Shown: positions 1 to 64,000 of the stretch, in pieces
How the letters are laid out: each line of letters opens with the position of its first letter
Position numbering within the stretch: position 1 is the first letter of the stretch
Assembly (NCBI RefSeq): GCF_001293525.1
Contig: NZ_BBYR01000030.1
Coordinates: 124,001 to 188,000, forward strand
Direction of reading: 5' to 3'
From: Pseudideonella sakaiensis
GTDB lineage: Bacteria > Pseudomonadota > Gammaproteobacteria > Burkholderiales > Burkholderiaceae_C
DNA length: 64,000 bases
The notes under the pieces: generated by a model
What the model saw: only the letters and a program-made list of their open reading frames with translations
The model's database searches: none
What the model was told of the DNA's origin: nothing
Made by a program: the position numbers and the translations under genes

Positions 1-288
1 GTCGGCTGCGGCGCCGTGAAGCGGCTCGATGCCACGCACGGCGAGCTGAAGTCGATGCGCACCCCGCGGGCGCGGCGACGCCGCGGCGCCGGCCGCGCGA
101 TCCTCGCGCACGCCATCGCCGAGGCGCGCGCCCGCGGCTGGACCCGCCTGAGCCTGGAAACCGGCACCCAGCCCGGCTTCGTGCCGGCCCGCACCCTCTA
201 CGCCCAGGCGGGCTTCGTCGAGTGCGGGCCCTTCGGCGACTACCGCGAGGACCCGCACAGCGTCTTCATGACGCTCGCGCTGGGATGA
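1..288 (+). CDS. GNAT-family N-acetyltransferase, 5'-truncated by window edge
   Basis: The first base is already inside an open frame, which ends at TGA 286-288; only about 95 C-terminal residues are present. The visible part has the GNAT acetyl-CoA-binding loop (a basic [11 protein letters not shown] segment in the place of the usual R/Q-x-x-G-x-G/A) followed by a helix and the C-terminal LYAQAGFVECGPFGDY strand-helix typical of small-molecule acetyltransferases. The family moves an acetyl group from acetyl-CoA to an amine; the substrate cannot be read from this fragment. The stop overlaps the start of the next gene (ATGA), so the two acetyltransferase genes are probably translationally coupled. 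It resembles the complete GNAT at 56845-57348 in the same region. Confidence 0.8.
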   Translation, partial: VGCGAVKRLDATHGELKSMRTPRARRRRGAGRAILAHAIAEARARGWTRLSLETGTQPGFVPARTLYAQAGFVECGPFGDYREDPHSVFMTLALG

Positions 289-917
289 GCGCGCCGGGCG
301 GCAGCGGCCTGCCGGGGTCGGTGGCCGGGCCCGGCACCACCACGCCGAGCGTGCGCCCGGCCGGACCGGACGACGCGCTGTGCCTCGGCGTGCTCGCGCC
401 GCGTGTCTTCCTCGAGACCTATGCGCCGGAGGGCGTGCGGCCGGCGCTCGCGCGCGAGGTCCTCGCGACGCTGTCGCCGGCAGCGTTCGACGCGGCGCTG
501 GCCGATCCGGCGAGCCGGCTCTTCGTCGCGGAGCATGCGCCGCACCGCGTCGGCTTCGTGCACCTGGTGCTCGGCGCCGTGCCGCCCGGGCCGCCACTGG
601 CGCACCCGGCCGAGGTGCTGCGCCTGTACGTGCAGGCGCCGCAGGCCGGTGCGGGGCTCGGGACGCGCTTGCTGGCCCGGGCCGAGGCGGCGGCGGCGGC
701 GGCCGGCGCGCGCCACGTCTGGCTGACCGCCTGGGTCGGCAACCTGCGGGCACGGGCCTTCTACGCCGCGCGGGGCTATGCCGACCGGGGGGCGGCCGAC
801 CACTGGATCGAGGGCGAGCGCTTCGAGAACCGCCTGTTCGTGAAGGCCCTGCCGGCCGGAGCCGTTGCGGACCGCACGGGCGACGCCGACGCGCCGGCCC
901 GGACGCCCGCGGCGTAG
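285..917 (+). CDS. GNAT-family N-acetyltransferase
   Basis: A 210-residue protein. The ATG at 285 overlaps the upstream stop, which fixes the start and suggests an operon of two acetyltransferases. The GNAT core runs from about residue 20 to 190: the acceptor-side helices first, then a central strand with LRLYVQAP, the acetyl-CoA loop QAGAGLGTRLLARAEAA, and the final WLTAWVGNLRARAFYAARGY segment, where the N-x-x-A-x-x-F-Y pattern is characteristic. It is expected to be cytoplasmic and to acetylate a small molecule or protein N-terminus; the substrate is unknown. The TAG stop at 915-917 is part of a TAGGAT box that could serve as a -10 element for the next gene. Confidence 0.85.
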   Translation: MSAPGGSGLPGSVAGPGTTTPSVRPAGPDDALCLGVLAPRVFLETYAPEGVRPALAREVLATLSPAAFDAALADPASRLFVAEHAPHRVGFVHLVLGAVPPGPPLAHPAEVLRLYVQAPQAGAGLGTRLLARAEAAAAAAGARHVWLTAWVGNLRARAFYAARGYADRGAADHWIEGERFENRLFVKALPAGAVADRTGDADAPARTPAA

Positions 918-920
918 GAT
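915..920 (+). promoter_or_regulatory. Candidate -10 box (TAGGAT) overlapping a stop codon
   Basis: TAGGAT lies 81 bases before the NTF2-CutA1 start and shares its first three bases with the TAG stop of the preceding gene. It is followed by a GCGCG tract, as at several other gene starts in this window. I see no convincing -35 element, so this is only a candidate. Confidence 0.25.
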
Positions 921-1001
921 GCGCGTCCCGCGCGAATCCCCGCGCCGTGTCGCCGGGCGGCGCGGCCGTTCGTGCTGTCCGCCCACCCGGAGGCCTGCCC
1001 C

Positions 1002-1991
1002 GTGAACGACGTGTCCGACACCGCTGCGCTGCCGGCCGACACCCCGCCGGCCGAGGTCGTGCGCTGCTATTGGCAGCGCATGCAGGGGCGCGATTTCCGC
1101 GGGGTTGCGCCGCTGCTCGGGCCGGAGCTGACCGTCGACTGGCCGCAGTCGAACGAGCGCTTCCGCGGGCCCGAGCGCTTCCTGCAGATGAACCGCGAAT
1201 ACCCCGCACACGGGCCCTGGACGGTGCAGCTGCACCGGCTGGTGGCCGACGGGGCCCAGGTCGTCACCCAGGTGACCGTCGGCGACGGCGTCCAGCGCGC
1301 CGAGCCGGTCTCCTTTTTCGAGGTGGCCGCCGGCCGCATCCGCCGCATCGTCGAGTACTGGCCCGAGCCCTTCGCGCCGGCCACCGACCGTCGACACCTG
1401 AGCGAGCCGATCGCGGAGGTGGGCGTGGACGCGTCCGCAGGCGCCGAGCCGGGCGCGGCGGCGGACGCCGCCGGCGCCGTCGACGAGACGGCGGCCCCGA
1501 GCCCGGCGATCGTGGCGGCCGCCGAGCCTCCCATCGCGCCGGTGCCCGTGCCGCGGTCCCCGGCGCAGCCCGGGCCGGTGCCCGCAGCCACCGCCACGGC
1601 CGAGACCCTGCCCGCGTCGCCGGCGCCGCTGCCGCGCCTGCTGACGGTGGTGACCACCGTGGCCTCGCACGAGGACGGGCGCCGCCTCGCGCAGGCCCTG
1701 GTCGGTCGGCGCCTGGCGGCCTGCGCGCAGCTGGAGGCGATCGAGAGCGTCTACGTGTGGGACGGCCGCCTGGAGCAGGCCCCGGAATGCCGGGTGCTGT
1801 TCAAGACCACCGGCGCGCGCGCGGCCGCGCTGGAGGCCGGCATCCGGGCGCTGCACGGCTACGTGCAGCCGGCCATCCACGCGTGGCCGGTGGTGCAGGC
1901 CGACCCGGGCTTCGCGCAGTGGGTCGAGGCGGCCGTCGCGCCGCCGGAGGACGCGCCGGCCGCCGTGCCACGGCTGGACGCGGGGGGATGA
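1002..1991 (+). CDS. NTF2-like (SnoaL-type) domain fused to a CutA1-like domain
   Basis: GTG at 1002 is chosen because GGAGG (989-993) lies eight bases upstream. The 329-residue product has two domains. Residues about 17-128 look like an NTF2/SnoaL cone (helix, WPQSNERFRGPERFL loop, then strands ending in FFEVAAGRIRRIVEYW). Residues about 131-209 are a low-complexity Ala/Pro linker. Residues about 212-312 match CutA1, the trimeric divalent-cation-tolerance protein: LLTVVTTVASHEDGRRLA, RRLAACAQ, YVWDGRLE and LFKTT are in the family order. The CutA1 motif normally read as HPYEVPEI is HGYVQPAI here, so the usual glutamates are missing. CutA1 is normally a 100-115 residue stand-alone protein; I do not know this fusion as a described family. 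The function is unknown. Confidence 0.85.
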   Translation: MNDVSDTAALPADTPPAEVVRCYWQRMQGRDFRGVAPLLGPELTVDWPQSNERFRGPERFLQMNREYPAHGPWTVQLHRLVADGAQVVTQVTVGDGVQRAEPVSFFEVAAGRIRRIVEYWPEPFAPATDRRHLSEPIAEVGVDASAGAEPGAAADAAGAVDETAAPSPAIVAAAEPPIAPVPVPRSPAQPGPVPAATATAETLPASPAPLPRLLTVVTTVASHEDGRRLAQALVGRRLAACAQLEAIESVYVWDGRLEQAPECRVLFKTTGARAAALEAGIRALHGYVQPAIHAWPVVQADPGFAQWVEAAVAPPEDAPAAVPRLDAGG

Positions 1992-2090
1992 GCCGCGCCG
2001 CCGCGGTGCGCCCAGGCTCGGCTGCGCCGCCAGGCCGCGCGCCGCGGGTCCGGCGTCCGGCGGGGTCCGGCCGCGTGGCGCCCGGCGCGC

Positions 2091-2624
2091 TCAGAGCGGC
2101 TGGCGCGCCAGCCGCCGGTGCAGCTCGTTCACCTGCATCAGCGCCGCGCTGCCGTAGTACACGTGGTACTCGGCCACCATCTCGCCCTCGCGCACCACGG
2201 GGTCGGTGGCGGTCAGCGCCCGCGCCGCGTCGATCGTCGGCACCGCATAGACGAACAGGCCGCGCCAGCCGTCGACGTTGTCCAGCGGACCGGCGAGCAC
2301 CAGCGTGCCCTCCGCGGCCAGCCGCTTCATGTTCGCGAAATGCCCCTGGAACATCGCGTCGCGCGCGGGGCCCGGGGGCACCGGCGTCGGGCCGGTCTTG
2401 AGGATCACCAGCACGTAGCGGCGCATGCCGCGCTCGTCGGCACCGGTGCTGCGCGCCAGCGCGGCGTCGAAGCCGGGCGGCGCGGAGGCGGCGGTCCCGG
2501 GCGTCGCGGCGGCCGCCGCGTCGCCGGCCGCAGCCGCCGGGCCTGCGACGCCGGCGAGCAGGCACGCGGCGAGCCCGGCGGCGCGGGCGAGGGGGGCGGG
2601 GCAGGGCAGGCGGCGGTGAGGCAT
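2091..2624 (-). CDS. Secreted YCII-related domain protein
   Basis: A 177-residue protein. The ATG at 2624 is preceded by CTGGAG at good spacing and gives a clear signal peptide: basic start, hydrophobic stretch LARAAGLAACLLAGVAG, then an AAAAGDAAAAA region that could hold the cleavage site. From about residue 65 the sequence matches the YCII fold (dimeric alpha/beta barrel): RYVLVILKTGP, then FANMKRLAAEGTLVLAGPL, GLFVYAVPTIDAARAL and DPVVREGEMVAEYHVYYGS. YCII domains are usually cytoplasmic and of uncertain activity; secreted versions occur. The gene runs convergent to the NTF2-CutA1 gene and has no operon partner. Confidence 0.8.
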   Translation of the reverse strand: MPHRRLPCPAPLARAAGLAACLLAGVAGPAAAAGDAAAAATPGTAASAPPGFDAALARSTGADERGMRRYVLVILKTGPTPVPPGPARDAMFQGHFANMKRLAAEGTLVLAGPLDNVDGWRGLFVYAVPTIDAARALTATDPVVREGEMVAEYHVYYGSAALMQVNELHRRLARQPL

Positions 2625-2898
2625 CGGCAGCTCCAGGAGCCAGGGGTCGAGAGCGCCCCCAGGGCCGGGCGCTGCGCGTCCCGCCTCCCGTGGGGGTCGA
2701 GAAGACGCGGGGCGGCCCGGCGCCTTCCTGAGGCGCATGCTAGGCCCGGGAGGGCTGTTTGCCCATCGGGATCGCCGCCACGGCGATCGGCGATCCCCGG
2801 GTCCTCCTCACCGCTTTCGTCGGCCGTCGGCCGGCTTCGTCGCAGCGGCGGGCGGGCTCGCGACGCCGCGGCTAAGCTGCGGGCTCCCGACCGCGGGC

Positions 2899-3798
2899 GT
2901 GTGCCGGCGCCGGTCGACACGATCTCCCTTGCCACCGACAGCCGTCTCCGCCGCCACTGCTGCGTCCCGCCACCCGCGGCCGGGCGGCAGGCCGCCGGCC
3001 CCCCGCGGCGGCGCGCACACCCCGGCCGCTCTGGCGCCGGGCTGGCAGGCGCCCCGGCCGCCGCGCGCGCTGCGGCTGGCGGCCGGCCTGCTGGCCGCTG
3101 CCGCGGCGCTCGCGCCGGTGCTGCCGGGCGCGTGGCGCCCGCAGCGGCCCGCGCCCGAGGGGCGTGAACCGCGCGGCGTGGCCGGTCCGGCGCCCCGGCT
3201 GACGCTGCGCCTGGTGCCGGCGCCGACCTCGGCCTCGGCCCGGCGCGCTCCCGAGCCCGCCGCCGCCCGCCTGCCGCCGATGCCGCTGGACCGCCCGGCC
3301 GTCTCCCGCCGTCCGGCGCCTGTCGCGGTGCCTGCGCCGGAGGACGGCGGCCAGCCGGTGCTGCCGGGCAGCGCGTCACCATCCGCGGCGCCGGCCCTGG
3401 CGGCGCCTGCGCCACGTGAGGCCTCGCCCGCGGCGGCTCCGCCGGTCCCCGTACTGGCCGCCGCGGCTTCCGGCGTCCCGGGTGTCGCCGGTGCCGGTGT
3501 CGGTTCGGCGGCCGCCGGGCCCGCCGCTGGCCCGCTGGCAGACGCGGCGGCCTCTCGCCCGCTGCAGCTCGACGCCGCCACGTTGCGCCGCGCCGCCGCC
3601 GGCAGCCGTGGCGCGGTGCGGGCGCAGGCCGACGCGGCCGGCCGCCCGGTGGACGAGCCGCGTCCCGGCCGCGATGCGGTGCTCGCCGGCGACCTGGCCC
3701 GGGCCGTCAAGCCCGAGTGCCTCGCGCCGAACGCCGGCGGCAGCCTGCTGTCGATCCCGTTCATCGTGGCCGCGGCGCTGCGCGACCGCTGCCGCTGA
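2899..3798 (+). CDS. Pro/Ala-rich membrane-anchored protein of unknown function
   Basis: I do not recognise the family. The frame is open from 2737, but GTG 2899 is preferred because a TAAGCT -10-like box sits at 2873-2878; the start is uncertain. The 299-residue product has a basic N-terminus, one hydrophobic segment (ALRLAAGLLAAAAALAPVLPG, about residues 55-75), a long Ala/Pro/Val-rich low-complexity stretch, and a compact C-terminal tail with two cysteines (KPECLAPNAGGSLLSIP, then ALRDRC). The tail is the only part that looks folded and conserved. One membrane span followed by a Pro-rich stalk resembles TonB/SPOR-type periplasmic proteins in layout only. Confidence 0.55.
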   Translation: MCRRRSTRSPLPPTAVSAATAASRHPRPGGRPPAPRGGAHTPAALAPGWQAPRPPRALRLAAGLLAAAAALAPVLPGAWRPQRPAPEGREPRGVAGPAPRLTLRLVPAPTSASARRAPEPAAARLPPMPLDRPAVSRRPAPVAVPAPEDGGQPVLPGSASPSAAPALAAPAPREASPAAAPPVPVLAAAASGVPGVAGAGVGSAAAGPAAGPLADAAASRPLQLDAATLRRAAAGSRGAVRAQADAAGRPVDEPRPGRDAVLAGDLARAVKPECLAPNAGGSLLSIPFIVAAALRDRCR

Positions 3799-3950
3799 GC
3801 CGGGCGGGGCGGCGGCGGGAACCCGCGGCGCCCGCACCGGGTCTTGGACAGCTGGCGTGTGCCCCCATCTGCATGCCATGGCGCGCGCTGGACGTGCCAT
3901 GCGGCCGCCGGGCGGTCCGCGTCACGCTGGAACGAACGGAGGTCGCGGGC

Positions 3951-4250
3951 ATGTGGAAACGTCTGTCGCTGGTCTGGACCCTGGTGCGCGGGGACCTGAA
4001 GAAGCTCTGGTGGGCGCTGCGCGACCCGCGCGCGCCCGGCTGGCTGAAGGCCGCGACCGCCGGGCTGGTGCTTTACCTGCTGTCGCCGGTGGACCTGCTG
4101 CCGGATGCGCTGCCGATCATCGGCGTCGTCGACGACCTGGTGCTGATCCCGCTGGCGATCCGCTGGCTGCTGTCGCAGCTGCCGGCCGAGCTGCAGCGCG
4201 ACCTGGCGCGCCGCGCGATGCCGGCCGCGGAGGAGGTGCGGCCGGGCTGA
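3951..4250 (+). CDS. DUF1232 (YkvA-type) small membrane protein
   Basis: A 99-residue protein. ATG 3951 has GGAGG at 3938-3942, eight bases upstream. After a cationic amphipathic N-terminus (KKLWWALRDPRAPGWLKA) comes the DUF1232 signature LYLLSPVDLLPDALPIIGVVDD and a second hydrophobic helix LVLIPLAIRWLLSQL. The S-P-V/I-D-L-I/L-P-D-x-P-x-x-G core is diagnostic. Members are short proteins with one or two membrane segments and no settled function. It stands alone between the unknown Pro/Ala-rich gene and the choice-of-anchor lipoprotein. Confidence 0.9.
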   Translation: MWKRLSLVWTLVRGDLKKLWWALRDPRAPGWLKAATAGLVLYLLSPVDLLPDALPIIGVVDDLVLIPLAIRWLLSQLPAELQRDLARRAMPAAEEVRPG

Positions 4251-4353
4251 AGCGGCGCGCGGCGGGCAGGGCGTCACGCCGCGTCATGCGGCGTCACGCT
4301 GCTGTCATCGACCGTCACGAGCATGCCGGGCTTTCATCGACCCGCCGTGCCCG

Positions 4354-6078
4354 ATGCCGCGCCTTCGCCCCACCGTTCGAGCCCTGCTGCCGCAGGCCCT
4401 TTCCGCCCCCTGGCTGCGTGCCGCGGCCTGCAGCGCCCGCCCGCTCGTGCTGGCCGGCCTGGTCGCCGGGGGCCTGCTCGCGGCCTGCGGCGGCAGTGAC
4501 GACGGGCCGGTGCCGGAGCCGACGCCGGTCGGCCTGGCGCTCGAGAAGATCGGCGGCTACGACGGCGGCGCGCTCGGCGCTGCCGAGATCACGGCCTACG
4601 ACGCTGCGAGCCGACGCCTGTTCGTCGTCAACGGCGCCAACGGCTCCGTCGACGTGCTGGACCTGTCGACGCCGGGCGCGCCGCGCCGCGTCGGCGGCAT
4701 CGACGTCACCGACATCGGCGGCAGCGTCAACAGCGTCGCGGTGAACGACGGGCTGGTGGCGCTGGCCGTGCAGGCCGTCCGCAAGACCGATCCGGGCCGC
4801 GTCGCCTTCGTGCAGGCCGCGACGCTGCAGCGCGTGGCGGTGGCCGAGGTGGGCGCGCTGCCGGACATGCTGGTCTTCACGCCCGACGGACGCACGCTGC
4901 TGGTGGCCAACGAGGGCGAGCCGAACAGCTACGGCCAGGCCGACTCGGTCGACCCGGAGGGCTCGGTCTCGGTGCTGCGGCTGACGCGCGGCGGCACCAC
5001 CGCCGCACCGACGGTCGCCGTCAGCGTGGCGACGGCCGACTTCCGCGCCTTCAATGGCCAGGAGGCCACGCTGCGCGCCCAGGGCGTGCGGATCTACGGC
5101 CCCGGCGCCAGCGCGGCCCAGGACCTGGAGCCCGAGTACATCGCGGTCGACGACGAGGGCCGCAGCGCCTACGTGACGCTGCAGGAGAACAACGCGGTGG
5201 CCGTGGTCGACATCGCGAGCGCCCGCGTCACCGCGATCCGCCCGCTGGGCTTCAAGGACCACCGCGTCGCCGGCATGGGCCTGGACGCGAGCGACGAGGA
5301 CGGCGGCACCGACACCAACAGCGGCACGCCGTCGGTGAAGATCGTCCCGCAGCCGGTGAAGGGCCTGTACCTGCCGGACGCGATCGCGAGCTACCGCGTG
5401 GGCGGCACCACCTACCTCGTGACCGCCAACGAAGGCGACGCGCGCGCCGACTGGCCCGGCTTCAACGAGGAGACGCGGGTGCGCGCGCACTGCACGGCCG
5501 GCCTCGACCCGGCCGTGTTCGGCGCCGACGCCGCGCGCCTGCTGTTCGATTCCAACCTCGGCCGCCTGCGCATCACCAGCACGCCGAACGGCGGCAGCAG
5601 CGGCAAGAACGCCGCGGGCCAGTGCAACGAGCTGTTCGCCTTCGGCGCCCGCTCGTTCTCGATCTGGACCACCGACCTGCAGCGCGTCTACGACTCCGGC
5701 GACGAGTTCGAGCGCCGCACCAGCGCGCTGCCGAACGTGCCCTTCAACGCCAGCCACGACAACGCCGACCTCGATGCGCGCAGCCCGAGCAAGGGGCCGG
5801 AGCCGGAAGGCGTGGTGATCGGCCGCTTCGGGGCCCGCGTGTTCGCCTTCGTCGGCCTGGAGCGCGTCGGCGGGGTGATGGTCTACGACATCACGACGCC
5901 GGCGGCGGCGAGCTTCGTGACCTACCTGAACACGCGCCAGGGCGCCAGCGGCGACCGCGGCCCCGAGGGCCTGCTGCTGATCCCGGCCGCGCAATCGCCG
6001 AACGGCAAGCCGCTGCTGGTGGTCGGCCATGAGGTCAGCGGCACCACCACGGTGCTGCAGATCAACCTGAGCTACTGA
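4354..6078 (+). CDS. Choice-of-anchor I family lipoprotein (beta-propeller)
   Basis: A 574-residue protein. The lipobox LLAAC puts the lipidated cysteine at residue 45, so the protein is exported and probably held in the outer or inner membrane. The mature part follows the choice-of-anchor I / alkaline phosphatase-like propeller: LEKIGGYDGGALGAAEITAYD at its start, LFVVNGANGSVDVLDL, DIGGSVNSVAV, LPDMLVFTPDGRTLLVANEGEP, LEPEYIAVDDEGRSAYVTLQ and GPEPEGVVIGRFGARVFAFVGLER. These blocks recur in surface-anchored phytase/phosphatase-like proteins of many bacteria. Enzymatic activity is not established. It lies 104 bases after DUF1232 and is probably transcribed alone; a GC-rich hairpin follows the stop. 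Confidence 0.88.
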   Translation: MPRLRPTVRALLPQALSAPWLRAAACSARPLVLAGLVAGGLLAACGGSDDGPVPEPTPVGLALEKIGGYDGGALGAAEITAYDAASRRLFVVNGANGSVDVLDLSTPGAPRRVGGIDVTDIGGSVNSVAVNDGLVALAVQAVRKTDPGRVAFVQAATLQRVAVAEVGALPDMLVFTPDGRTLLVANEGEPNSYGQADSVDPEGSVSVLRLTRGGTTAAPTVAVSVATADFRAFNGQEATLRAQGVRIYGPGASAAQDLEPEYIAVDDEGRSAYVTLQENNAVAVVDIASARVTAIRPLGFKDHRVAGMGLDASDEDGGTDTNSGTPSVKIVPQPVKGLYLPDAIASYRVGGTTYLVTANEGDARADWPGFNEETRVRAHCTAGLDPAVFGADAARLLFDSNLGRLRITSTPNGGSSGKNAAGQCNELFAFGARSFSIWTTDLQRVYDSGDEFERRTSALPNVPFNASHDNADLDARSPSKGPEPEGVVIGRFGARVFAFVGLERVGGVMVYDITTPAAASFVTYLNTRQGASGDRGPEGLLLIPAAQSPNGKPLLVVGHEVSGTTTVLQINLSY

Positions 6079-6086
6079 ACGCCCCC

Positions 6087-6109
6087 CGGGCCGGGCAGTG
6101 CCCGGCCCG
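6087..6109 (+). terminator. GC-rich hairpin after the choice-of-anchor gene
   Basis: A perfect ten-base stem (CGGGCCGGGC / GCCCGGCCCG) with a three-base loop lies nine bases past the stop at 6078. There is no T-tract, so it is at best a weak or processing-type terminator. The inner nine-base stem recurs after the asparaginase gene (44825-44845). Confidence 0.35.
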
Positions 6110-6137
6110 CCTCCCGGCGCCGCTTACCATCGCGGCC

Positions 6138-6578
6138 ATGAATGCGATGACGGGTTGGTTGCTGGCGGCGGTGGCGCTGGCGGTGGGCTTCTGGTCCTAT
6201 GGCTGGCAGGGCGGCGTGCTGGCGCTGTCCGTCATCGTCTTCTGGCTGCTGCTGCAGTTCAGCCGCGCGATGCGCGCGATGCGCCGCGCGAGCGAATCGC
6301 CGGTCGGCCGGCTGCGCAACGCGGTGATGTTCCAGTCGCGGCTGAAGCGCGGCATGACGATGCTGCAGATCGTCGGGCAGACGCGCAGCCTCGGCCAGCG
6401 CCGCCCCGAACTGGGCGACGACGTCTGGACCTGGACCGACGACGGCGGCGTCGGCGTGACGCTGCACTTCGAGCGCGGCCAGCTGGCGCGCTGGACGCTG
6501 GACCGGCCGGCCGACGGCCCCGCCGAGGCCCCGGTCGACGCGCCGCCGGCCCCGGCCGCGCCCCCGCCCGCCGCGTAG
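6138..6578 (+). CDS. Conserved small membrane protein upstream of ilvE
   Basis: A 146-residue protein of unknown function. Two hydrophobic segments (WLLAAVALAVGFWSYGW and VLALSVIVFWLLLQF, about residues 6-22 and 28-42) are followed by a cationic region (RAMRAMRRASESPVGRLRNAVMFQSRLKRGM) and a soluble domain ending in DDGGVGVTLHFERGQLARWTLDRP, then an Ala/Pro tail. The layout suggests an inner-membrane protein with a cytoplasmic C-terminus. A TACCAT box (6125-6130) just before the start could be its -10. The TAG stop overlaps a TAGAAT box that may drive ilvE, 32 bases downstream. Confidence 0.75.
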   Translation: MNAMTGWLLAAVALAVGFWSYGWQGGVLALSVIVFWLLLQFSRAMRAMRRASESPVGRLRNAVMFQSRLKRGMTMLQIVGQTRSLGQRRPELGDDVWTWTDDGGVGVTLHFERGQLARWTLDRPADGPAEAPVDAPPAPAAPPPAA

Positions 6579-6581
6579 AAT
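6576..6581 (+). promoter_or_regulatory. Candidate -10 box (TAGAAT) for ilvE
   Basis: TAGAAT is followed by CGCGGCC and lies 30 bases before the ilvE ATG. Its first three bases are the stop codon of the preceding gene. No clear -35 is visible. Confidence 0.35.
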
Positions 6582-6610
6582 CGCGGCCTTTGGCGAGTGA
6601 GGAGCGCACG

Positions 6611-7534
6611 ATGTCGATGGCCGACCGCGACGGCAAGATCTGGATGGATGGCGAGCTGGTCGACTGGCGCGACGCCCGCATCCACGTGCTCAGCCACACG
6701 CTGCACTACGGCTGCGGCGCCTTCGAGGGCGTGCGCGCCTACGACACCGTCTCCGGCACCGCGATCTTCCGGCTGCGCGAGCACACCGAGCGCCTGTTCA
6801 ACAGCGCCAAGATCCTGCGCATGAAGCTGCCCTACAGCCTCGAGCAGGTGATGGAGGCGCAGCGCGAGGTGGTGCGGGCCAACGGGCTGAAGAGCTGCTA
6901 CCTGCGGCCGCTGACCTGGATCGGCTCCGAGAAGCTCGGCGTCAGCCCGAAGGGCAACACCATCCACCTGATGGTCGCGGCCTGGGCCTGGGGCGCCTAC
7001 CTCGGCGAGGAAGGCCTGAAGCGCGGCATCCGCGTGAAGACCTCGAGCTACACCCGCCACCACGTCAACATCACGATGACGCAGGCCAAGGCGGTCAGCA
7101 ACTACAGCAACTCGATCCTGGCCAACATGGAGGCCACCGACGACGGCTACGACGAGGCGCTGCTGCTCGACTCGGCCGGCTTCGTCAGCGAGGGCGCCGG
7201 CGAGAACATCTTCGTGATCAAGAACGGCGTGCTCTACACGCCCGACCTGTCGGCCGGTGCGCTGAACGGCATCACCCGCAACACCATCTTCGCGATCTGC
7301 CAGGACCTGGGCCTGAAGCTGGTCGAGAAGCGCATCACCCGCGACGAGGTCTACATCGCCGACGAGGCCTTCTTCACCGGCACCGCGGCCGAGGTCACGC
7401 CGATCCGCGAGCTCGACCGCATCGAGATCGGCAGCGGCTCGCGCGGCCCGGTCACCGAGAAGATCCAGGCGGCCTTCTTCGACATCGTCAACGGCCGCAA
7501 CCCCCAGTACGCGCACTGGCTGACCGCGGTCTGA
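6611..7534 (+). CDS. ilvE: Branched-chain amino acid aminotransferase
   Basis: A 307-residue fold-type IV PLP enzyme that makes leucine, isoleucine and valine from their 2-oxo acids with glutamate as amino donor. ATG 6611 has GAGGAG nine bases upstream and gives the standard start DGKIWMDGELVDWRDARIHV. Family blocks are all present: THTLHYGCGAFEG-type loop (HTLHYGCGAFEGVRAY), SCYLRPLTWIG, the PLP-lysine segment MTQAKAVSNYSNSILA, GFVSEGAGENIFVIKNG, LNGITRNTIF and the late FFTGTAAEVTPI block. The length equals the usual size (about 305). It stands 40 bases before a small zinc-finger gene. Confidence 0.96.
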   Translation: MSMADRDGKIWMDGELVDWRDARIHVLSHTLHYGCGAFEGVRAYDTVSGTAIFRLREHTERLFNSAKILRMKLPYSLEQVMEAQREVVRANGLKSCYLRPLTWIGSEKLGVSPKGNTIHLMVAAWAWGAYLGEEGLKRGIRVKTSSYTRHHVNITMTQAKAVSNYSNSILANMEATDDGYDEALLLDSAGFVSEGAGENIFVIKNGVLYTPDLSAGALNGITRNTIFAICQDLGLKLVEKRITRDEVYIADEAFFTGTAAEVTPIRELDRIEIGSGSRGPVTEKIQAAFFDIVNGRNPQYAHWLTAV

Positions 7535-7574
7535 CCCGGGTCCGAGCGCGGCTCCCACCGTTCCCGAGCGCAGC

Positions 7575-7790
7575 ATGAGCCACACCCCTTCCCCCGCCGC
7601 CGCCGCCGTCGAGGTCGGCACGAAGGACCTGCAGGGCCCCGGCGTGGTGACCTGCCCGAACCCGAAGATGAGCCTGTGGAGCAACCACCCGCGCGTCTTC
7701 ATCGACGTGGCGACCACGGGCGAGGGCAAGTGCCCCTACTGCGGGACCGTCTACCGGCTGCAGGCCGGAGCAAAGGTCCATGCCCACTGA
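7575..7790 (+). CDS. Zinc-finger protein, CHCC type
   Basis: A 71-residue protein with the zf-CHCC pattern related to the mitochondrial complex I subunit NDUFS6: a first Cys in VVTCP, a His in SNHPRVFID, then C-P-Y-C-G (KCPYCGTVYRL), giving four zinc ligands. Bacterial members commonly follow ilvE, as here (40 bases apart, same strand), and their role is not defined. Probably cotranscribed with ilvE. Confidence 0.9.
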   Translation: MSHTPSPAAAAVEVGTKDLQGPGVVTCPNPKMSLWSNHPRVFIDVATTGEGKCPYCGTVYRLQAGAKVHAH

Positions 7791-7838
7791 GCGGCCGCGG
7801 CCCCGCCGCCGGCAGCCGGCGGGTGGGGCGTGCAGGCG

Positions 7839-7856
7839 GCCGGCCCGCGGGCCGGC
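7839..7856. repeat. 18-bp perfect palindrome between zinc-finger and heptosyltransferase genes
   Basis: GCCGGCCCG/CGGGCCGGC is a perfect inverted repeat lying 49-66 bases past the zinc-finger stop. A second hairpin (CCGCCGG / CCGGCGG) precedes it around 7805-7822. Neither has a T-tract; they may slow RNA polymerase or protect the transcript 3' end. Confidence 0.4.
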
Positions 7857-7871
7857 GATGGCCCGGCCCGC

Positions 7872-8891
7872 GTGACGCGCAGCCTGCTCATCGCCCCGCA
7901 GTGGATCGGCGACGCGGTGATGAGCGAACCCCTGGTGGCCTGCCTGGCCGCGCGCGGCGAAGCCGTCACCGTGGCGGCGCTGCCCTGGGTGGCGCCGGTG
8001 TACCGCGTGATGGACGGCGTGGCCGCCGTCGAGGAATTGCCCTTCGCCCATGGCCGGCTCGACCTGGGCGCCCGCTGGCGGCTCGGGCGCCGCTGGCGCG
8101 GCCGCTTTGCCCGGGCCTACGTGCTGCCCAACGCGCTCAAGGCGGCGCTGCTGCCCTGGTTCGCCGGCATCCCGCAGCGCATCGGCTACCACGGCGAGGG
8201 CCGCATCGGCCTGCTGACCCGGCGCCTGCCGAACCCGGGCGGGCGCCCGCCGATGGTCCCCTTCTATGCCGCGCTCGCCGAGGCCGGCGCGCCGGCGGAC
8301 TCGGCCCGGCCGCGGCTGCGCCTGCCAGCGGGGCGCCTCGCGGCCGTCTCGGCGGCCCAGGGCCTGGCGCCCGGCGGCTGGTTCGCGTTCGCGCCGGGCG
8401 CCGAGTACGGCCCGGCCAAGCGCTGGCCCGAGGCGCACTACGCGGCGCTGGCCGCCCGGCTGCACGCGGCGCACGGGCTGCCGGTGCTGCTGCTCGGCTC
8501 GGCGAAGGAGCGCCCGATCGCCGACGCGATCGCCGCCGCCGCGCCGGCGGGCGCCTGCCGGGTGCTCTGCGGCGAGCTGGCGCTGGCCGATGCGATCGCG
8601 CTGATCGCCGGCGCGCGTGGCGTCGCCAGCAACGATTCCGGATTGATGCACGTGGCGGCTGCCTTCGGCGTGCCCCAGGTCGCGCTGTTCGGCTCCACCA
8701 GCCCGCGCCACACCCCGCCGCTCAGCCCCGCGGCCCGCGTGCTCTGGCTCGGCGGCGACGCCGGGCTGCCCTGCATCCCCTGTTTCGAGCGGGTGTGCCG
8801 ATATGGCCACACCCGCTGCCTCGCCGACCTGGCGCCGGACCGCGCCGCGGCGGCACTCGAAGACGCCCTGCACGCCGGGCCGTCGCACTGA
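7872..8891 (+). CDS. waaF: Lipopolysaccharide heptosyltransferase II (GT-B glycosyltransferase)
   Basis: A 339-residue protein of glycosyltransferase family 9. It opens with LLIAPQWIGDAVMSEPLV, the ADP-heptose:LPS heptosyltransferase N-terminal signature. The C-terminal domain has WFAFAPGAEYGPAKRWPEAHYAAL, LLLGSAKERPIADAI and the late block SNDSGLMHVAAAFGVPQVALFG followed by STSPRHTPPLSP. The enzyme adds the second heptose to the LPS inner core at the cytoplasmic face. GTG 7872 starts directly before the first strand; an in-frame GTG at 7830 is the alternative. No other LPS core gene is in the window. Confidence 0.92.
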   Translation: MTRSLLIAPQWIGDAVMSEPLVACLAARGEAVTVAALPWVAPVYRVMDGVAAVEELPFAHGRLDLGARWRLGRRWRGRFARAYVLPNALKAALLPWFAGIPQRIGYHGEGRIGLLTRRLPNPGGRPPMVPFYAALAEAGAPADSARPRLRLPAGRLAAVSAAQGLAPGGWFAFAPGAEYGPAKRWPEAHYAALAARLHAAHGLPVLLLGSAKERPIADAIAAAAPAGACRVLCGELALADAIALIAGARGVASNDSGLMHVAAAFGVPQVALFGSTSPRHTPPLSPAARVLWLGGDAGLPCIPCFERVCRYGHTRCLADLAPDRAAAALEDALHAGPSH

Positions 8892-8950
8892 CGACGGCCT
8901 GAACGACGTTGCCGTCGCCGCGCCACCGACCCGCCCCCTTTCCCGTCCCG

Positions 8951-10567
8951 ATGCCCTTCTCCGTGCGCCGCATGCGCCCCCGCCTGGTTTCCGACGATCT
9001 CTCCGCGCTGCCGGACCTGCTCGACGAGGTGCTGGTCGGTGCCGGCACCACCGTGTGGTCCTGGGACGCCGTCGAGGACCGGCTGGGCGGCATCAACTGC
9101 AGCGTGGCGATGCTCGGCTACGCGCCGGACGAGGTGCCGTGGACGCAGGCCGGCTGGGACACCCTGATCCACCCGGACGACCGCGCCGCGGCCGAGGCCG
9201 CGTTCGAGCGCCACCGGCGCGGCGAGGCCGAGCGCTACGAGTGCGAGTACCGGGCGCGCGGCGCCGACGGGCAGTGGCGCTGGCTGCTCGAGCGCGGGCA
9301 GGTGGCCACCTGGCAGTCCCCGGGCGTGGCGCGCCGTGTCGTGGGCACGCTGACCGACATCGGCCCGCGCAAGCGCGCCGAGCACCAGGCCCAGGCGCTG
9401 CGCGACCGGCTCTCGCAGCTGGCGGTGCATGTGCCGGGCATGCTCTACCAGTACGTCGAGGACGCGCTCGGCAACGGCCGCTTCGTCTACGCGAGCGAGG
9501 GCGCCCAGGCCCTGTTCGGCCTGTCGCCCGCGCAATTGGTGGCGGACCCGGCGGCACTGACGCGGCTGATCGCGCGCGACGAGCTGGCGCGCCTGGCCGT
9601 CACGCTGCGCCGCTCCGCACAAGGCCTCACGCCCTGGCGCGAGACCTTCCGCGTCTTCCCGCCGGGCGCGGCAGGCCCGCGCTGGGTGCTGGTCGAGGCG
9701 ACCCCGCGGCGCGACCCGGACGGGCTCGGCGGCCACGAGCTCACCTGGCACGGCTACGTGCAGGACGTGACCGAGCGCCGTGCGCTCGACCTCGCGCGTG
9801 CCGAGGCCGCGGCGGCCGCCGCGGCCAGCCGCGCCAAGACGGAGTTCCTCTCGCGCGTCAGCCACGAGCTGCGCACGCCGCTGAACGCGGTGATGGGCTT
9901 CGCCCAGCTGCTCGAGCACGACCCGCGCGAGCCGCTCAGCGAGGGCCAGCGCCGCCGCGTGCGGCTGATCCACGATGCCGGCGAGCACCTGCTGCGCATG
10001 ATCGGCGACCTGCTCGACCTGACGCGCATCGAGTCCGGCCACCTGACGATGGAGCCGCAGCGCGTGCCGCTGGCCATGCTGGCGCGCGACTGCGCCGACA
10101 TGCTCGCGCCCGCCGTCGACGAGGCCCGGCTCGCGCTCGCGCTGCCGGCGCTGGACTCGCCGCTGACGGCGCGCGCCGACCCCGGGCGGCTCAAGCAGGT
10201 GCTGCTGAACCTGCTGTCGAACGCCATCAAGTACAACCGCCCCGGCGGGCAGGTCGAGGTGACGCTGTCCGAGGCCGGCGGCGAGGTGGTGCTGGCCGTG
10301 CGCGACACCGGCATCGGCATCCGCCCCGAGCACCTGCCGCGGCTGTTCGAGCCCTTCAACCGGCTCGGCCAGCGCAGCGGCCGCATCCCGGGCACCGGCA
10401 TCGGCCTGGCGTTGACGCGCATGCTGGTGGAGGGCATGGACGGCCGCATCGCGGTGGACAGCGTGCCCGAGCAGGGCAGCTGCTTCCGCGTGCACCTGCC
10501 GAACGGCGCGGCCGCCGGCGCCGGCGACGCGGCCGCGCCGGTTCAGGTGCCGAACTTGCCGACGTAG
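8951..10567 (+). CDS. Soluble PAS-PAS sensor histidine kinase
   Basis: A 538-residue protein without a membrane segment. ATG 8951 is preferred to an in-frame TTG at 8909. Residues about 25-140 form a PAS3-type domain with its PAC motif (YECEYRARGADGQWRWL); about 160-280 is a second PAS-like domain; then a short Ala-rich helix and the kinase core. The H-box is SRVSHELRTPLNAVMGF with His305. The N-box LLNLLSNAIKYNRPGG, G1 box DTGIGI and G2 box GTGIGLALTRMLVEGMDGRI are intact, so it should autophosphorylate. No receiver gene is adjacent, so its partner is unknown. It ends 25 bases inside the tail of the convergent anti-sigma gene. Confidence 0.92.
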   Translation: MPFSVRRMRPRLVSDDLSALPDLLDEVLVGAGTTVWSWDAVEDRLGGINCSVAMLGYAPDEVPWTQAGWDTLIHPDDRAAAEAAFERHRRGEAERYECEYRARGADGQWRWLLERGQVATWQSPGVARRVVGTLTDIGPRKRAEHQAQALRDRLSQLAVHVPGMLYQYVEDALGNGRFVYASEGAQALFGLSPAQLVADPAALTRLIARDELARLAVTLRRSAQGLTPWRETFRVFPPGAAGPRWVLVEATPRRDPDGLGGHELTWHGYVQDVTERRALDLARAEAAAAAAASRAKTEFLSRVSHELRTPLNAVMGFAQLLEHDPREPLSEGQRRRVRLIHDAGEHLLRMIGDLLDLTRIESGHLTMEPQRVPLAMLARDCADMLAPAVDEARLALALPALDSPLTARADPGRLKQVLLNLLSNAIKYNRPGGQVEVTLSEAGGEVVLAVRDTGIGIRPEHLPRLFEPFNRLGQRSGRIPGTGIGLALTRMLVEGMDGRIAVDSVPEQGSCFRVHLPNGAAAGAGDAAAPVQVPNLPT

Positions 10568-11247
10568 AGCACCGGCCCGGTCGGCGCGCCGGTCGGCGAG
10601 CCGCCCGGCGGCTCCAGGCTGACGGCCAGGCCCTCGGTGCCGGCGGGCAGCCGGTCGCGCCGGATCGCGGTGCTGCGCAGCGGCGAGATCAGGCCGAGCG
10701 AGCGCGGCGCCGCGCCGGCCGGCAGTGCCCAGAGCTCGAGCGCGCGGTCCGCCTGCAGCGCCACCTCGCCGAGCGGCCGCGTCGACAGGCTGCGCCCGTC
10801 GGCGCTGACGCTGGCGACGAAGGACGCGCGCACCACCCCCGGCGTTGCGGCCGGCGCAGTGGGCTCCAGCACCACGATCAGCGGCGGCTGCGGCAGGCCC
10901 GGGCTGCCCAGCCACAGCAGCGCCGCGACCAGCCCGGCCAGCGCGCCGGCGCTCAGGCCCTGCCACAGCAGCAGGCGCTGCCACCAGCGCGGCGCCGTGG
11001 CGGCGGACGCCGGCGCCGGCCCCCCCAGCCGGGCCTGGATGCGCTGCCAGACGACGGCCGGCGGCGTCTGCGGCTCGACGCTGCCGGTCAGCGGCAGCAG
11101 CCGGTCCTGCCAGGCCTCGACCGCATGGCGCAGCCCCGGGTGGGCCGGCAGCAGCGCCTCGAAGCGCCGCCGCGCGGCGCCGCGCAGCGTGCCGGCGACG
11201 TAGTCGGCGGCCAGGCGGTCGGCGAGGGCGGGGTGTCCGTAGTCCAT
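10543..11247 (-). CDS. Anti-sigma factor, RskA family
   Basis: A 234-residue single-pass membrane protein. The N-terminal cytoplasmic part (ADRLAADYVAGTLRGAARRRF) is the anti-sigma domain without the zinc-binding HxxxCxxC motif. A hydrophobic segment LSAGALAGLVAALLWLG (about residues 105-121) spans the inner membrane. The periplasmic RskA domain follows, with the typical ALELWALPAGAAPRSLGLI and late GPVLYVGKF blocks. It should sequester the ECF sigma factor encoded just upstream (23-base gap, same strand) until released by membrane or oxidative stress signals. Its 3' end overlaps the histidine kinase gene by 25 bases. Confidence 0.9.
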   Translation of the reverse strand: MDYGHPALADRLAADYVAGTLRGAARRRFEALLPAHPGLRHAVEAWQDRLLPLTGSVEPQTPPAVVWQRIQARLGGPAPASAATAPRWWQRLLLWQGLSAGALAGLVAALLWLGSPGLPQPPLIVVLEPTAPAATPGVVRASFVASVSADGRSLSTRPLGEVALQADRALELWALPAGAAPRSLGLISPLRSTAIRRDRLPAGTEGLAVSLEPPGGSPTGAPTGPVLYVGKFGT

Positions 11248-11270
11248 GGTGGTGCCCGGTGCCGGCCGGC

Positions 11271-11912
11271 TCAGGCGCGGCTGGCCGCGCTGCGCTGCCG
11301 GTCCTCGTCGGCGGCGCGCTCCAGGCAGGCCTTCAGCGCCAGCAGCGCGCGCCGCACCCAGCTCTTCACGGTGCCCAGCGGCTGCCCGAGGTGCTCGGCG
11401 ACCTCGGCATGGCTGAGGCCGTCGAAGAAGGCCAGCGCCATGCTCTGGCGCTGCGTTGCGCTCAGGCCGTCCATGCAGGCGTGCAGGCGCCGCGCGTCGG
11501 CGGCGCGCGCCAGCAGGTCCATCGGCCCGGGGCCCTCGTCGGCCGTCCGTTCGTACACGTCGCTGTCCTCGTCGTCCTGCGGCCCGGCCGCCTCGATCGA
11601 CGGTTGCGTGCCGGCCCGGCGCAGGCTGTCGATCGCCCGGTTGCGGGCGATGTGCGTCAGCCAGGTCATCGGCTGGGCGCGCGCGGCATCGAAGCCGGCC
11701 GCGGCGCGCCACACCTTGACGTAGACCTCCTGCAGCAGGTCCTCGGCCTGGGCCCGGTCCCGCTGGATACGCAGCACCACGGCGAACAGATGCGCGCTGG
11801 TGGCCTCGTACAGCGCGGCGAAGGCGGCGCGGTCGCCCAGGCCGCTGCGCGCCAGCAGCCGGGCCAGCTCGTGGCTGCGCTCGGTCCAGTCGGTGCGGGG
11901 CGTGCGGGGCAT
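11271..11912 (-). CDS. ECF RNA polymerase sigma factor (SigK-like)
   Basis: A 213-residue group IV sigma-70 factor. Region 2 is at residues about 25-100 (HLFAVVLRIQRDRAQAEDLLQEVYVKVW, then TWLTHIARNRAIDSLRR). An acidic linker follows, then region 4 at about 145-200 (LSATQRQSMALAFFDGLSHAEVAEHLG, GTVKSWVRRALLALKACL). Its gene precedes the RskA-type anti-sigma gene, the standard arrangement for SigK/RskA systems. A minus-strand TAGAAT (11921-11926) lies only a few bases before the start, so the transcript may be nearly leaderless. The regulon cannot be read from here. Confidence 0.93.
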   Translation of the reverse strand: MPRTPRTDWTERSHELARLLARSGLGDRAAFAALYEATSAHLFAVVLRIQRDRAQAEDLLQEVYVKVWRAAAGFDAARAQPMTWLTHIARNRAIDSLRRAGTQPSIEAAGPQDDEDSDVYERTADEGPGPMDLLARAADARRLHACMDGLSATQRQSMALAFFDGLSHAEVAEHLGQPLGTVKSWVRRALLALKACLERAADEDRQRSAASRA

Positions 11913-11986
11913 CGCGGGGGATTCTAGGTGGGCGCCGTCGCGCCGCGGCCACGCCGCCGCGGCGCTCCTGCGACAATCGCGGCACC

Positions 11987-12871
11987 ATGCCGAGCGCCTC
12001 CGAATTCGTCCTGACCCTGTCCTGCCGCGATGCCAAGGGCATCGTCCACGCGGTCTCGGGCCTGCTCTACCAGGCCGGCTGCAACATCGTCGACTCGCAG
12101 CAGTTCGGCGACGTGCAGCACGCCGACTCGACCGGCCTGTTCTTCATGCGCGTGCACTTCGAGGCGCCCGAGCACCTCGCGGCGCCCGGCCTGCTCGAGG
12201 GCCTGTTCACCGACGTGCAGGGCCGCTTCGGCATGGAGGTGCACTTCCACCCGCTGGCGCGGCGGCCGCGGCTGCTGCTGATGGTCAGCAAGTTCGGCCA
12301 CTGCCTGAACGACCTGCTGTTCCGCGTGCAGTCGGGGCAGCTGCCGGTGGACGTGGCCGGGATCGTCTCCAACCACCCGGACTTCGCCGAGCTGGCCGCC
12401 AACTACGCCATCCCCTTCCACCACCTGCCGCTGCCCACCGGCTCGGCGGCGGAGGTCAAGCGCGCGCAGGAGCGGCAGGTCGAGGCGCTGGTGGCCGAGC
12501 GGCAGGTGGACCTGGTCGTGCTCGCGCGCTACATGCAGATCCTGAGCCCCGAGTTCTGCCGCTTCCTGAAGGGCCGCGCGATCAACATCCACCACAGCTT
12601 CCTGCCCAGTTTCAAGGGCGCCAAGCCCTACTACCAGGCGCACGAGCGCGGCGTGAAGCTGATCGGCGCGACCGCGCACTACGTGACCGACGAGCTCGAC
12701 GAGGGCCCGATCATCGAGCAGGACGTGGCGCGGGTGGACCACTCGCTGTCGCCCGAGGACCTCACCGCGGTCGGCCGCGACGTCGAGTGCGTGGTGCTGG
12801 CCCGCGCCGTGCGCTGGCACGTCGAGCACCGGGTGCTGCTGAACGGCCGCAAGACGGTCGTGTTCCGCTGA
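11987..12871 (+). CDS. purU: Formyltetrahydrofolate deformylase
   Basis: A 294-residue enzyme that hydrolyses 10-formyl-tetrahydrofolate to formate and tetrahydrofolate, balancing one-carbon pools. Residues about 8-85 form an ACT domain (LTLSCRDAKGIVHAVSGLL, then QAGCNIVDSQQFGD). Residues about 95-285 are the formyltransferase-like catalytic domain, with the Asn-His pair in INIHHSFLPSFKGAKPY and the catalytic Asp in ATAHYVTDELDEGPII. The length is standard. It is divergent from the ECF sigma gene across 74 bases and is followed eight bases later by an SnoaL-like gene, so the two may be cotranscribed. Confidence 0.96.
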   Translation: MPSASEFVLTLSCRDAKGIVHAVSGLLYQAGCNIVDSQQFGDVQHADSTGLFFMRVHFEAPEHLAAPGLLEGLFTDVQGRFGMEVHFHPLARRPRLLLMVSKFGHCLNDLLFRVQSGQLPVDVAGIVSNHPDFAELAANYAIPFHHLPLPTGSAAEVKRAQERQVEALVAERQVDLVVLARYMQILSPEFCRFLKGRAINIHHSFLPSFKGAKPYYQAHERGVKLIGATAHYVTDELDEGPIIEQDVARVDHSLSPEDLTAVGRDVECVVLARAVRWHVEHRVLLNGRKTVVFR

Positions 12872-12879
12872 CACCGGCG

Positions 12880-13326
12880 ATGGTCGGGCGCAAGCACCCG
12901 GTCGCGCACCTGGCGTCGCCGGACGACATGGAGCACGAGTTCTACGAGGCGCTGCAGCACGGCGACCTCGAGCGCCTGATGGCCGTGTGGGCGGACGACG
13001 AGGAGATCGCCTGCGTGCACCCCGGCGGCCCGCGGCTGATCGGGCCGCGCGCGATCCGCGCGAGCTTCGAGCAGCTGTTCGCCAATGGTGCGGTGCCCGC
13101 GCAGCCGGTGCAGGTGCGCCGCCTGGTGGCCGGCTCGACGGCGGTGCACAGCGTGGTCGAGCGCCTGCGCGTGATGACCGAGGAGGGGCCGCAGACGGCC
13201 TGGGTGCAGTCGACCAACGTCTACCTGAAGACCGGGCTCGGCTGGCGCCTCGTGGTGCACCACGCCAGCCCCGGCAGCGCCGCCGAGCCGAGCGAACCGG
13301 CCGAACGCTCGGCCGTGCTGCATTGA
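12880..13326 (+). CDS. NTF2/SnoaL-like protein
   Basis: A 148-residue protein with the SnoaL/NTF2 cone fold: FYEALQHGDLERLMAVWADDEEIACVHPGG, then RAIRASFEQLF and a run of strands ending with the TNVYLKTGLGWRLVVHHASP motif. A tail of about 20 residues is disordered. Members of this group are often labelled ketosteroid isomerase-like without a known reaction. It starts eight bases after purU, which suggests cotranscription. Confidence 0.85.
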   Translation: MVGRKHPVAHLASPDDMEHEFYEALQHGDLERLMAVWADDEEIACVHPGGPRLIGPRAIRASFEQLFANGAVPAQPVQVRRLVAGSTAVHSVVERLRVMTEEGPQTAWVQSTNVYLKTGLGWRLVVHHASPGSAAEPSEPAERSAVLH

Positions 13327-13355
13327 CGCCGCGGCGGCCGGACGAGGCCGCCTCC

Positions 13356-14423
13356 GTGCCGATGGGCGGCTACCGCGCTCCCGGCTGGCTGCCCGGCCGC
13401 GGCGCGCTCGGCGGCAACGCCCAGACCATCTGGCCGGCGCTCTGGTCGCGCCGCCACCTCGGCCCCCGGCCGCGTTTCGTGCGCGAGCGCTGGTCCACGC
13501 CGGACGGCGACTTCATCGACCTGGACTGGCTCGACGCGGCCGCGCCCGCGCCGGACCCGGCCCCGGCTTCCGTTCCCGCCCCGGCGCCGGCCCGGCCGCG
13601 GGCGGCCGGCGCCGGGCGCCCGCTGCTGGTGCTGTTCCACGGCCTGGAAGGCTCGTCCGCCAGCCACTACGCGCTGGCCTTCGCCGACGAGGCGCGGCGC
13701 CGCGGCTGGGACGCCGTGGTGCCGCACTTCCGCGGCTGTTCCGGCGAGCTGAACCTCGCGCCGCGTGCCTACCACTCCGGCGACCACGAGGAGATCGGCT
13801 GGATCCTCGCGCGGCTGCGCGCGCGCCATGCCGCGGCCGGGCCGCTGTTCGCGGTCGGCGTCTCGCTGGGCGGCAACGCGCTGCTGCGTTGGGCCGAGGA
13901 GCAGGGCGAGGCCGCGGCCGCGGTGGCCCAGGGCGTGGCCGCGATCTCGGCGCCGCTGGACCTGGCGGCCGGCGGCCGCGCGATCGGCGAAGGCTTCAAC
14001 CGCCTCGTCTACACCCGCATGTTCCTGCGCACGATGAAGCCGAAGGCGCTGCGCAAGCTGGCCCAGCACCCGGGCCTGTTCGACCGCGAGCGCCTGCTGG
14101 CCGCGCGCGACCTCTACGCCTTCGACGACGTCTTCACCGCGCCGCTGCACGGCTTCCGCGGCACCGACGACTACTGGGCGCGCGGCTCGGCGCGGCCGCA
14201 CCTGGCGCGCATCCGCGTGCCGGCGCTGGTGCTGAACGCGCGCAACGACCCCTTCGTGCCGGCCTGTAGCCTGCCGCGGCCCGACGAGGTCGGCCGCCGC
14301 GTGCGCCTGTGGCAGCCGGCGCACGGCGGCCACGTGGGCTTCCCCGACGGTGCGCCGCGCGGCCACGTGCTCACGCTGCCGCGCCGCGTGATGGACTGGC
14401 TGGCGGCGCCGGACCTGGCGTAG
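13356..14423 (+). CDS. Alpha/beta hydrolase, YheT family
   Basis: About 355 residues. GTG 13356 sits eight bases after GAGG (13344-13347); ATG 13362 is an equally possible start two codons later. The N-terminal YRAPGWLPGRGALGGNAQTIWPAL segment and the order of blocks mark the YheT/ABHD family. The catalytic triad is visible: Ser in GVSLGGNALLRW, Asp in LNARNDPFVPA and His in HGGHVGF. An Ala/Pro insert of about 30 residues lies before the first hydrolase strand (LLVLFHGLEGSSASHY). It probably hydrolyses an ester or lipid; the substrate is unknown. The TAG stop overlaps a TAGGCT box. Confidence 0.9.
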   Translation: MPMGGYRAPGWLPGRGALGGNAQTIWPALWSRRHLGPRPRFVRERWSTPDGDFIDLDWLDAAAPAPDPAPASVPAPAPARPRAAGAGRPLLVLFHGLEGSSASHYALAFADEARRRGWDAVVPHFRGCSGELNLAPRAYHSGDHEEIGWILARLRARHAAAGPLFAVGVSLGGNALLRWAEEQGEAAAAVAQGVAAISAPLDLAAGGRAIGEGFNRLVYTRMFLRTMKPKALRKLAQHPGLFDRERLLAARDLYAFDDVFTAPLHGFRGTDDYWARGSARPHLARIRVPALVLNARNDPFVPACSLPRPDEVGRRVRLWQPAHGGHVGFPDGAPRGHVLTLPRRVMDWLAAPDLA

Positions 14424-14426
14424 GCT
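14421..14426 (+). promoter_or_regulatory. Candidate -10 box (TAGGCT) overlapping a stop codon
   Basis: TAGGCT begins on the TAG stop of the hydrolase gene and lies 60 bases before the next start. Only the -10-like hexamer is visible. Confidence 0.2.
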
Positions 14427-14485
14427 CGCCACTTGCCCTGGCCGGCCACGCGGCGGCGTCGCCGGCCGCCGATGGAGACCTCTGC

Positions 14486-15046
14486 ATGGACGAGATCGTC
14501 AAGGCCGCATTGAAGAAATGGCCGAACGTGCCCGACTGCCGCGACTGGCTCGGGCTGGACGCGCGTGGCGACTGGTACATGCGCGACGACCGCTGCCAGG
14601 CCGCCGGGCCGTTCCCGCAGGTCAAGGGCAGCCGCATCCAGCACGAGAAGCTGCGCGAGTTCATCCACCGCAACTACCTCGCCGACGCGCAGGGCGCCTG
14701 GTTCTTCCAGAACGGGCCGCAGCGCGTCTACGTCGAGCTCGAGGCCGCGCCGTGGATCTGGCGCCTCGAGGAGGACGGCGCCGGCGGCGTGCGGCTCGCG
14801 ACCCACACCGGCCAGCCGGCAACGCCCGGCGCGGCCTGGCTCGACGAGCAGGGCCGGCTCTTCCTCGACAGCCCGATCGGCCTCGGCCTGGTGCACACGC
14901 TCGACATGGGGCTGGCGGCCGAGCAGGTCGAGCGCGGCCTGTGGGTGCCGGAGACGGTGCGCTTCGCCGAGCTGCCGGCCCGGCACGGCTACGTGCCGAG
15001 CCCGGCCGGCCGCGGCGCGGCCGGCGGCGCGCCGGCGCGGCACTGA
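14486..15046 (+). CDS. Conserved protein of unknown function (DUF2946-type)
   Basis: A 186-residue protein found widely in Burkholderiales; the DUF number is from memory. It begins MDEIVKAALKKWPNVPDCRDW and continues with LGLDARGDWYMRDDR, FPQVKGSRIQHEKLREFIHRNY, WFFQNGPQRVYVELE and LFLDSPIGLGLVHTLDM. It has no signal peptide or membrane span, so it is cytoplasmic. The strong conservation of aromatic and acidic positions suggests an enzyme or binding fold, but no activity is known. The tail is Gly/Ala-rich. It is convergent with the DUF3455 gene. Confidence 0.85.
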   Translation: MDEIVKAALKKWPNVPDCRDWLGLDARGDWYMRDDRCQAAGPFPQVKGSRIQHEKLREFIHRNYLADAQGAWFFQNGPQRVYVELEAAPWIWRLEEDGAGGVRLATHTGQPATPGAAWLDEQGRLFLDSPIGLGLVHTLDMGLAAEQVERGLWVPETVRFAELPARHGYVPSPAGRGAAGGAPARH

Positions 15047-15053
15047 CGCGGCC

Positions 15054-15071
15054 GCACGGCCCGGGCCGTGC
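15054..15071. terminator. Palindrome between convergent genes
   Basis: GCACGGCCC/GGGCCGTGC is an 18-base perfect inverted repeat seven bases past one stop (15046) and eleven bases past the other (15082). It could form a hairpin in either transcript. There is no T-tract. Confidence 0.4.
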
Positions 15072-15081
15072 GGGCCCGGGC

Positions 15082-15648
15082 TCAGCTGCCGTAGAACACG
15101 TAGTCGGCCTCGTAGGCCACCTCGCGGCGCTGGCCCATCGCGGCGGCGTCGCAGGTCGCCGTCGGTGCCACGCCGCCCTTGGTGTTCAGGCGCTGGATGT
15201 GGCTCAGGCCCTGCATCGCGCCGGCGCCCGTCGCGGGCTCGGTGCGCACCAGCTGCAGCGGGATGTTGCCGGCGCCGCCGGGCGCCACCGCGAGCTGCTT
15301 GCCGGTCACCTTCGAGCCGTCGTTCGCTTCCCAGGTCGGGCCGGCGTAGTACTTGCCGACGACCTGCCGGTTCGGGCCGTAGAGCGTGGCCACCGGCGCG
15401 ACGAAGACCCACTCGTGGCCGGCCATGTCCTTCTTCGCGCGGCACTCGTAGGTGATCCGGCCGACGCCGGTGGTGCTCATCTTCTGCACCGCGCCGGCCG
15501 GCACGCGCACCGCCTCGGGCAGCGCGGCGTTGTCGACCGGGCGCGCCGCCATCGGCGAGGCGGCGCAGGCGGCCAGCAGCGCGGCGGCGGCCAGGCCGCC
15601 GGCCAGCGTGGCGTGGCGGGCGAGGGGGAAGCGGGAGGAGGGGGTCAT
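15082..15648 (-). CDS. DUF3455 lipoprotein
   Basis: A 188-residue exported protein. The signal sequence ends in the lipobox LLAAC (Cys28). The mature part matches DUF3455: LPEAVRVPAGAVQKMSTTGVGRITYECR, then HEWVFVAPVATLYG, YYAGPTWEANDGSKVTGKQL, SHIQRLNTKGGVAPTATCDAA and the C-terminal YEADYVFYG. DUF3455 proteins are secreted, widespread in soil bacteria and fungi, and have no defined role. Two cysteines in the mature part could form a disulfide. The gene is alone. Confidence 0.9.
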   Translation of the reverse strand: MTPSSRFPLARHATLAGGLAAAALLAACAASPMAARPVDNAALPEAVRVPAGAVQKMSTTGVGRITYECRAKKDMAGHEWVFVAPVATLYGPNRQVVGKYYAGPTWEANDGSKVTGKQLAVAPGGAGNIPLQLVRTEPATGAGAMQGLSHIQRLNTKGGVAPTATCDAAAMGQRREVAYEADYVFYGS

Positions 15649-15762
15649 GGGTGGGCTCCGTGGTCGGGTTGGGGGGTGATGGGTCTGCCCTCGCCGTGGC
15701 GAGGTTGGAAGGCCTTACGGAACCCACCCCCCGGCTGGATGCAGCCGCGCCGCCGACCGACG

Positions 15763-15790
15763 AAAAAAAACCGGCCCCGCGGGGCCGGTT
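15763..15790 (-). terminator. Rho-independent terminator of the cytochrome c gene
   Basis: A perfect ten-base stem (AACCGGCCCC / GGGGCCGGTT) with a two-base loop is followed, on the minus strand, by a run of eight T. It lies 31 bases past the cytochrome stop and is the most canonical terminator in the window. Confidence 0.9.
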
Positions 15791-15820
15791 CTGTTCCGGG
15801 GCCGGGCGGCCCGCCGGAGC

Positions 15821-16717
15821 TCACTTCGCCTGGCCGACCATGTAGGTCACCACGGCCTTGATGTCGGCATCGGTGCCGGCCGAGCCGCCGCGCGGCGGCA
15901 TCGCGCCCTTGCCCTTGATCGCGCTGGCGGTCAGGCCGTCGATGCCGGCGGCCAGGCGCGGCGCCCAGGCCGCCTTGTCGCCGAGCTTCGGCGCACCGGC
16001 GACGCCGGCGTCGTGGCAGACCGCGCAGGCCGTCTTGTAGAGCGCCGGCACGGCGCCGGCGGCGGCCGTGGTCGTCGCGGCCGCGGGCGCCGCGGTCGTC
16101 GCCGGGGCAGGCATCGCGGGGGCCGGGGCGGCCGCCGGAGCCGGCTCGGCCGCCGCGGGAGCCGCTGCCGCCGAGCCCGCGTCGGCCGGCGCCGCGGCCG
16201 CCGGCGCCTTCGGCTCGGGGAAGCCGGCACCGGCCTTGTTCGCCATGAACACGACGGCGCGGCCGATCTCCAGGTCGGAGTGGTCGCCACCGCCCTGCGG
16301 GCCCATCGCGCCCTTGCCCTTCAGCGCCGAGGTCAGCAGCGCCTCGTAGCCGGTCTTGATGCGCGCCGCCCAGGCGCCCTCGTCGCCGAACTTCGGCGCG
16401 CCCGCGACGCCGGCCGCGTGGCAGGCCGCGCACTGCGCCGTGTAGACCTGCTCGCCCGTCTTCAGCGCCGACGGATCGGAGGCATCGCGCACCACCACCT
16501 GGCCCACCGGCTGGATGCGCCGCGCCACCGCCTCGGCCGCCAGCCCGTCGCTGCCCGCCGCCGGGCGGTTGGCCTGGGACACGAAGGTCACCAGCAGCAC
16601 GATCCCGATGATCGGCACCAGGAACGAGAAGACCACCGCCAGCACGAGCTGCTTCGGCGTCTTGATCGGGCCTTCGTGCGGGCCGTCTTCGTCGTGCTTG
16701 GAGTGGGCGTCGCTCAT
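15821..16717 (-). CDS. Membrane-anchored diheme c5-type cytochrome
   Basis: A 298-residue electron-transfer protein. After a short charged N-terminus (HKHDEDGPHEGPIK-type) one membrane segment (LVLAVVFSFLVPIIGIVLLVTF) anchors it in the inner membrane with the hemes in the periplasm. Two c5-type domains follow: the first heme motif CAACH (about residue 96) and the second CAVCH (about residue 230), each followed by AGVAGAPKxGD and later KGKGAMxPxGG, whose Met is the likely axial ligand. An Ala/Pro linker of about 65 residues separates them. The two domains are so alike that a duplication is evident. Upstream AT-rich sequence around 16820 probably holds the promoter. Confidence 0.93.
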   Translation of the reverse strand: MSDAHSKHDEDGPHEGPIKTPKQLVLAVVFSFLVPIIGIVLLVTFVSQANRPAAGSDGLAAEAVARRIQPVGQVVVRDASDPSALKTGEQVYTAQCAACHAAGVAGAPKFGDEGAWAARIKTGYEALLTSALKGKGAMGPQGGGDHSDLEIGRAVVFMANKAGAGFPEPKAPAAAAPADAGSAAAAPAAAEPAPAAAPAPAMPAPATTAAPAAATTTAAAGAVPALYKTACAVCHDAGVAGAPKLGDKAAWAPRLAAGIDGLTASAIKGKGAMPPRGGSAGTDADIKAVVTYMVGQAK

Positions 16718-16949
16718 GAAATCCTCGGGAACGGGTGCGCGCGGGCTGCGCGGCGGATCGGACGGAGTCTCGCAGGAAGCGCGCGCGCGGCTGCACCAGC
16801 CCGCTCGCGTCAAACCCAGCATTATAGGTGCGGACCCTGAGCGCCGCGGCGGCGATGGCGACGCGTCGGCACTCCGACGGTGCCGCGCGAGCGCCGCGTG
16901 GGCGCGGGGCCTGCGGCCGGGCCTTCCACGACCCACCCGCGCGGCGCGC

Positions 16950-16955
16950 TAGAAT
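16950..16955 (+). promoter_or_regulatory. Candidate -10 box for tRNA-Arg
   Basis: TAGAAT followed by GCGCGGC lies ten bases before the mature tRNA 5' end. A TTCCAC about 20 bases upstream is a poor -35. Confidence 0.4.
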
Positions 16956-16965
16956 GCGCGGCTCG

Positions 16966-17040
16966 GCGACCGTGGTGAAGCGGATATCATTGAGCCCTCC
17001 GAAGGCTTAGTCGCAGGTTCGATTCCTGCCGGTCGCACCA
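16966..17040 (+). tRNA. tRNA-Arg (anticodon CCG)
   Basis: A 75-base gene including an encoded CCA end. The acceptor stem GCGACCG pairs with CGGTCGC; the D arm is GTGA/TCAT; the anticodon stem GAGCC/GGCTT encloses the loop CTCCGAA with anticodon CCG at 16999-17001; the T arm is GCAGG/CCTGC with loop TTCGATT. It reads CGG arginine codons. A TAGAAT box at 16950-16955 is a plausible -10. Confidence 0.95.
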
Positions 17041-17114
17041 AGGCCTCCCCGGCCTGCTGGGTGCCTCGCTGCAGCGAGGGCAGATCCCGATGGGCGCGAG
17101 CGTGATCGCCTGGC

Positions 17115-17342
17115 TTATCCGCCGCCGCTGAAACGGTCGCGCGACGGACATCCGACGCTGGGTTCCGGACGACTGGCCCGCAGCAGATCCACCCGGGCGT
17201 CGTCCAGCGCAGCCACCAGCTCGGCCGCCGCCTGCCGGGCGTCGGGGGTCGGCGATGGCAAGCGGTCGTGCACCTCCAGTGCCAGCCGGTAGGCCCGCTC
17301 GAGCCGTGCCGCCAGCCGCAGGATGTCCGCCGAGTCGCCCAT
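17115..17342 (-). CDS. Small helical protein of unknown function
   Basis: A 75-residue predicted protein. It starts three bases after the TauE permease stop on the same strand, so it would be the second gene of that operon. The sequence is mostly amphipathic helix (ILRLAARLERAYRLALEVHDRL, then RQAAAELVAALDDARVDLLRA) with a polar tail. I do not recognise a family. The close spacing supports it as real, but short open frames are common at this GC content. Confidence 0.45.
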   Translation of the reverse strand: MGDSADILRLAARLERAYRLALEVHDRLPSPTPDARQAAAELVAALDDARVDLLRASRPEPSVGCPSRDRFSGGG

Positions 17343-17345
17343 CCT

Positions 17346-18089
17346 TCACCCGCCACGCGCGAGGTTGGCGACGCCGAGCGCCACGAAGACGAGGAACAAG
17401 GCCTTCTGGAAGGCCGGTCCCGAGAGCCGCCCGCGCAGTGCCTCGCCCGACGCCATGCCTGCGAACGCGCCGGCCAGTGCGAGGCCGACGGCCGCGGCGC
17501 CCGCTGCGGACAGCCCTGACAGCGGTTCCGACGCCTGAACCCGGACCGCGAGCGCCAGGGTGGCGACCGTGAACGACAGGCCGAGGGCCTGGACCATCTC
17601 GTCCCTGGCCAGGCGCAGCGACTGCAGGTAGGGCACCCAGGGCAGCACGAAGATGGCCGTGGACGCGGTGACCAGGCCGGTGGCGGCGCCGGCCACGGCG
17701 CCCAGCCATCGGCCTCGTCCCGAGAGGTCCGGCAGCGTCGGGCGCCCCAGGCCCCACAGGCCGTAGGCGATCAGGATGAGGCCGAGCCAAGGCTTCGCGG
17801 ACTCGGCCGACGCCGGTCCATCCCAGCCCGGCGCGGCAATCGTCACGACGACGATCGCCATCCAGCCGGGCCACAGCCGCCGGGCCAGCCGGCGCAGATG
17901 GGCGCCGCGGCACTGGGCCAGGTTGGTGGCCAGCGATGGCACCACGAGCAGCGCCGCCGCCTGCAGCGGCGGCATCCACAGGCCGAGGAGGCTCATCGCC
18001 ACGGTGGGCAGGCCCATGCCCGTCACGCCCTTGACGCCACCCGCCAGCGCAAACACCGCCGTCACCGCTCCGAGCTGCCACAGATCCAT
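17346..18089 (-). CDS. TauE/SafE family sulfite or organic-anion permease
   Basis: A 247-residue inner-membrane protein with about eight hydrophobic segments. The N-terminal GGVKGVTGMGLPTVAMSLLGLWM and the mid-protein AGAATGLVTASTAIFVLPWVPYLQ are the two repeated halves of the TauE/SafE fold. Family members export sulfite, sulfoacetate or related anions. ATG 18089 is divergent from a LysR gene across 84 bases, so LysR is the probable regulator. The cargo cannot be named from sequence. Confidence 0.9.
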   Translation of the reverse strand: MDLWQLGAVTAVFALAGGVKGVTGMGLPTVAMSLLGLWMPPLQAAALLVVPSLATNLAQCRGAHLRRLARRLWPGWMAIVVVTIAAPGWDGPASAESAKPWLGLILIAYGLWGLGRPTLPDLSGRGRWLGAVAGAATGLVTASTAIFVLPWVPYLQSLRLARDEMVQALGLSFTVATLALAVRVQASEPLSGLSAAGAAAVGLALAGAFAGMASGEALRGRLSGPAFQKALFLVFVALGVANLARGG

Positions 18090-18173
18090 GCGCGAGATCG
18101 TGGCGGCCCTCGCTCGCGCCGTCCATCGCAAGGACGCGCACCGATCCTTCGGCGATTCCGTAGGATGCGCGGC

Positions 18174-19094
18174 ATGGCTCCAGCCCGCCGGACCGTCGAT
18201 TACCGCATCGATCCTTTCGACCTGCACCTGTTCGCCGCGGTCGTGGAGCACCGCACGATCACGGCGGCGGCCGCGGCGGTGAACCTGTCGCTGCCGGCAG
18301 CCAGCGCCCGCCTGAAGGCCCTGGAGGAGGTCGCCGGCACCCGCCTGCTGCAGCGATCGAAGGCGGGGGCCACGCCCACCGATGCCGGACGGGCACTCGC
18401 CCGGCATGCCCACCGCGTGCTGGCCGAGCTGGAGGCGCTGCACGTCGACATGGCCAGCTTCGGCCACGGGCTGCGCGGCACCCTGAGGCTGCTGTGCAAC
18501 ACCGCGGCGATGTCCGAGGCGCTGCCGGGCCGGATCGGGCGCTTCCTCTCGACGACGCCGGACCTCGACATCGAGGTCCGGGAGTTGCCGAGCGAGGAGG
18601 TGATCGACGCCCTGCGCCGCGGCACGGCCGACCTGGGCATCGTGGCGGACCACATCGATCCCGCCGGACTGCTCGTGAAGCCCTGGATCGAGGATCGGCT
18701 GGTGGCCGTGCTGCCGTCTCGGCACGCGCTCGCACGCCGTCGGCATCTCTCCTATGGCGAGTTGCTGGAGGAGCCCCTGGTCGGCCTGCCGCGCGACAGC
18801 GGTCTCAGCCGCTTCCTGGCCGGCCAGGCCAGCCGCAGTGGACGCGTCCCGCGTCATCGCGTGCGGCTGGGCGGCTTCGACGCGGTGGCGCGGCTGGTCG
18901 CGGCAGGTGCCGGCGTGGCCGTGATGCCCGAGCGTGCGGCCGTTCGCTGCCGCGATGCCGGCACCCGGGTGGTCCCGCTGTCGGACGCCTGGGCGACGAG
19001 GCGGCTGCTCATCTGCATCACGCCGCAGGGCTGGGAGCTGAACACGGTACGCACGCTGGTCGATGCGCTGTTGCAGCCTCCGCCGGGGGCGTAG
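18174..19094 (+). CDS. LysR-type transcriptional regulator
   Basis: A 306-residue protein. The N-terminal winged helix-turn-helix is at residues about 10-68 (LHLFAAVVEHRTITAAAAAVNLS, then ARLKALEEVAGTRLLQRSKAG); the LysR substrate domain occupies about 92-300. It is divergent from the TauE gene and likely controls it in response to the transported compound or its precursor. ATG 18174 is used; ATG 18165 is in frame three codons upstream, and a TAGGAT at 18161-18166 could be a -10 or weak ribosome-binding site. Confidence 0.92.
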   Translation: MAPARRTVDYRIDPFDLHLFAAVVEHRTITAAAAAVNLSLPAASARLKALEEVAGTRLLQRSKAGATPTDAGRALARHAHRVLAELEALHVDMASFGHGLRGTLRLLCNTAAMSEALPGRIGRFLSTTPDLDIEVRELPSEEVIDALRRGTADLGIVADHIDPAGLLVKPWIEDRLVAVLPSRHALARRRHLSYGELLEEPLVGLPRDSGLSRFLAGQASRSGRVPRHRVRLGGFDAVARLVAAGAGVAVMPERAAVRCRDAGTRVVPLSDAWATRRLLICITPQGWELNTVRTLVDALLQPPPGA

Positions 19095-19237
19095 CGGCCC
19101 TGGCGCCTGCTGCAACCCCGGTCTGCGCGATCGGTTAGAACCACGCCTCGGGCGCGGCCATCCGTCGCGCGCCTTCCTCACGGAGTTCCCCCTTGGGCCC
19201 CTGTCCGCTCCCCGCACGCCGTCCACGTCCCGTCTCC

Positions 19238-21475
19238 ATGCGCCCCGGACGCCGCCCGTGGCCGGCGTGCGCCGCCCCCGGGCTCCCCGGCCTCGCCCTC
19301 GCGCTGCACGCCCTGCTCGCCCCTCAGGCGCTGCGCGCGCAGGACGTCGCGGCCCCCGGCGCCGGCGACGCCACGCCGCCGCAACCGACCAGCCTGCAGC
19401 GGGTCGACATCACGGGCCGCCAGGGCGCGACGGAGCTGCGGCGGGCCTCCCGGGTGGCCAAGCAGATCTATGGCCGCGAGGACCTGGACAAGTACGGCGA
19501 CACCAACGCCCTCGACGTGATGCGGCGGCTGCCGGGGGTGACGATCGGCAGCGGCGGGCCGCGGATGCGCGGGCTGGGCTCGGGCTACACGCAGATCCTG
19601 ATCAACGGCGACCCGATGCCGCAGGGCTTCGCGCTGGACCAGCTGAGCCCGTCGCAGATCGAGCGCATCGAGGTGCTGCGCGCGCCGACGGCGGAGCAGA
19701 GCGCGCAGGCGATCGCGGGCACGATCAACATCATCCTGAAGGAGGCGCCGCGGCGCGCGCAGCGCGACCTGCGGCTCGGCCTGTCGGACGGCACGCAGCG
19801 GCCGACCGGCAACGCGAACCTGACGATCGGCGAGTCGCGTGGCGGGCTGGCGGTGTCGCTGCCGGTGTCGGTGTTCGAGTGGCGGCGCGAGAACCACCTC
19901 GAGATCGAGCGCCGCCAGCCAGGCAGCGATGGCGCGCCGTCGCAGGCGGTGCAGACGGGCGACCAGCAGGTCTGGGGCTGGGGTGCGAACCTCGGCCCGC
20001 GGCTGAACTGGCGCATCAGCGACGACCAGACGCTGTCGATCGCCAGCTTCCTGCAGAAGGGCTGGTGGAACAACGAGACGGTGTACGCGAACCGCATCGT
20101 CACGGGCCGGCCGCTGCTGGACGACGACCCGGCGCAGAACGGCACCTGGGAAAACCGCCGCGCCAACCTGACCTGGGCCAACCGCTTCGACGAGGACCAG
20201 CGCATCGAGCTGCGCGCGGGCCTGTCGCAGTCGCGCTGGACCTTCGATGCGCGCAACCTGCGCCAGGGCGCGGAGTTCCAGCGCGCGATCGGCGGCGGCA
20301 AGGACGACAACCTGACGCAGTCCGGCAAGTACAACCGGCTGCTGGGCGAGGCGCACAGCCTGAGCCTGGGCTGGGACCTCGAGTCGCGCAAGCGCAGCGA
20401 GCAGCGCAACGTGACCGAGCTCGGCCAGCCGGTGCTGCCGGACTTCGAGGGCCGGCCCTTCGACGCGCGGCTGCAGCGGGTGGCGGTCTACCTGCAGGAC
20501 GAGTGGGACCTGACGCCGCAGTGGCAGGTCTACCTGGGCCTGCGCCACGAGCGCATCGAAACCGAGACGCGCGACGACACCGCGCCCGTGAACAACCGCA
20601 GCGCGGTGCTCTCGCCGCTGGCCCACCTGACCTACAAGCTCGATGCCCAGGGCCGCGACCTGGTGCGCGCCAGCCTGACGCGCAGCTACCGCGCGCCCGG
20701 CATCGGCATGCTGCTGGCGCGCCCGTCGCTGGCGAGCCAGTACACGGACGTCACGGCCGGGAACACCGAGCTCGCGCCGGACCGCATCGGCAACCCCGCG
20801 CTGGCGCCCGAGCTGGCGACCGGGCTGGACCTCGCGCTCGAGAGGTACCTGCCCGGCGGCGGCATGTGGAGCGTGGGCCTGTTCCACCGCCGCATCCAGG
20901 ACCTGATGCGCACGGTCACCACGCTGCGCAGCGTGCCGTGGGCCACGGTGCCGCGCTGGGTGTCGCAGCCGCAGAACATCTCGTCGGCCACCTTCAGCGG
21001 CCTCGAGCTGGAGCTGAAGGGGCGCGCGGCCGAGTTCCTGCCGGCGCTGGTCGACAAGGCGAACCCGCTGAGCCTTCGCGCGTCGCTGAACCTCTACCGC
21101 TCGCGCGTGGCCGCGCTGCCCGGGCCCGACAACCGGCTGGACAGCCAGCCGCCGTGGTCGGCCACCTTCGGCGCCGACCACCGCCTGCGCGGCCTGCCGC
21201 TGACGATCGGCGGCAACCTGAGCCTGAACCCGGCCTACGACACGCGGCTCACGCTCGACCAGGTGCAGAACCGCTCGAGCGGCCGCGTGATCGACCTCTA
21301 TGCGCTGTGGCTGCTGCGCCCGGGCCTGTCGATGCGGTTGGCGGTCGCCCACGGGGCGCAGCCCTTCGGGCCGCCGAACGGCAGCACCACCACCTTCACC
21401 GATGGCGGGGACTTCAGCCGCATCGAGCGGCGCACCGGGCCGCAGGTCAACTTCTCGATGGACATCCGGCTCTGA
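19238..21475 (+). CDS. TonB-dependent outer-membrane receptor
   Basis: A 745-residue outer-membrane protein. From ATG 19238 there is a signal peptide (GLPGLALALHALLAPQALRAQ). A TTG at 19193 with GGAG seven bases upstream is an alternative that would lengthen the leader. A TonB-box-like LQRVDITG is followed by the plug domain (YGDTNALDVMRRLPGVTIG, RMRGLGSGYTQILINGDPMP, IERIEVLRAPTAEQSAQAIAGTINI), then a 22-strand barrel. The C-terminal strand ends VNFSMDIRL. It imports an iron complex or other scarce ligand with TonB-ExbBD energy. No transport or siderophore gene is adjacent. Confidence 0.92.
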   Translation: MRPGRRPWPACAAPGLPGLALALHALLAPQALRAQDVAAPGAGDATPPQPTSLQRVDITGRQGATELRRASRVAKQIYGREDLDKYGDTNALDVMRRLPGVTIGSGGPRMRGLGSGYTQILINGDPMPQGFALDQLSPSQIERIEVLRAPTAEQSAQAIAGTINIILKEAPRRAQRDLRLGLSDGTQRPTGNANLTIGESRGGLAVSLPVSVFEWRRENHLEIERRQPGSDGAPSQAVQTGDQQVWGWGANLGPRLNWRISDDQTLSIASFLQKGWWNNETVYANRIVTGRPLLDDDPAQNGTWENRRANLTWANRFDEDQRIELRAGLSQSRWTFDARNLRQGAEFQRAIGGGKDDNLTQSGKYNRLLGEAHSLSLGWDLESRKRSEQRNVTELGQPVLPDFEGRPFDARLQRVAVYLQDEWDLTPQWQVYLGLRHERIETETRDDTAPVNNRSAVLSPLAHLTYKLDAQGRDLVRASLTRSYRAPGIGMLLARPSLASQYTDVTAGNTELAPDRIGNPALAPELATGLDLALERYLPGGGMWSVGLFHRRIQDLMRTVTTLRSVPWATVPRWVSQPQNISSATFSGLELELKGRAAEFLPALVDKANPLSLRASLNLYRSRVAALPGPDNRLDSQPPWSATFGADHRLRGLPLTIGGNLSLNPAYDTRLTLDQVQNRSSGRVIDLYALWLLRPGLSMRLAVAHGAQPFGPPNGSTTTFTDGGDFSRIERRTGPQVNFSMDIRL

Positions 21476-21482
21476 AGGTCGG

Positions 21483-21541
21483 TGACGGTCTGACGGTCTG
21501 ACGGTCTGACGGCCGGGCGCCCGGCCCGCCGCCGGCGGGCC
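21483..21541. repeat. Tandem 8-bp repeat and two palindromes between convergent genes
   Basis: TGACGGTC occurs three times exactly and a fourth time in part (21483-21512). It runs into a 16-base palindrome GGCCGGGC/GCCCGGCC (21511-21526) and an overlapping inverted repeat GGCCCGCCG-C-CGGCGGGCC (21523-21541). The block fills the gap between the receptor and a convergent LysR gene and may act as a bidirectional terminator. Confidence 0.7.
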
Positions 21542-21563
21542 GCCGCCAACGTTGCGCGGCGGC

Positions 21564-22466
21564 TCAGGCCGCCAGCCGCGCGACGACGAAGTCGATGAAG
21601 GCCCGCGCGCGCGCCGAGAGCACGCGCGTCTGCGGGTACACGAACTGCACCGGCAGCGGCAGCGGGTCGTGCTCCGGCAGCAGCGCCCGCAACGCCCCGC
21701 TGGCCAGGCCCGGCCCGACCACCCAGTCCGGCAGGCGGGCGATGCCCACGCCGGCCAGCACCGCGAGGTAGGCGGCGTCGACGCTGTCGACCGCCAGCGG
21801 GCCCCCGACCTCGACCACCTGGCGGCCCTGCTCCGACTCGAAGACCCAGCGCTGGCCGCGCGGCGCGTCGGTGACGACGATGCAGGCGTGCTCGACGAGC
21901 TCGCTCGGCTGGCGCGGCTCGCCGTGGCGCGCGAGGTAGGCCGGCGCGGCGACCACGCGCTGCTCGGCCACGCCCAGGGCGCGCGCGACCAGGCTGCTGG
22001 CGCCGAGTTCGCCGAGGCGCACCGCGAGCTCCACGCCGTCCTCGACCAGCCCGGCTGGCGCGTCCGACAGCCGCAGGTCGAGCCGCACCTTGGGATGGGC
22101 GGCGAGGAAATCGATCACCAGCGGCATCAGCCGGGCCCGGCCGTAGGCGTGCGGCAGCGACAGGCGCAGCAGCCCCGCCGGCTCGGCGCGCGTCGACCCG
22201 ATCGTGCCGGGCAGGGCCTCGGCGGCCTCCAGCAGGCGCAGCACGCCCTCGTACAGGCGCGTGGCCTCGTGGGTGGGGTTCAGCTGGCGGGTGGTGCGCG
22301 CGAACAGCTGCACGCCGAGCGCGGCCTCGAGGCCGGCGATGTGCTTGCTGACGGTGGACTGCGTGAGGCCCAGCTCGCGCGCGACGGCCGAGAAGCTGCC
22401 CAGCTCGTAGGCGCGCGCGAACGCGGTGTAGGCCACCAGGCTGGTCGTCGGGCTCATGGCGCTCAT
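21564..22466 (-). CDS. LysR-type regulator divergent from the monooxygenase cluster
   Basis: A 300-residue protein. The helix-turn-helix is in residues about 8-65 (AYTAFARAYELGSFSAVARELG, TQSTVSKHIAGLEAALGVQLF) and the effector-binding domain from about 92 (LLRLSLPHAYGRARLMPLV, PKVRLDLRLSDAP). It belongs to the large DsdA/CrgA-like LysR subgroup. It is divergent from the styA-like gene across 148 bases and is the natural candidate regulator of that cluster. ATG 22466 is preferred for its CCAGGATCG upstream; ATG 22457 is nine bases inside. Confidence 0.92.
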   Translation of the reverse strand: MSAMSPTTSLVAYTAFARAYELGSFSAVARELGLTQSTVSKHIAGLEAALGVQLFARTTRQLNPTHEATRLYEGVLRLLEAAEALPGTIGSTRAEPAGLLRLSLPHAYGRARLMPLVIDFLAAHPKVRLDLRLSDAPAGLVEDGVELAVRLGELGASSLVARALGVAEQRVVAAPAYLARHGEPRQPSELVEHACIVVTDAPRGQRWVFESEQGRQVVEVGGPLAVDSVDAAYLAVLAGVGIARLPDWVVGPGLASGALRALLPEHDPLPLPVQFVYPQTRVLSARARAFIDFVVARLAA

Positions 22467-22614
22467 CGATCCTGGAATGAATGATATCGAGCTTGCGCAC
22501 TTCTGCGATGGGCTGGCGCTGCCGAGAATGGCGCGAACGGCTCCCGCAGAAGGAGCCTCCCGCACCCACCCGGGAGCTGCCCGGGAACGGGTCGCAACCA
22601 CCAGGAGACAGCGC
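22467..22614. promoter_or_regulatory. Divergent LysR / monooxygenase promoter region
   Basis: The 148-base gap contains the most AT-rich tract of the area (GGAATGAATGATATCGAGC, about 22474-22492). On the minus strand this gives TATCAT as a -10 for the LysR gene. GAGAAT near 22524 is a possible -10 for the monooxygenase. The LysR binding site is likely here but I cannot define it. Confidence 0.45.
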
Positions 22615-23850
22615 ATGGACAAGCGGATCGCGATCGTCGGCGGCGGCGTCGGAGGCCTGCACCTCGGCCTCTACCTGCTGCAGCACGGCATCCCGGTGAC
22701 GATCCACACCGACCGGCGGCCCGAGGAGCTGGCCACCGGCCGCCTGCTGAACACGGTCGCGCACCACGCGGTGACGCTGGCGCGCGAGGCGCAGCTCGGC
22801 GTGGACCACTGGCCGACCGAGGACTTCGGCTACTACTGCCACTACCACCACTTCGGCGGCGAGCAGCCGCTGTTCTTCCGCGGCGATTTCGCGGCGCCCA
22901 GCCGCGCGGTCGACTACCGGGTCTACCTGCCGCGCCTGATGGCCGACTTCGCCGAGCGCGGCGGGCGGCTGCAGTACGGCGAACTGAAGGCCGACGACGT
23001 GGCGCGGCTCGCGCAGGAGGCCGACCTCGTGGTGGTCTGCACCGGCAAGGGCCCGCTCGGCCGCATGTTCGCCCACGACCCGGCGCACTCGCCCTACGAC
23101 CGGCCGCAGCGCCTGCTGTGCGTCGGGCTGTATGCCGGCGTGGCGGAGGAGGCGACGCGCTCGGTGACGCTGTCGGTCTCGCCCGGCCACGGCGAGCTGA
23201 TCGACATCCCGACGCTGACCGCCGGCGGCATGGCGCATGCGCTGCTGATGGAAAACGTGCCCGGCGGCGACCTCGAGCAGCTGCCCCGCCTGCGCTACGA
23301 GGACGGGCCGCGCCGCTTCCTCGACACCCTGCTGGCCAAGCTGGAGCAGCACCACCCGACGGTCGCGCGCCGCATCGACCCGTCGGCCTTCGACCTCGCC
23401 AATGGCCCCGGCGACCTGCTGCAAGGCGGCGTGACGCCGACGGTGCGCCGCACCCACGTGCCGCTCGGCGACGGCAAGTTCGCGCTGGCGCTCGGCGACG
23501 TGCACGCCGTGGTCGATCCGCTGTGCGGGCAGGGCGCCAACCTGGCCTCCTACGCGGCCTTCGTGCTGGGCGAGGAGATCGTGCGCCAGTCGGTCTACGA
23601 CGAGCGCTTCTGCGAGCAGGTCGATGCGCGCCGCTGCGACCGCGTGCTCGGCGCGGTGCGCTGGACCAACCTCTTCCTCGCGCCGCCGGCGCCGGAACTG
23701 CAGCAGGTGATCGGCACGATGAGCCAGGACCGCGCGATGTGCGACGAGTTCACCGACAACTTCAACCGCCCCGAAGCCCAGTGGGACCGCCTCGCCAGCC
23801 CGCAGCGCATGCGTGCCTGGCTCGCCGAGCGCGAGGCCGCGCGCGCCTGA
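22615..23850 (+). CDS. StyA-like flavin monooxygenase (styrene/indole monooxygenase oxygenase component)
   Basis: A 411-residue FAD protein; StyA of Pseudomonas is about 415. AGGAGA precedes ATG 22615. The Rossmann motif IVGGGVGGLHLGLYLLQHG is followed by TIHTDRRPEELATGRLLNTVAHHAVT, the family block FGYYCHYHHFGGEQPLFFRGDF, APSRAVDYRVYLP, VSPGHGELIDIPTL, LANGPGDLLQGG and GDVHAVVDPLCGQGANLASYAA. These follow StyA in order from end to end, including DEFTDNFNRPEAQWDRLASP near the C-terminus. StyA enzymes epoxidise styrene-like or indole substrates using reduced FAD from a separate reductase. A matching reductase gene lies downstream. The substrate here is not known. Confidence 0.9.
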   Translation: MDKRIAIVGGGVGGLHLGLYLLQHGIPVTIHTDRRPEELATGRLLNTVAHHAVTLAREAQLGVDHWPTEDFGYYCHYHHFGGEQPLFFRGDFAAPSRAVDYRVYLPRLMADFAERGGRLQYGELKADDVARLAQEADLVVVCTGKGPLGRMFAHDPAHSPYDRPQRLLCVGLYAGVAEEATRSVTLSVSPGHGELIDIPTLTAGGMAHALLMENVPGGDLEQLPRLRYEDGPRRFLDTLLAKLEQHHPTVARRIDPSAFDLANGPGDLLQGGVTPTVRRTHVPLGDGKFALALGDVHAVVDPLCGQGANLASYAAFVLGEEIVRQSVYDERFCEQVDARRCDRVLGAVRWTNLFLAPPAPELQQVIGTMSQDRAMCDEFTDNFNRPEAQWDRLASPQRMRAWLAEREAARA

Positions 23851-23916
23851 GCGGCGGCCGCGTCGCCCCGTCCCCGGTCCGTCCCGGGTCGCCGCGGCGG
23901 CCCGCCAGGAGATCCC

Positions 23917-24231
23917 ATGCACCGCCTGCTCGTCAGCTACCCGCCGCCGGCCGACCCGGACGCCTTCCTCGCGCACTACACCGCGCGCCACCTGCCGCTG
24001 GCGCGCGCGCTGCCGGGCCTGCTCGGCTGCCGCTGGATGCGGCCGCAGCCGCTCGGGCCGGCGGCGGCCGGCACGGCCGCGCCGCCCTTCCTGCTGTTCG
24101 AGGCCGACTTCGCGAGCGCCGAGGCGCTGTTCGCGGCACTGGGCTCGCCCGCCGGCGAGGCCGTGGCGGCCGACGTGCCGCGCTACTCGCCGGGCGGTGC
24201 CACGCTGCTGCACTACGAGGTGCCGGCGTGA
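23917..24231 (+). CDS. EthD-family dimeric ferredoxin-like protein
   Basis: A 104-residue protein with the EthD/YCII-like alpha+beta barrel: HRLLVSYPPPADPDAFLAHY, then HLPLARALPGLLGCRWM, PFLLFEADFASAEALFAALGSPAG and VPRYSPGGATLLHYEV. EthD proteins accompany ring-oxidation pathways, and some act as cyclases or small-molecule binding proteins; most lack an assigned reaction. It sits between the oxygenase (66-base gap) and the flavin reductase (4-base overlap), so a role in handling the oxygenase product is plausible. Confidence 0.85.
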   Translation: MHRLLVSYPPPADPDAFLAHYTARHLPLARALPGLLGCRWMRPQPLGPAAAGTAAPPFLLFEADFASAEALFAALGSPAGEAVAADVPRYSPGGATLLHYEVPA

Positions 24232-24704
24232 GGGAGGCCGTGGATGCGCTGCGGTTCCGCCACAGCGTCTCGCACTTCGCGACCGGCGTCGCGGTGGTCG
24301 GCTGCCTCGACGACGCGGACCAGCCGCAGGGCATGACGGTCAACAGCTTCACCTCCGTCAGCCTGGCCCCGCCGAGCGTGCTGGTGTCGCTGAAGCCTGG
24401 CCGCACTGACGGGCTGCTGCGGCGTCGCGGCCACTACGGGCTGAGCGTGCTGGCGGGGGACCAGGAGGGCTGGTCGCTGCACTTCGGCGGTCGCCCGCAG
24501 CCCGAGCCGGGCGTGGCCTGGGAGCGCCGCGGCGGCGTGCCGGTGCTGCGCGGCGCGCTGGCCTGGTTCGCCTGCGAGCTGGACCAGGTGCTGCCGGTGC
24601 ACGACCACGCGCTGTTCGTGGGGCGCGTGCTCGACTGCGGCCACGCCGGCGGCGAGCCGCTGATGTTCTTCGCGAGCCGCTACCGCCGCGCGGCGGCCGC
24701 CTGA
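24228..24704 (+). CDS. StyB-like flavin reductase
   Basis: A 158-residue member of the flavin reductase-like (HpaC/StyB) family. GTG 24228 overlaps the EthD stop and has GAGG seven bases upstream; GTG 24240 is the alternative. The blocks ALRFRHSVSHFATGVAVVG, GMTVNSFTSVSLAPPSVLVSL, YGLSVLAGDQ and LVPVHDHALFVGRV-type segment (VLPVHDHALFVGRVLDC) are standard. It should reduce FAD with NADH and pass it to the StyA-like oxygenase. Its last 25 bases overlap the convergent EAL gene. Confidence 0.92.
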   Translation: MREAVDALRFRHSVSHFATGVAVVGCLDDADQPQGMTVNSFTSVSLAPPSVLVSLKPGRTDGLLRRRGHYGLSVLAGDQEGWSLHFGGRPQPEPGVAWERRGGVPVLRGALAWFACELDQVLPVHDHALFVGRVLDCGHAGGEPLMFFASRYRRAAAA

Positions 24705-26887
24705 CGGTCAGCCTCGGCCTCGGCCTCGGCCGCCGGCAGCGCCGCGGTCACCGCGGCACCGGGCGCGACGCGCCGCTGCGCCATCCACCGCCGCAACTCG
24801 TCCGCCGGCATCGGCCGGCCGATGTGGTAACCCTGCACGACGTCGCAGCCGGCGCGCTGCAGCGTGCGCCACTGCGCCTCGGTCTCCACGCCCTCGGCGA
24901 CCACCTCCAGCCGCAGCGCATGCGCGAGCTGGATGATGCCCTCCACCAGCGCCCGCGCGTCGGTGCTGGTCGCGATGTCGTCGACGAAGCTCTTGTCGAT
25001 CTTCAGCTGCTGCACCGGGATCGCGCGCAGGTGGGCGAGCGAAGAGTAGCCGGTGCCGAAGTCGTCGATGGACAGGCCGATGCCCATCGCACGCAGTGCG
25101 TCCAGCAGCCGCTGCGTCGAGCCGATGCTTTCCACCAGCGCGGTCTCGGTGATCTCGCAGACGAGGTCGGCCGGATCCATCCCGCTGCGGGCGATCACCT
25201 CGGCCACCTCGGACAGCATCGCCGGGTTGCGGAACTGCTGGGGCGACACGTTCACCGCGACCCGGCAGGCGATGCCCGCCTCCCGCCAGGCGACGGCCTG
25301 CCGGCAGGCCTCCTCCAGCACCCAGTGGCCGAGCGCGCCGATCAGGCCGAAGCGCTCGGCGACCGGAACGAACAGGCCCGGCGAGACCAGGCCGCGCTCG
25401 GGGTGCTGCCAGCGCACCAGGGCCTCGACGCCATGCAGCCGCCCCGTGCGGGCGCAGACCTTGGGCTGGTAGTGCAGCAGCAGCTCGCCGCGCGCCAGCG
25501 CGAGGCGCAGCTCCTGGCCGAGCAGCAGCGGGTCGAGCGAGCCCGAGCCCATGCCGGGGTCGTAGCGCCGGAACGACGACCCGCCGACGGCCTTGGCGGC
25601 GCGCATCGCCGTGTCGGCGAGCGCGACCAGCCGGTCGGCACGGTCGGCGTCGCCGGGGAACAGCGCGAGGCCGATCGAGCAGCTCAGCGTGGTGTCCTGG
25701 CCGGTGAGCCGGAACGGGCGGCCGAAGGCTGAGAGCACGCCCCGGGCGACCTGCAGGCCGTGCAGCGCGGCCTGCGGGCCTTCGACCAGGATGACGAACT
25801 GGTCGCCAGCCATCCGCGAGACGGTGTCGGCCTGGCGCGCGGCCTGGCGCAGGCGCGCGGCGATCTCCCGCAGCAGCACGTCGCCTGCCTCGTGCCCGAG
25901 CGAGTCGTTGACGGCCTTGAAGCCGTCGACGTCGACATGGAGCAGGCCCAGCTCGTCGTCCGCGGGGGTGCCCGCCCGGGCGCGCTCGCCGATCCGCGCG
26001 ATGGCGTGCGCCATGCGGTCGTGGAACACCGCGCGGTTCGGCAAGCCGGTCAGGGGGTCTGCGAAGGCGACGAGCTCGAGGGCGGCGTGGGCCGAGCGCA
26101 GGTCATCGTTGGCACGGGTCAGCGAGACGTTGAGCGCGCGTTCGCGGCGCGACGATTCGTCCGCCTCGTGCGAGCTCAGCAACGCGCTGCCCATGATGAG
26201 GGTCGCGCACGTGGCAACGATCACGGACAGCGGATGGCCGCCCAGGCCGTCCGCCGACAGGCAGATCGCCAGCATCGGCACCTGCATCGCCGACATCCCG
26301 ACGTAGTGCAGCCCGCAGATGGCCGCCCCCATGATCAGCGACGCGGCCAGCTTGGCGCGCTGTGCACGCGGGCCACGGATGCGCTTCAGGTTGAAGCAGA
26401 AGTGCAGCGCGATGGCCGATGCGACGAGCGCGATCAGCACCGAGGCCACGACGCGGCCGGGGAGCCAGACCACGCCGGGGTGGAACTCCAGCGCCGACAT
26501 CCCGATGTAGTGCATCGCCGAGATGCCCGCGGCCATGACCACGCTGCCCAGCAGGTGGGCCCCCGGCGTCATGACCGTGCGCCGCGCGATGCCCAGGCCG
26601 ACGGTGGCCGCCGCCACCGCGACCACCCAGCTGAGCAGCGTGCGTCCTTCGCGGTAGCCGACCGGGATGCCCAGGTCGAAGCCCAGCATCGCGATGAAGT
26701 GCATGGACCACACCCCGGTGCCGAACACCAGCGACCCGGCGGCCCACCACAGGCGCTGGGCGCGCAGGCCCCGGCCGGCAACGCGCTGGGTCAGGCCGAA
26801 GGAGACGAAGGAGGCGAAGACCGCGATCAGGTAGGCGGCGACGATCGACGCCCCGTGGTACTCGCCGCTCAGGTAAGCGACCTTCAT
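24680..26887 (-). CDS. MHYT-GGDEF-EAL protein, probable c-di-GMP phosphodiesterase
   Basis: A 735-residue inner-membrane signalling protein. Seven hydrophobic segments in residues 10-235 carry three MHYT motifs (MHFIAM at 62, MHYIGM at 125, LHYVGM at 193), thought to bind copper or sense a diatomic gas. A GGDEF domain spans about 272-445, but its signature reads AGDQF (360-364), so cyclase activity is probably lost. The EAL domain spans about 455-705 and is intact: EAL 488-490, VNVS 545-548, ITETAL 579-584, DDFGTGYSSL 608-617, the LKID lysine 629 and EGVE 665-668. It should therefore degrade c-di-GMP. ATG 26887 gives a standard MHYT start. Confidence 0.93.
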   Translation of the reverse strand: MKVAYLSGEYHGASIVAAYLIAVFASFVSFGLTQRVAGRGLRAQRLWWAAGSLVFGTGVWSMHFIAMLGFDLGIPVGYREGRTLLSWVVAVAAATVGLGIARRTVMTPGAHLLGSVVMAAGISAMHYIGMSALEFHPGVVWLPGRVVASVLIALVASAIALHFCFNLKRIRGPRAQRAKLAASLIMGAAICGLHYVGMSAMQVPMLAICLSADGLGGHPLSVIVATCATLIMGSALLSSHEADESSRRERALNVSLTRANDDLRSAHAALELVAFADPLTGLPNRAVFHDRMAHAIARIGERARAGTPADDELGLLHVDVDGFKAVNDSLGHEAGDVLLREIAARLRQAARQADTVSRMAGDQFVILVEGPQAALHGLQVARGVLSAFGRPFRLTGQDTTLSCSIGLALFPGDADRADRLVALADTAMRAAKAVGGSSFRRYDPGMGSGSLDPLLLGQELRLALARGELLLHYQPKVCARTGRLHGVEALVRWQHPERGLVSPGLFVPVAERFGLIGALGHWVLEEACRQAVAWREAGIACRVAVNVSPQQFRNPAMLSEVAEVIARSGMDPADLVCEITETALVESIGSTQRLLDALRAMGIGLSIDDFGTGYSSLAHLRAIPVQQLKIDKSFVDDIATSTDARALVEGIIQLAHALRLEVVAEGVETEAQWRTLQRAGCDVVQGYHIGRPMPADELRRWMAQRRVAPGAAVTAALPAAEAEAEADRQAAAARR

Positions 26888-27032
26888 GGGCGCGGCACGC
26901 CGCGACCGGCCCCGCAGCAGGGCTGGCGGGCCCATCGGGGCGGCAGGAGAACAAGCATCAGCTCGGGGTATCGGCTGGGGCGGTCGCTTCTTGAGCCGGT
27001 GCGACCGGCTTTCGTGCGCGGGCCCTGCACGA

Positions 27033-27458
27033 TCATGTCGCGCGGGTGCGCCCGATTGCGCTTTCGAGACAGCGGTGCCAGCGCTGCGCCCAGCCGGGGC
27101 GGGTCATCGCCAGGACCTGTTCACGGCTCGCGGCGCCCAGCGGCTTGGGCAGGCGACGCTGCACGCCCGCGGCCCGGCAGCGTGCGGGCTGCAGCGCGCA
27201 GTCGTCCGACGAGCACAGGGCCAGCGCCACCCCGCGCAGGCGGGCCGCATCGCGGATGGCCTCGACCAGCTCCAAGCCGCTCATCCGCGGCATCCGATGG
27301 TCCGTGATGACTAGGCGCAGTGCCGGCTCCGCGTGGAAGCGCGCCAGGCCCTCGAGCCCGTCGGTGACGTCGAGCACCGTCAGCCCCCAGGATTCCAGCA
27401 GCGAGCGCATGGCCAGGCGGATCACGGCCGTGTCCTCCACCACCAGGACCTGTGTCAT
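27033..27458 (-). CDS. Single-domain response regulator
   Basis: A 141-residue protein that is almost entirely a CheY-like receiver. The acidic pocket (VVEDT, Glu8-Asp9), phosphoacceptor Asp53 in LVITDHRMPRMSG, the Ser pair at 83-84 and Lys105 in RLPKPLG are present. The last 35 residues are a basic extension with no output domain. It lies between the AraC gene (34-base gap) and the MHYT-EAL gene (145-base gap) on the same strand. Its kinase is not adjacent. Confidence 0.9.
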   Translation of the reverse strand: MTQVLVVEDTAVIRLAMRSLLESWGLTVLDVTDGLEGLARFHAEPALRLVITDHRMPRMSGLELVEAIRDAARLRGVALALCSSDDCALQPARCRAAGVQRRLPKPLGAASREQVLAMTRPGWAQRWHRCLESAIGRTRAT

Positions 27459-27492
27459 GCGCTCCCTTCGGGTCGGGTCGGCTCGCGTCGCA

Positions 27493-28467
27493 TCAGCCCC
27501 GACGCCGCTTCAGGGTCTGGCTCGGCGTCTCGCCGAAGGCCTGCCGGTAGCGCTGTGCGAACAGGCCCATGTGCACGAAGCCCCAGCGCGTGGCAATCTC
27601 CGCGACCGAGGCAGGGGGGTCGGCAGCCAGCAGGTCCTCCCGCACCGCCTCGAGGCGCAGCCGCCGGAGATAGACCAGCGGCGTCGTGCCATGGAACTTC
27701 TGGAAGGCCCACTGGAGCGCGCGCGGCGAGACGCCTGCGGCGCGGGCGATGTCGGTGACGGTGATCGGCACGCCGCGGTTCGCGTGCATGTACTCGATGG
27801 CGCGTCGCACGTAGGCGGGCGAGATCTTCGGGCGCTGCACCTCGGTGAGACGGTCCGAGTAGTTGCTCGGCACGCCGATCACCAGGTGCACGATGGCCTC
27901 GCGCAGGTTGGCCAGGGCCAGCGGCGAGTCCTTCAGCGGCGCGGCGCCGGCGATGCCCGCGGCCAGCGCATCTCCCAGCGCCAGCGCGGCCCGGATGCGG
28001 CCCGTGCGGTCGGTCGGGTCGACCTCGAACTGCACCCGCGACGACAGCGGCGCGTCCGTCAGCTCCGCGATGCGCCGGTGCACGTGATCGGCGGCGATCG
28101 ACAGGCCGCGCAGTGCCATCCCGTGCGACAGCCGGACGCTGTCGATCTCCAGGCCGTCGGAGACCAAGGTCTCGTCGGCCTGCGCCGTCAGGACCCGGCC
28201 ATCGCGCGTGCGCAGCTGCTGCGACCCCGCCAGCGCATGCGCGAAGTTGTAGCCGTCGAAGCCGCCCTGTCCCTCGAAGACCACGCCGCCGTTGCACTGG
28301 GTCTGGAAGTGGGTGATGCCGTCCGAGCTGGCCGACAGCAACTCGAGCTGCAGGGGATCGGCCAGCGGTGCGATGCGCAACGGCGCATACAGCACGCGCA
28401 GCGCCTTCTCCAGCTCCTCGGCGGAAAGGCCCTTGAGCTCGATCAGGCGGGGGGACTTCTTGGGCAT
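27493..28467 (-). CDS. AraC-family transcriptional regulator
   Basis: A 324-residue protein. The N-terminal half resembles AraC-binding-like domains of regulators of aromatic catabolism (FQTQCNGGVVFEGQGGFDGY, then LVSDGLEIDSVRLSHGMALRGL). The C-terminal double helix-turn-helix is at residues about 220-320 (AIEYMHANRGVPITVTDIARAAG, RALQWAFQKFHGTTPLVYLRRLRLEAVREDLL, then WGFVHMGLFAQRYRQAFGETPSQTLKRR). It lies 25 bases after the HD-GYP gene and 34 before the receiver gene, so the three are probably one operon. The effector is unknown. Confidence 0.9.
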   Translation of the reverse strand: MPKKSPRLIELKGLSAEELEKALRVLYAPLRIAPLADPLQLELLSASSDGITHFQTQCNGGVVFEGQGGFDGYNFAHALAGSQQLRTRDGRVLTAQADETLVSDGLEIDSVRLSHGMALRGLSIAADHVHRRIAELTDAPLSSRVQFEVDPTDRTGRIRAALALGDALAAGIAGAAPLKDSPLALANLREAIVHLVIGVPSNYSDRLTEVQRPKISPAYVRRAIEYMHANRGVPITVTDIARAAGVSPRALQWAFQKFHGTTPLVYLRRLRLEAVREDLLAADPPASVAEIATRWGFVHMGLFAQRYRQAFGETPSQTLKRRRG

Positions 28468-28492
28468 TCGCGGGCCGGACGGGGGCGGGGGG

Positions 28493-29731
28493 TCAGGCGG
28501 ACACCGGCGAGCGGTCGTCCAGCCACAGCGCCTGGAGGCGGTCGCGGTCCCAGGGGCCGGGGTCCTCGTGCGACACGATGCGGTCCCTGCCGCGGCGCAG
28601 GTCGATGCGCACGGGCGGGATGCCGTGCCCGCTGCCCAACGAGAAGAAGGCCCGCACGATGGGCGCCGCCGGATGGCCCGGGTGATGCTCCACCACGACC
28701 GCCAGCCGCTGCGAGGCCAGGCGCACGAGCGAGCCCACCGGGTAGATCCCCAGGCAGCGGACGAAGGCCTTCAGCACATCCTGGTCGAAGTGGGATTTCC
28801 ACGCGACCATCCGAGCGATCGACTCGGCCGGGCTCCACGCGCGCTTGTACGGCCGATCGGACGAGATCGCGTCGTAGACGTCGCACACGCTGGTCATGCG
28901 CGTCAGCAGCGCGATGTCCTCTCCCGCCACCCCGTCCGGGTAGCCCTGTCCGTCGGCGCGCTCGTGGTGATGCAGGCAGGCATCGAGCACCGATGCCGGC
29001 GTGTCGCCGCGGCTGGACAGCAGGGCGTGGCCGCGGCGCGGATGGTCGCGGACCTCGACCCATTCCTCGGTGGTCAGCGGGCCCGGCTTGTTGAGGATCT
29101 CCGGAGCGATGCGCGCCTTGCCGATGTCGTGCAGCAGGCCGGCCAGTCCCGCCTCGGCACAGCTCGCGTCCGTCAGGCCGAGCTGCCGGCCGAGGGCCAC
29201 CATCAGCGCGCTGACCGCCACGGAGTGCATGTAGGTGTAGGCGTCGGCCTGCTTCAGGCGCACCAGCGTCACCAGCACGCCGGGGTGCCGGTCCACCGAG
29301 GCCATCACCTGCCCGATGAGTTGATCGGCTTCGCCGCGCTCGACCAGTCGACCGAGCCGGGCCTCGTCGAGCAGCCGCTGCGCGGTCGGCCGCACCGCGT
29401 CGAGCAGACGGCGGGCCCGCGCCTGCTCCTCGTGCCAGCCCGCGGGCGTGCGCGGGGCCGGCGCTTGCGCGGCGGCCACAGCCGGGGGCTCGGCGAGGGC
29501 AGGGGCAGGGGCAGGGGTGGGCGTGTGCGTCGATGCCGGCTCGGCGACGTCGACGCCCTTCGCCAGGTCGATCCACACGACGCGCATCCCGCTGGCCTGC
29601 AGCTTCTCGAGATCGGCCGCCGACTCGAGCGTGAACTGGCTGCGCCAGAACGGGTGCGACACCCAGTCGCCCTCCAGCCGATGGACATGCATGCCGAGGC
29701 GGGCGTCTTCGATGGCTATGCGCTTGAGCAC
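28493..29731 (-). CDS. HD-GYP domain c-di-GMP phosphodiesterase with DUF3391
   Basis: About 412 residues from GTG 29731, chosen because DUF3391 proteins normally begin with LKRIAIEDARLGMHVHRL; the frame stays open to GTG 29830. The N-terminal DUF3391 (residues 1-60) is followed by a Pro/Ala linker and the HD-GYP domain (about 150-340). The metal HD pair is in LLHDIGKARI (201-202) and the GYP signature is complete (HHERADGQGYPDG, about 255-267). It should linearise c-di-GMP to GMP/pGpG in the cytoplasm. It heads a minus-strand set with AraC and receiver genes. Confidence 0.92.
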   Translation of the reverse strand: MLKRIAIEDARLGMHVHRLEGDWVSHPFWRSQFTLESAADLEKLQASGMRVVWIDLAKGVDVAEPASTHTPTPAPAPALAEPPAVAAAQAPAPRTPAGWHEEQARARRLLDAVRPTAQRLLDEARLGRLVERGEADQLIGQVMASVDRHPGVLVTLVRLKQADAYTYMHSVAVSALMVALGRQLGLTDASCAEAGLAGLLHDIGKARIAPEILNKPGPLTTEEWVEVRDHPRRGHALLSSRGDTPASVLDACLHHHERADGQGYPDGVAGEDIALLTRMTSVCDVYDAISSDRPYKRAWSPAESIARMVAWKSHFDQDVLKAFVRCLGIYPVGSLVRLASQRLAVVVEHHPGHPAAPIVRAFFSLGSGHGIPPVRIDLRRGRDRIVSHEDPGPWDRDRLQALWLDDRSPVSA

Positions 29732-30198
29732 CAATACTGCGAGGTGTGGGGTTCGGTCGGGTTGGCGCGACGGCGACCGGGGGGCAGCTGTCGGGACGCC
29801 TGGCCAGCGAGCGCGGGGCGTGTCGGTCACGTGGCCGGTGACTGCCGCAGCGGATTTTGTCTGCGCTGCGTCAAATGTTCGTCACGCGTCATGCGCCCCG
29901 TTTCGCAATCGGGATAGGGCCTGCGTGAACGCGAGCCGTGGCGCCGGCGGCGCGGCGGAATTGCAACAAGCCGTGACCGGCGCCCGCGGGCGCTTGTCCC
30001 GCGGGCGAAGTCGTTTGTCGCATCCGCGCCAGCGACGCTCGGCTGGCCGCGCATCCGGCGGACGCAGGCGTCAAGCGAGGCCGTGCGGGACCCGATAGAC
30101 CAGGCCTGATCGCCGGCGTCGCGCCTGCCGCGGCGCGGGCCGTCGAGTGCGCGGCCGCCGGCCACCGGTCGTCCCCGAGAACCTGTCCGAGGAGTTCC
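29732..30198. promoter_or_regulatory. Divergent region between HD-GYP and chemoreceptor genes
   Basis: This 467-base gap has no gene I can support. On the minus strand it holds the possible 5' extension of the HD-GYP frame and a TTGACG at about 29873-29878. On the plus strand it holds the sigma-28-like site listed separately. The rest is GC-rich sequence without an evident hairpin or repeat. Confidence 0.5.
30071..30098 (+). promoter_or_regulatory. Candidate sigma-28 (FliA) promoter for the chemoreceptor
   Basis: TCAAGCGA (30071-30078), a 12-base spacer and CCCGATAG (30091-30098) resemble the flagellar consensus TAAAGTTT-N11-GCCGATAA, especially in the -10 core CCGATA. It would give a leader of about 95 bases before the MCP start. 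Chemoreceptor genes are classic FliA targets. Confidence 0.5.
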
Positions 30199-31773
30199 AT
30201 GTTCGCTTCCCTCAAGATCACCACCCGGCTGCGCCTGACGCTGGCCCTGCTGGCGCTGCTCTCCGTCGCGATGGCGGCGCTGGCGGCCTGGGAGATGGGC
30301 GTGATGCGCGCCTCCACCCGCGAGATCGCCACCCATTGGCTGCCGACCGTCGAGACGATCAACGCGATCAACACCGGCACCTCCGACCTGCGCATCAAGG
30401 AGCTGCGCCACGTGATGGCGGTGGACGAGCGGCAGCGCGCCGTGGTGCGTGCGGAGTCCGAGGCCGTGATGGCGGCAACGAGGCAGCACCTGGCCGACTA
30501 CCGGGCGCGCGTCGACAGCGCCGCCGAGCGCGCGCTGCTGCAGCAGTTCGAGGAGGCCTGGGGCGGCTACCTGCGCGTCCACGCACAGATGCTCGGCGCG
30601 GGGCCGGGCGGGGTGTCCGCCGCGCTGCTGGACGACGGCAAGCGGCAGCACGATGTCGCCAGCGCGCTGCTGGAGCGGCTGATCGCGCTGAACCGCGACG
30701 CCAGCCAGGCCGAGGTGCGGACCGCCGAGCAAGCCTTCGCGCTCGCTGCCCGCAGCATCGGGATCGGCGTGCTGATCGCGCTGCTCGTGGCGGTCCTCGC
30801 CGGTGAATGGCTGGTGCGATCGATCGGCCGGCCGCTGGCCCAGGCCGTGGCCACCGCCGACCGCGTGGCCGCCGGCGACTTCACCGGCCACGTCGAGGTG
30901 CGGGGCCAGGACGAGGCAGCGCAGCTGCTGCGCGCGCTGTCGCGCATGCAGGCCGCGCTGGCGCAGACGGTGCTCGCCGTGCGCCGCAACGCCGAGGGCG
31001 TGGCCACCGCCAGCACGCAGATCGCGCAGGGCAACCTGGACCTCAGCCAGCGCACCGAGGAGCAGGCCAGCGCCTTGCAGCAGACCGCGGCGACGATGGA
31101 GCAGCTGGGCACCACCGTGCGCGGCAACGCGGACAGCGCGCGGCTGGCGAACCAGCTGGCGAAGCGCGCGGCCGACGTGGCCGCCGCGGGCGGCCAGGTG
31201 GTCGGCGAGGTCGTGACCACCATGCACGGTATCCACGATGCCGGCCGGCGCATCGGCGACATCATCGGCGTGATCGACGGCATTGCCTTCCAGACCAACA
31301 TCCTGGCGCTGAACGCCGCGGTCGAGGCGGCGCGTGCCGGCAGCCAGGGACGCGGCTTCGCCGTGGTCGCCACCGAGGTGCGGGCGCTGGCGCAACGCAG
31401 TGCGCAGGCCGCCAGGGAGATCAAGGCCCTGGTCGGCGGCAACCTCGAGCAGGTGGCGCACGGCAGCGTCCTCGTCGACCGGGCAGGCCGCACGATGGCG
31501 GAGATCGTCGGCTCGGTGGGGCGTGTCAGCGACCTGGTCGCCGAGATCACCGCGGCCACCGTCGAACAGGGCAGCGGCATCTCCCAGGTTGGCGACGCGG
31601 TGAACCAGATGGACCAGGTCACGCAGCAGAACGCGGCGCTGGTGGAGGAGAGCGCGGCGGCGGCCGAGAGCCTGCGCGGGCAGGCGCAGAACCTGGTGCG
31701 CGCGGTCGCGGCCTTCCGGCTGGCCGCGGATCCGGCGGAGGCGCCCGCGGTGGCGCAGCCCGCGGCGGCCTGA
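30199..31773 (+). CDS. Methyl-accepting chemotaxis protein
   Basis: A 524-residue chemoreceptor. AGGAG lies seven bases before ATG 30199. A first membrane span (about 11-31) precedes a periplasmic four-helix-bundle ligand domain; the second span is at about 190-210 ([20 protein letters not shown]), then HAMP and the signalling domain. The hairpin tip [27 protein letters not shown]-type block is intact ([20 protein letters not shown]). The Ala/Pro C-terminal tail has no CheR-binding pentapeptide. It should control CheA from the cell pole; the ligand is unknown. Confidence 0.96.
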
Positions 31774-31802
31774 GCCTCCGCGGCCGGCCGCCGCCCTCGC
31801 GC

Positions 31803-32846
31803 TCAGCGCGACAACGGCAGGAGCTCGATGTCGCAGCGCCCCGCGCGGCGCGTGTTCAGGCCCACGCGCAGCGGCAGCAGCGCCTCGATCACCTGGGCCT
31901 GCGCGCGCAGTGCGCCGGTGGCCTCGGTGGTGCTGAAGGCCGCGCGCTGGCGGCGCCGCGCCACGGCCACCGCCAGCACCGGCAGCCACAGCGCGGCGCC
32001 CTGCGGCCCGAGCGCGCCGCTGCCGCCCAGGTAGCTGCGCACGTCGGCCGCGACGCGCCGCGCCACGTGCTCCGCACGCACGCCCTTCTCGCCGCTGCAG
32101 CCGATGACCTCGGTGACGTGCTCGTGCACCAGCACCACGGACAGGGCATTGCCCGGCCCCTCGTCCGGCGGCAGCACCGGCACGCGCATGCGCTGGGCCG
32201 GCCAGTGCAGCAGCTGGGCCAGCGTCGCCAGCTCGCGCTCGGCGACGTGCGGCGGCAGGGCCGGCGCGAGGCACTCGGCCCAGGCATCGCGCGGGCTGCC
32301 GCGCGCCGGCAGGTCGAAGGGCACCAGGCCGCCGGGCGGTGGCTGCAGCTCGATCTCCACCGTGCCGCTGCCCGACGCAGCGAAGCCGTGCCGGTGCACG
32401 CGCAGCTCGACGCGCGCGCCGGCGCGCCGCAGCAGCGGGCCCAGGCTGCGCTCGAGCGCCGCCACCGGCGCGGCACCGGGCAGGTGCGTGCCGCCGCGCA
32501 GCAGCAGCCGGCACGGGCCGTCGCCCGCGGCGAGCGCCGGCAGCACCGTCTGTGCGAGGTGGGCCACCGCGGCCGCCCCATGGCCTCCGAGCACGTGCTC
32601 GCGCGTGCCCGGCGTGCCGGGGACGAAGCGCAGCTCCGTCGACCCGGTGGCCATGCCTTCGGCCTCGCCGCCGCCGACCGCCAGCGCGGCGGCGATGCAG
32701 GCCAGCGGCCCGCGCTGCAGCCCGGGCGAGGGCGCCCGGGCGCGGATGTGCCGCAGGCGCAGGCTGCGGCCGCTGGCCAGTGACAGCGCCAGCGCGCAGC
32801 GCAGCCCATCGCCGCCGGTGTCGGCGGCCAGGTCCAGTTCGACCAT
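31803..32846 (-). CDS. RtcA-like RNA 3'-phosphate cyclase homologue without catalytic histidine
   Basis: A 347-residue protein, the size of RtcA (about 340). GGGGAGG lies seven bases before ATG 32846. RtcA landmarks are present: MVELDLAADTGGDGLRCALALS at the start, IRARAPSPGLQRG, GSTELRFVPG, QTVLPALAAGDGP, RGGTHLPGAAP, LPPHVAERELATLAQLL, DEGPGNALSVVLVHEHVTEVI and GEKGVRAEHVA. But the segment that holds the adenylylated histidine in E. coli RtcA (HLLTN before VVERFLPV) reads ALRAQ before VIEALLPL, placing Ala312 where His is expected, and the N-terminal GEGGGQ motif is altered. It is probably not a conventional cyclase. No rtcB or archease gene is nearby. Confidence 0.85.
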   Translation of the reverse strand: MVELDLAADTGGDGLRCALALSLASGRSLRLRHIRARAPSPGLQRGPLACIAAALAVGGGEAEGMATGSTELRFVPGTPGTREHVLGGHGAAAVAHLAQTVLPALAAGDGPCRLLLRGGTHLPGAAPVAALERSLGPLLRRAGARVELRVHRHGFAASGSGTVEIELQPPPGGLVPFDLPARGSPRDAWAECLAPALPPHVAERELATLAQLLHWPAQRMRVPVLPPDEGPGNALSVVLVHEHVTEVIGCSGEKGVRAEHVARRVAADVRSYLGGSGALGPQGAALWLPVLAVAVARRRQRAAFSTTEATGALRAQAQVIEALLPLRVGLNTRRAGRCDIELLPLSR

Positions 32847-33016
32847 GGCGATCCTCCCCACGGCGGGCGGGCCCGCCGATGCCCCAGGTCGGCGCGTCGC
32901 TGCGCCAGCCTGGGGAGCCTCGGCCGCACGCGGCGGCCACGGCCGCTGCAGTGCATGAATCCGACCAGGGGCGGGGCGGCCGCCGCGCCGAGGGCGCGGG
33001 CGGGGCCGCGCGGGGC

Positions 33017-33991
33017 TCAATCGCCGCGGGCAGGCTGGCCCTCGGCCAGTCGGGGCGCGGTCTTCACGCTCCAGACCATCGTGATCGCGAGGATCCCCAC
33101 CACCACGCCGAGCGACACCAGCACCGGGATCTTGATCACGTCGATCAGCAGCATCTTGGTGCCGATGAAGGCGAGGATGACCGCCAGGCCGTAGCTGAGC
33201 AGGTGGAACTTCGAGGCCACCGCGGCCAGCAGGAAATACATCGCGCGCAGGCCCAGGATCGCGAACACGTTGCTGGTGAGCACGATGAACGGATCGGTCG
33301 TGATCGCGAAGATCGCCGGGATCGAGTCGACCGCGAAGATCACGTCGGTCACGCCGACCAGCGCCACCACCATCAGCAGCGGCGTGGCGATGCGCTTGCC
33401 GTTCTCCACGGTGAAGAACTTCTCGCCATCGAAGCTGCGGCTCACCGGCATCACGCGGCGCAGCAGCTTCAGCGCGGGGTTGCTCTCCAGGTCGGGCTCC
33501 TGGCCGGCCGCCCACCACATCTTGATGCCGGTGAGCAGCAGGAAGGCGCCGAAGACGTAGAGCACCCAGTGGAACTCGGCGATCAGCCACGAGCCGAGCA
33601 GGATCATCACGGTGCGCAGCACGATCGCGCCGATGATGCCGATCATCAGCACCCGCTTCTGGAACTCGGTCGGCACCGCGAAGTAGGTGAAGATCATCAG
33701 GAACACGAAGATGTTGTCCACCGCCAGGCTCTTCTCGATGAGGTAGCCGGTGAGGAACTCCATGCTCTTGGTGTTGGCGACGGCGCTGCCGTGGTCCTGC
33801 GCGACGGCCCACCAGAACAGCCCGTTGAACGCGAAGCTCAGGACCACCCAGACGATGGACCAGTTCAGCGCCTCCTTCACGGAGACGCTGTGGGCGCCCT
33901 GCTTTTTCAGCACGACGAAGTCGACGAAGAGCGCGACCAGCACGGACGCGACGAAGAAAACCCAAAGCCAGGTCGGCGCGATGGAGTCCAA
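33017..33991 (-). CDS. TerC-family membrane transporter, probable manganese exporter
   Basis: A 324-residue inner-membrane protein with about nine spans. TTG 33991 is chosen: GGGAG lies seven bases upstream and the product then begins at the usual TerC N-terminus (DSIAPTWLWVFFVASVLVALFVDF). Hallmarks are KEALNWSIVWV, LTGYLIEKSLAVDNIFVFLMIF, GVTDVIFAVDSIPAIFAITTDPFIV and the acidic residues within them. TerC is named for tellurite resistance, but versions under a yybP-ykoY riboswitch (as here) export Mn2+ (Alx/MeeF group). Manganese homeostasis is thus the likely role. Confidence 0.93.
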   Translation of the reverse strand: MDSIAPTWLWVFFVASVLVALFVDFVVLKKQGAHSVSVKEALNWSIVWVVLSFAFNGLFWWAVAQDHGSAVANTKSMEFLTGYLIEKSLAVDNIFVFLMIFTYFAVPTEFQKRVLMIGIIGAIVLRTVMILLGSWLIAEFHWVLYVFGAFLLLTGIKMWWAAGQEPDLESNPALKLLRRVMPVSRSFDGEKFFTVENGKRIATPLLMVVALVGVTDVIFAVDSIPAIFAITTDPFIVLTSNVFAILGLRAMYFLLAAVASKFHLLSYGLAVILAFIGTKMLLIDVIKIPVLVSLGVVVGILAITMVWSVKTAPRLAEGQPARGD

Positions 33992-34024
33992 GGGACACTC
34001 CCGGGAAGAGGTTGAGGATCGCGC

Positions 34025-34145
34025 CGAAAGGTCTTGCCGCGGTGTCCTGGCGGACCCCTGCTGCACCCGGGCCATCGGCATTGCACCGACGTTCCGTATT
34101 GACGGGTGACGCGACCGCATTCCGCGGCCAGCTACTCCCCCTTCG
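34025..34145 (-). ncRNA. yybP-ykoY (manganese) riboswitch upstream of terC
   Basis: On the minus strand the leader contains AAGGGGGAGTAGC (start near 34143), CGTCAATACG (34104-34095) and GGCAAGACCTTT (about 34037-34026), the three conserved blocks of the yybP-ykoY element in the right order. CGAAGG at the 5' end can pair with CCTTTCG at the 3' end to close helix P1. The terC start is 33 bases downstream. The class senses Mn2+ and turns on exporters. Confidence 0.85.
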
Positions 34146-34248
34146 ACGGCGCGGATTCTCGCGGCGCCTCCCAATCCTTGGGAAGCGTGGGGATTTCGGG
34201 GCCGCGGCGCATTGGCGCCGCGCGCCGATTCGGTTAGGGTTGCGCCCC

Positions 34249-35544
34249 ATGCCGCGAGCCACCCCCGGTCCGACGCGGGCCATCGATCGGCGCCGCCCGG
34301 GTGCCCTGCTGCTGCTGTCGCTGCTGGCCGGCTGCGCCACGGGCGTCGCCAAGCCTCCGCCGTCGACGGTGAACCGGCCGCAGGTCGTCACGGCGCCGGC
34401 TGCACGCACGACCGTCGCCACGCGCCCGACGGCGCCGGCGGGCACGGCTCGCACCGCGCCGCCGCTGCGCACGCCGCCCGGCGCCGAGCCCGACGGGCCG
34501 CCGCTCGAGCCGCTGGGCGCCGAGCACCCGCCCGACCCGGAACCCTCGCTCGAGCCCATCCTGGCGGGCAACAGCCTGCCCTACCGTGTCGGTGGCCGTG
34601 CCTACGTGCCGCGCACCGAAGACCAGGCCTACCCGGAACGGGGCCTCGCGTCCTGGTACGGCCGGCGCTTCCACGGCCGCCGCACCGCCAGCGGCGAGCG
34701 CTACGACATGAACGCGCTGACGGCCGCGCACCCGACCCTGCCGCTGCCGAGCTATGCGCGGGTGCGCAACCCGGCCAACGGCCGCGAGGTGATCGTGCGC
34801 ATCAACGACCGCGGTCCCTTCCACCCCGGCCGCATCGTGGACCTGAGCCATGCCGCCGCGCGCAAGCTGGGCGTGCTGCACGGGCCCTCGGTGGTCGAAC
34901 TGGAGCGCATCACGCACGACGAGATCCGCACCGGGGCCTGGCGCCGCGCGCCGGCCGAGCCGCTGCCGCCGGGTGACGTGCTGCTCGCGGCAGCGCCGAC
35001 GGCCGCCGCGCCGCCCGCGGCCGCTGCGGCGGCGATAGCGCCCTTGGCGACTGCGGCGGGGACGACCGCTGCCGTGGCGGCCGCGACGCCGGGCGCCGAT
35101 GCCGCCGCCCCGGCGGCGTCCGGCGTCGAGGCCGCGGTCTGGCGGGTCGGGTCGGCGGCGTCCGCGGCGTCCACGCCCGCGGAGGCGACCTCGGACCTGC
35201 TGCTCCTGCCGGTGGTGACGCGCGCGGGCGATCGCGCCGCGCCGCTGGCGGAGCCCGCGGCCTCCTCGGCCACGGCACCCGTCGCGTCGGTCGACGAGGC
35301 AGCGATGGCCGCCGGCTTCTGGGTGCAGATCGGCGCCTTCCGCCTGCGCGACGGCGCCGAGTCCTTCCGGCGGCGCGTCCGTGCCGAGCAGGACTGGATC
35401 GCGCCGATGCTGCACCTGCAGCGCGATGCGGAGCTGCACCGCCTGCAGGCGGGCCCCTACGCCAGCCGCGACGAGGCCCAGGCCATCGCCCAGCGGCTGC
35501 GCGAGGCGCTGGCGCTGGTGCCGGTGGTCGTCGAGCGACGTTAG
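34249..35544 (+). CDS. rlpA: RlpA-type septal ring lytic transglycosylase with SPOR domain
   Basis: A 431-residue outer-membrane lipoprotein (lipobox LLAGC, Cys29). After a Pro/Thr-rich spacer, the double-psi beta-barrel RlpA domain covers about residues 120-225: GLASWYGRRFHGRRTASGERYDMNALTAAHP-type core (LASWYGRRFHGRRTASGE) and VRINDRGPFHPGRIVDLS. An Ala/Pro linker leads to a SPOR domain (about 355-430, FWVQIGAFRLRDGAESF, LQAGPYASRDEAQAIAQRL) that binds denuded glycan at the division septum. It cleaves such strands during cell separation. A TAGGGT at 34235-34240 could be its -10. It is divergent from terC. Confidence 0.93.
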   Translation: MPRATPGPTRAIDRRRPGALLLLSLLAGCATGVAKPPPSTVNRPQVVTAPAARTTVATRPTAPAGTARTAPPLRTPPGAEPDGPPLEPLGAEHPPDPEPSLEPILAGNSLPYRVGGRAYVPRTEDQAYPERGLASWYGRRFHGRRTASGERYDMNALTAAHPTLPLPSYARVRNPANGREVIVRINDRGPFHPGRIVDLSHAAARKLGVLHGPSVVELERITHDEIRTGAWRRAPAEPLPPGDVLLAAAPTAAAPPAAAAAAIAPLATAAGTTAAVAAATPGADAAAPAASGVEAAVWRVGSAASAASTPAEATSDLLLLPVVTRAGDRAAPLAEPAASSATAPVASVDEAAMAAGFWVQIGAFRLRDGAESFRRRVRAEQDWIAPMLHLQRDAELHRLQAGPYASRDEAQAIAQRLREALALVPVVVERR

Positions 35545-35605
35545 CGAGCCAACCCGCGACGGGTCCACGTGGCGCGGCCGCGCCTCGGGCGCAGGCCGCG
35601 GCGCG

Positions 35606-36358
35606 TCAGCGCCCGCCGGCGATGTCCAGGATCGCGCCGGTGGTGTAGGTGTTCTCCGGGTCGAGCAGCCACGTGATGCCTAGCGCGATCTCGTCGGCCC
35701 GGCCGACGCGGCCGATCGGGATGCCGGCGGCCGCCTGCTGCAGCCGGTCGGTCATGCCCGCGCCGGCGTGGATCTCGGTGTCGATGATGCCCGGCCGCAC
35801 GGCGTTGACGCGCACGCCCTCGGCCGCGACCTCGCGCGCCAGCCCGACCGTGAAGGTGTCGATCGCGCCCTTGCTGGCGGCATAGTCGACGTAGATGCCC
35901 GCCGAGCCCAGCGTCGATGCGACCGAGGACAGGTTGACGATCGAGCCGCCGTGCCCGCCATGGCGCGTCGACAGGCGCCGCAGCGCCTCGCGGGCGCACA
36001 GGAAGCTGCCGGCCACGTTGACCGCGAAGATGCGCTGCAGCCGGGCCAGGTCGAGCGCCTCGACGCGGATCGCCGGGCCGACGATGCCCGCGTTGTTCAC
36101 CAGGCCCCACAGTGGCGGCAGCTCGGCATCGACGCGGGCGAACATCGCCAGCACCTGCGCCTCGTCCGCCACGTCGGCCTGCAGCGCGAGCGCCTGCACG
36201 CCCAGCCCCTGCAACTCGTCCACCAGCGCTTGCGCGGCCGCCGCGTCGTGCGCGTAGTTGACGCCCACGGCCCAGCCGCGGCGGGCACAGGCGCGCGCGC
36301 AGGCGGCGCCGATGCCGCGGCTGCCGCCGGTCACGAGGATGCTGCGGGTCTGAGGCAT
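35606..36358 (-). CDS. SDR-family NAD(P)-dependent oxidoreductase
   Basis: A 250-residue classical short-chain dehydrogenase. The cofactor motif is TGGSRGIGAACARACARRG; LVNNAGIVGPAI is the NNAG block; the catalytic Ser is in NLSSVAS and the Tyr/Lys pair in YVDYAASKGAIDTF; RVNAVRPGIIDTEIH follows. The Asn after the first strand (NYAHD) suggests NADP(H) use. The substrate is not predictable. The gene is divergent from the ABC substrate-binding gene across 90 bases and convergent with rlpA. Confidence 0.93.
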   Translation of the reverse strand: MPQTRSILVTGGSRGIGAACARACARRGWAVGVNYAHDAAAAQALVDELQGLGVQALALQADVADEAQVLAMFARVDAELPPLWGLVNNAGIVGPAIRVEALDLARLQRIFAVNVAGSFLCAREALRRLSTRHGGHGGSIVNLSSVASTLGSAGIYVDYAASKGAIDTFTVGLAREVAAEGVRVNAVRPGIIDTEIHAGAGMTDRLQQAAAGIPIGRVGRADEIALGITWLLDPENTYTTGAILDIAGGR

Positions 36359-36448
36359 GCCCCGATTCTCGCTCGGCGGCGCGGCGGAGAGAATCGGCGC
36401 CGATGCCGCGCAACCGCGCGGCCGCGTCCCTTCCACCGGAGACACCCC

Positions 36449-37483
36449 ATGCAACGACGCAGCCTGCTCACCGGCGCATTCGGCGCCGCCGCCGCGCTCG
36501 CGCTGCCGACCGCCGTGCGCGCCCAAGGGCTGGAGAAGCCCAGGCTCACGGTCGCCGTCGGCGGCAAGAACCTGCTGTACTACCTGCCGCTGACGATCGC
36601 CGAGAGCCTCGGCTACTTCAAGGCCGAGGGCCTGGAGGTGACGATCGCCGACTTCGCCGGCGGTTCGCGCGCGCTGCAGGCGGTGGTCGGCGGCAGCGCC
36701 GACGTGGTCTCCGGCGCCTTCGAGCACACCATCAACATGCAGGCCAAGGGCCAGGCGATGCGCGCCTTCGTGCTGCAGGGCCGGGCACCGCAGATCGTGC
36801 TCGGCGTCAACCCCAAGACCTTCGCCGGCTTCAAGTCCGTGGCCGACCTGAAGGGCCGCAAGATCGGCGTCACCGCGCCCGGCTCGAGCACCAACGTGAT
36901 GGTGAACTTCGTGCTCGCGAAGGCCGGCATCAAGCCCTCGGAGGTGTCGATCATCGGCGTGGGCGCCGGCAGCGGTGCGGTGGCGGCGATGCGCGCCGGC
37001 CAGATCGACGCGATCAGCAACCTCGACCCGGTGATCACGCTGCTGCAGCGCAGCGGCGACCTGAAGGTGGTCTCCGACACCCGCGTGGTGGCCGAGGCCG
37101 ACCGCGTCTTCGGCGGGCCGATGCCGGCCGGCTGCCTGTACGCGCCGCAGGCCTTCCTGGACCGCCACCCGGCCACCGTGCAGGCGCTGGTGAACGCGAT
37201 GGTGCGGGCCAACCAGTGGATCCAGAAGGCCGGGCCGAGCGAGATCGTCAAGGCCGTGCCGGAAAGCTACCTGCTCGGCGACCGCGCCGTCTACATCGAC
37301 GCCTTCCTCGCGAGCCGGCCGGCGCTGTCGGCCGACGGGCTGTTCCCCGAGGCCGGTGCGCCGACGGCGCTGCGAGCGCTGCAGAGCATCGACGACAGCC
37401 TGAAGGGCGGGCGCTTCGACCTCGCCGCCGTCTTCACGAACGACTACGCGCGCAAGGCCCTCGCGCGCTTGCCGAAGGCCTGA
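36449..37483 (+). CDS. ABC transporter substrate-binding protein (nitrate/sulfonate/thiamine-precursor type)
   Basis: A 344-residue periplasmic protein with an RRS-type leader ending in AVRAQ, possibly a twin-arginine signal. The mature part is a SsuA/TauA/NMT1-like binding protein: LPLTIAESLGYFKAEGLEVTIADFAGG, VVGGSADVVSGAFEHTINMQAKG, LKGRKIGVTAPGSSTNVMVNFVL and NLDPVITLLQRSGDLKVVSDTR. It should feed the ATPase and permease encoded at 38124-39796, though a minus-strand gene lies between. The ligand (sulfonate, nitrate, pyrimidine or other) is unknown. Confidence 0.9.
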   Translation: MQRRSLLTGAFGAAAALALPTAVRAQGLEKPRLTVAVGGKNLLYYLPLTIAESLGYFKAEGLEVTIADFAGGSRALQAVVGGSADVVSGAFEHTINMQAKGQAMRAFVLQGRAPQIVLGVNPKTFAGFKSVADLKGRKIGVTAPGSSTNVMVNFVLAKAGIKPSEVSIIGVGAGSGAVAAMRAGQIDAISNLDPVITLLQRSGDLKVVSDTRVVAEADRVFGGPMPAGCLYAPQAFLDRHPATVQALVNAMVRANQWIQKAGPSEIVKAVPESYLLGDRAVYIDAFLASRPALSADGLFPEAGAPTALRALQSIDDSLKGGRFDLAAVFTNDYARKALARLPKA

Positions 37484-37562
37484 AGCTGCGGCCGGGCCCG
37501 CGCAGGTCGGCCCGGAGAGGGCGCCCGCGGCGGCGCGCCGTGCCGCCCGGGCGCACCGGGCG

Positions 37563-37910
37563 TCAGGGCGCCAGCGCGGTGATCGCGACGCGGCAGTCCG
37601 CGTTGCGGGCCCGCACCTGCTGCACCCAGCGGTCCGTCTCGGCCAGGTCGAGCTGGTGGATCATCCGCGTGCGCTGGACATAGCGGCGCAGCCCGTCCTC
37701 GCCGCGGTCGGCGGCCACCAGCACGCGCCGCTGCAGGTGGTTCAGGCGCAGCGCGGGGCAGCCGCTCGCGCTGCGGTCCGCGGTGGCGGCCAGCAGGGTG
37801 GGCGAGGCCTCGACGGCCTCGGCGCGGGCGGCGGCGCCGGCCGTGGCCAGCAGCAGTCCGATGGCCAGCGGGGCGAGTGCGGGGCGGGGCAGGGGGCGAC
37901 GGTTCGGCAT
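37563..37910 (-). CDS. Small secreted protein of unknown function
   Basis: A 115-residue protein with AGGAG six bases before ATG 37910 and a clear signal peptide (LAPLAIGLLLATAGAAARAEA). The mature part has two cysteines (GCPALRLNHLQRRVLVAADRG and ARNADCRVAI) and a helical centre (GLRRYVQRTRMIHQLDLAETDRWVQQ). I do not recognise a named family. It lies antisense to, and inside, the ABC transporter locus. Confidence 0.75.
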   Translation of the reverse strand: MPNRRPLPRPALAPLAIGLLLATAGAAARAEAVEASPTLLAATADRSASGCPALRLNHLQRRVLVAADRGEDGLRRYVQRTRMIHQLDLAETDRWVQQVRARNADCRVAITALAP

Positions 37911-38123
37911 GGGCAGGCTCCTGGGAAAGGGGGCGGCGTTGCGGTCGGGTGCCGGCGCCGGTGGCGACCCTAGGCGGCCGATCCGTCGGCGCCAGCCTGC
38001 TGCGACGGCCCGGGTCGTCGCGGCGCCGGTGCCGCCCCGCGCGGTGCGAGCCGGCTTCGTCGTGGCTTGCTACAGTCGCGCGGCGCCGTCACCCCGCTGC
38101 CGTCCGACCCCGACCTCCCGCCC

Positions 38124-38987
38124 ATGGCCCACGCCGACCCCGCCGCCTCCCCGCCCGCGAGCGCCGTCCCGGCGCTGCGGCTGCAGGGCGTGAGCTGCAC
38201 CTTCGTCTCGCGCGACGCGCCGGGCCAGCGCTACACCGCGGTGCAGGGCGTGGACCTGGCGGTCGGCGCCGGCGAGTTCGTCTCGGTGGTCGGGCCGACC
38301 GGCTGCGGCAAGAGCACGCTGCTGAACATGGCGGCGGGCCTGCTGGCGCCGAGCACCGGCAGCGTCGAGGTCTTCGGCGCGCCGCTGGCCGCGCAGCCGG
38401 AGGGCCTGAACCGGCGCGCCGGCTACATGTTCCAGGCCGACAGCCTGATGCCCTGGCGCACCGCGCTCGGCAACGTGATGGCCGGGCTGGAGTTCCACGG
38501 GGTCGGGCCGGCCGAGGCCCGCGCGCGGGCGCAGGACTGGCTGCAGCGGGTCGGCCTCGGCGCCTTCGGCGACCGCTACCCGCACCAGCTGTCCGGCGGC
38601 ATGCGCAAGCGCACCAGCCTGGCCCAGGTGCTGGCGCTCGACCCGGACATCATCCTGATGGACGAGCCCTTCTCCGCGCTCGACATCCAGACCCGCCAGC
38701 TGATGGAGAACGAGGTGCTCGCGCTGTGGGCCACGCGGCCGCGTGCGGTGCTCTTCATCACCCACGACCTCGACGAGGCCATCGCGATGAGTGACCGCGT
38801 GGTGGTGCTCGGTGCCGGGCCGGCCTCGCACCCCATCGGCGAGTTCGCGATCGACCTGCCGCGTCCGCGCGACGTCGCCGAGATCAAGGCCACGCCGCGC
38901 TTCCACGCGCTGCACGCCGCGATCTGGGCGGTGCTGCGCGACGAGGTGCTCACCGGCTACCGGCAGCAGCTGGAGCGGGCGGCATGA
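38124..38987 (+). CDS. ABC transporter ATP-binding protein (SsuB/TauB/NrtD type)
   Basis: A 287-residue ATPase. Walker A is GPTGCGKST, the signature is LSGGMRKRTSLAQ, Walker B is IILMDEPFSALD and the switch histidine is in LFITHDLDEAIAMSD. The sequence around the Q-loop (MFQADSLMPWRTALGNV) is typical of nitrate/sulfonate/taurine importers. It overlaps the permease gene by four bases (ATGA). TACAGT at 38071-38076 is a possible -10. No strong ribosome-binding site precedes ATG 38124. Confidence 0.93.
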   Translation: MAHADPAASPPASAVPALRLQGVSCTFVSRDAPGQRYTAVQGVDLAVGAGEFVSVVGPTGCGKSTLLNMAAGLLAPSTGSVEVFGAPLAAQPEGLNRRAGYMFQADSLMPWRTALGNVMAGLEFHGVGPAEARARAQDWLQRVGLGAFGDRYPHQLSGGMRKRTSLAQVLALDPDIILMDEPFSALDIQTRQLMENEVLALWATRPRAVLFITHDLDEAIAMSDRVVVLGAGPASHPIGEFAIDLPRPRDVAEIKATPRFHALHAAIWAVLRDEVLTGYRQQLERAA

Positions 38988-39796
38988 TGCGGCGCGTGCC
39001 GCTGTGGGTCTGGCAGCTGCTGCTGCTGTTCGGCGTGTTCGGCGCCTGGCACCTGCTGACCACGCCCGGCCTGCTGCCGCCCTTCCTGTTCGAGAACGAC
39101 CGCCAGGCCGCGTTCTTCTTCGGCGAGCCGCTGAAGGTGCTGCAGCGCATCGTCGGCTGGTTCTTCGTCTCGGCGGACATCTACGAGCACCTGGCGGTCA
39201 CGCTGCTCGAGACGGTGCTCGCCTTCGGCATCGGCACGCTGCTCGGCCTGGGCTGCGGGCTGTGGCTGGCGCTCAGCCCGCTGGCTGCGGCCATCCTCGA
39301 CCCCTACATCAAGGCGGCCAACAGCATGCCGCGGGTCATCCTGGCGCCGATCTTCGCGGTCTGGTTCGGCCTCGGCATCGCGAGCAAGGTGGCGCTGGGC
39401 GTGACGCTGGTCTTCTTCATCGTCTTCTTCAACGTCTACCAGGGCGTGAAGGAGGTCAGCCCGGTGGTGCTCGCGAACGCGCGCATGCTGGGCGCCAGCC
39501 GGCGCGCGCTGCTGCGCCACGTCTACCTGCCGAGCGCGACGAGCTGGGTCTTCAGCTCGCTGCACACCAGCGTCGGCCTGGCCTTCGTCGGCGCGGTGGT
39601 GGGCGAGTACCTCGGGTCCTCGCGCGGCGTCGGCTACCTGATCCTGCAGGCCGAAGGGGCCTTCGACATCAACACCGTGATGGCGGGCATCCTGGTGCTG
39701 ACGGTGTTCGCGCTGCTGCTGGACGCGGCCGTCGGCCGCATCGAGCGGCGCCTGATGAAGTGGCAGCCGCGCAGCGGCGAGTCCGAGAAGCTCTGA
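38984..39796 (+). CDS. ABC transporter permease (SsuC/TauC type)
   Basis: A 270-residue inner-membrane protein with about six spans. The EAA loop (VLANARMLGASRRALLRHVYLPSATSWVF) contacts the ATPase. The region NSMPRVILAPIFAVWFGLGIASK is characteristic of the sulfonate/nitrate/taurine permeases. The start overlaps the ATPase gene, so both are translationally coupled; together with the binding protein at 36449 they form one importer. Confidence 0.93.
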   Translation: MMRRVPLWVWQLLLLFGVFGAWHLLTTPGLLPPFLFENDRQAAFFFGEPLKVLQRIVGWFFVSADIYEHLAVTLLETVLAFGIGTLLGLGCGLWLALSPLAAAILDPYIKAANSMPRVILAPIFAVWFGLGIASKVALGVTLVFFIVFFNVYQGVKEVSPVVLANARMLGASRRALLRHVYLPSATSWVFSSLHTSVGLAFVGAVVGEYLGSSRGVGYLILQAEGAFDINTVMAGILVLTVFALLLDAAVGRIERRLMKWQPRSGESEKL

Positions 39797-39826
39797 CGAC
39801 GGGCGCGGCGCGCCGCACCGCGCGCC

Positions 39827-41500
39827 TCAGGCGCGGCCGGCCTGCGTCACGACGCGGTTGCGCCCCGCCGCCTTCGCCCGGTACATCGCCTGGTCGGCCC
39901 GGTCGAGCAGGCGGCCGTCCGAGGCCTCGCGCAGGTCCTCGCCCGCCTGCACCAGGCCGACGCTGAGGGTCACCGACAGCCCCGGGATCAGCGCGGCCCA
40001 GTCGTGGCCGGCGACGCGCTGGCGCAGCCGCTCGCAGACCTCGGTGGCGGCGGCCAGCGGCGTCTGCGGAAAGACGATCACGAACTCCTCGCCGCCCAGC
40101 CGCACCAGCAGGTCGCGCTGGCGCGTGCCGGCGCCGAGCTGGGTGGCCAGCGCGACCAGCACCCGGTCGCCCACGGCATGGCCATGGCGGTCGTTGATCG
40201 GCTTGAAGTGGTCGACGTCGACCATCGCGACGCACAGCGGCTCGCCGGCCCCGATCGCGGCGGCCAGCAGGGCCGGGAGGTCGCGGTCGAGGCGGCGGCG
40301 GTTGCCCAGGCCGGTCAGCGGGTCGCGCAGCGCATCGGCGGCGAGCACCGCGGCGTGGTCGCGTTCCTGCTCGGCCTGGTGGCGTGCACGCTCGATCTCC
40401 TGGCGCGAGCGCTCGGCTTCCATGCGGGTGATGAACAGCGAAGACTGTGCCTTCAGCTGCTGGGTCGCGCGCTGCCGCTCCAGCCGCTGGTAGTGCTCCA
40501 GGTGGCCGAGCGCCTCCTCGGGCAGGTCGAGGCGGCGGCAGGCACGGTACAGCGCGTGCCGGGTGCGCACCAGCGTCGCGCGGGCCGCGGCGTCGCCCAT
40601 GTCGGCGAGCAGCTTGTCCAGCTCGGCGCGCGCGCGCGTCGGCCGGCCCTCGGCCATCAGCAGCTCGCCGAGCGAGCAGCGGATGCGCCAGGCCTGGGCG
40701 GTGTAGCCGCGCGCCTGGGCCGTCTGCAGCGAGCGCTCGAGCAGCTCGCGCGCCTCGTCGTGTCGGCCGCGGTGCAGCGCCACCTCGCCCAGGTTGCCCT
40801 CCACGAAGACGCGAAAGAGCGGGTCCTCGAAGCTCGGCAGCAGGCCCTGCGCCTCGCGCGCATAGGCCTCGGCCCGCTCCAGCGCGGCGCGCGCCTCGGC
40901 CTCGTCGCTGCCGCCGTCGTGCAGCAGGTAGAAGGCGCCGATGGTGATCGCGCACAGGTTGTTCAGCGTGACCATCGTCACGTAGGCGTCGCCGACGCCG
41001 CGCGCCAGCGCCAGCCCGTCGGAGACCAGGCGCTCGGCCTGCCACGGGTCGCCCATGCGCTCGAAGCAGGCGCCCAGGCCGCTGTGCGCGAGCGACAGCG
41101 CCAGGTCGTCGCCCCGCGCATGCGACAGGTCGAAGCACTCCGTCGCACTGCGCAGCGCCAGCTCGTGCCGGCCCAGCTCGCAGCCGGCGAGGGTGAGGCG
41201 GCGCAGCAGCTCGGAGCGCACCGGCCACGGGGCCGCGTCGCCCAGGCGGGCCAGCACGGCCTGCGCCACCGGAATCAGCTCGGCCAGCGCGCCCTGCCGG
41301 AACAGGCACTGGCACAGCAGGTGGCCGGCCTCGCCGTACGGGACGGGCTGGATCGGCTCCGCCTGGGCCAGCACCCAGGCGCGCTCCGCGGCCTCCCGCG
41401 CCTGCGGCAGCGCCTGCGCCTGCAGCGCGTCGCGGCCGCGGCTCAGCAGCTCCGGCAGGGTCTCGGGCAGCGACAGGGCGGGCGGCGGCGCGGCGATCAT
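39827..41500 (-). CDS. TPR-containing diguanylate cyclase
   Basis: A 557-residue soluble protein. Residues about 20-345 are helical TPR-like repeats (blocks such as GEAGHLLCQCLFRQG, SLAHSGLGACFERMGD, GNLGEVALHRGRHDEARELL, CSLGELLMAEGRPTRARAEL), probably a protein-interaction or ligand sensor. A coiled segment (360-385) leads to the GGDEF domain (about 388-550). The signature GGEEF is at 469-473, and the inhibitory site RxxD (R460-D463) lies exactly five residues before it, so the enzyme should make c-di-GMP with product feedback. The gene is alone and convergent with the ABC operon. Confidence 0.93.
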   Translation of the reverse strand: MIAAPPPALSLPETLPELLSRGRDALQAQALPQAREAAERAWVLAQAEPIQPVPYGEAGHLLCQCLFRQGALAELIPVAQAVLARLGDAAPWPVRSELLRRLTLAGCELGRHELALRSATECFDLSHARGDDLALSLAHSGLGACFERMGDPWQAERLVSDGLALARGVGDAYVTMVTLNNLCAITIGAFYLLHDGGSDEAEARAALERAEAYAREAQGLLPSFEDPLFRVFVEGNLGEVALHRGRHDEARELLERSLQTAQARGYTAQAWRIRCSLGELLMAEGRPTRARAELDKLLADMGDAAARATLVRTRHALYRACRRLDLPEEALGHLEHYQRLERQRATQQLKAQSSLFITRMEAERSRQEIERARHQAEQERDHAAVLAADALRDPLTGLGNRRRLDRDLPALLAAAIGAGEPLCVAMVDVDHFKPINDRHGHAVGDRVLVALATQLGAGTRQRDLLVRLGGEEFVIVFPQTPLAAATEVCERLRQRVAGHDWAALIPGLSVTLSVGLVQAGEDLREASDGRLLDRADQAMYRAKAAGRNRVVTQAGRA

Positions 41501-41602
41501 CGGCGGCACCGAGTATCGCCGAGCCCCGGCGGGGCAGCCGCAAGGCCAGGCTGCCGATAATCCGCGCCGAACGCGTCCGCCGAGGGCGGGCCCGAAGGGC
41601 CG

Positions 41603-44813
<3,211 letters not shown>

Positions 44814-44824
44814 GTGTGCCCCCA

Positions 44825-44845
44825 GGGCCGGGCGGAGCCCGGCCC
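44825..44845 (+). terminator. GC-rich hairpin after the asparaginase gene
   Basis: GGGCCGGGC-GGA-GCCCGGCCC: a perfect nine-base stem, eleven bases past the stop. The stem equals the core of that at 6087-6109. A short CCCCCTTCCC tract follows but there is no T-tract. Confidence 0.35.
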
Positions 44846-44968
44846 GCCCCCTTCCCGCGCGCGTTGCTGCGCTGCAACGAGGCGGGGGCTCCGCCGGAGG
44901 CCCGGGAGGGCGCGGCGCACAATGCGGGTTTCCCGTGACCGCAGCCGCCCCGCGGCGCGCCACTGCAT

Positions 44969-46849
44969 GTGACTTCCGAGCACCGTGCCGGCGGATCCGG
45001 CCTCGCAGCGCTGACCCTCGGCGCCATCGGCGTCGTCTACGGCGACATCGGGACCAGCCCGCTCTACGCCTTCAAGGAGGTCTTCGCACACGGCCACGTG
45101 CCGCTGACGGCGGAGAACATCCACGGCGTGCTGTCGCTGATGTTCTGGACCATCACGGTCGTGGTGTCGGTGAAGTACGTGGCGCTGATCCTGCGCGCCG
45201 ACAACAACGGCGAGGGCGGCCTGATCGCGATGCTGGCGCTGGCCTCGCAGGCCGTGAAGGACCGTCCGGCGCTGCGCCGCCGGCTGCTGCTGCTCGGGGT
45301 CTTCGGCACCGCGATCTTCTTCGGCGATGGCGTCATCACGCCGGCGATCTCGGTGCTGTCGGCCGTCGAGGGCCTGGAGGTCGCGGCGCCGGCGCTGCAC
45401 CGCTGGGTGGTGCCGGTGACCCTGCTGGTGCTGACGGCGCTGTTCGTGCTGCAGCGCTTCGGCACCGCCAGCGTCGGCCGGCTGTTCGGGCCGATCACCG
45501 TGCTGTGGTTCCTCGTGCTGTTCGTGCTCGGCGCGATGCACATCGTGCGCAACCCGGCGATCCTGTGGGCGCTGAACCCGCAGTACGCGCTGCGCTTCGT
45601 GCTCGACCACCCCGGCATCGCCTTCATCGCGCTTGGCTCGGTGGTGCTGTGCGTGACCGGGGCGGAGGCGCTCTACGCCGACATGGGGCACTTCGGCAAG
45701 CGGCCGATCCGCATCGCGTGGTTCAGCCTGGTGATGCCCGCGCTGGTGGTGAACTACTTCGGCCAGGGCGCGATGCTGCTGGCCCACCCCGAGAACGCGA
45801 AGAACCCCTTCTACGAGATGGCGCCCACGTGGGCGCTGTACCCGCTGATCGGCCTGGCGACCTGCGCGACGGTGATCGCGTCGCAGGCGCTGATCACGGC
45901 CGCGTTCTCGATCACCAAGCAGGCGATCCAGCTCGGCTACTTCCCGCGGCTGCGCATCACCCACACCTCGGTGCGCGAGACGGGCCAGGTCTACGTGCCC
46001 TTCATCAACTGGAGCCTGTACGGCAGCATCGTGCTGGCGGTGGTGGTGTTCGGCTCCAGCAGCCGGCTCGCCGCCGCCTACGGCATCGCGGTGACGATCG
46101 ACATGCTGATCACGACGACGATGACCTTCTTCGTGATCCGCTACGGCTGGAAGTACCCGTGGTGGCTGTGCGTCGCCGCCACCGGCACCTTCTTCGTCGT
46201 CGACTTCGCCTACTTCGCCGCGAACGCCGTCAAGCTGCTCGACGGCGGCTGGTTCCCGGTCGTCATCGGCGGCGTGGTGTTCACGCTGATGCTGACCTGG
46301 AAGCAGGGCCGGCGGCTGATGCGCAACCGCCTGCGCGACGAGGCGATCGACCTGAAGAGCTTCCTCGAGGCGGTGTTCGTGAGCCCGCCGACGCGGGTGC
46401 CCGGCACCGCCGTCTTCCTCGTCAGCGAGCAGGGGCTGACGCCGAACGCGCTGCTGCACAACCTCAAGCACAACAAGGTGCTGCACGAGACCAACCTGTT
46501 CGTCACCGTGAAGCACCACGAACGGCCCTGGATCCCGTTCGACCGGCGCTGCGAGATCGAGCCGCTGGGCCGCGACTGCTGGCAGCTGACGCTGCACTTC
46601 GGCTTCAAGAACGACCCGGACGTGCCGGAGGCGCTCGAGCTGGCCGCCCAGCGCGGCCTGCGGCTGGACCCGATGGACACCAGCTACTTCCTGTCGCGCG
46701 ACATCGTGATCCCGACGCTCGGCGGCGGCATGGCGATGTGGCGCGAGAAGCTGTTCGCCAGCATGCACCGCAATGCCGCGGCCGCCGCGGACTTCCTGAA
46801 CCTGCCGGCCAACCGGGTGGTCGAGCTGGGGTCGAAGCTGGAGATCTGA
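44969..46849 (+). CDS. kup: Potassium transporter Kup
   Basis: A 626-residue inner-membrane protein of the KUP/HAK family, a K+/H+ symporter. GTG 44969 opens just before the signature [25 protein letters not shown]. Further family blocks are [48 protein letters not shown] and [16 protein letters not shown]. About twelve spans precede a C-terminal soluble domain (from about 460). The size is normal (about 625). It stands alone, with no K+-sensor gene in sight. Confidence 0.95.
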
Positions 46850-46885
46850 GCGCCGGCAGGCCCGGAGGCTGCCGGGCGCCCGGCG

Positions 46886-47329
46886 TCAGCGGCGCGGGTC
46901 CGGCCCGTCGTCGGTCGGCCGGCGCTGCGAGAGCGTCCACCAGGCCGCCGCCGCGAGACCGGCGCCGGCCAGGCCGCCGATCGCCCAGCGGCCCCAGCGG
47001 CGACGCCCGAGCCAGGGGCCGGCGCCGGCCAGCAGGGACCACAGCGCGGGATGGCGGCGAAGCAGCGCGCCGGCCTGCAGCAGGCGCTCGATCAGGCCGG
47101 TCTCGGCGCGCCCGCGGCCCTCGCCGCGCGCCTCGCCGCCCTGGCCGCGCCAGCGGCGCCAGCCGCGCAGCGCCCAGTGGTCGCCGACCGAGGCCTTCAG
47201 CGCGCCGGCCACCAGGCGCTGCGGCTGCGCGACCTGGCGGAGCTGGTCCAGCTCGCGCATCCATTGCGCCCGCTCGAGCGCGATGCGCGTCAGCAGCACC
47301 TGGCGGCGGGCGTCGTTGTCCAGCGGCAT
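46886..47329 (-). CDS. YqjK-like membrane protein, third gene of an envelope operon
   Basis: A 147-residue protein. The N-terminal charged helix (ARRQVLLTRIALERAQWMREL) and a later RRHPALWSLLAGAGPWLGRRRW segment with one membrane span ([17 protein letters not shown]) resemble E. coli YqjK in layout and in the HPxxW-R pattern. A Gly/Arg-rich insert sits between. Its position after the DUF883 (YqjD) and holin-like (YqjE) genes supports this reading. No SD is seen upstream. The function is unknown. Confidence 0.7.
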   Translation of the reverse strand: MPLDNDARRQVLLTRIALERAQWMRELDQLRQVAQPQRLVAGALKASVGDHWALRGWRRWRGQGGEARGEGRGRAETGLIERLLQAGALLRRHPALWSLLAGAGPWLGRRRWGRWAIGGLAGAGLAAAAWWTLSQRRPTDDGPDPRR

Positions 47330-47361
47330 GGCGGTGGCGGGTGGGGAGGGGTCGGAGCCGG

Positions 47362-47754
47362 TCAGCGTGGGGGTTCGCGACCGGCGCGTTGCAGCAGCGC
47401 GGCGTCGCGCTGCAGCTCGCGCAGGCTGTCGTCGAGCAGCGGAGGCATCGCGCGCAACCGGGCGCGCATGCCGGCCAGCAGCGCGAGGCCGATGGCGAGG
47501 TCGACGGCGGCGACCGCCAGCAACGCGCCCAGGCCCCAGTGCGGCCAGGCGGCCAGCACCACCGCGGCCGACAGGCCGAGCAGCGCGAAGCCGACCAGCA
47601 TCAGCCCCAGCAGGCCCAGCAGCAGCGCGCCGAGCACCCGCCCGCCGGCCTCGCCGAGCTCGAGCGCGGCCAGCTCCGCACGCGTCTGCAGCAGCGCCAG
47701 CAGCGAGCCGCCGGTGCGGCGCAGGCTGTCGTAGAGGCCCGCGTCCAGGCTCAT
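47362..47754 (-). CDS. Phage holin-like (YqjE-type) membrane protein
   Basis: A 130-residue protein of the Actinobacterial Holin-X / YqjE group. An N-terminal amphipathic helix (SLLALLQTRAELAALELGEAG) precedes two long hydrophobic segments (LLLGLLGLMLVGFALLGLSAAVVLA and LGALLAVAAVDLAIGLALLAG). Despite the name it is not a phage protein; it is the middle gene of a conserved yqjD-yqjE-yqjK set, an envelope-associated operon of unsettled role. GAAGGGCGG precedes ATG 47754. Confidence 0.88.
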   Translation of the reverse strand: MSLDAGLYDSLRRTGGSLLALLQTRAELAALELGEAGGRVLGALLLGLLGLMLVGFALLGLSAAVVLAAWPHWGLGALLAVAAVDLAIGLALLAGMRARLRAMPPLLDDSLRELQRDAALLQRAGREPPR

Positions 47755-47782
47755 CGGGCCGCCCTTCGCGCCCGCCGCGCGG

Positions 47783-48094
47783 TCAACGGCGGTTCAGCAG
47801 CAGGCCGATGACGACGCCGGCGGCCAGCGCCGCGCCGATCGAGCGCCACGGGTGGTCGTGCACGTAGTCGTCCGTCGCGCGGGCGGCCGCCTTGCTCTTC
47901 TCGACGACCGCATCCTGCGCGTCGTGCAGCTTCTCGCGCAGGCTGCGCAGCTGCTCGACCGCCTTCTCGCGCAGCTCGGCCGCCTTCTCGCCGGTGCTGG
48001 CGCTGGCCTGGCGCAGCATGTCCTCGGCGCCGCTGATGGCCTTCTGGACGTCGGACGACAGCGGGTCCAGCTTGTTCGTGGTGTCGGTGCTCAT
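47783..48094 (-). CDS. DUF883 (YqjD/ElaB) family protein
   Basis: A 103-residue protein. A helical soluble part (SSDVQKAISGAEDMLRQASAS, EKAAELREKAVEQLRSLREKL, DAVVEKSKAAARATDDYVHDHP) ends in one C-terminal membrane span (SIGAALAAGVVIGLLLNRR), the typical tail anchor of DUF883. In E. coli YqjD binds ribosomes at the membrane in stationary phase. GAGGAGG precedes ATG 48094. It is the first gene of the yqjDEK-like set and follows the atp terminator. Confidence 0.93.
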   Translation of the reverse strand: MSTDTTNKLDPLSSDVQKAISGAEDMLRQASASTGEKAAELREKAVEQLRSLREKLHDAQDAVVEKSKAAARATDDYVHDHPWRSIGAALAAGVVIGLLLNRR

Positions 48095-48213
48095 GGGGAC
48101 CTCCTCGTGGGGCGATGCAGGGTCGGCACGGAGCCGGGCCCGGGAAGACCCGCGCCGGCGCCGATCGTTCCCCCGATTCTGGCGCAGCGGCGGGCCCGTC
48201 CCGGCGCTGCCAT

Positions 48214-48240
48214 GCAAAACGGCCGCGCGAGCGGCCGTCG
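48214..48240 (-). terminator. Rho-independent terminator of the atp operon
   Basis: An eight-base stem (ACGGCCGC / GCGGCCGT) with loop GCGA is followed on the minus strand by TTTTGC. It lies about 50 bases past the atpC stop and separates atp from the DUF883 gene. Confidence 0.75.
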
Positions 48241-48290
48241 GGGCAGGCGTGGGAGGCCTGCGCGGGCGGGCGGCCTGGGGCCGCCGCCGT

Positions 48291-48710
48291 TCACTTCTTG
48301 CGGAACTTGCGCAGCGCGGCGATCTGGGCCGCCATCGCGGCGAACTCGCTCTGGGCCTTCGCGAAGTCGACGTCGCTCTTCGCGTTGCGCATCGCTTCCT
48401 CGGCCAACTTCTTCGCCTCGGCTGCCTTGGCCTCGTCGAGGTCGTGGCCCCGGATCGCGGTGTCGGCGAGCACGGTGACGGTGCCCGGCTGGACCTCGAG
48501 GATGCCGCCGGCGACGAAGACGAACTCCTCCTCGCCGTTGTCGGCGCGCTGGATGCGCACGGCGCCGGGCTTGATCCGCGTGATCAGCGGCGTGTGCCGC
48601 GGGTAGATGCCGAGCTCACCCATCTCGCCGGGCAGCGCGACGAACTTGGCCTCGCCGGAGAAGATCTGCTCTTCCGCCGAGACGACGTCGACATGCAGTG
48701 TGGTTGCCAT
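48291..48710 (-). CDS. atpC: ATP synthase F1 epsilon subunit
   Basis: A 139-residue central-stalk subunit. The N-terminal beta sandwich ([39 protein letters not shown]) is followed by [21 protein letters not shown] and the C-terminal helical hairpin ([15 protein letters not shown]) that can inhibit ATP hydrolysis. AGGAG precedes the ATG. It is the last gene of the complete operon, 109 bases after atpD. Confidence 0.97.
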
Positions 48711-48819
48711 CAGGACTCCTGCGGCCGTGGCGGCCGGTGCGGCCGCTGCGGCCGGTGATCGGGCCGCCGCCGGGGAGCCGGCCGGGCCGGTCCGCCAGCG
48801 GCGCTCCCCGGGGGGAGCA

Positions 48820-51130
<2,311 letters not shown>

Positions 51131-51207
51131 CAGGCACTCCTATCGAGGGGACGTCCCGGGCCGGGCGGGCGCCGGGGCGCCGCGCCCGCCGCGGGGGCGG
51201 GCCGAAC

Positions 51208-52746
<1,539 letters not shown>

Positions 52747-52776
52747 GCTAGATCTCCAGTCTCTGGGGCGACGGCC

Positions 52777-53310
52777 TCAGGCCGTCAGCGCCTGCTTCAT
52801 CTGTTCGAGGCGGGCCTTGACCGAGGTGTCCAGCACCTCGTCGCCGACCACCACGCGGATGCCGCCGATCAGTTCGGGTTCGAGCTCGACGCGCGCCGAC
52901 AGGCGGCGGCCGAAGCGTTTCTCCAGCGCCGCGACGACCTCGGCCAGCTGGGCGCCCTCGATCGGGTAGGCGCTGTGGATGACGGCGTCGGCCACGCCGG
53001 ACTCGGCATTGGCCAGCGACCGCACCTGGACGGCGACCTCGGGCAGCGCGGCGAGGCGGCCGTTGGCCACCATCGTGCGCAGCAGGTTGACCACCGCGGG
53101 CGTCAGCGGACGCTTCACCACCGCGGTGATGACCTCGAGCACCTGCTCGTCGGTGGTGTTCGGGTTGTCGGCCAGCTGGCGCAGCTGCGCGTCGCCGGCG
53201 ACCGCCGCGACGGCGTCGAGTTGGTCGCCGGCCGCGGCGAGGTCCCCCTGGCGGGCCACCTGGTGGAAGGCCTCGGCGTAGGGGCGCGCGATGGTTGCGA
53301 GCTCGGCCAT
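52777..53310 (-). CDS. atpH: ATP synthase F1 delta subunit
   Basis: A 177-residue peripheral-stalk subunit. The N-terminal six-helix domain begins ATIARPYAEAFHQVARQG; the C-terminal part has VVAALEKRFGRRLSARVELEPELIGGIRVVVGDEVLDTSV-type signature (LIGGIRVVVGDEVLD). It starts two bases after the atpF stop, so the two are translationally coupled. Confidence 0.96.
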   Translation of the reverse strand: MAELATIARPYAEAFHQVARQGDLAAAGDQLDAVAAVAGDAQLRQLADNPNTTDEQVLEVITAVVKRPLTPAVVNLLRTMVANGRLAALPEVAVQVRSLANAESGVADAVIHSAYPIEGAQLAEVVAALEKRFGRRLSARVELEPELIGGIRVVVGDEVLDTSVKARLEQMKQALTA

Positions 53311-53312
53311 GG

Positions 53313-53783
53313 TCAGAGCTCGGCCTTCAGGCGGCCGAGGAGGTCGGCGTGCACGCCGGCGTCGACTTCGCGGCGCAGGATCTGCTCGGCGCCCTTGACC
53401 GCCAGCGCGGCGACCTGGTCGCGCAGCACCTCGCGGGCCTTGACGGACTCCTGCTCGGCCTCGGCGCGGGCCGCGGCGACGATCTTGGCGGCCTCGTCGT
53501 TGGCGCGGGTCTTGGCCTCCTCGACCAGGCTCTGCGCCAGGCGCTCGGCATCGGCCACGCGCTGCGCGGCGTCGGTCCGGGCGGCCGACAGCTGGGCTTC
53601 GACGCGCTGGTTGGCGGCCACCAGCTCGGACTTGGCCTTGTCGGCGGCGGACAGGCCGTCGGCGATCTTCTGGGCGCGCTCGTCGAGGGCCTTGGCGATC
53701 GGCGGCCAGACGAACTTCATCGTGAACCAGACGAGGATCAGGAACACGATCAACTGCGCGATCAGCGTAGCGTTGATGCTCAC
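53313..53783 (-). CDS. atpF: ATP synthase Fo b subunit
   Basis: A 156-residue peripheral stalk. It begins at GTG 53783 with [28 protein letters not shown], a single membrane span, then a long charged helix ([23 protein letters not shown] to [28 protein letters not shown]) that dimerises and binds delta. Size normal (156 in E. coli). Confidence 0.97.
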
Positions 53784-53868
53784 GTTGTTGCCTCTGGAAC
53801 GGACTTCGGGAAGGGGCGGGGCGTCGGGCGCGCGCGCTGGGCGGCCCGCGGACGGCGCGGTCCGCCGA

Positions 53869-55090
<1,222 letters not shown>

Positions 55091-55537
55091 CTAGGTTCCT
55101 CGGCGCCCGCGCCACAGCAGCGCGAACCAGTTCACTTTGATGCACACCAGCATCGTCAGCAGCAGTGCCGGCCAACTCAGCTGGGGTACCACACGGGCGG
55201 CGATCAACAGCATCGCGATCGCCACCCCGATCTTCAGCATCTCCCAGAACAGGAAGCCCGCCGCGGCCGACACGGCGCTGCGCGCTCCCCGCGTCATGCC
55301 GCGCGCCATCAAGGCGTTCGGCACGACGGTGGCGGCCGCGCCGTAGAGCGCCGACCATGCCGTCGAGGCCTTCCCGGTCAGCAACCAGGCCCCTGCGACA
55401 CAGACCACACCCACCAGCAACTGCACCCCCACCACCCGCCAGGGCGACACCATCGTGAGCTTTTCACGCACCCGGCGGGCCTCGTCGGCCGTCAGGGTCT
55501 TGAAAGGCCGCTCGTCGGCCGCATCATCGAAACTCAC
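55091..55537 (-). CDS. atpI: ATP synthase accessory protein AtpI
   Basis: About 148 residues from GTG 55537. After an acidic cytoplasmic N-terminus (DDAADERPFKTLTADEARRVREKL) four hydrophobic segments follow (VVGVQLLVGVVCVAGAWLL, ALYGAAATVVPNALMARG, AAAGFLFWEMLKIGVAIAMLLIAA and LSWPALLLTMLVCIKVNWFALLWRG). This is the standard AtpI, which helps c-ring assembly. It is the first gene of the atp operon; GTG 55564 is an alternative start. Confidence 0.92.
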   Translation of the reverse strand: MSFDDAADERPFKTLTADEARRVREKLTMVSPWRVVGVQLLVGVVCVAGAWLLTGKASTAWSALYGAAATVVPNALMARGMTRGARSAVSAAAGFLFWEMLKIGVAIAMLLIAARVVPQLSWPALLLTMLVCIKVNWFALLWRGRRGT

Positions 55538-55839
55538 GTTGACATCTCGCCGGTCGCGATTCACGGGGAAGGGGAAGTCGGGTGTCGACCGGCTGCGCGG
55601 CGCCGTGGGCGCCATGCGTGGGCATGCGTGGATGGCCGCGCTGCCCGTGCCGATCGACCGCGCGTGCGGCTCGTGCCCGCCCGCTGGTCCTCCCCTTGCC
55701 GATCCATGGGTCTGCGCCCGGTCCTCCTGGCAAAGCCTCGGAATTATACATACGTGGAAACCCGTGCCCAGCCTTGGGGCGTGCATGGGTCGCCATCGTG
55801 CGCGCCGCGGCGCCTGCGGCGGGCTGCCGCGACGCGGGT
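55538..55839 (-). promoter_or_regulatory. atp operon promoter and leader
   Basis: On the minus strand TATAAT (55748-55743), the best -10 hexamer in the window, lies about 205 bases before the atpI start. The -35 is poor (CTGGGC at spacing 17). No gene is visible in this interval. Confidence 0.55.
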
Positions 55840-56787
55840 TCAGGCCAGGAACAGGTGGGCCGGCAGGCCGGGGACATCCACCCGCAGCGACAGCACGCCG
55901 CCGGCCCAGGGCTGGCGGGCGCGCTCCTCGGGTGGGCGCTTGTCGCTGGCGGTCGTCACGTAGAGCGTGCGCAGGTCGGGCCCGCCGAAGCAGGGCATGG
56001 TCGGGCACTGCACCGGCAGCCGCACCTCGCGCAGCAGGGTCCCGTCGGGGGCGATGCGCAGCAGGCGCGCGCCCTCGTACATCGCGCACCAGTAGGCGCC
56101 TTCGCTGTCCACCGCTGCCCCGTCGGGACGGCCGCCGTAGGCCTCGGGCGGCGCCGCGGGATCGCGTGCCGGGAACTGCACGAAGGGGCGGCGGCCGGAG
56201 ATGTCGCCGCCGACCGGATCGACGTCGAACACGTCGATGCGGTGGGCCTTGGTGTCGCTCCAGTACATGCGCCGGCCGTCCGGGCTCCAGGCCAGGCCGT
56301 TGGCGGTGACCACGCCGCCCGCCTGCGGGTCCAGCCGGCCCTGGCGGTAGCGGTAGAGCCGGGCGCGCGCCGGCTCGCGCGGCTCGTAGATCGTGCCGAC
56401 CCAAAAAGCGCCGCGCGGATCGCACTTGCCGTCGTTGAAGCGCTCCAGCGCCGGGTCGTAGGGCGCGCGGGCCAGCCGCTCGCGCTCGCCGCTGCGCGGG
56501 TCGAAGCGCCACAGGCCGTCGCGCATGGCCAGCAGCAGGCGGCCGTCGAGGGTCGGCGCGAGGCAGCCCACGTCGGTGTCGAAGGTCCAGTGGTCCAGGC
56601 TGCCGCGCCGCGGGTCGTGGCGGTAGACGCAGCCGGCCGGGATGTCGCACCAATACAGGGCCTGTTCCTGCGGGTGCCACACCGGTGATTCGCCCAGGCG
56701 GCAGGTGATCGCCACCGCCAGCGAGACGGGGTCGTCGGGTTCGGCGGGTTCGTCGGGGAGGCGCATGGGCGGGGGGTGCTGCGGCAT
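55840..56787 (-). CDS. SMP-30/gluconolactonase family hydrolase
   Basis: A 315-residue six-bladed propeller. Metal ligands of the family are visible: Glu in CRLGESPVWHPQ, Asn in ERFNDGKCDPRGAFWVGT, Asn in VVTANGLAWSPDGRRMYWSD and Asp in GGRPDGAAVDSEGAYWCAM. SMP-30 enzymes hydrolyse sugar lactones with Ca2+ or Zn2+. Two starts (ATG 56787 and 56766) are possible. No sugar-pathway gene adjoins it. Confidence 0.93.
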   Translation of the reverse strand: MPQHPPPMRLPDEPAEPDDPVSLAVAITCRLGESPVWHPQEQALYWCDIPAGCVYRHDPRRGSLDHWTFDTDVGCLAPTLDGRLLLAMRDGLWRFDPRSGERERLARAPYDPALERFNDGKCDPRGAFWVGTIYEPREPARARLYRYRQGRLDPQAGGVVTANGLAWSPDGRRMYWSDTKAHRIDVFDVDPVGGDISGRRPFVQFPARDPAAPPEAYGGRPDGAAVDSEGAYWCAMYEGARLLRIAPDGTLLREVRLPVQCPTMPCFGGPDLRTLYVTTASDKRPPEERARQPWAGGVLSLRVDVPGLPAHLFLA

Positions 56788-56844
56788 CGCCGGACGCCCG
56801 CGGGCCGCCGGCCGACCGTCGAGGTCGGCTTTCGGCCCAGGCCG

Positions 56845-57348
56845 TCAGTCGAGGTCGGCCTTCAGGTAGTGGGCGCCGGCGATCGGGTTGTAGTAATAGG
56901 GGGGAATCTCTTCGAAGCCGAGCGAGGCGTAGAGCTGGCGCGCCGCCTCCATGTCGTCGAGCGTGTCGAGCAGCACGCTGGAATAGCCGCTGCGCCGCGC
57001 GGTGTCGAGCAAGGCCTGCACCAGCAGCCGGCCGAGGCCGAAGCCGCGGAAGGCCGGCCGCACGAACACCCGCTTCATCTCGCAGGCGTTCGGGTAGTCG
57101 CAGTCGGGCAGCGGGCGCAGCGCGCCGCAGCCGGCCACGGCACCGTCGACCGCGGCCACCAGCAGCTGGCCGCCGGGCGCGGCGTAGTCGCCCGGCAGCG
57201 CAGCGAGCTCGGCGTCGAAGCCCTGGAAGCACAGGTCGACGTCGAGGCTGGCGGCGTACTCGCGGAACAGGGCGCGGGCCTCGTCCAGCAGCTCGACGCT
57301 GTCGGCACTCAGCAGCGCGATCTGCGGCGGCGGCGCGGAGTCAGGCAT
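56845..57348 (-). CDS. GNAT-family N-acetyltransferase
   Basis: A 167-residue protein. After LLDEARALFREYAASLDVDLCFQGF, the GNAT core has GQLLVAAVDGAVAGCGALRPL, the acetyl-CoA loop EMKRVFVRPAFRGFGLGRLL and the C-terminal LDTARRSGYSSVLLDTL, MEAARQLYASLGFEEIPPYYYNP. This is the common bacterial group that contains the fragment at 1-288. The substrate is unknown. It lies 57 bases from the SMP-30 gene on the same strand. Confidence 0.92.
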   Translation of the reverse strand: MPDSAPPPQIALLSADSVELLDEARALFREYAASLDVDLCFQGFDAELAALPGDYAAPGGQLLVAAVDGAVAGCGALRPLPDCDYPNACEMKRVFVRPAFRGFGLGRLLVQALLDTARRSGYSSVLLDTLDDMEAARQLYASLGFEEIPPYYYNPIAGAHYLKADLD

Positions 57349-57628
57349 CGGCGGCAGCCGGCACGGTGCCCGGGGCGGCAGGGTTCATGGGTGCCAACGA
57401 TAGCCGGCCCGGCGCCGCTTGCCCAGCACCGGGCGCGGCGCGGGCCCGGGCACCATGCCGGGGCGGCGCGGGTCATCCGGTACCATTGCCGCCGGCGTTG
57501 CGCCTGCGGCCGAGGCTGGCCGCGGGCGACGGCCCGCCCGCAGCGGCGCTGCCAGCCCGCTCCGGGCGTCCCGTCGGCGCATTCCGGCGTGGCCCGCCTC
57601 CCCGGGGCCACCGCACCTGCCTGTCTTC
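57349..57628. other. Intergenic region between divergent GNAT and Wza-like genes
   Basis: 280 bases. A TACCAT at 57481-57486 is a candidate -10 for the export gene, which would give a leader of about 140 bases. No supported gene is present. Confidence 0.4.
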
Positions 57629-60127
57629 ATGCCTGCACACCGACTTCTCGCCACCCTGCTCCTGCCGCTGGCCCTGTTCTCGGCCGTGCCCGGCGCCCTG
57701 GCCCAGTCCGGCGCGGGCAGCTTCAATGCCCCCGGCTACGTGCCGCCGGGCTCCACGTCGGGCGGTTCGCGGAGCGCGGGCGAGCGCCCCGCGGCCGACG
57801 GCAACGACGAGCGCCGTGCGCGCGACGCGATGGAGCGCGAGCGCCGCGGTCGCGACGGCCGTGACGGTGACAGCGAGTTCGACCTGCGCGGCGAACGCCG
57901 CTTCCGCCCGCTGCCCCCGCCGGCGCCGAGCGAGTTCCAGAAGTTCGTCGAACAGGCCACCGGCCGCCTGCTGCAGCCCTTCGGCAGCCGCTTCTTCGCC
58001 GAGGGCGCCGACGCGGTGCTCGCCAACGACGCGGTGCCTGTCTCGGCCGACTACGTCGTCGGCCCGGGTGACGAGGTGATGCTGCGCGCCTGGGGCGCGA
58101 TCGACGTCGACTACCGCAGCCGGGTCGACCGCAACGGCCTGCTGAACCTGCCGAAGGTCGGCAGCTTCAGCGTCGCGGGCGTCAAGGCCGCCGACCTGGA
58201 GGCCCACCTGCGGGCGCAGATCAGCCGGCTCTACACCAACTTCAACCTGAGTGTCACGCTCGGTCAGCTGCGCGCGGTCAAGGTGTTCGTGGTCGGCCCG
58301 GCCCAGCGGCCCGGCGTCTACACGCTGCCCAGCCAGTCGACGCTGCTGTCGGCGGTGGTGGCGGCGGGCGGCCCGGCCACCAACGGCTCGATGCGCAAGC
58401 TCTCGCTGCGCCGCGACGGCAAGGTGATCGCCGAGCTGGACGCCTACGAGTTCCTCGTCACCGGCGACAAGTCGCGCGACCTGCAGCTTCGCGCCGGCGA
58501 CGTGGTCGTCTTCCACCCGGTCGGCCCGCGCGTCGCGCTGACCGGCGCCACCGACACGCCGGCGATCTACGAGCTGCGCGGCCCGCAGGAGGCGGTGCGC
58601 GAGGTGCTGCGCTACGCCGGCGGCGCGCCGGTGCTGGCCAATCCGAACCGCGCCCAGGTCGAGCGCATCGACCCGGGCCAGCAGCGTGCCGCGCGCTACG
58701 TGGAGACCTTCCGGCTCGATGCCGCCGGCCTGCAGAAGCCGATGCGCGACGGCGACGTGCTGACGCTGCTGGCGATCTCGCCCGAGTTCTCCAACGCCGT
58801 CACGCTGAAGGGCCACGTCGCGCAGCCGCTGCGCTACCCGCACACCCCGGGCATGCGCATCCGCGACCTGATCCCCGACCGCGAGGCCCTCATCACGCCG
58901 GACTTCTACCGCCGCAAGAACCTGCTGGTGCAGGTGCTGCCGCCGGAGGACGAGCCGGAGCGCGACGAGGCCGGCAACACGCCGCGCCGCCGCGCCGGCA
59001 CCGGCAGCGGCCCGGCGCCGAGCGTGCAGACGGCGCGCGAACAGCAGGACGCGCGCGAGCGCAGCGCCGCGCGGCGCGCCGGCTCGCGGCAGAGCCAGGA
59101 GCGCCTGGAGGACGAGGAGATCACCGAGCGCGCGAAGAAGTCCCCCGCGGCGCTGTTCGATGAGCTGAACTGGGACTATGCCGTGGTCGAGCGCCTGAAC
59201 GAGCGCGACCTGACGACCCAGGTCATTCCCTTCAACCTCGGCCGCGCGGTGCTGCAGGGCGACCCGGCGCACAACATCGAGCTGCTGCCGGGCGACGTGG
59301 TCACGGTCTACAGCCAGAAGGACATCCGGGTGCCGGTGGGCCGCCAGACGCGGCTGGTCTCGGTCGAGGGCGAGGTGGCCGCGCCAGGCATCTACCAGCT
59401 CCTGCCCGGCGAGACGCTGAAGCAGCTGCTGCAGCGCGCCGGCGGCCTGACGCCGCAGGCCTACCTCTACGGGCTCGACTTCAGCCGCGAGGAGACCCGG
59501 CTGCGCCAGCGCGAGAACCTGGCCGCGGCGATCGCGCGGCTGCAGGCCCTGTCGGCCACGCAGGCCGCGCGCGACGCCGCCAACCGCCGCGAGGACGCCG
59601 CCACCGGCGCCGTCAGCGCCGCGGCCACGCAGGCCCAGCTGTCGCGGCTGCAGCAGGTGCAGCCGAACGGGCGCATCGCGCTCGAGCTGACGCCGCAGTC
59701 GAACGCGATCGACGCGCTGCCCGACCTGCCGCTGGAGCATGCCGACCGCATCAGCGTGCCGGCGCGCCCCGGCTTCGTCACCGTGTCCGGCGCGGTGGTC
59801 AACAACAACGCCTTCCTCTGGCGGCCGGGCCGCACCGCCGGCGACTACGTCAAGCTGGCGGGCCTGGACGAGGCGGCGGAGCCCTCGTCGATGTTCATCC
59901 TGCGCGCCGATGGCACCGTCAGCCACGCCAACGACTCGAAGGGCCTGTTCGGTTTCGGCGGGCTGCAGAAGCAGCCGCTCTACCCCGGGGACGCGGTGAT
60001 CGTGCCGAACCAGCTCGACTACGAGACCTGGGGCCGTGCGCTCGTGCGCAACCTGAAGGACTGGTCGCAGATCTTCTCGCAGTTCGGCCTCGGCGCCGCG
60101 GCGATCCAGACCCTGCGCAACAACTGA
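57629..60127 (+). CDS. Large Wza/KpsD-like polysaccharide export protein with SLBB domains
   Basis: An 832-residue periplasmic/outer-membrane protein. Signal peptide LLATLLLPLALFSAVPGALAQ; an Arg/Asp-rich low-complexity stretch (40-95); then the polysaccharide export (Poly_export) domain with SADYVVGPGDEVMLRAWGAID and DRNGLLNLPKVGSF. Repeated SLBB folds follow (VKVFVVGPAQRPGVYTLPSQ, VALTGATDTPAIYEL, VTLKGHVAQPLRYPHTPG, RLVSVEGEVAAPGIYQLLPG, VTVSGAVVNNNAF). Charged inserts at about 445-510 and 630-670 make it twice the length of Wza. It probably forms the exit channel for an exopolysaccharide. Confidence 0.92.
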   Translation: MPAHRLLATLLLPLALFSAVPGALAQSGAGSFNAPGYVPPGSTSGGSRSAGERPAADGNDERRARDAMERERRGRDGRDGDSEFDLRGERRFRPLPPPAPSEFQKFVEQATGRLLQPFGSRFFAEGADAVLANDAVPVSADYVVGPGDEVMLRAWGAIDVDYRSRVDRNGLLNLPKVGSFSVAGVKAADLEAHLRAQISRLYTNFNLSVTLGQLRAVKVFVVGPAQRPGVYTLPSQSTLLSAVVAAGGPATNGSMRKLSLRRDGKVIAELDAYEFLVTGDKSRDLQLRAGDVVVFHPVGPRVALTGATDTPAIYELRGPQEAVREVLRYAGGAPVLANPNRAQVERIDPGQQRAARYVETFRLDAAGLQKPMRDGDVLTLLAISPEFSNAVTLKGHVAQPLRYPHTPGMRIRDLIPDREALITPDFYRRKNLLVQVLPPEDEPERDEAGNTPRRRAGTGSGPAPSVQTAREQQDARERSAARRAGSRQSQERLEDEEITERAKKSPAALFDELNWDYAVVERLNERDLTTQVIPFNLGRAVLQGDPAHNIELLPGDVVTVYSQKDIRVPVGRQTRLVSVEGEVAAPGIYQLLPGETLKQLLQRAGGLTPQAYLYGLDFSREETRLRQRENLAAAIARLQALSATQAARDAANRREDAATGAVSAAATQAQLSRLQQVQPNGRIALELTPQSNAIDALPDLPLEHADRISVPARPGFVTVSGAVVNNNAFLWRPGRTAGDYVKLAGLDEAAEPSSMFILRADGTVSHANDSKGLFGFGGLQKQPLYPGDAVIVPNQLDYETWGRALVRNLKDWSQIFSQFGLGAAAIQTLRNN

Positions 60128-60141
60128 CGCCGCCGCCCCCG

Positions 60142-61383
60142 ATGACCTCCCCCGCCTCCCCTGCCGACGTCGCGCAGGACGACTTCGACGACGGCCCGCA
60201 GGTCGGGCTGGTCGACGTGTTCACCTGGCTCGGCGAGCGCAAGGGCCTGGTCGCCGCCACCACCGCGCTGGGCGCGGCCGTGGCGCTGGCCGCGGCCTTC
60301 CTGATCCCGCCCACCTACACCGCCCGCACCACGCTGCTGCCGCCGGGCTCGCAGCAGCAGAGCGGCTCGGCCGCGGCGCTGGCCTCGCTGGGCGCGCTCG
60401 GCGGCATCGCCGGGCTGTCTGCGAAGACGCCGGACGAGCTCTACGTCGCGCTGCTGCGCAGCGACAGCGTGCTGCGCGCGCTCGACCAGCGCTACAAGCT
60501 GCAGGAGCGCTACGACGCCAGCAGCTACGAGCGGCTGCGCAAGAAGATCAACAAGCACATCGCGGTCGCCTCCGAGAAGCGCAGCGGCGTCATCACCGTC
60601 GAGGTCGAGGACCGCGACCCGGCCTTCGCCGCCGAGCTGGCCAATGCCCACGCGGCCGAGATCCGCAAGGTGCTGGACCGCCTGGCCGTCAGCGAGGCAC
60701 AGCAGCGCCGCGTCTTCTTCGAGGGCCAGCTGACCGCGACCAAGGAGCGCCTGGTCAAGGCCGAGCAGGACCTGCGCAAGGTGCAGGAGCGGTCCGGCGT
60801 GATCGTGCTCGACAAGCAGGCCGAGGCGCTGATCGGCGGCGCGGCCCAGCTGCGGGCCATCATCGCCGAGCGCGAGGTGCAGCTGAAGGTGCTGCGCACC
60901 GCGGCCACCGAGCAGAACCCCGACGTCGTGCGGATGAATTCCGAGCTGGCGGCATTGCGCGCCGAGCTGCAACGGCTGGAGGCGGCCCGGCCCGCGCGCG
61001 GCGACGCGGCGCGCGAGGAGACGAGCGCGCTGGACCTGCCGGTGGGCCGGCTGCCCGAGGCGGCGCTGGAGTACATCCGCGCCCGCCGCGAGATGAAGCT
61101 GCAGGAGACGCTGCTCGAGAACATGCTGCGCCAGTACGAGATCGCCAAGCTCGACGAGGCCAAGGAAGGCCAGGTGCTGCAGCAGATCGACGCGGCGGTG
61201 CCGCCCGATTCGCGGTCCTTTCCGCCGCGCGGCCTGGTCGTGATCGGCGGCACCCTGGCCGGCCTGCTGCTCGGCGCGCTGTGGGTGGTGGTCGGCCGCT
61301 ACGGCCAGGCCGTGCGCGCGGAGGACCCGCGCAGCGACGCCGCCTGGCGGGACATGCTGCGGGCCTGGCGCCTGCGCGGCTGA
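60142..61383 (+). CDS. Wzz-type polysaccharide co-polymerase
   Basis: A 413-residue inner-membrane protein that sets polysaccharide chain length. The N-terminal Wzz domain (VGLVDVFTWLGERKGLVAATTALG, first span to about 58, then PPTYTARTTLLPPGSQQQSG) precedes a long periplasmic coiled coil (RRVFFEGQLTATKERLVKAEQDLRKVQ, EIAKLDEAKEGQVLQQIDAAVPP) and a second span ([21 protein letters not shown]). There is no BY-kinase domain on the C-terminal tail, so a separate kinase or none is used. It starts 14 bases after the Wza-like gene. No glycosyltransferases follow. Confidence 0.93.
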   Translation: MTSPASPADVAQDDFDDGPQVGLVDVFTWLGERKGLVAATTALGAAVALAAAFLIPPTYTARTTLLPPGSQQQSGSAAALASLGALGGIAGLSAKTPDELYVALLRSDSVLRALDQRYKLQERYDASSYERLRKKINKHIAVASEKRSGVITVEVEDRDPAFAAELANAHAAEIRKVLDRLAVSEAQQRRVFFEGQLTATKERLVKAEQDLRKVQERSGVIVLDKQAEALIGGAAQLRAIIAEREVQLKVLRTAATEQNPDVVRMNSELAALRAELQRLEAARPARGDAAREETSALDLPVGRLPEAALEYIRARREMKLQETLLENMLRQYEIAKLDEAKEGQVLQQIDAAVPPDSRSFPPRGLVVIGGTLAGLLLGALWVVVGRYGQAVRAEDPRSDAAWRDMLRAWRLRG

Positions 61384-61518
61384 GCCTCTCCGGCCACGTC
61401 GGCAGGGCCGGGCCGTGCCGCCGGCATCGGCCTCGCCGCGCCGCGCCGCGCCGCGCCGGCGACGCCCGTGCGGCCCGGGGCCGCGCGACGCGGGCCCGCG
61501 TGCAGACCACCCCGGGGC

Positions 61519-62352
61519 TCAGAGCGCCACGCGTCCGTCGATGCAGGCGCTGACGTCCCCGCCCACCCAGACCCTGCCGTCCTCGCCCCGGGCGAGGTGC
61601 ACCCGCCCGCGCCGCCCCAGCGCGCTGCCCTGGCGCGCCTCGTAGCGCGGCGGCAGCCGGCCGCTGCCGATCAGCCACTGCGCCAGGCTGGCGTTCAGGC
61701 TGCCGGTCACCGGGTCCTCGTAGCCGCTGCGGCCACCGACGAAGGCGCGCACCTCGATCGCGGCCTCGCCGCCGGGCCAGGGCGCGACCAGGCCCAGCTT
61801 CACGCCCTCGAGGGCCGCCAGGTCGGGCTGCAGCGCCAGCAGGCGGTCGCGCCCGGACAGCAGCGCGGCGACCCAGCCCGGGCCGTTGTCCACCCATTCG
61901 ACCGCCTCGAGCTCGGCCGGCGCCAGGCCCAGCGCGGCGGCGATGCGCGCCGCCAGCGCCGGCTCGGCGGGCCCGTGGCGGCGCAGCGGCGGTGCCGCGA
62001 ACGCGAGCCGGGCGCCGTCGCGGCGGATCGTCACCAGGCCGACGCCGCACTCCTGCACCACGGTGTCGCGCTGCGGCTGCCCGCCGGCGTCCAGCCACAC
62101 GCGGCAGCTGCCGAGGGTCGGGTGGCCGGCGAACGGCAGCTCGCCGCCGGGCGTGAAGATGCGCAGGCGGTAGTCGGCGCCGGCCTGGGTCGGCGGCAGC
62201 AGGAAGGTGGTCTCGCTGAGGTTGGTCCAGCGCGCGAAGGCGGCCATCGTGGCCTCGTCGAGGCCGTCGCCGTCGAGCACGACGGCCAAGGGGTTGCCCT
62301 GCAGCGCGACGTCGGTGAAGACGTCGACCTGGCGGAAGCGGCGCAGCATCAT
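61519..62352 (-). CDS. PhzF-family isomerase/epimerase
   Basis: A 277-residue protein of the PhzF/DapF-like fold. It begins MLRRFRQVDVFTDVALQGNPLAVVLD; the catalytic acid is Glu47 in NLSETTFLLPP; RIFTPGGELPFAGHPTLGS is the second-half motif, and GYEDPVTGSLNASLAQWLI the late one. Family members isomerise small acids, but for most no substrate is known. It starts 47 bases past the aminotransferase stop on the same strand, so the two may share an operon. Confidence 0.92.
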   Translation of the reverse strand: MMLRRFRQVDVFTDVALQGNPLAVVLDGDGLDEATMAAFARWTNLSETTFLLPPTQAGADYRLRIFTPGGELPFAGHPTLGSCRVWLDAGGQPQRDTVVQECGVGLVTIRRDGARLAFAAPPLRRHGPAEPALAARIAAALGLAPAELEAVEWVDNGPGWVAALLSGRDRLLALQPDLAALEGVKLGLVAPWPGGEAAIEVRAFVGGRSGYEDPVTGSLNASLAQWLIGSGRLPPRYEARQGSALGRRGRVHLARGEDGRVWVGGDVSACIDGRVAL

Positions 62353-62399
62353 CGGGGGGATCTCCGGAGGGTCGTCGGGTCGGGGGCCACGGCCGGCGG

Positions 62400-63638
62400 T
62401 CAGGCGGCGCGCCGGTCGGCGGCCGGTGCCGCGGGCGCCGCGTCCGCCAGCGCCTCGCGGACCACCGCGCCGATCGCGGCGATGCCGCGCTCGATGCGCT
62501 CCGCGGAGGCCGTCACGAAGCTCAGGCGCAGCGTGTTGCGCTGCGGCGTACCCGCGTGGAAGGGCTCGCCGGGCACGTAGGCCACGCCGCGCGCCACCGC
62601 GGCGGGCAGCAGCGCGAGCGTGTCCAGGCCCTCGGGCAGCGTGACCCAGAAGAACATCCCGCCGCTCGGGCGCTGCCAGCGGCAACCGGCCGGCAGGTGG
62701 CGCGCCAGCGCGGCCGCCATCGCGTCGCGCTGCTGGCGGTAGCGGTCGCGCACGCCGGGCAGGTGGGTCGCCAGCAGCCCGTCGCGCAGCACCTCGTGCA
62801 CCAGCCGCTGGTTGAAGCCCGGGGTGTGCAGGTCGGCGGCCTGCTTGGCCTGCAGCAGCTTGGGGTAGAGCGGCGCCGGTGCCACCACGTAGCCGAGGCG
62901 CAGCCCGGGGGCCAGCACCTTCGAGAACGAACCCAGGTAGACCGTGCCCTCGGGCCAGCGGGCCGCCAGCGGCGGTGGCGGCGGCGCGTCGTACCAGAGC
63001 GCGCCGTAGGGGTCGTCCTCCAGCAGCGGCAGCCCGAGCCGCTCGGCGGCGCCGGCCAGGGCCGCGCGGCGGGCCTCGTCGAGGCAGCGCCCGCTCGGGT
63101 TCTGGAAGTTCGGCAGCAGGTAGAGGAAGCGGGCGTCGGCCACCGCATCCAGCGCCTCCGGCGCCGGGCCGCCGTCGTCGCCGGGCACGGCCGCGAACAC
63201 CGGCTCCTGCGGCGCGAAGGCCTGCAGCGCGCCGAGGTAGGTCGGCGTCTCGACCGCGACCCGGCTGCCGGCATCGATCAGCACCTTGCCCACCAGGTCC
63301 AGGCCCTGCTGCGAGCCGGTCGTGATCAGCACCTGGCCGGGATCGACCACCAGGCCCAGGCCGCGCAGCTCGCCGGCCACCCAGTCGCGCAGCGGGCCGT
63401 GGCCTTCGCTCGCGGCGTACTGCAGCGCCTCGCGCGGCGTGTCGCGCAGCACCCGCGCACTGGCCTCGCGCAGCGCCTCGACCGGGAAGGCGTCGGGCGA
63501 CGGCAGGCCGCCGGCCAGCGAGATGACGTCGGGGCGCTCGGTCAGCTTCAGGATCTCGCGGATGATCGACGGGTTCATCCGGGCGGCGCGCTGCGCGAGG
63601 CGAAAGGGCGACGGGGGGCGGGGGTCGGCGAGGGGCAT
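62400..63638 (-). CDS. PLP-dependent aminotransferase, class I/II (2-aminoadipate type)
   Basis: A 412-residue fold-type I PLP enzyme. The start MNPSIIREILKLTERPDVISLAGGLPSPDAFPVE-type region (SLAGGLPSPDAFP) is that of LysN/kynurenine-aminotransferase II relatives. ITTGSQQGLDLV, LLPNFQNPSGR and YLGSFSKVLAPGLRLGYVV (PLP lysine) follow. There is no GntR DNA-binding domain. It transfers amino groups between an aromatic or aminoadipate-like donor and 2-oxoglutarate; the exact substrate is open. Confidence 0.92.
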   Translation of the reverse strand: MPLADPRPPSPFRLAQRAARMNPSIIREILKLTERPDVISLAGGLPSPDAFPVEALREASARVLRDTPREALQYAASEGHGPLRDWVAGELRGLGLVVDPGQVLITTGSQQGLDLVGKVLIDAGSRVAVETPTYLGALQAFAPQEPVFAAVPGDDGGPAPEALDAVADARFLYLLPNFQNPSGRCLDEARRAALAGAAERLGLPLLEDDPYGALWYDAPPPPPLAARWPEGTVYLGSFSKVLAPGLRLGYVVAPAPLYPKLLQAKQAADLHTPGFNQRLVHEVLRDGLLATHLPGVRDRYRQQRDAMAAALARHLPAGCRWQRPSGGMFFWVTLPEGLDTLALLPAAVARGVAYVPGEPFHAGTPQRNTLRLSFVTASAERIERGIAAIGAVVREALADAAPAAPAADRRAA

Positions 63639-63753
63639 GGCGGTGAGGCGGAGGCGGTGAGGCGGGAACGGAGGCGGGACAGAGGGCGCGTCGGCGCACG
63701 CGGGTGGTTCGGAAGGGGCGGGGGCCGGGTGCGGCTCGTGCGGCGCGGGCGGC

Positions 63754-64000
63754 TCAGCGGCCGGCGGCAGCCAACGCGCGCGGCGTGCCGACCGGCAGCC
63801 GGCGCCCGACGAGGACGGTGGCGATCACGGCCAGCGCGCAGCCCACGGTGGCCGGGTCCAGGCGCTCGCCCAGCACTGGCACCGCGAACAGCAGCGCGGC
63901 GAAGGGCTGCAGCAGCTGCACCTGGCTGACGCGCACCGTGCCGCCGAGCGCGAGGCCGCGGTACCACGCGAAGAAACCCAGCCACATCGAGAACACGCTG
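63754..64000 (-). CDS. DMT/EamA-family permease, 5'-truncated by window edge
   Basis: The last 81 or so codons of an EamA-type transporter. Two or three hydrophobic segments are visible: FSMWLGFFAWYRGLALGG, VSQVQLLQPFAALLFAVPVLGERL and VGCALAVIATVLVGRRL. The LLQPFAALLFAVPVLGERL block is the classic end of the second EamA repeat. It probably exports a metabolite; the aminotransferase gene follows 115 bases later on the same strand. The start lies outside the window. Confidence 0.85.
   Translation of the reverse strand, partial: SVFSMWLGFFAWYRGLALGGTVRVSQVQLLQPFAALLFAVPVLGERLDPATVGCALAVIATVLVGRRLPVGTPRALAAAGR

Follow-up and report, generated by a model that had tools for sequence, protein, structure and literature searches.

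Does the frame at positions 1002–1991 of the window (the whole stretch of Pseudideonella sakaiensis DNA analysed, 64,000 nucleotides) encode a genuine protein in which an NTF2-like domain is joined to CutA1, and if so, what could such a joining do? CutA1 is a widespread protein with a disputed role. As listed in Table 1, a Pfam search placed SnoaL_2 (PF12680; E 3.1e-10, 41.0 bits against a gathering cut-off of 27) in the N-terminal part of the protein and CutA1 (PF03091; E 9.8e-27, 93.1 bits against a cut-off of 22.4) in the C-terminal part, the latter match covering nearly the full length of the model (positions 2–98 of 99). When the protein was compared with the PDB using phmmer, residues 18–137 matched 4lmi (E 3.5e-19) and the CutA1 half matched many CutA1 chains, with 4iyq the best (E 1.6e-13). 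Limonene-1,2-epoxide hydrolase (PF07858) stayed below its Pfam gathering score, at 20.9 against 24 bits. These matches and the stop-free translation bear out the original prediction that both domains lie in one frame of 329 residues. The predicted Ala/Pro linker is also present, with a length of ∼75 rather than ∼80 residues, and the 71 residues 141–211 comprise 23 Ala and 16 Pro (39/71). Judged from sequence comparison, the joining is the sole unusual feature of this protein, and both halves look intact and ordinary.

Table 1. Features of the fusion gene, in window coordinates.
Feature	Position	Strand	Remarks
Fusion gene, 329 aa, SnoaL_2/NTF2-like, Ala/Pro linker, CutA1	1002..1991	+	GTG start; translation without internal stop
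Shine-Dalgarno-like GGAGG	989..993	+	8 nt upstream of GTG 1002; position counted on the sequence
SnoaL_2/NTF2-like domain, residues 20–115	1059..1346	+	Homology extends to about residue 138, base 1415
Ala/Pro-rich linker, residues 141–211	1422..1634	+	Predicted disordered, pLDDT ∼24–31
CutA1 domain, residues 215–310	1644..1931	+	Pfam match and alignment of relatives
Possible internal translation start, GGAGG 1415–1419 and in-frame GTG 1425 (residue 142)	1415..1427	+	Suggestive only

A single frame could also arise if a sequencing or assembly error, either an indel or a miscalled stop codon, had merged two separate genes. The genome is a draft in 227 contigs and is the only one from which the fusion is known, as would be expected of such an error. 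We therefore mapped the stop codons around the linker. The coding frame is flanked by stops at 915 and 1989 with none between, a second plus-strand frame has no stop near the linker, and the remaining one has stops at 1399 and 1642, leaving positions 1402–1641 without a stop codon in any of the plus frames. Since homology to free NTF2-like proteins continues beyond 1399 without leaving the coding frame, as far as about residue 138, no single indel in the linker could have ended a separate NTF2-like gene before CutA1. GC content at the three codon positions of the linker is 0.86/0.75/0.96 (chi-square p 0.0017), a coding-like pattern that is weaker than that of both domains but consistent with it. 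The open linker by itself is weaker evidence than usual because the second plus frame is open throughout and GC content is high. Taken together, the stop map and the codon phases speak against a frameshift between two genes, which had been named in advance as the finding that would overturn the prediction. A miscalled base masking a stop would need to fall within this otherwise open, codon-biased linker, and the fusion site is internal to a 210-kb contig. We conclude that the gene appears to encode a genuine single polypeptide and that an artefact is highly unlikely.

We then compared each half with its free relatives, counting over 34 distinct CutA1 and 18 NTF2-like relatives after exclusion of the repeat loci L055, L056 and L057 and of the window's own loci L001 and L053. 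An alignment of 23 of the 34 CutA1 relatives (A2) has 20 columns with conservation of at least 90%, and the CutA1 half keeps 19 of them, the sole departure being a change of Ala to Gly. The available text of a study of the Shewanella SIB1 CutA1 describes Tyr45, Trp47, Tyr81, Tyr98 and Trp101 as aromatic residues that lock the trimer (PMC3004244). When mapped by residue spacing these correspond to Y251, W253, Y287, F304 and W307, and the Phe found at F304 also occurs at that position in 6/23 CutA1 relatives. With the conserved columns and trimer-lock aromatics kept, the CutA1 half resembles an unexceptional member of its family, and trimerisation is to be expected of it.

The original prediction had called this domain divergent and had read the motif HGYVQPAI as lacking the acidic residues that mark metal or ligand binding. 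The motif is present and the acids are indeed absent from it, but their loss is not telling, given that the first acid is missing in 9 of the 34 CutA1 relatives, the second in 23 and both in 6. E. coli CutA1 itself carries Gln in place of the Glu of HPYE, according to the available part of PMC8469502. Motif-acid counts and conserved columns thus rule out degeneration of CutA1 or loss of a metal site as a special feature of the fusion, and the description of the domain as divergent is not supported. The protein shares with the CutA1 family (PF03091; NCBIfam NF041095) a full-length match, the LAAC, YxW, HxY, P and W positions and the trimer-lock aromatics. It differs by its added N-terminal domain and linker and by a score of 74.5 bits against the cut-off of 120 set for the NF041095 equivalog (divalent-cation tolerance protein CutA), so that it is not named as that equivalog even though it belongs to the family.

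The NTF2-like half is also well preserved, as it departs from none of the 18 well-conserved columns in an alignment of all 18 NTF2-like relatives (A1), to which it is 32–59% identical. It resembles SnoaL_2/NTF2-like proteins near PDB 4lmi, a putative ketosteroid isomerase from Kribbella flavida, in sequence, in profile (E 4.8e-32) and in predicted fold, with Foldseek placing 4lmi at the top followed by other ketosteroid-isomerase-like structures. In the predicted monomer model the NTF2-like fold is confident (pLDDT mostly 63–92) while the linker scores 24–31; the CutA1 part, modelled from a 3-row alignment, shows the expected succession of strands and helices, though at low confidence (pLDDT 37–51). 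What sets the fusion apart from these relatives is where it ends. All 18 free relatives stop at the equivalent of residues 136–149, exactly at 138 in 11 cases, whereas the fusion protein runs on into the linker and CutA1.

The CutA1 relatives give a corresponding picture, with fewer than 67 open codons upstream of the domain in 25/34, too few for such a linker. These two boundaries suggest that the parts are normally separate. Most likely, an NTF2-like gene lost its stop codon, which would have let translation run through a spacer in the same frame and on into cutA. No NTF2-like and cutA genes were seen side by side among the relatives examined, and in the two relatives where both are listed on one contig they lie ∼54 kb (G021) and ∼98 kb (G172) apart, which gives no ancestral operon behind a read-through event. 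The window places the fusion gene among two GNAT acetyltransferases, a YCII-domain protein, a DUF1232 protein and a choice-of-anchor I protein. Because the surroundings of the compared CutA1 and NTF2-like loci of relatives differ from these, no pathway can be read from the gene neighbourhood. DsbD of this genome is on another contig, where it adjoins an AhpC/TSA protein, and is not near the fusion gene.

Two neighbours deserve brief description. The GNAT acetyltransferase genes are arranged in tandem at positions 1–917, directly upstream of the fusion gene. The YCII-domain protein (215 aa, 2091–2738 on the minus strand) is convergent with the fusion gene and begins with a long N-terminal stretch that by eye resembles a signal peptide, which is unusual in a family of mostly small, cytosolic proteins.

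In order to establish how widespread the fusion is, we searched the full-length protein against genome samples that overlap and that include the window's own genome, scoring the best few candidates per genome. Matches were found in 40/60 genomes of relatives, 187/399 genomes of the family sample and 288/399 of the order sample (the family and order searches list part of the weak matches), and, at stricter limits, in 148/369 genomes of the class sample (E 1e-10) and 14/398 of the phylum sample (E 1e-16). Among the matches listed in these samples (60, 399, 399, 369 and 398 genomes) no second two-domain protein was found, and all matches other than the protein itself cover one domain. The count of genomes carrying the same fusion, which had been proposed as a check of its novelty, thus returned its own genome only among the matches listed in these overlapping samples. 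In the family sample a single CutA1 match, from G117, reached into the first domain (residues 81–309), and its fetched sequence (L054) proved to be CutA1 only. Longer matches in the class sample, such as G1083 (123–310), G847 (121–319) and G798 (140–316), were set aside by coordinates alone as they miss the NTF2-like core at residues 20–115. Scans of other collections gave one NTF2-like relative in genome_contigs, single-domain matches in plasmids and one CutA1 in viral_contigs. A literature search, with most subscription journals outside its scope, retrieved no paper that pairs CutA1 with SnoaL or NTF2-like domains; the available sections of one NTF2-like paper do not mention CutA (PMC3924330), and in those of another report CutA1 appears merely as an example of a trimer (PMC13311259). 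The genomes covered include no second member of the genus. The fusion appears to be rare and is perhaps confined to one lineage.

The nearest NTF2-like relative in genome_contigs (L052, contig JAFEBR010000197.1, positions 3019–3387, 57–59% identity) was binned as Planctomycetota. Because it resembles proteins from the window's own family, its presence there may reflect contamination or transfer.

Observation of the fusion in a single genome makes a recent accident a possible origin. The joining could be real yet neutral, each domain working like its free relatives and the tether adding nothing. Retention of conserved residues in both domains, the lack of a second fusion among the listed matches in sampled relatives and a gene neighbourhood without any link between the two domains are all consistent with such a fusion. 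Against it, no other CutA1 was detected in this genome, so that the fusion carries the only one, and the codon-biased 71-residue linker suggests that the arrangement has been retained for some time, although neither observation is proof of a gained function. We regard neutrality as a possible explanation, one that we take seriously while leaning against it.

The frame may also yield more than one product. The gene and the stretch immediately ahead of it contain 25 in-frame start codons. Two of these alone, GTG 1002 and GTG 1425, are preceded by GGAGG at good spacing, and GTG 1425 lies four codons past residue 138, the usual end of the unfused NTF2-like relatives. Both features would fit two products from one frame, namely the full fusion initiated at GTG 1002 and, from GTG 1425, free CutA1 bearing an Ala/Pro tail. 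If the internal start is used, free CutA1 would be available despite the lack of a separate cutA gene, and mixed trimers carrying from zero to three NTF2-like domains would be expected. However, among 570 internal in-frame start codons in crude genes of the window, 13 (2.3%) have a GGAGG-type site ahead of them. The linker region offers about ten candidate GTGs, so that a single site of this type is no great surprise. The site is suggestive only and may be due to chance, and we consider a second product possible but on balance unlikely.

We favor, with a probability of roughly 55%, a genuine single polypeptide of two intact, ordinary domains, found in one lineage so far, in which a trimeric CutA1 core carries three tethered NTF2-like domains. 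The CutA1 part would trimerise as CutA1 proteins do, giving a very stable core from which three NTF2-like domains, either small-molecule-binding or enzymatic, would hang on flexible tethers of ∼75 residues. Pairing is common among NTF2-like domains of this type and would make larger assemblies of trimers and dimers possible. In its most elaborate form this would be a self-assembling scaffold, with CutA1 trimers and NTF2-like dimers forming a cage or network and internally started free CutA1 tuning the number of pockets, an arrangement that we consider very improbable. The nearest parallel to the favored tethered trimer is SA1388/YqfO (NIF3/DUF34), where a PII/CutA1-like trimerising domain is likewise joined to another oligomerising domain in a larger assembly, according to the available text of two reports (PMC1779786; PMC8469502). 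In SA1388 the trimerising PII-like and dimerising NIF3 domains build a capped hexamer (PMC1779786). There the PII-like domain is inserted within NIF3 and packs as a lid, whereas the fusion protein has CutA1 at its C-terminus, attached through a long flexible linker to an unrelated partner. The original suggestion of a novel architecture, in which fused cones form a trimer, is fair to infer, but SA1388/YqfO provides a precedent for joining domains of this type.

At present the fusion is known from one genome and amounts to a novel arrangement of two familiar domains. Literature cited in the available part of PMC8469502 doubts that CutA1 acts in metal tolerance and suggests that it carries small molecules or takes part in signalling. 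Standalone partners that are found fused can indicate a shared pathway. In this case the partner has a ligand pocket, a modest hint that CutA1 may act with small molecules, although one example makes it a weak hint.

Follow-up and report, generated by a model that had tools for sequence, protein, structure and literature searches.

The gene at positions 31803 to 32846 on the minus strand of the window (the whole stretch of 64,000 nucleotides of Pseudideonella sakaiensis DNA that was analysed) probably encodes a pseudo-cyclase which stems from a beta-proteobacterial RtcA, has lost its catalytic function, has diverged under protein-coding constraint and is still used, and a probability of about 0.6 is given to this reading. 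The gene codes for a putative pseudo-cyclase of 347 amino acids, and a strong Shine-Dalgarno sequence (GGGGAGG) is found 6 nt 5' of its ATG. An earlier preliminary description of the locus gave the right coordinates and omitted the strand. The pseudo-cyclase would retain both domains of the RTC fold together with the majority of the conserved arginines, and would perform neither adenylylation nor 2',3'-cyclic phosphate formation by the known route. The protein would be made and still used, most likely for the binding of RNA 3' ends or of a protein partner, which may be RtcB or a ribosome/RNA-processing factor; by analogy, a role in RNA-end binding, scaffolding or regulation can be proposed. 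This reading is supported by the alteration of the active-site blocks while the core and arginine positions stay, and a second active-site loss, in an RtcA copy of Rhizobacter lying outside an operon, also counts for it.

Loss of the active-site residues

The RtcA-like protein was aligned with 51 canonical RtcAs, comprising E. coli RtcA (its sequence matches 3kgd in full) and 50 full-length sequences of the same order, giving an alignment of 52 sequences. A column was regarded as conserved when at least 95% identical in the canonical RtcAs, which yielded 90 columns; the positions are given in E. coli RtcA numbering, i.e. the alignment numbering plus 1. In the RtcA-like protein, 31 of these columns are changed and 59 are kept, whereas each of the 50 other canonical RtcAs retains at least 84 of about 90, and hence the change exceeds chance.

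The nucleophile segment is ungapped, reading FSTTEATGALRAQAQVIEALLPLR in the RtcA-like protein and FTCTELTEHATTNIRVIEEFLPVR in the canonical RtcAs, and the assignment of Ala312 (codon at 31911 to 31913, minus strand) to the site of the histidine that is adenylylated in E. coli RtcA, His309, is therefore secure. The histidine to alanine change claimed in the preliminary description is thus confirmed against all 51 canonical RtcAs. Within residues 283-316 (31899 to 32000, minus strand) the LADQ block is gone, with GAALW in place of the HLADQW-type sequence, and H..TN has become A..AQ. The alteration of the N-terminal GEGGGQ motif, also claimed earlier, was likewise found, the motif being replaced by an ADTGGDG loop which is shorter by 1 residue; over residues 3-15 (32802 to 32840, minus strand) ELDLAADTGGDGL replaces ELDGSxGEGGGQIL.

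The lost columns include E14, Q18, R43, K45, Q51, H52, G97, S98, N127, P131, L285, D287, Q288, H309, T312 and N313, where R43 is replaced by Ala, Q51 by Gly, H52 by Pro, D287 by Ala and Q288 by Leu. Among these, D287, Q288, P131 and N127 are presumed active-site residues on the basis of family conservation. The kept columns include R21, R40, R50, R157, R186, R208, Q104 and T105, and the GPGN motif and the fold glycines are also retained. The earlier statement that the frame is intact and the other blocks are well kept understated the change, as R43, Q51, H52, N127, P131, D287, Q288 and N313 are gone too. At the level of sequence, the alignment shows that the RtcA-like protein lacks the nucleophile and the majority of the conserved residues with a known or expected part in nucleotide binding.

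An alignment error, with the true nucleophile elsewhere in an ordinary enzyme, is very improbable. Numbering RtcA residues and aligning them by hand easily goes wrong towards the C-terminus; however, the 52-sequence alignment is ungapped and anchored on both sides of Ala312, the last helix in the structural model begins at residue 311, and the GEGGGQ, RQH and LADQ motifs are also gone. An active enzyme using another nucleophile or catalyzing another reaction, such as an RNA-end hydrolase, is somewhat less far-fetched and still improbable. His89 and His96 have been gained in the former GSAGSCTL segment (now GHGAAAVAH) and the fold is predicted to be intact, which may favour such an enzyme, but with E14, Q18, R43, Q51, H52, P131, D287, Q288 and N313 gone the nucleotide activation would need rebuilding. 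Canonical relatives which bear His309 have the GGTH and RHGF histidines as well, and these therefore do not provide a replacement nucleophile. The preliminary suggestion of another nucleophile is unlikely to be right, since the losses extend to the conserved surroundings of the nucleotide site.

Ancestry, predicted fold and comparison with RCL1

The RTC domain (PF01137, E=2.5e-38) and its insert domain (PF05189, E=2.5e-10) together cover residues 10-328 of the RtcA-like protein, in agreement with the nearly full-length alignment to RNA 3'-phosphate cyclase described earlier. The best NCBIfam models are RtcA equivalogs, both scoring below their cut-offs (223.5 against 352 bits and 177.2 against 250.05 bits), and the identity to the best-matching RtcAs of the same order is 40-48%. 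By descent the RtcA-like protein belongs with bacterial RtcA rather than with RCL1, and its nearest relatives are the RtcAs of its own order; it is the product of the only RTC-family gene in the P. sakaiensis genome. It has in common with RtcA (PF01137; E. coli structures 1qmh, 3kgd and 3tut) the RTC fold with the insert domain over the full length. On the other hand, it differs from RtcA in the absence of the nucleophilic histidine, GEGGGQ, Q51-H52 and D287-Q288 and in its scores under the equivalog cut-offs, and its gene lies outside any rtcBA operon in a genome without RtcR.

An AlphaFold2 model built with an alignment of 43 relatives gave a pLDDT of 94 and a pTM of 0.92, and the two-domain RTC fold is confidently predicted to be kept; the input consisted of active relatives, and the model speaks for fold compatibility and not for activity. 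In the Foldseek comparison the top match was E. coli RtcA 1qmh (TMq 0.90), with 3tut (RtcA-ATP) at 0.89, followed by P. horikoshii RtcA at 0.86 and then by RCL1 chains at 0.75-0.83.

In eukaryotes the RTC family is known to include RCL1, a ribosome-biogenesis protein which works without catalysis. RCL1 (3pqv, 4clq, 7mq8) is like the RtcA-like protein in having the RTC fold without the cyclase residues. Maize RCL1 is without E14, R43, Q51, H52 and the nucleophilic histidine (PMC9048941), and all five residues (E14, R43, Q51, H52 and the H309 equivalent) are also gone in the RtcA-like protein. In the alignable N-terminal part, 15 of 20 losses are common with human RCL1 (Fisher p=0.033), and R21, R40, R157 and R208 are kept in both proteins. 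In contrast, the structural identity to RCL1 is 14-18%, and the RCL1 model TIGR03400 gives the RtcA-like protein 31.1 bits, far under its cut-off of 227.95. Bacteria are not known to have an SSU processome or Bms1. It may tentatively be speculated that the RtcA-like protein is an independently evolved bacterial counterpart of RCL1, i.e. a factor which binds RNA or protein in RNA repair or in ribosome/tRNA metabolism, without catalysis, and which has shed the same catalytic residues as the eukaryotic lineage, although the odds are against so specific a parallel.

Translated gene or decaying relic

The main rival to a pseudo-cyclase still in use is a relic, i.e. an orphaned RtcA copy, no longer functional and in decay, in which the very high GC content of the genome has kept the frame open; this is appreciably the less likely of the two. 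No close orthologue of the RtcA-like gene was found in 1996 genome draws (repeats included), a scan of genome contigs with the RtcA-like protein as the single query gave no match, and the gene is a singleton across the genome searches. A phage or plasmid origin was also considered and found no support, as the viral contigs contained no relative and the plasmid and phage matches were distant RtcAs only. Within the family, RtcA has a patchy distribution (58 of 400 genomes) and is dispensable. In another family genome (G138) a canonical RtcA gene, L044 (G138:C6:41172-41772), is split into overlapping pieces, an instance of rtcA decay within the family. The terminal branch of the RtcA-like protein is 2.2-2.8 changes per site, compared with a median of 0.16-0.33. 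The singleton status, the dispensability of RtcA with a broken copy in G138, the lack of rtcR, the long branch and the long open frame are all in favour of a relic. If the gene is such a relic, it would be a record of an accessory RNA-repair gene decaying after leaving its operon. A search of a collection of open-licence papers gave no report of a bacterial RtcA without catalytic activity.

The GC content of the gene at the three codon positions is 0.836, 0.583 and 0.957, and its codon usage fits the neighbouring genes. Its overall GC content is 79%, compared with 64-74% in the neighbouring genes and 74% in the window. Codon positions 1 and 2 share in the high GC (the protein is rich in Ala, Arg and Gly), which points to constraint having relaxed while mutation was GC-biased. 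The frame of the RtcA-like gene is open for 922 codons (31803 to 34571, minus strand), and crosses the TerC gene, which is read in a different frame; spurious open frames of such length occur often in the window. In a window of 74% GC, openness alone therefore says little. Against the pseudo-cyclase stand the long terminal branch and the 79% GC, both as expected under relaxed constraint, the cheapness of open frames at 74% GC, the absence of RtcR as a possible complex partner, and the lack of a close orthologue for a dN/dS comparison, which leaves purifying selection on the present protein unproven.

The gene has neither a stop nor a frameshift over 347 codons, while about one third of the conserved columns are changed. 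In a neutral simulation, four canonical genes were evolved until an equal share of the conserved columns was lost; indels were left out, and their inclusion would be stricter. Only 2-7% of the runs were free of stops (stops were gained in 93-98%), and the mean final GC3 was 0.76-0.79. The observed GC3 of 0.957 was reached in none of the runs, which started at a GC3 of 0.78-0.91, an argument presuming that the ancestral gene did not start far above this range. The rarity of stop-free runs and the unreached GC3 imply that most of the divergence of the RtcA-like gene probably took place while it was translated. These results, along with the structural core kept in the alignment and in the model, speak against a relic. 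With GC3 saturated, the NG86 estimate of dN/dS was judged uninformative. The preliminary description had held that selection maintains the fold without the known chemistry; this is supported in part, as a fold without the chemistry is upheld by the model, the conserved core and the neutral simulation, and selection on it would be the probable cause.

Genomic setting and the Rhizobacter second copies

A TerC-family membrane protein gene (33017 to 33991, minus strand) is the upstream neighbour of the RtcA-like gene on the same strand, with a gap of 170 bp, and a methyl-accepting chemotaxis protein gene (30199 to 31773, plus strand) is the convergent neighbour. Nothing points to a functional connection between the chemotaxis receptor and the RtcA-like gene, and PADLOC reported no defence family. 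In the closest genera as chosen by TerC (g62 and g83), no RtcA gene was found beside the TerC orthologue, and each of 5 searched g62 genomes is without any RtcA.

The earlier remark that no RtcB or RtcR gene lies nearby was also correct, as RtcB is on another contig and RtcR was not found anywhere in the P. sakaiensis genome. RtcB is present in one copy on contig C59 (L062:8119-9390, minus strand), with no RtcR or RtcA nearby, and it looks intact by inspection, the motifs VDIGCGM, GTGNHFIE, HSGSRG, NCHHNY and CSHGAGR being in place. These five motifs presumably hold the metal and guanylate residues. The rtc system of P. sakaiensis is thus broken up into an intact-looking RtcB standing alone and the RtcA-like gene on a separate contig. 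E. coli RtcA with catalytic mutations still joins the RtcRAB complex (PMC9650030). The fold is thus truly capable of interaction without catalysis, which makes non-catalytic roles plausible. With RtcR absent here, RtcB or RNA would be left as the candidate partners of the RtcA-like protein. A bacterium with an intact RtcB, an inactive RtcA and no RtcR would, if true, amount to a natural separation-of-function experiment; it raises the questions whether the RtcA fold serves for anything other than cyclisation and whether a conversion of the RCL1 type has taken place repeatedly.

Loss of the nucleophilic histidine was found in one other of about 190 RtcA sequences (156 plus a few more plus 28, with duplicates between the collections retained), namely L134 of Rhizobacter sp. 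Root1221, where His is replaced by Arg. In L134, Q51 has also changed to Gly and N127 to Thr, and the N-terminal motif reads GECGGQ. The expectation of a His to Ala change common to a clade in Burkholderiales was therefore not borne out; the change is a singleton in the searched genomes with one partly degenerate parallel. An RtcB or NTase gene is present in the flanks (mostly about 9 kb) of 79 of 80 family-like loci, and L134 is the sole exception. L134 is like the RtcA-like protein in lacking the histidine, Q51 and a nearby RtcB or NTase gene. It is unlike the RtcA-like protein in being degenerate only in part and in having an orthologous second copy with an intact active site, L201, in a second Rhizobacter genome.

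A quick tree favoured the RtcA-like protein and L134 together, whereas a careful tree places the RtcA-like protein elsewhere; the AU test did not reject a joint clade of common origin (p=0.26). A single inactive clade of the two is not claimed, given their separation in the careful tree and the intact L201. A rule that RtcAs outside an operon are always inactive was also rejected, as many RtcAs with no RtcB or NTase gene in flanks of about 1.5 kb keep the site, and thus operon loss alone does not equal activity loss.

The second Rhizobacter copies, which have no operon, are located at L209:10168-11271 (plus strand) and L210:10901-11998 (plus strand; the same gene as L134). Unlike the situation in P. 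sakaiensis, they lie near an EF-G gene, and the Root1221 genome has a canonical RtcA besides L134. Both copies are about 1.3-2 kb downstream of the EF-G gene.
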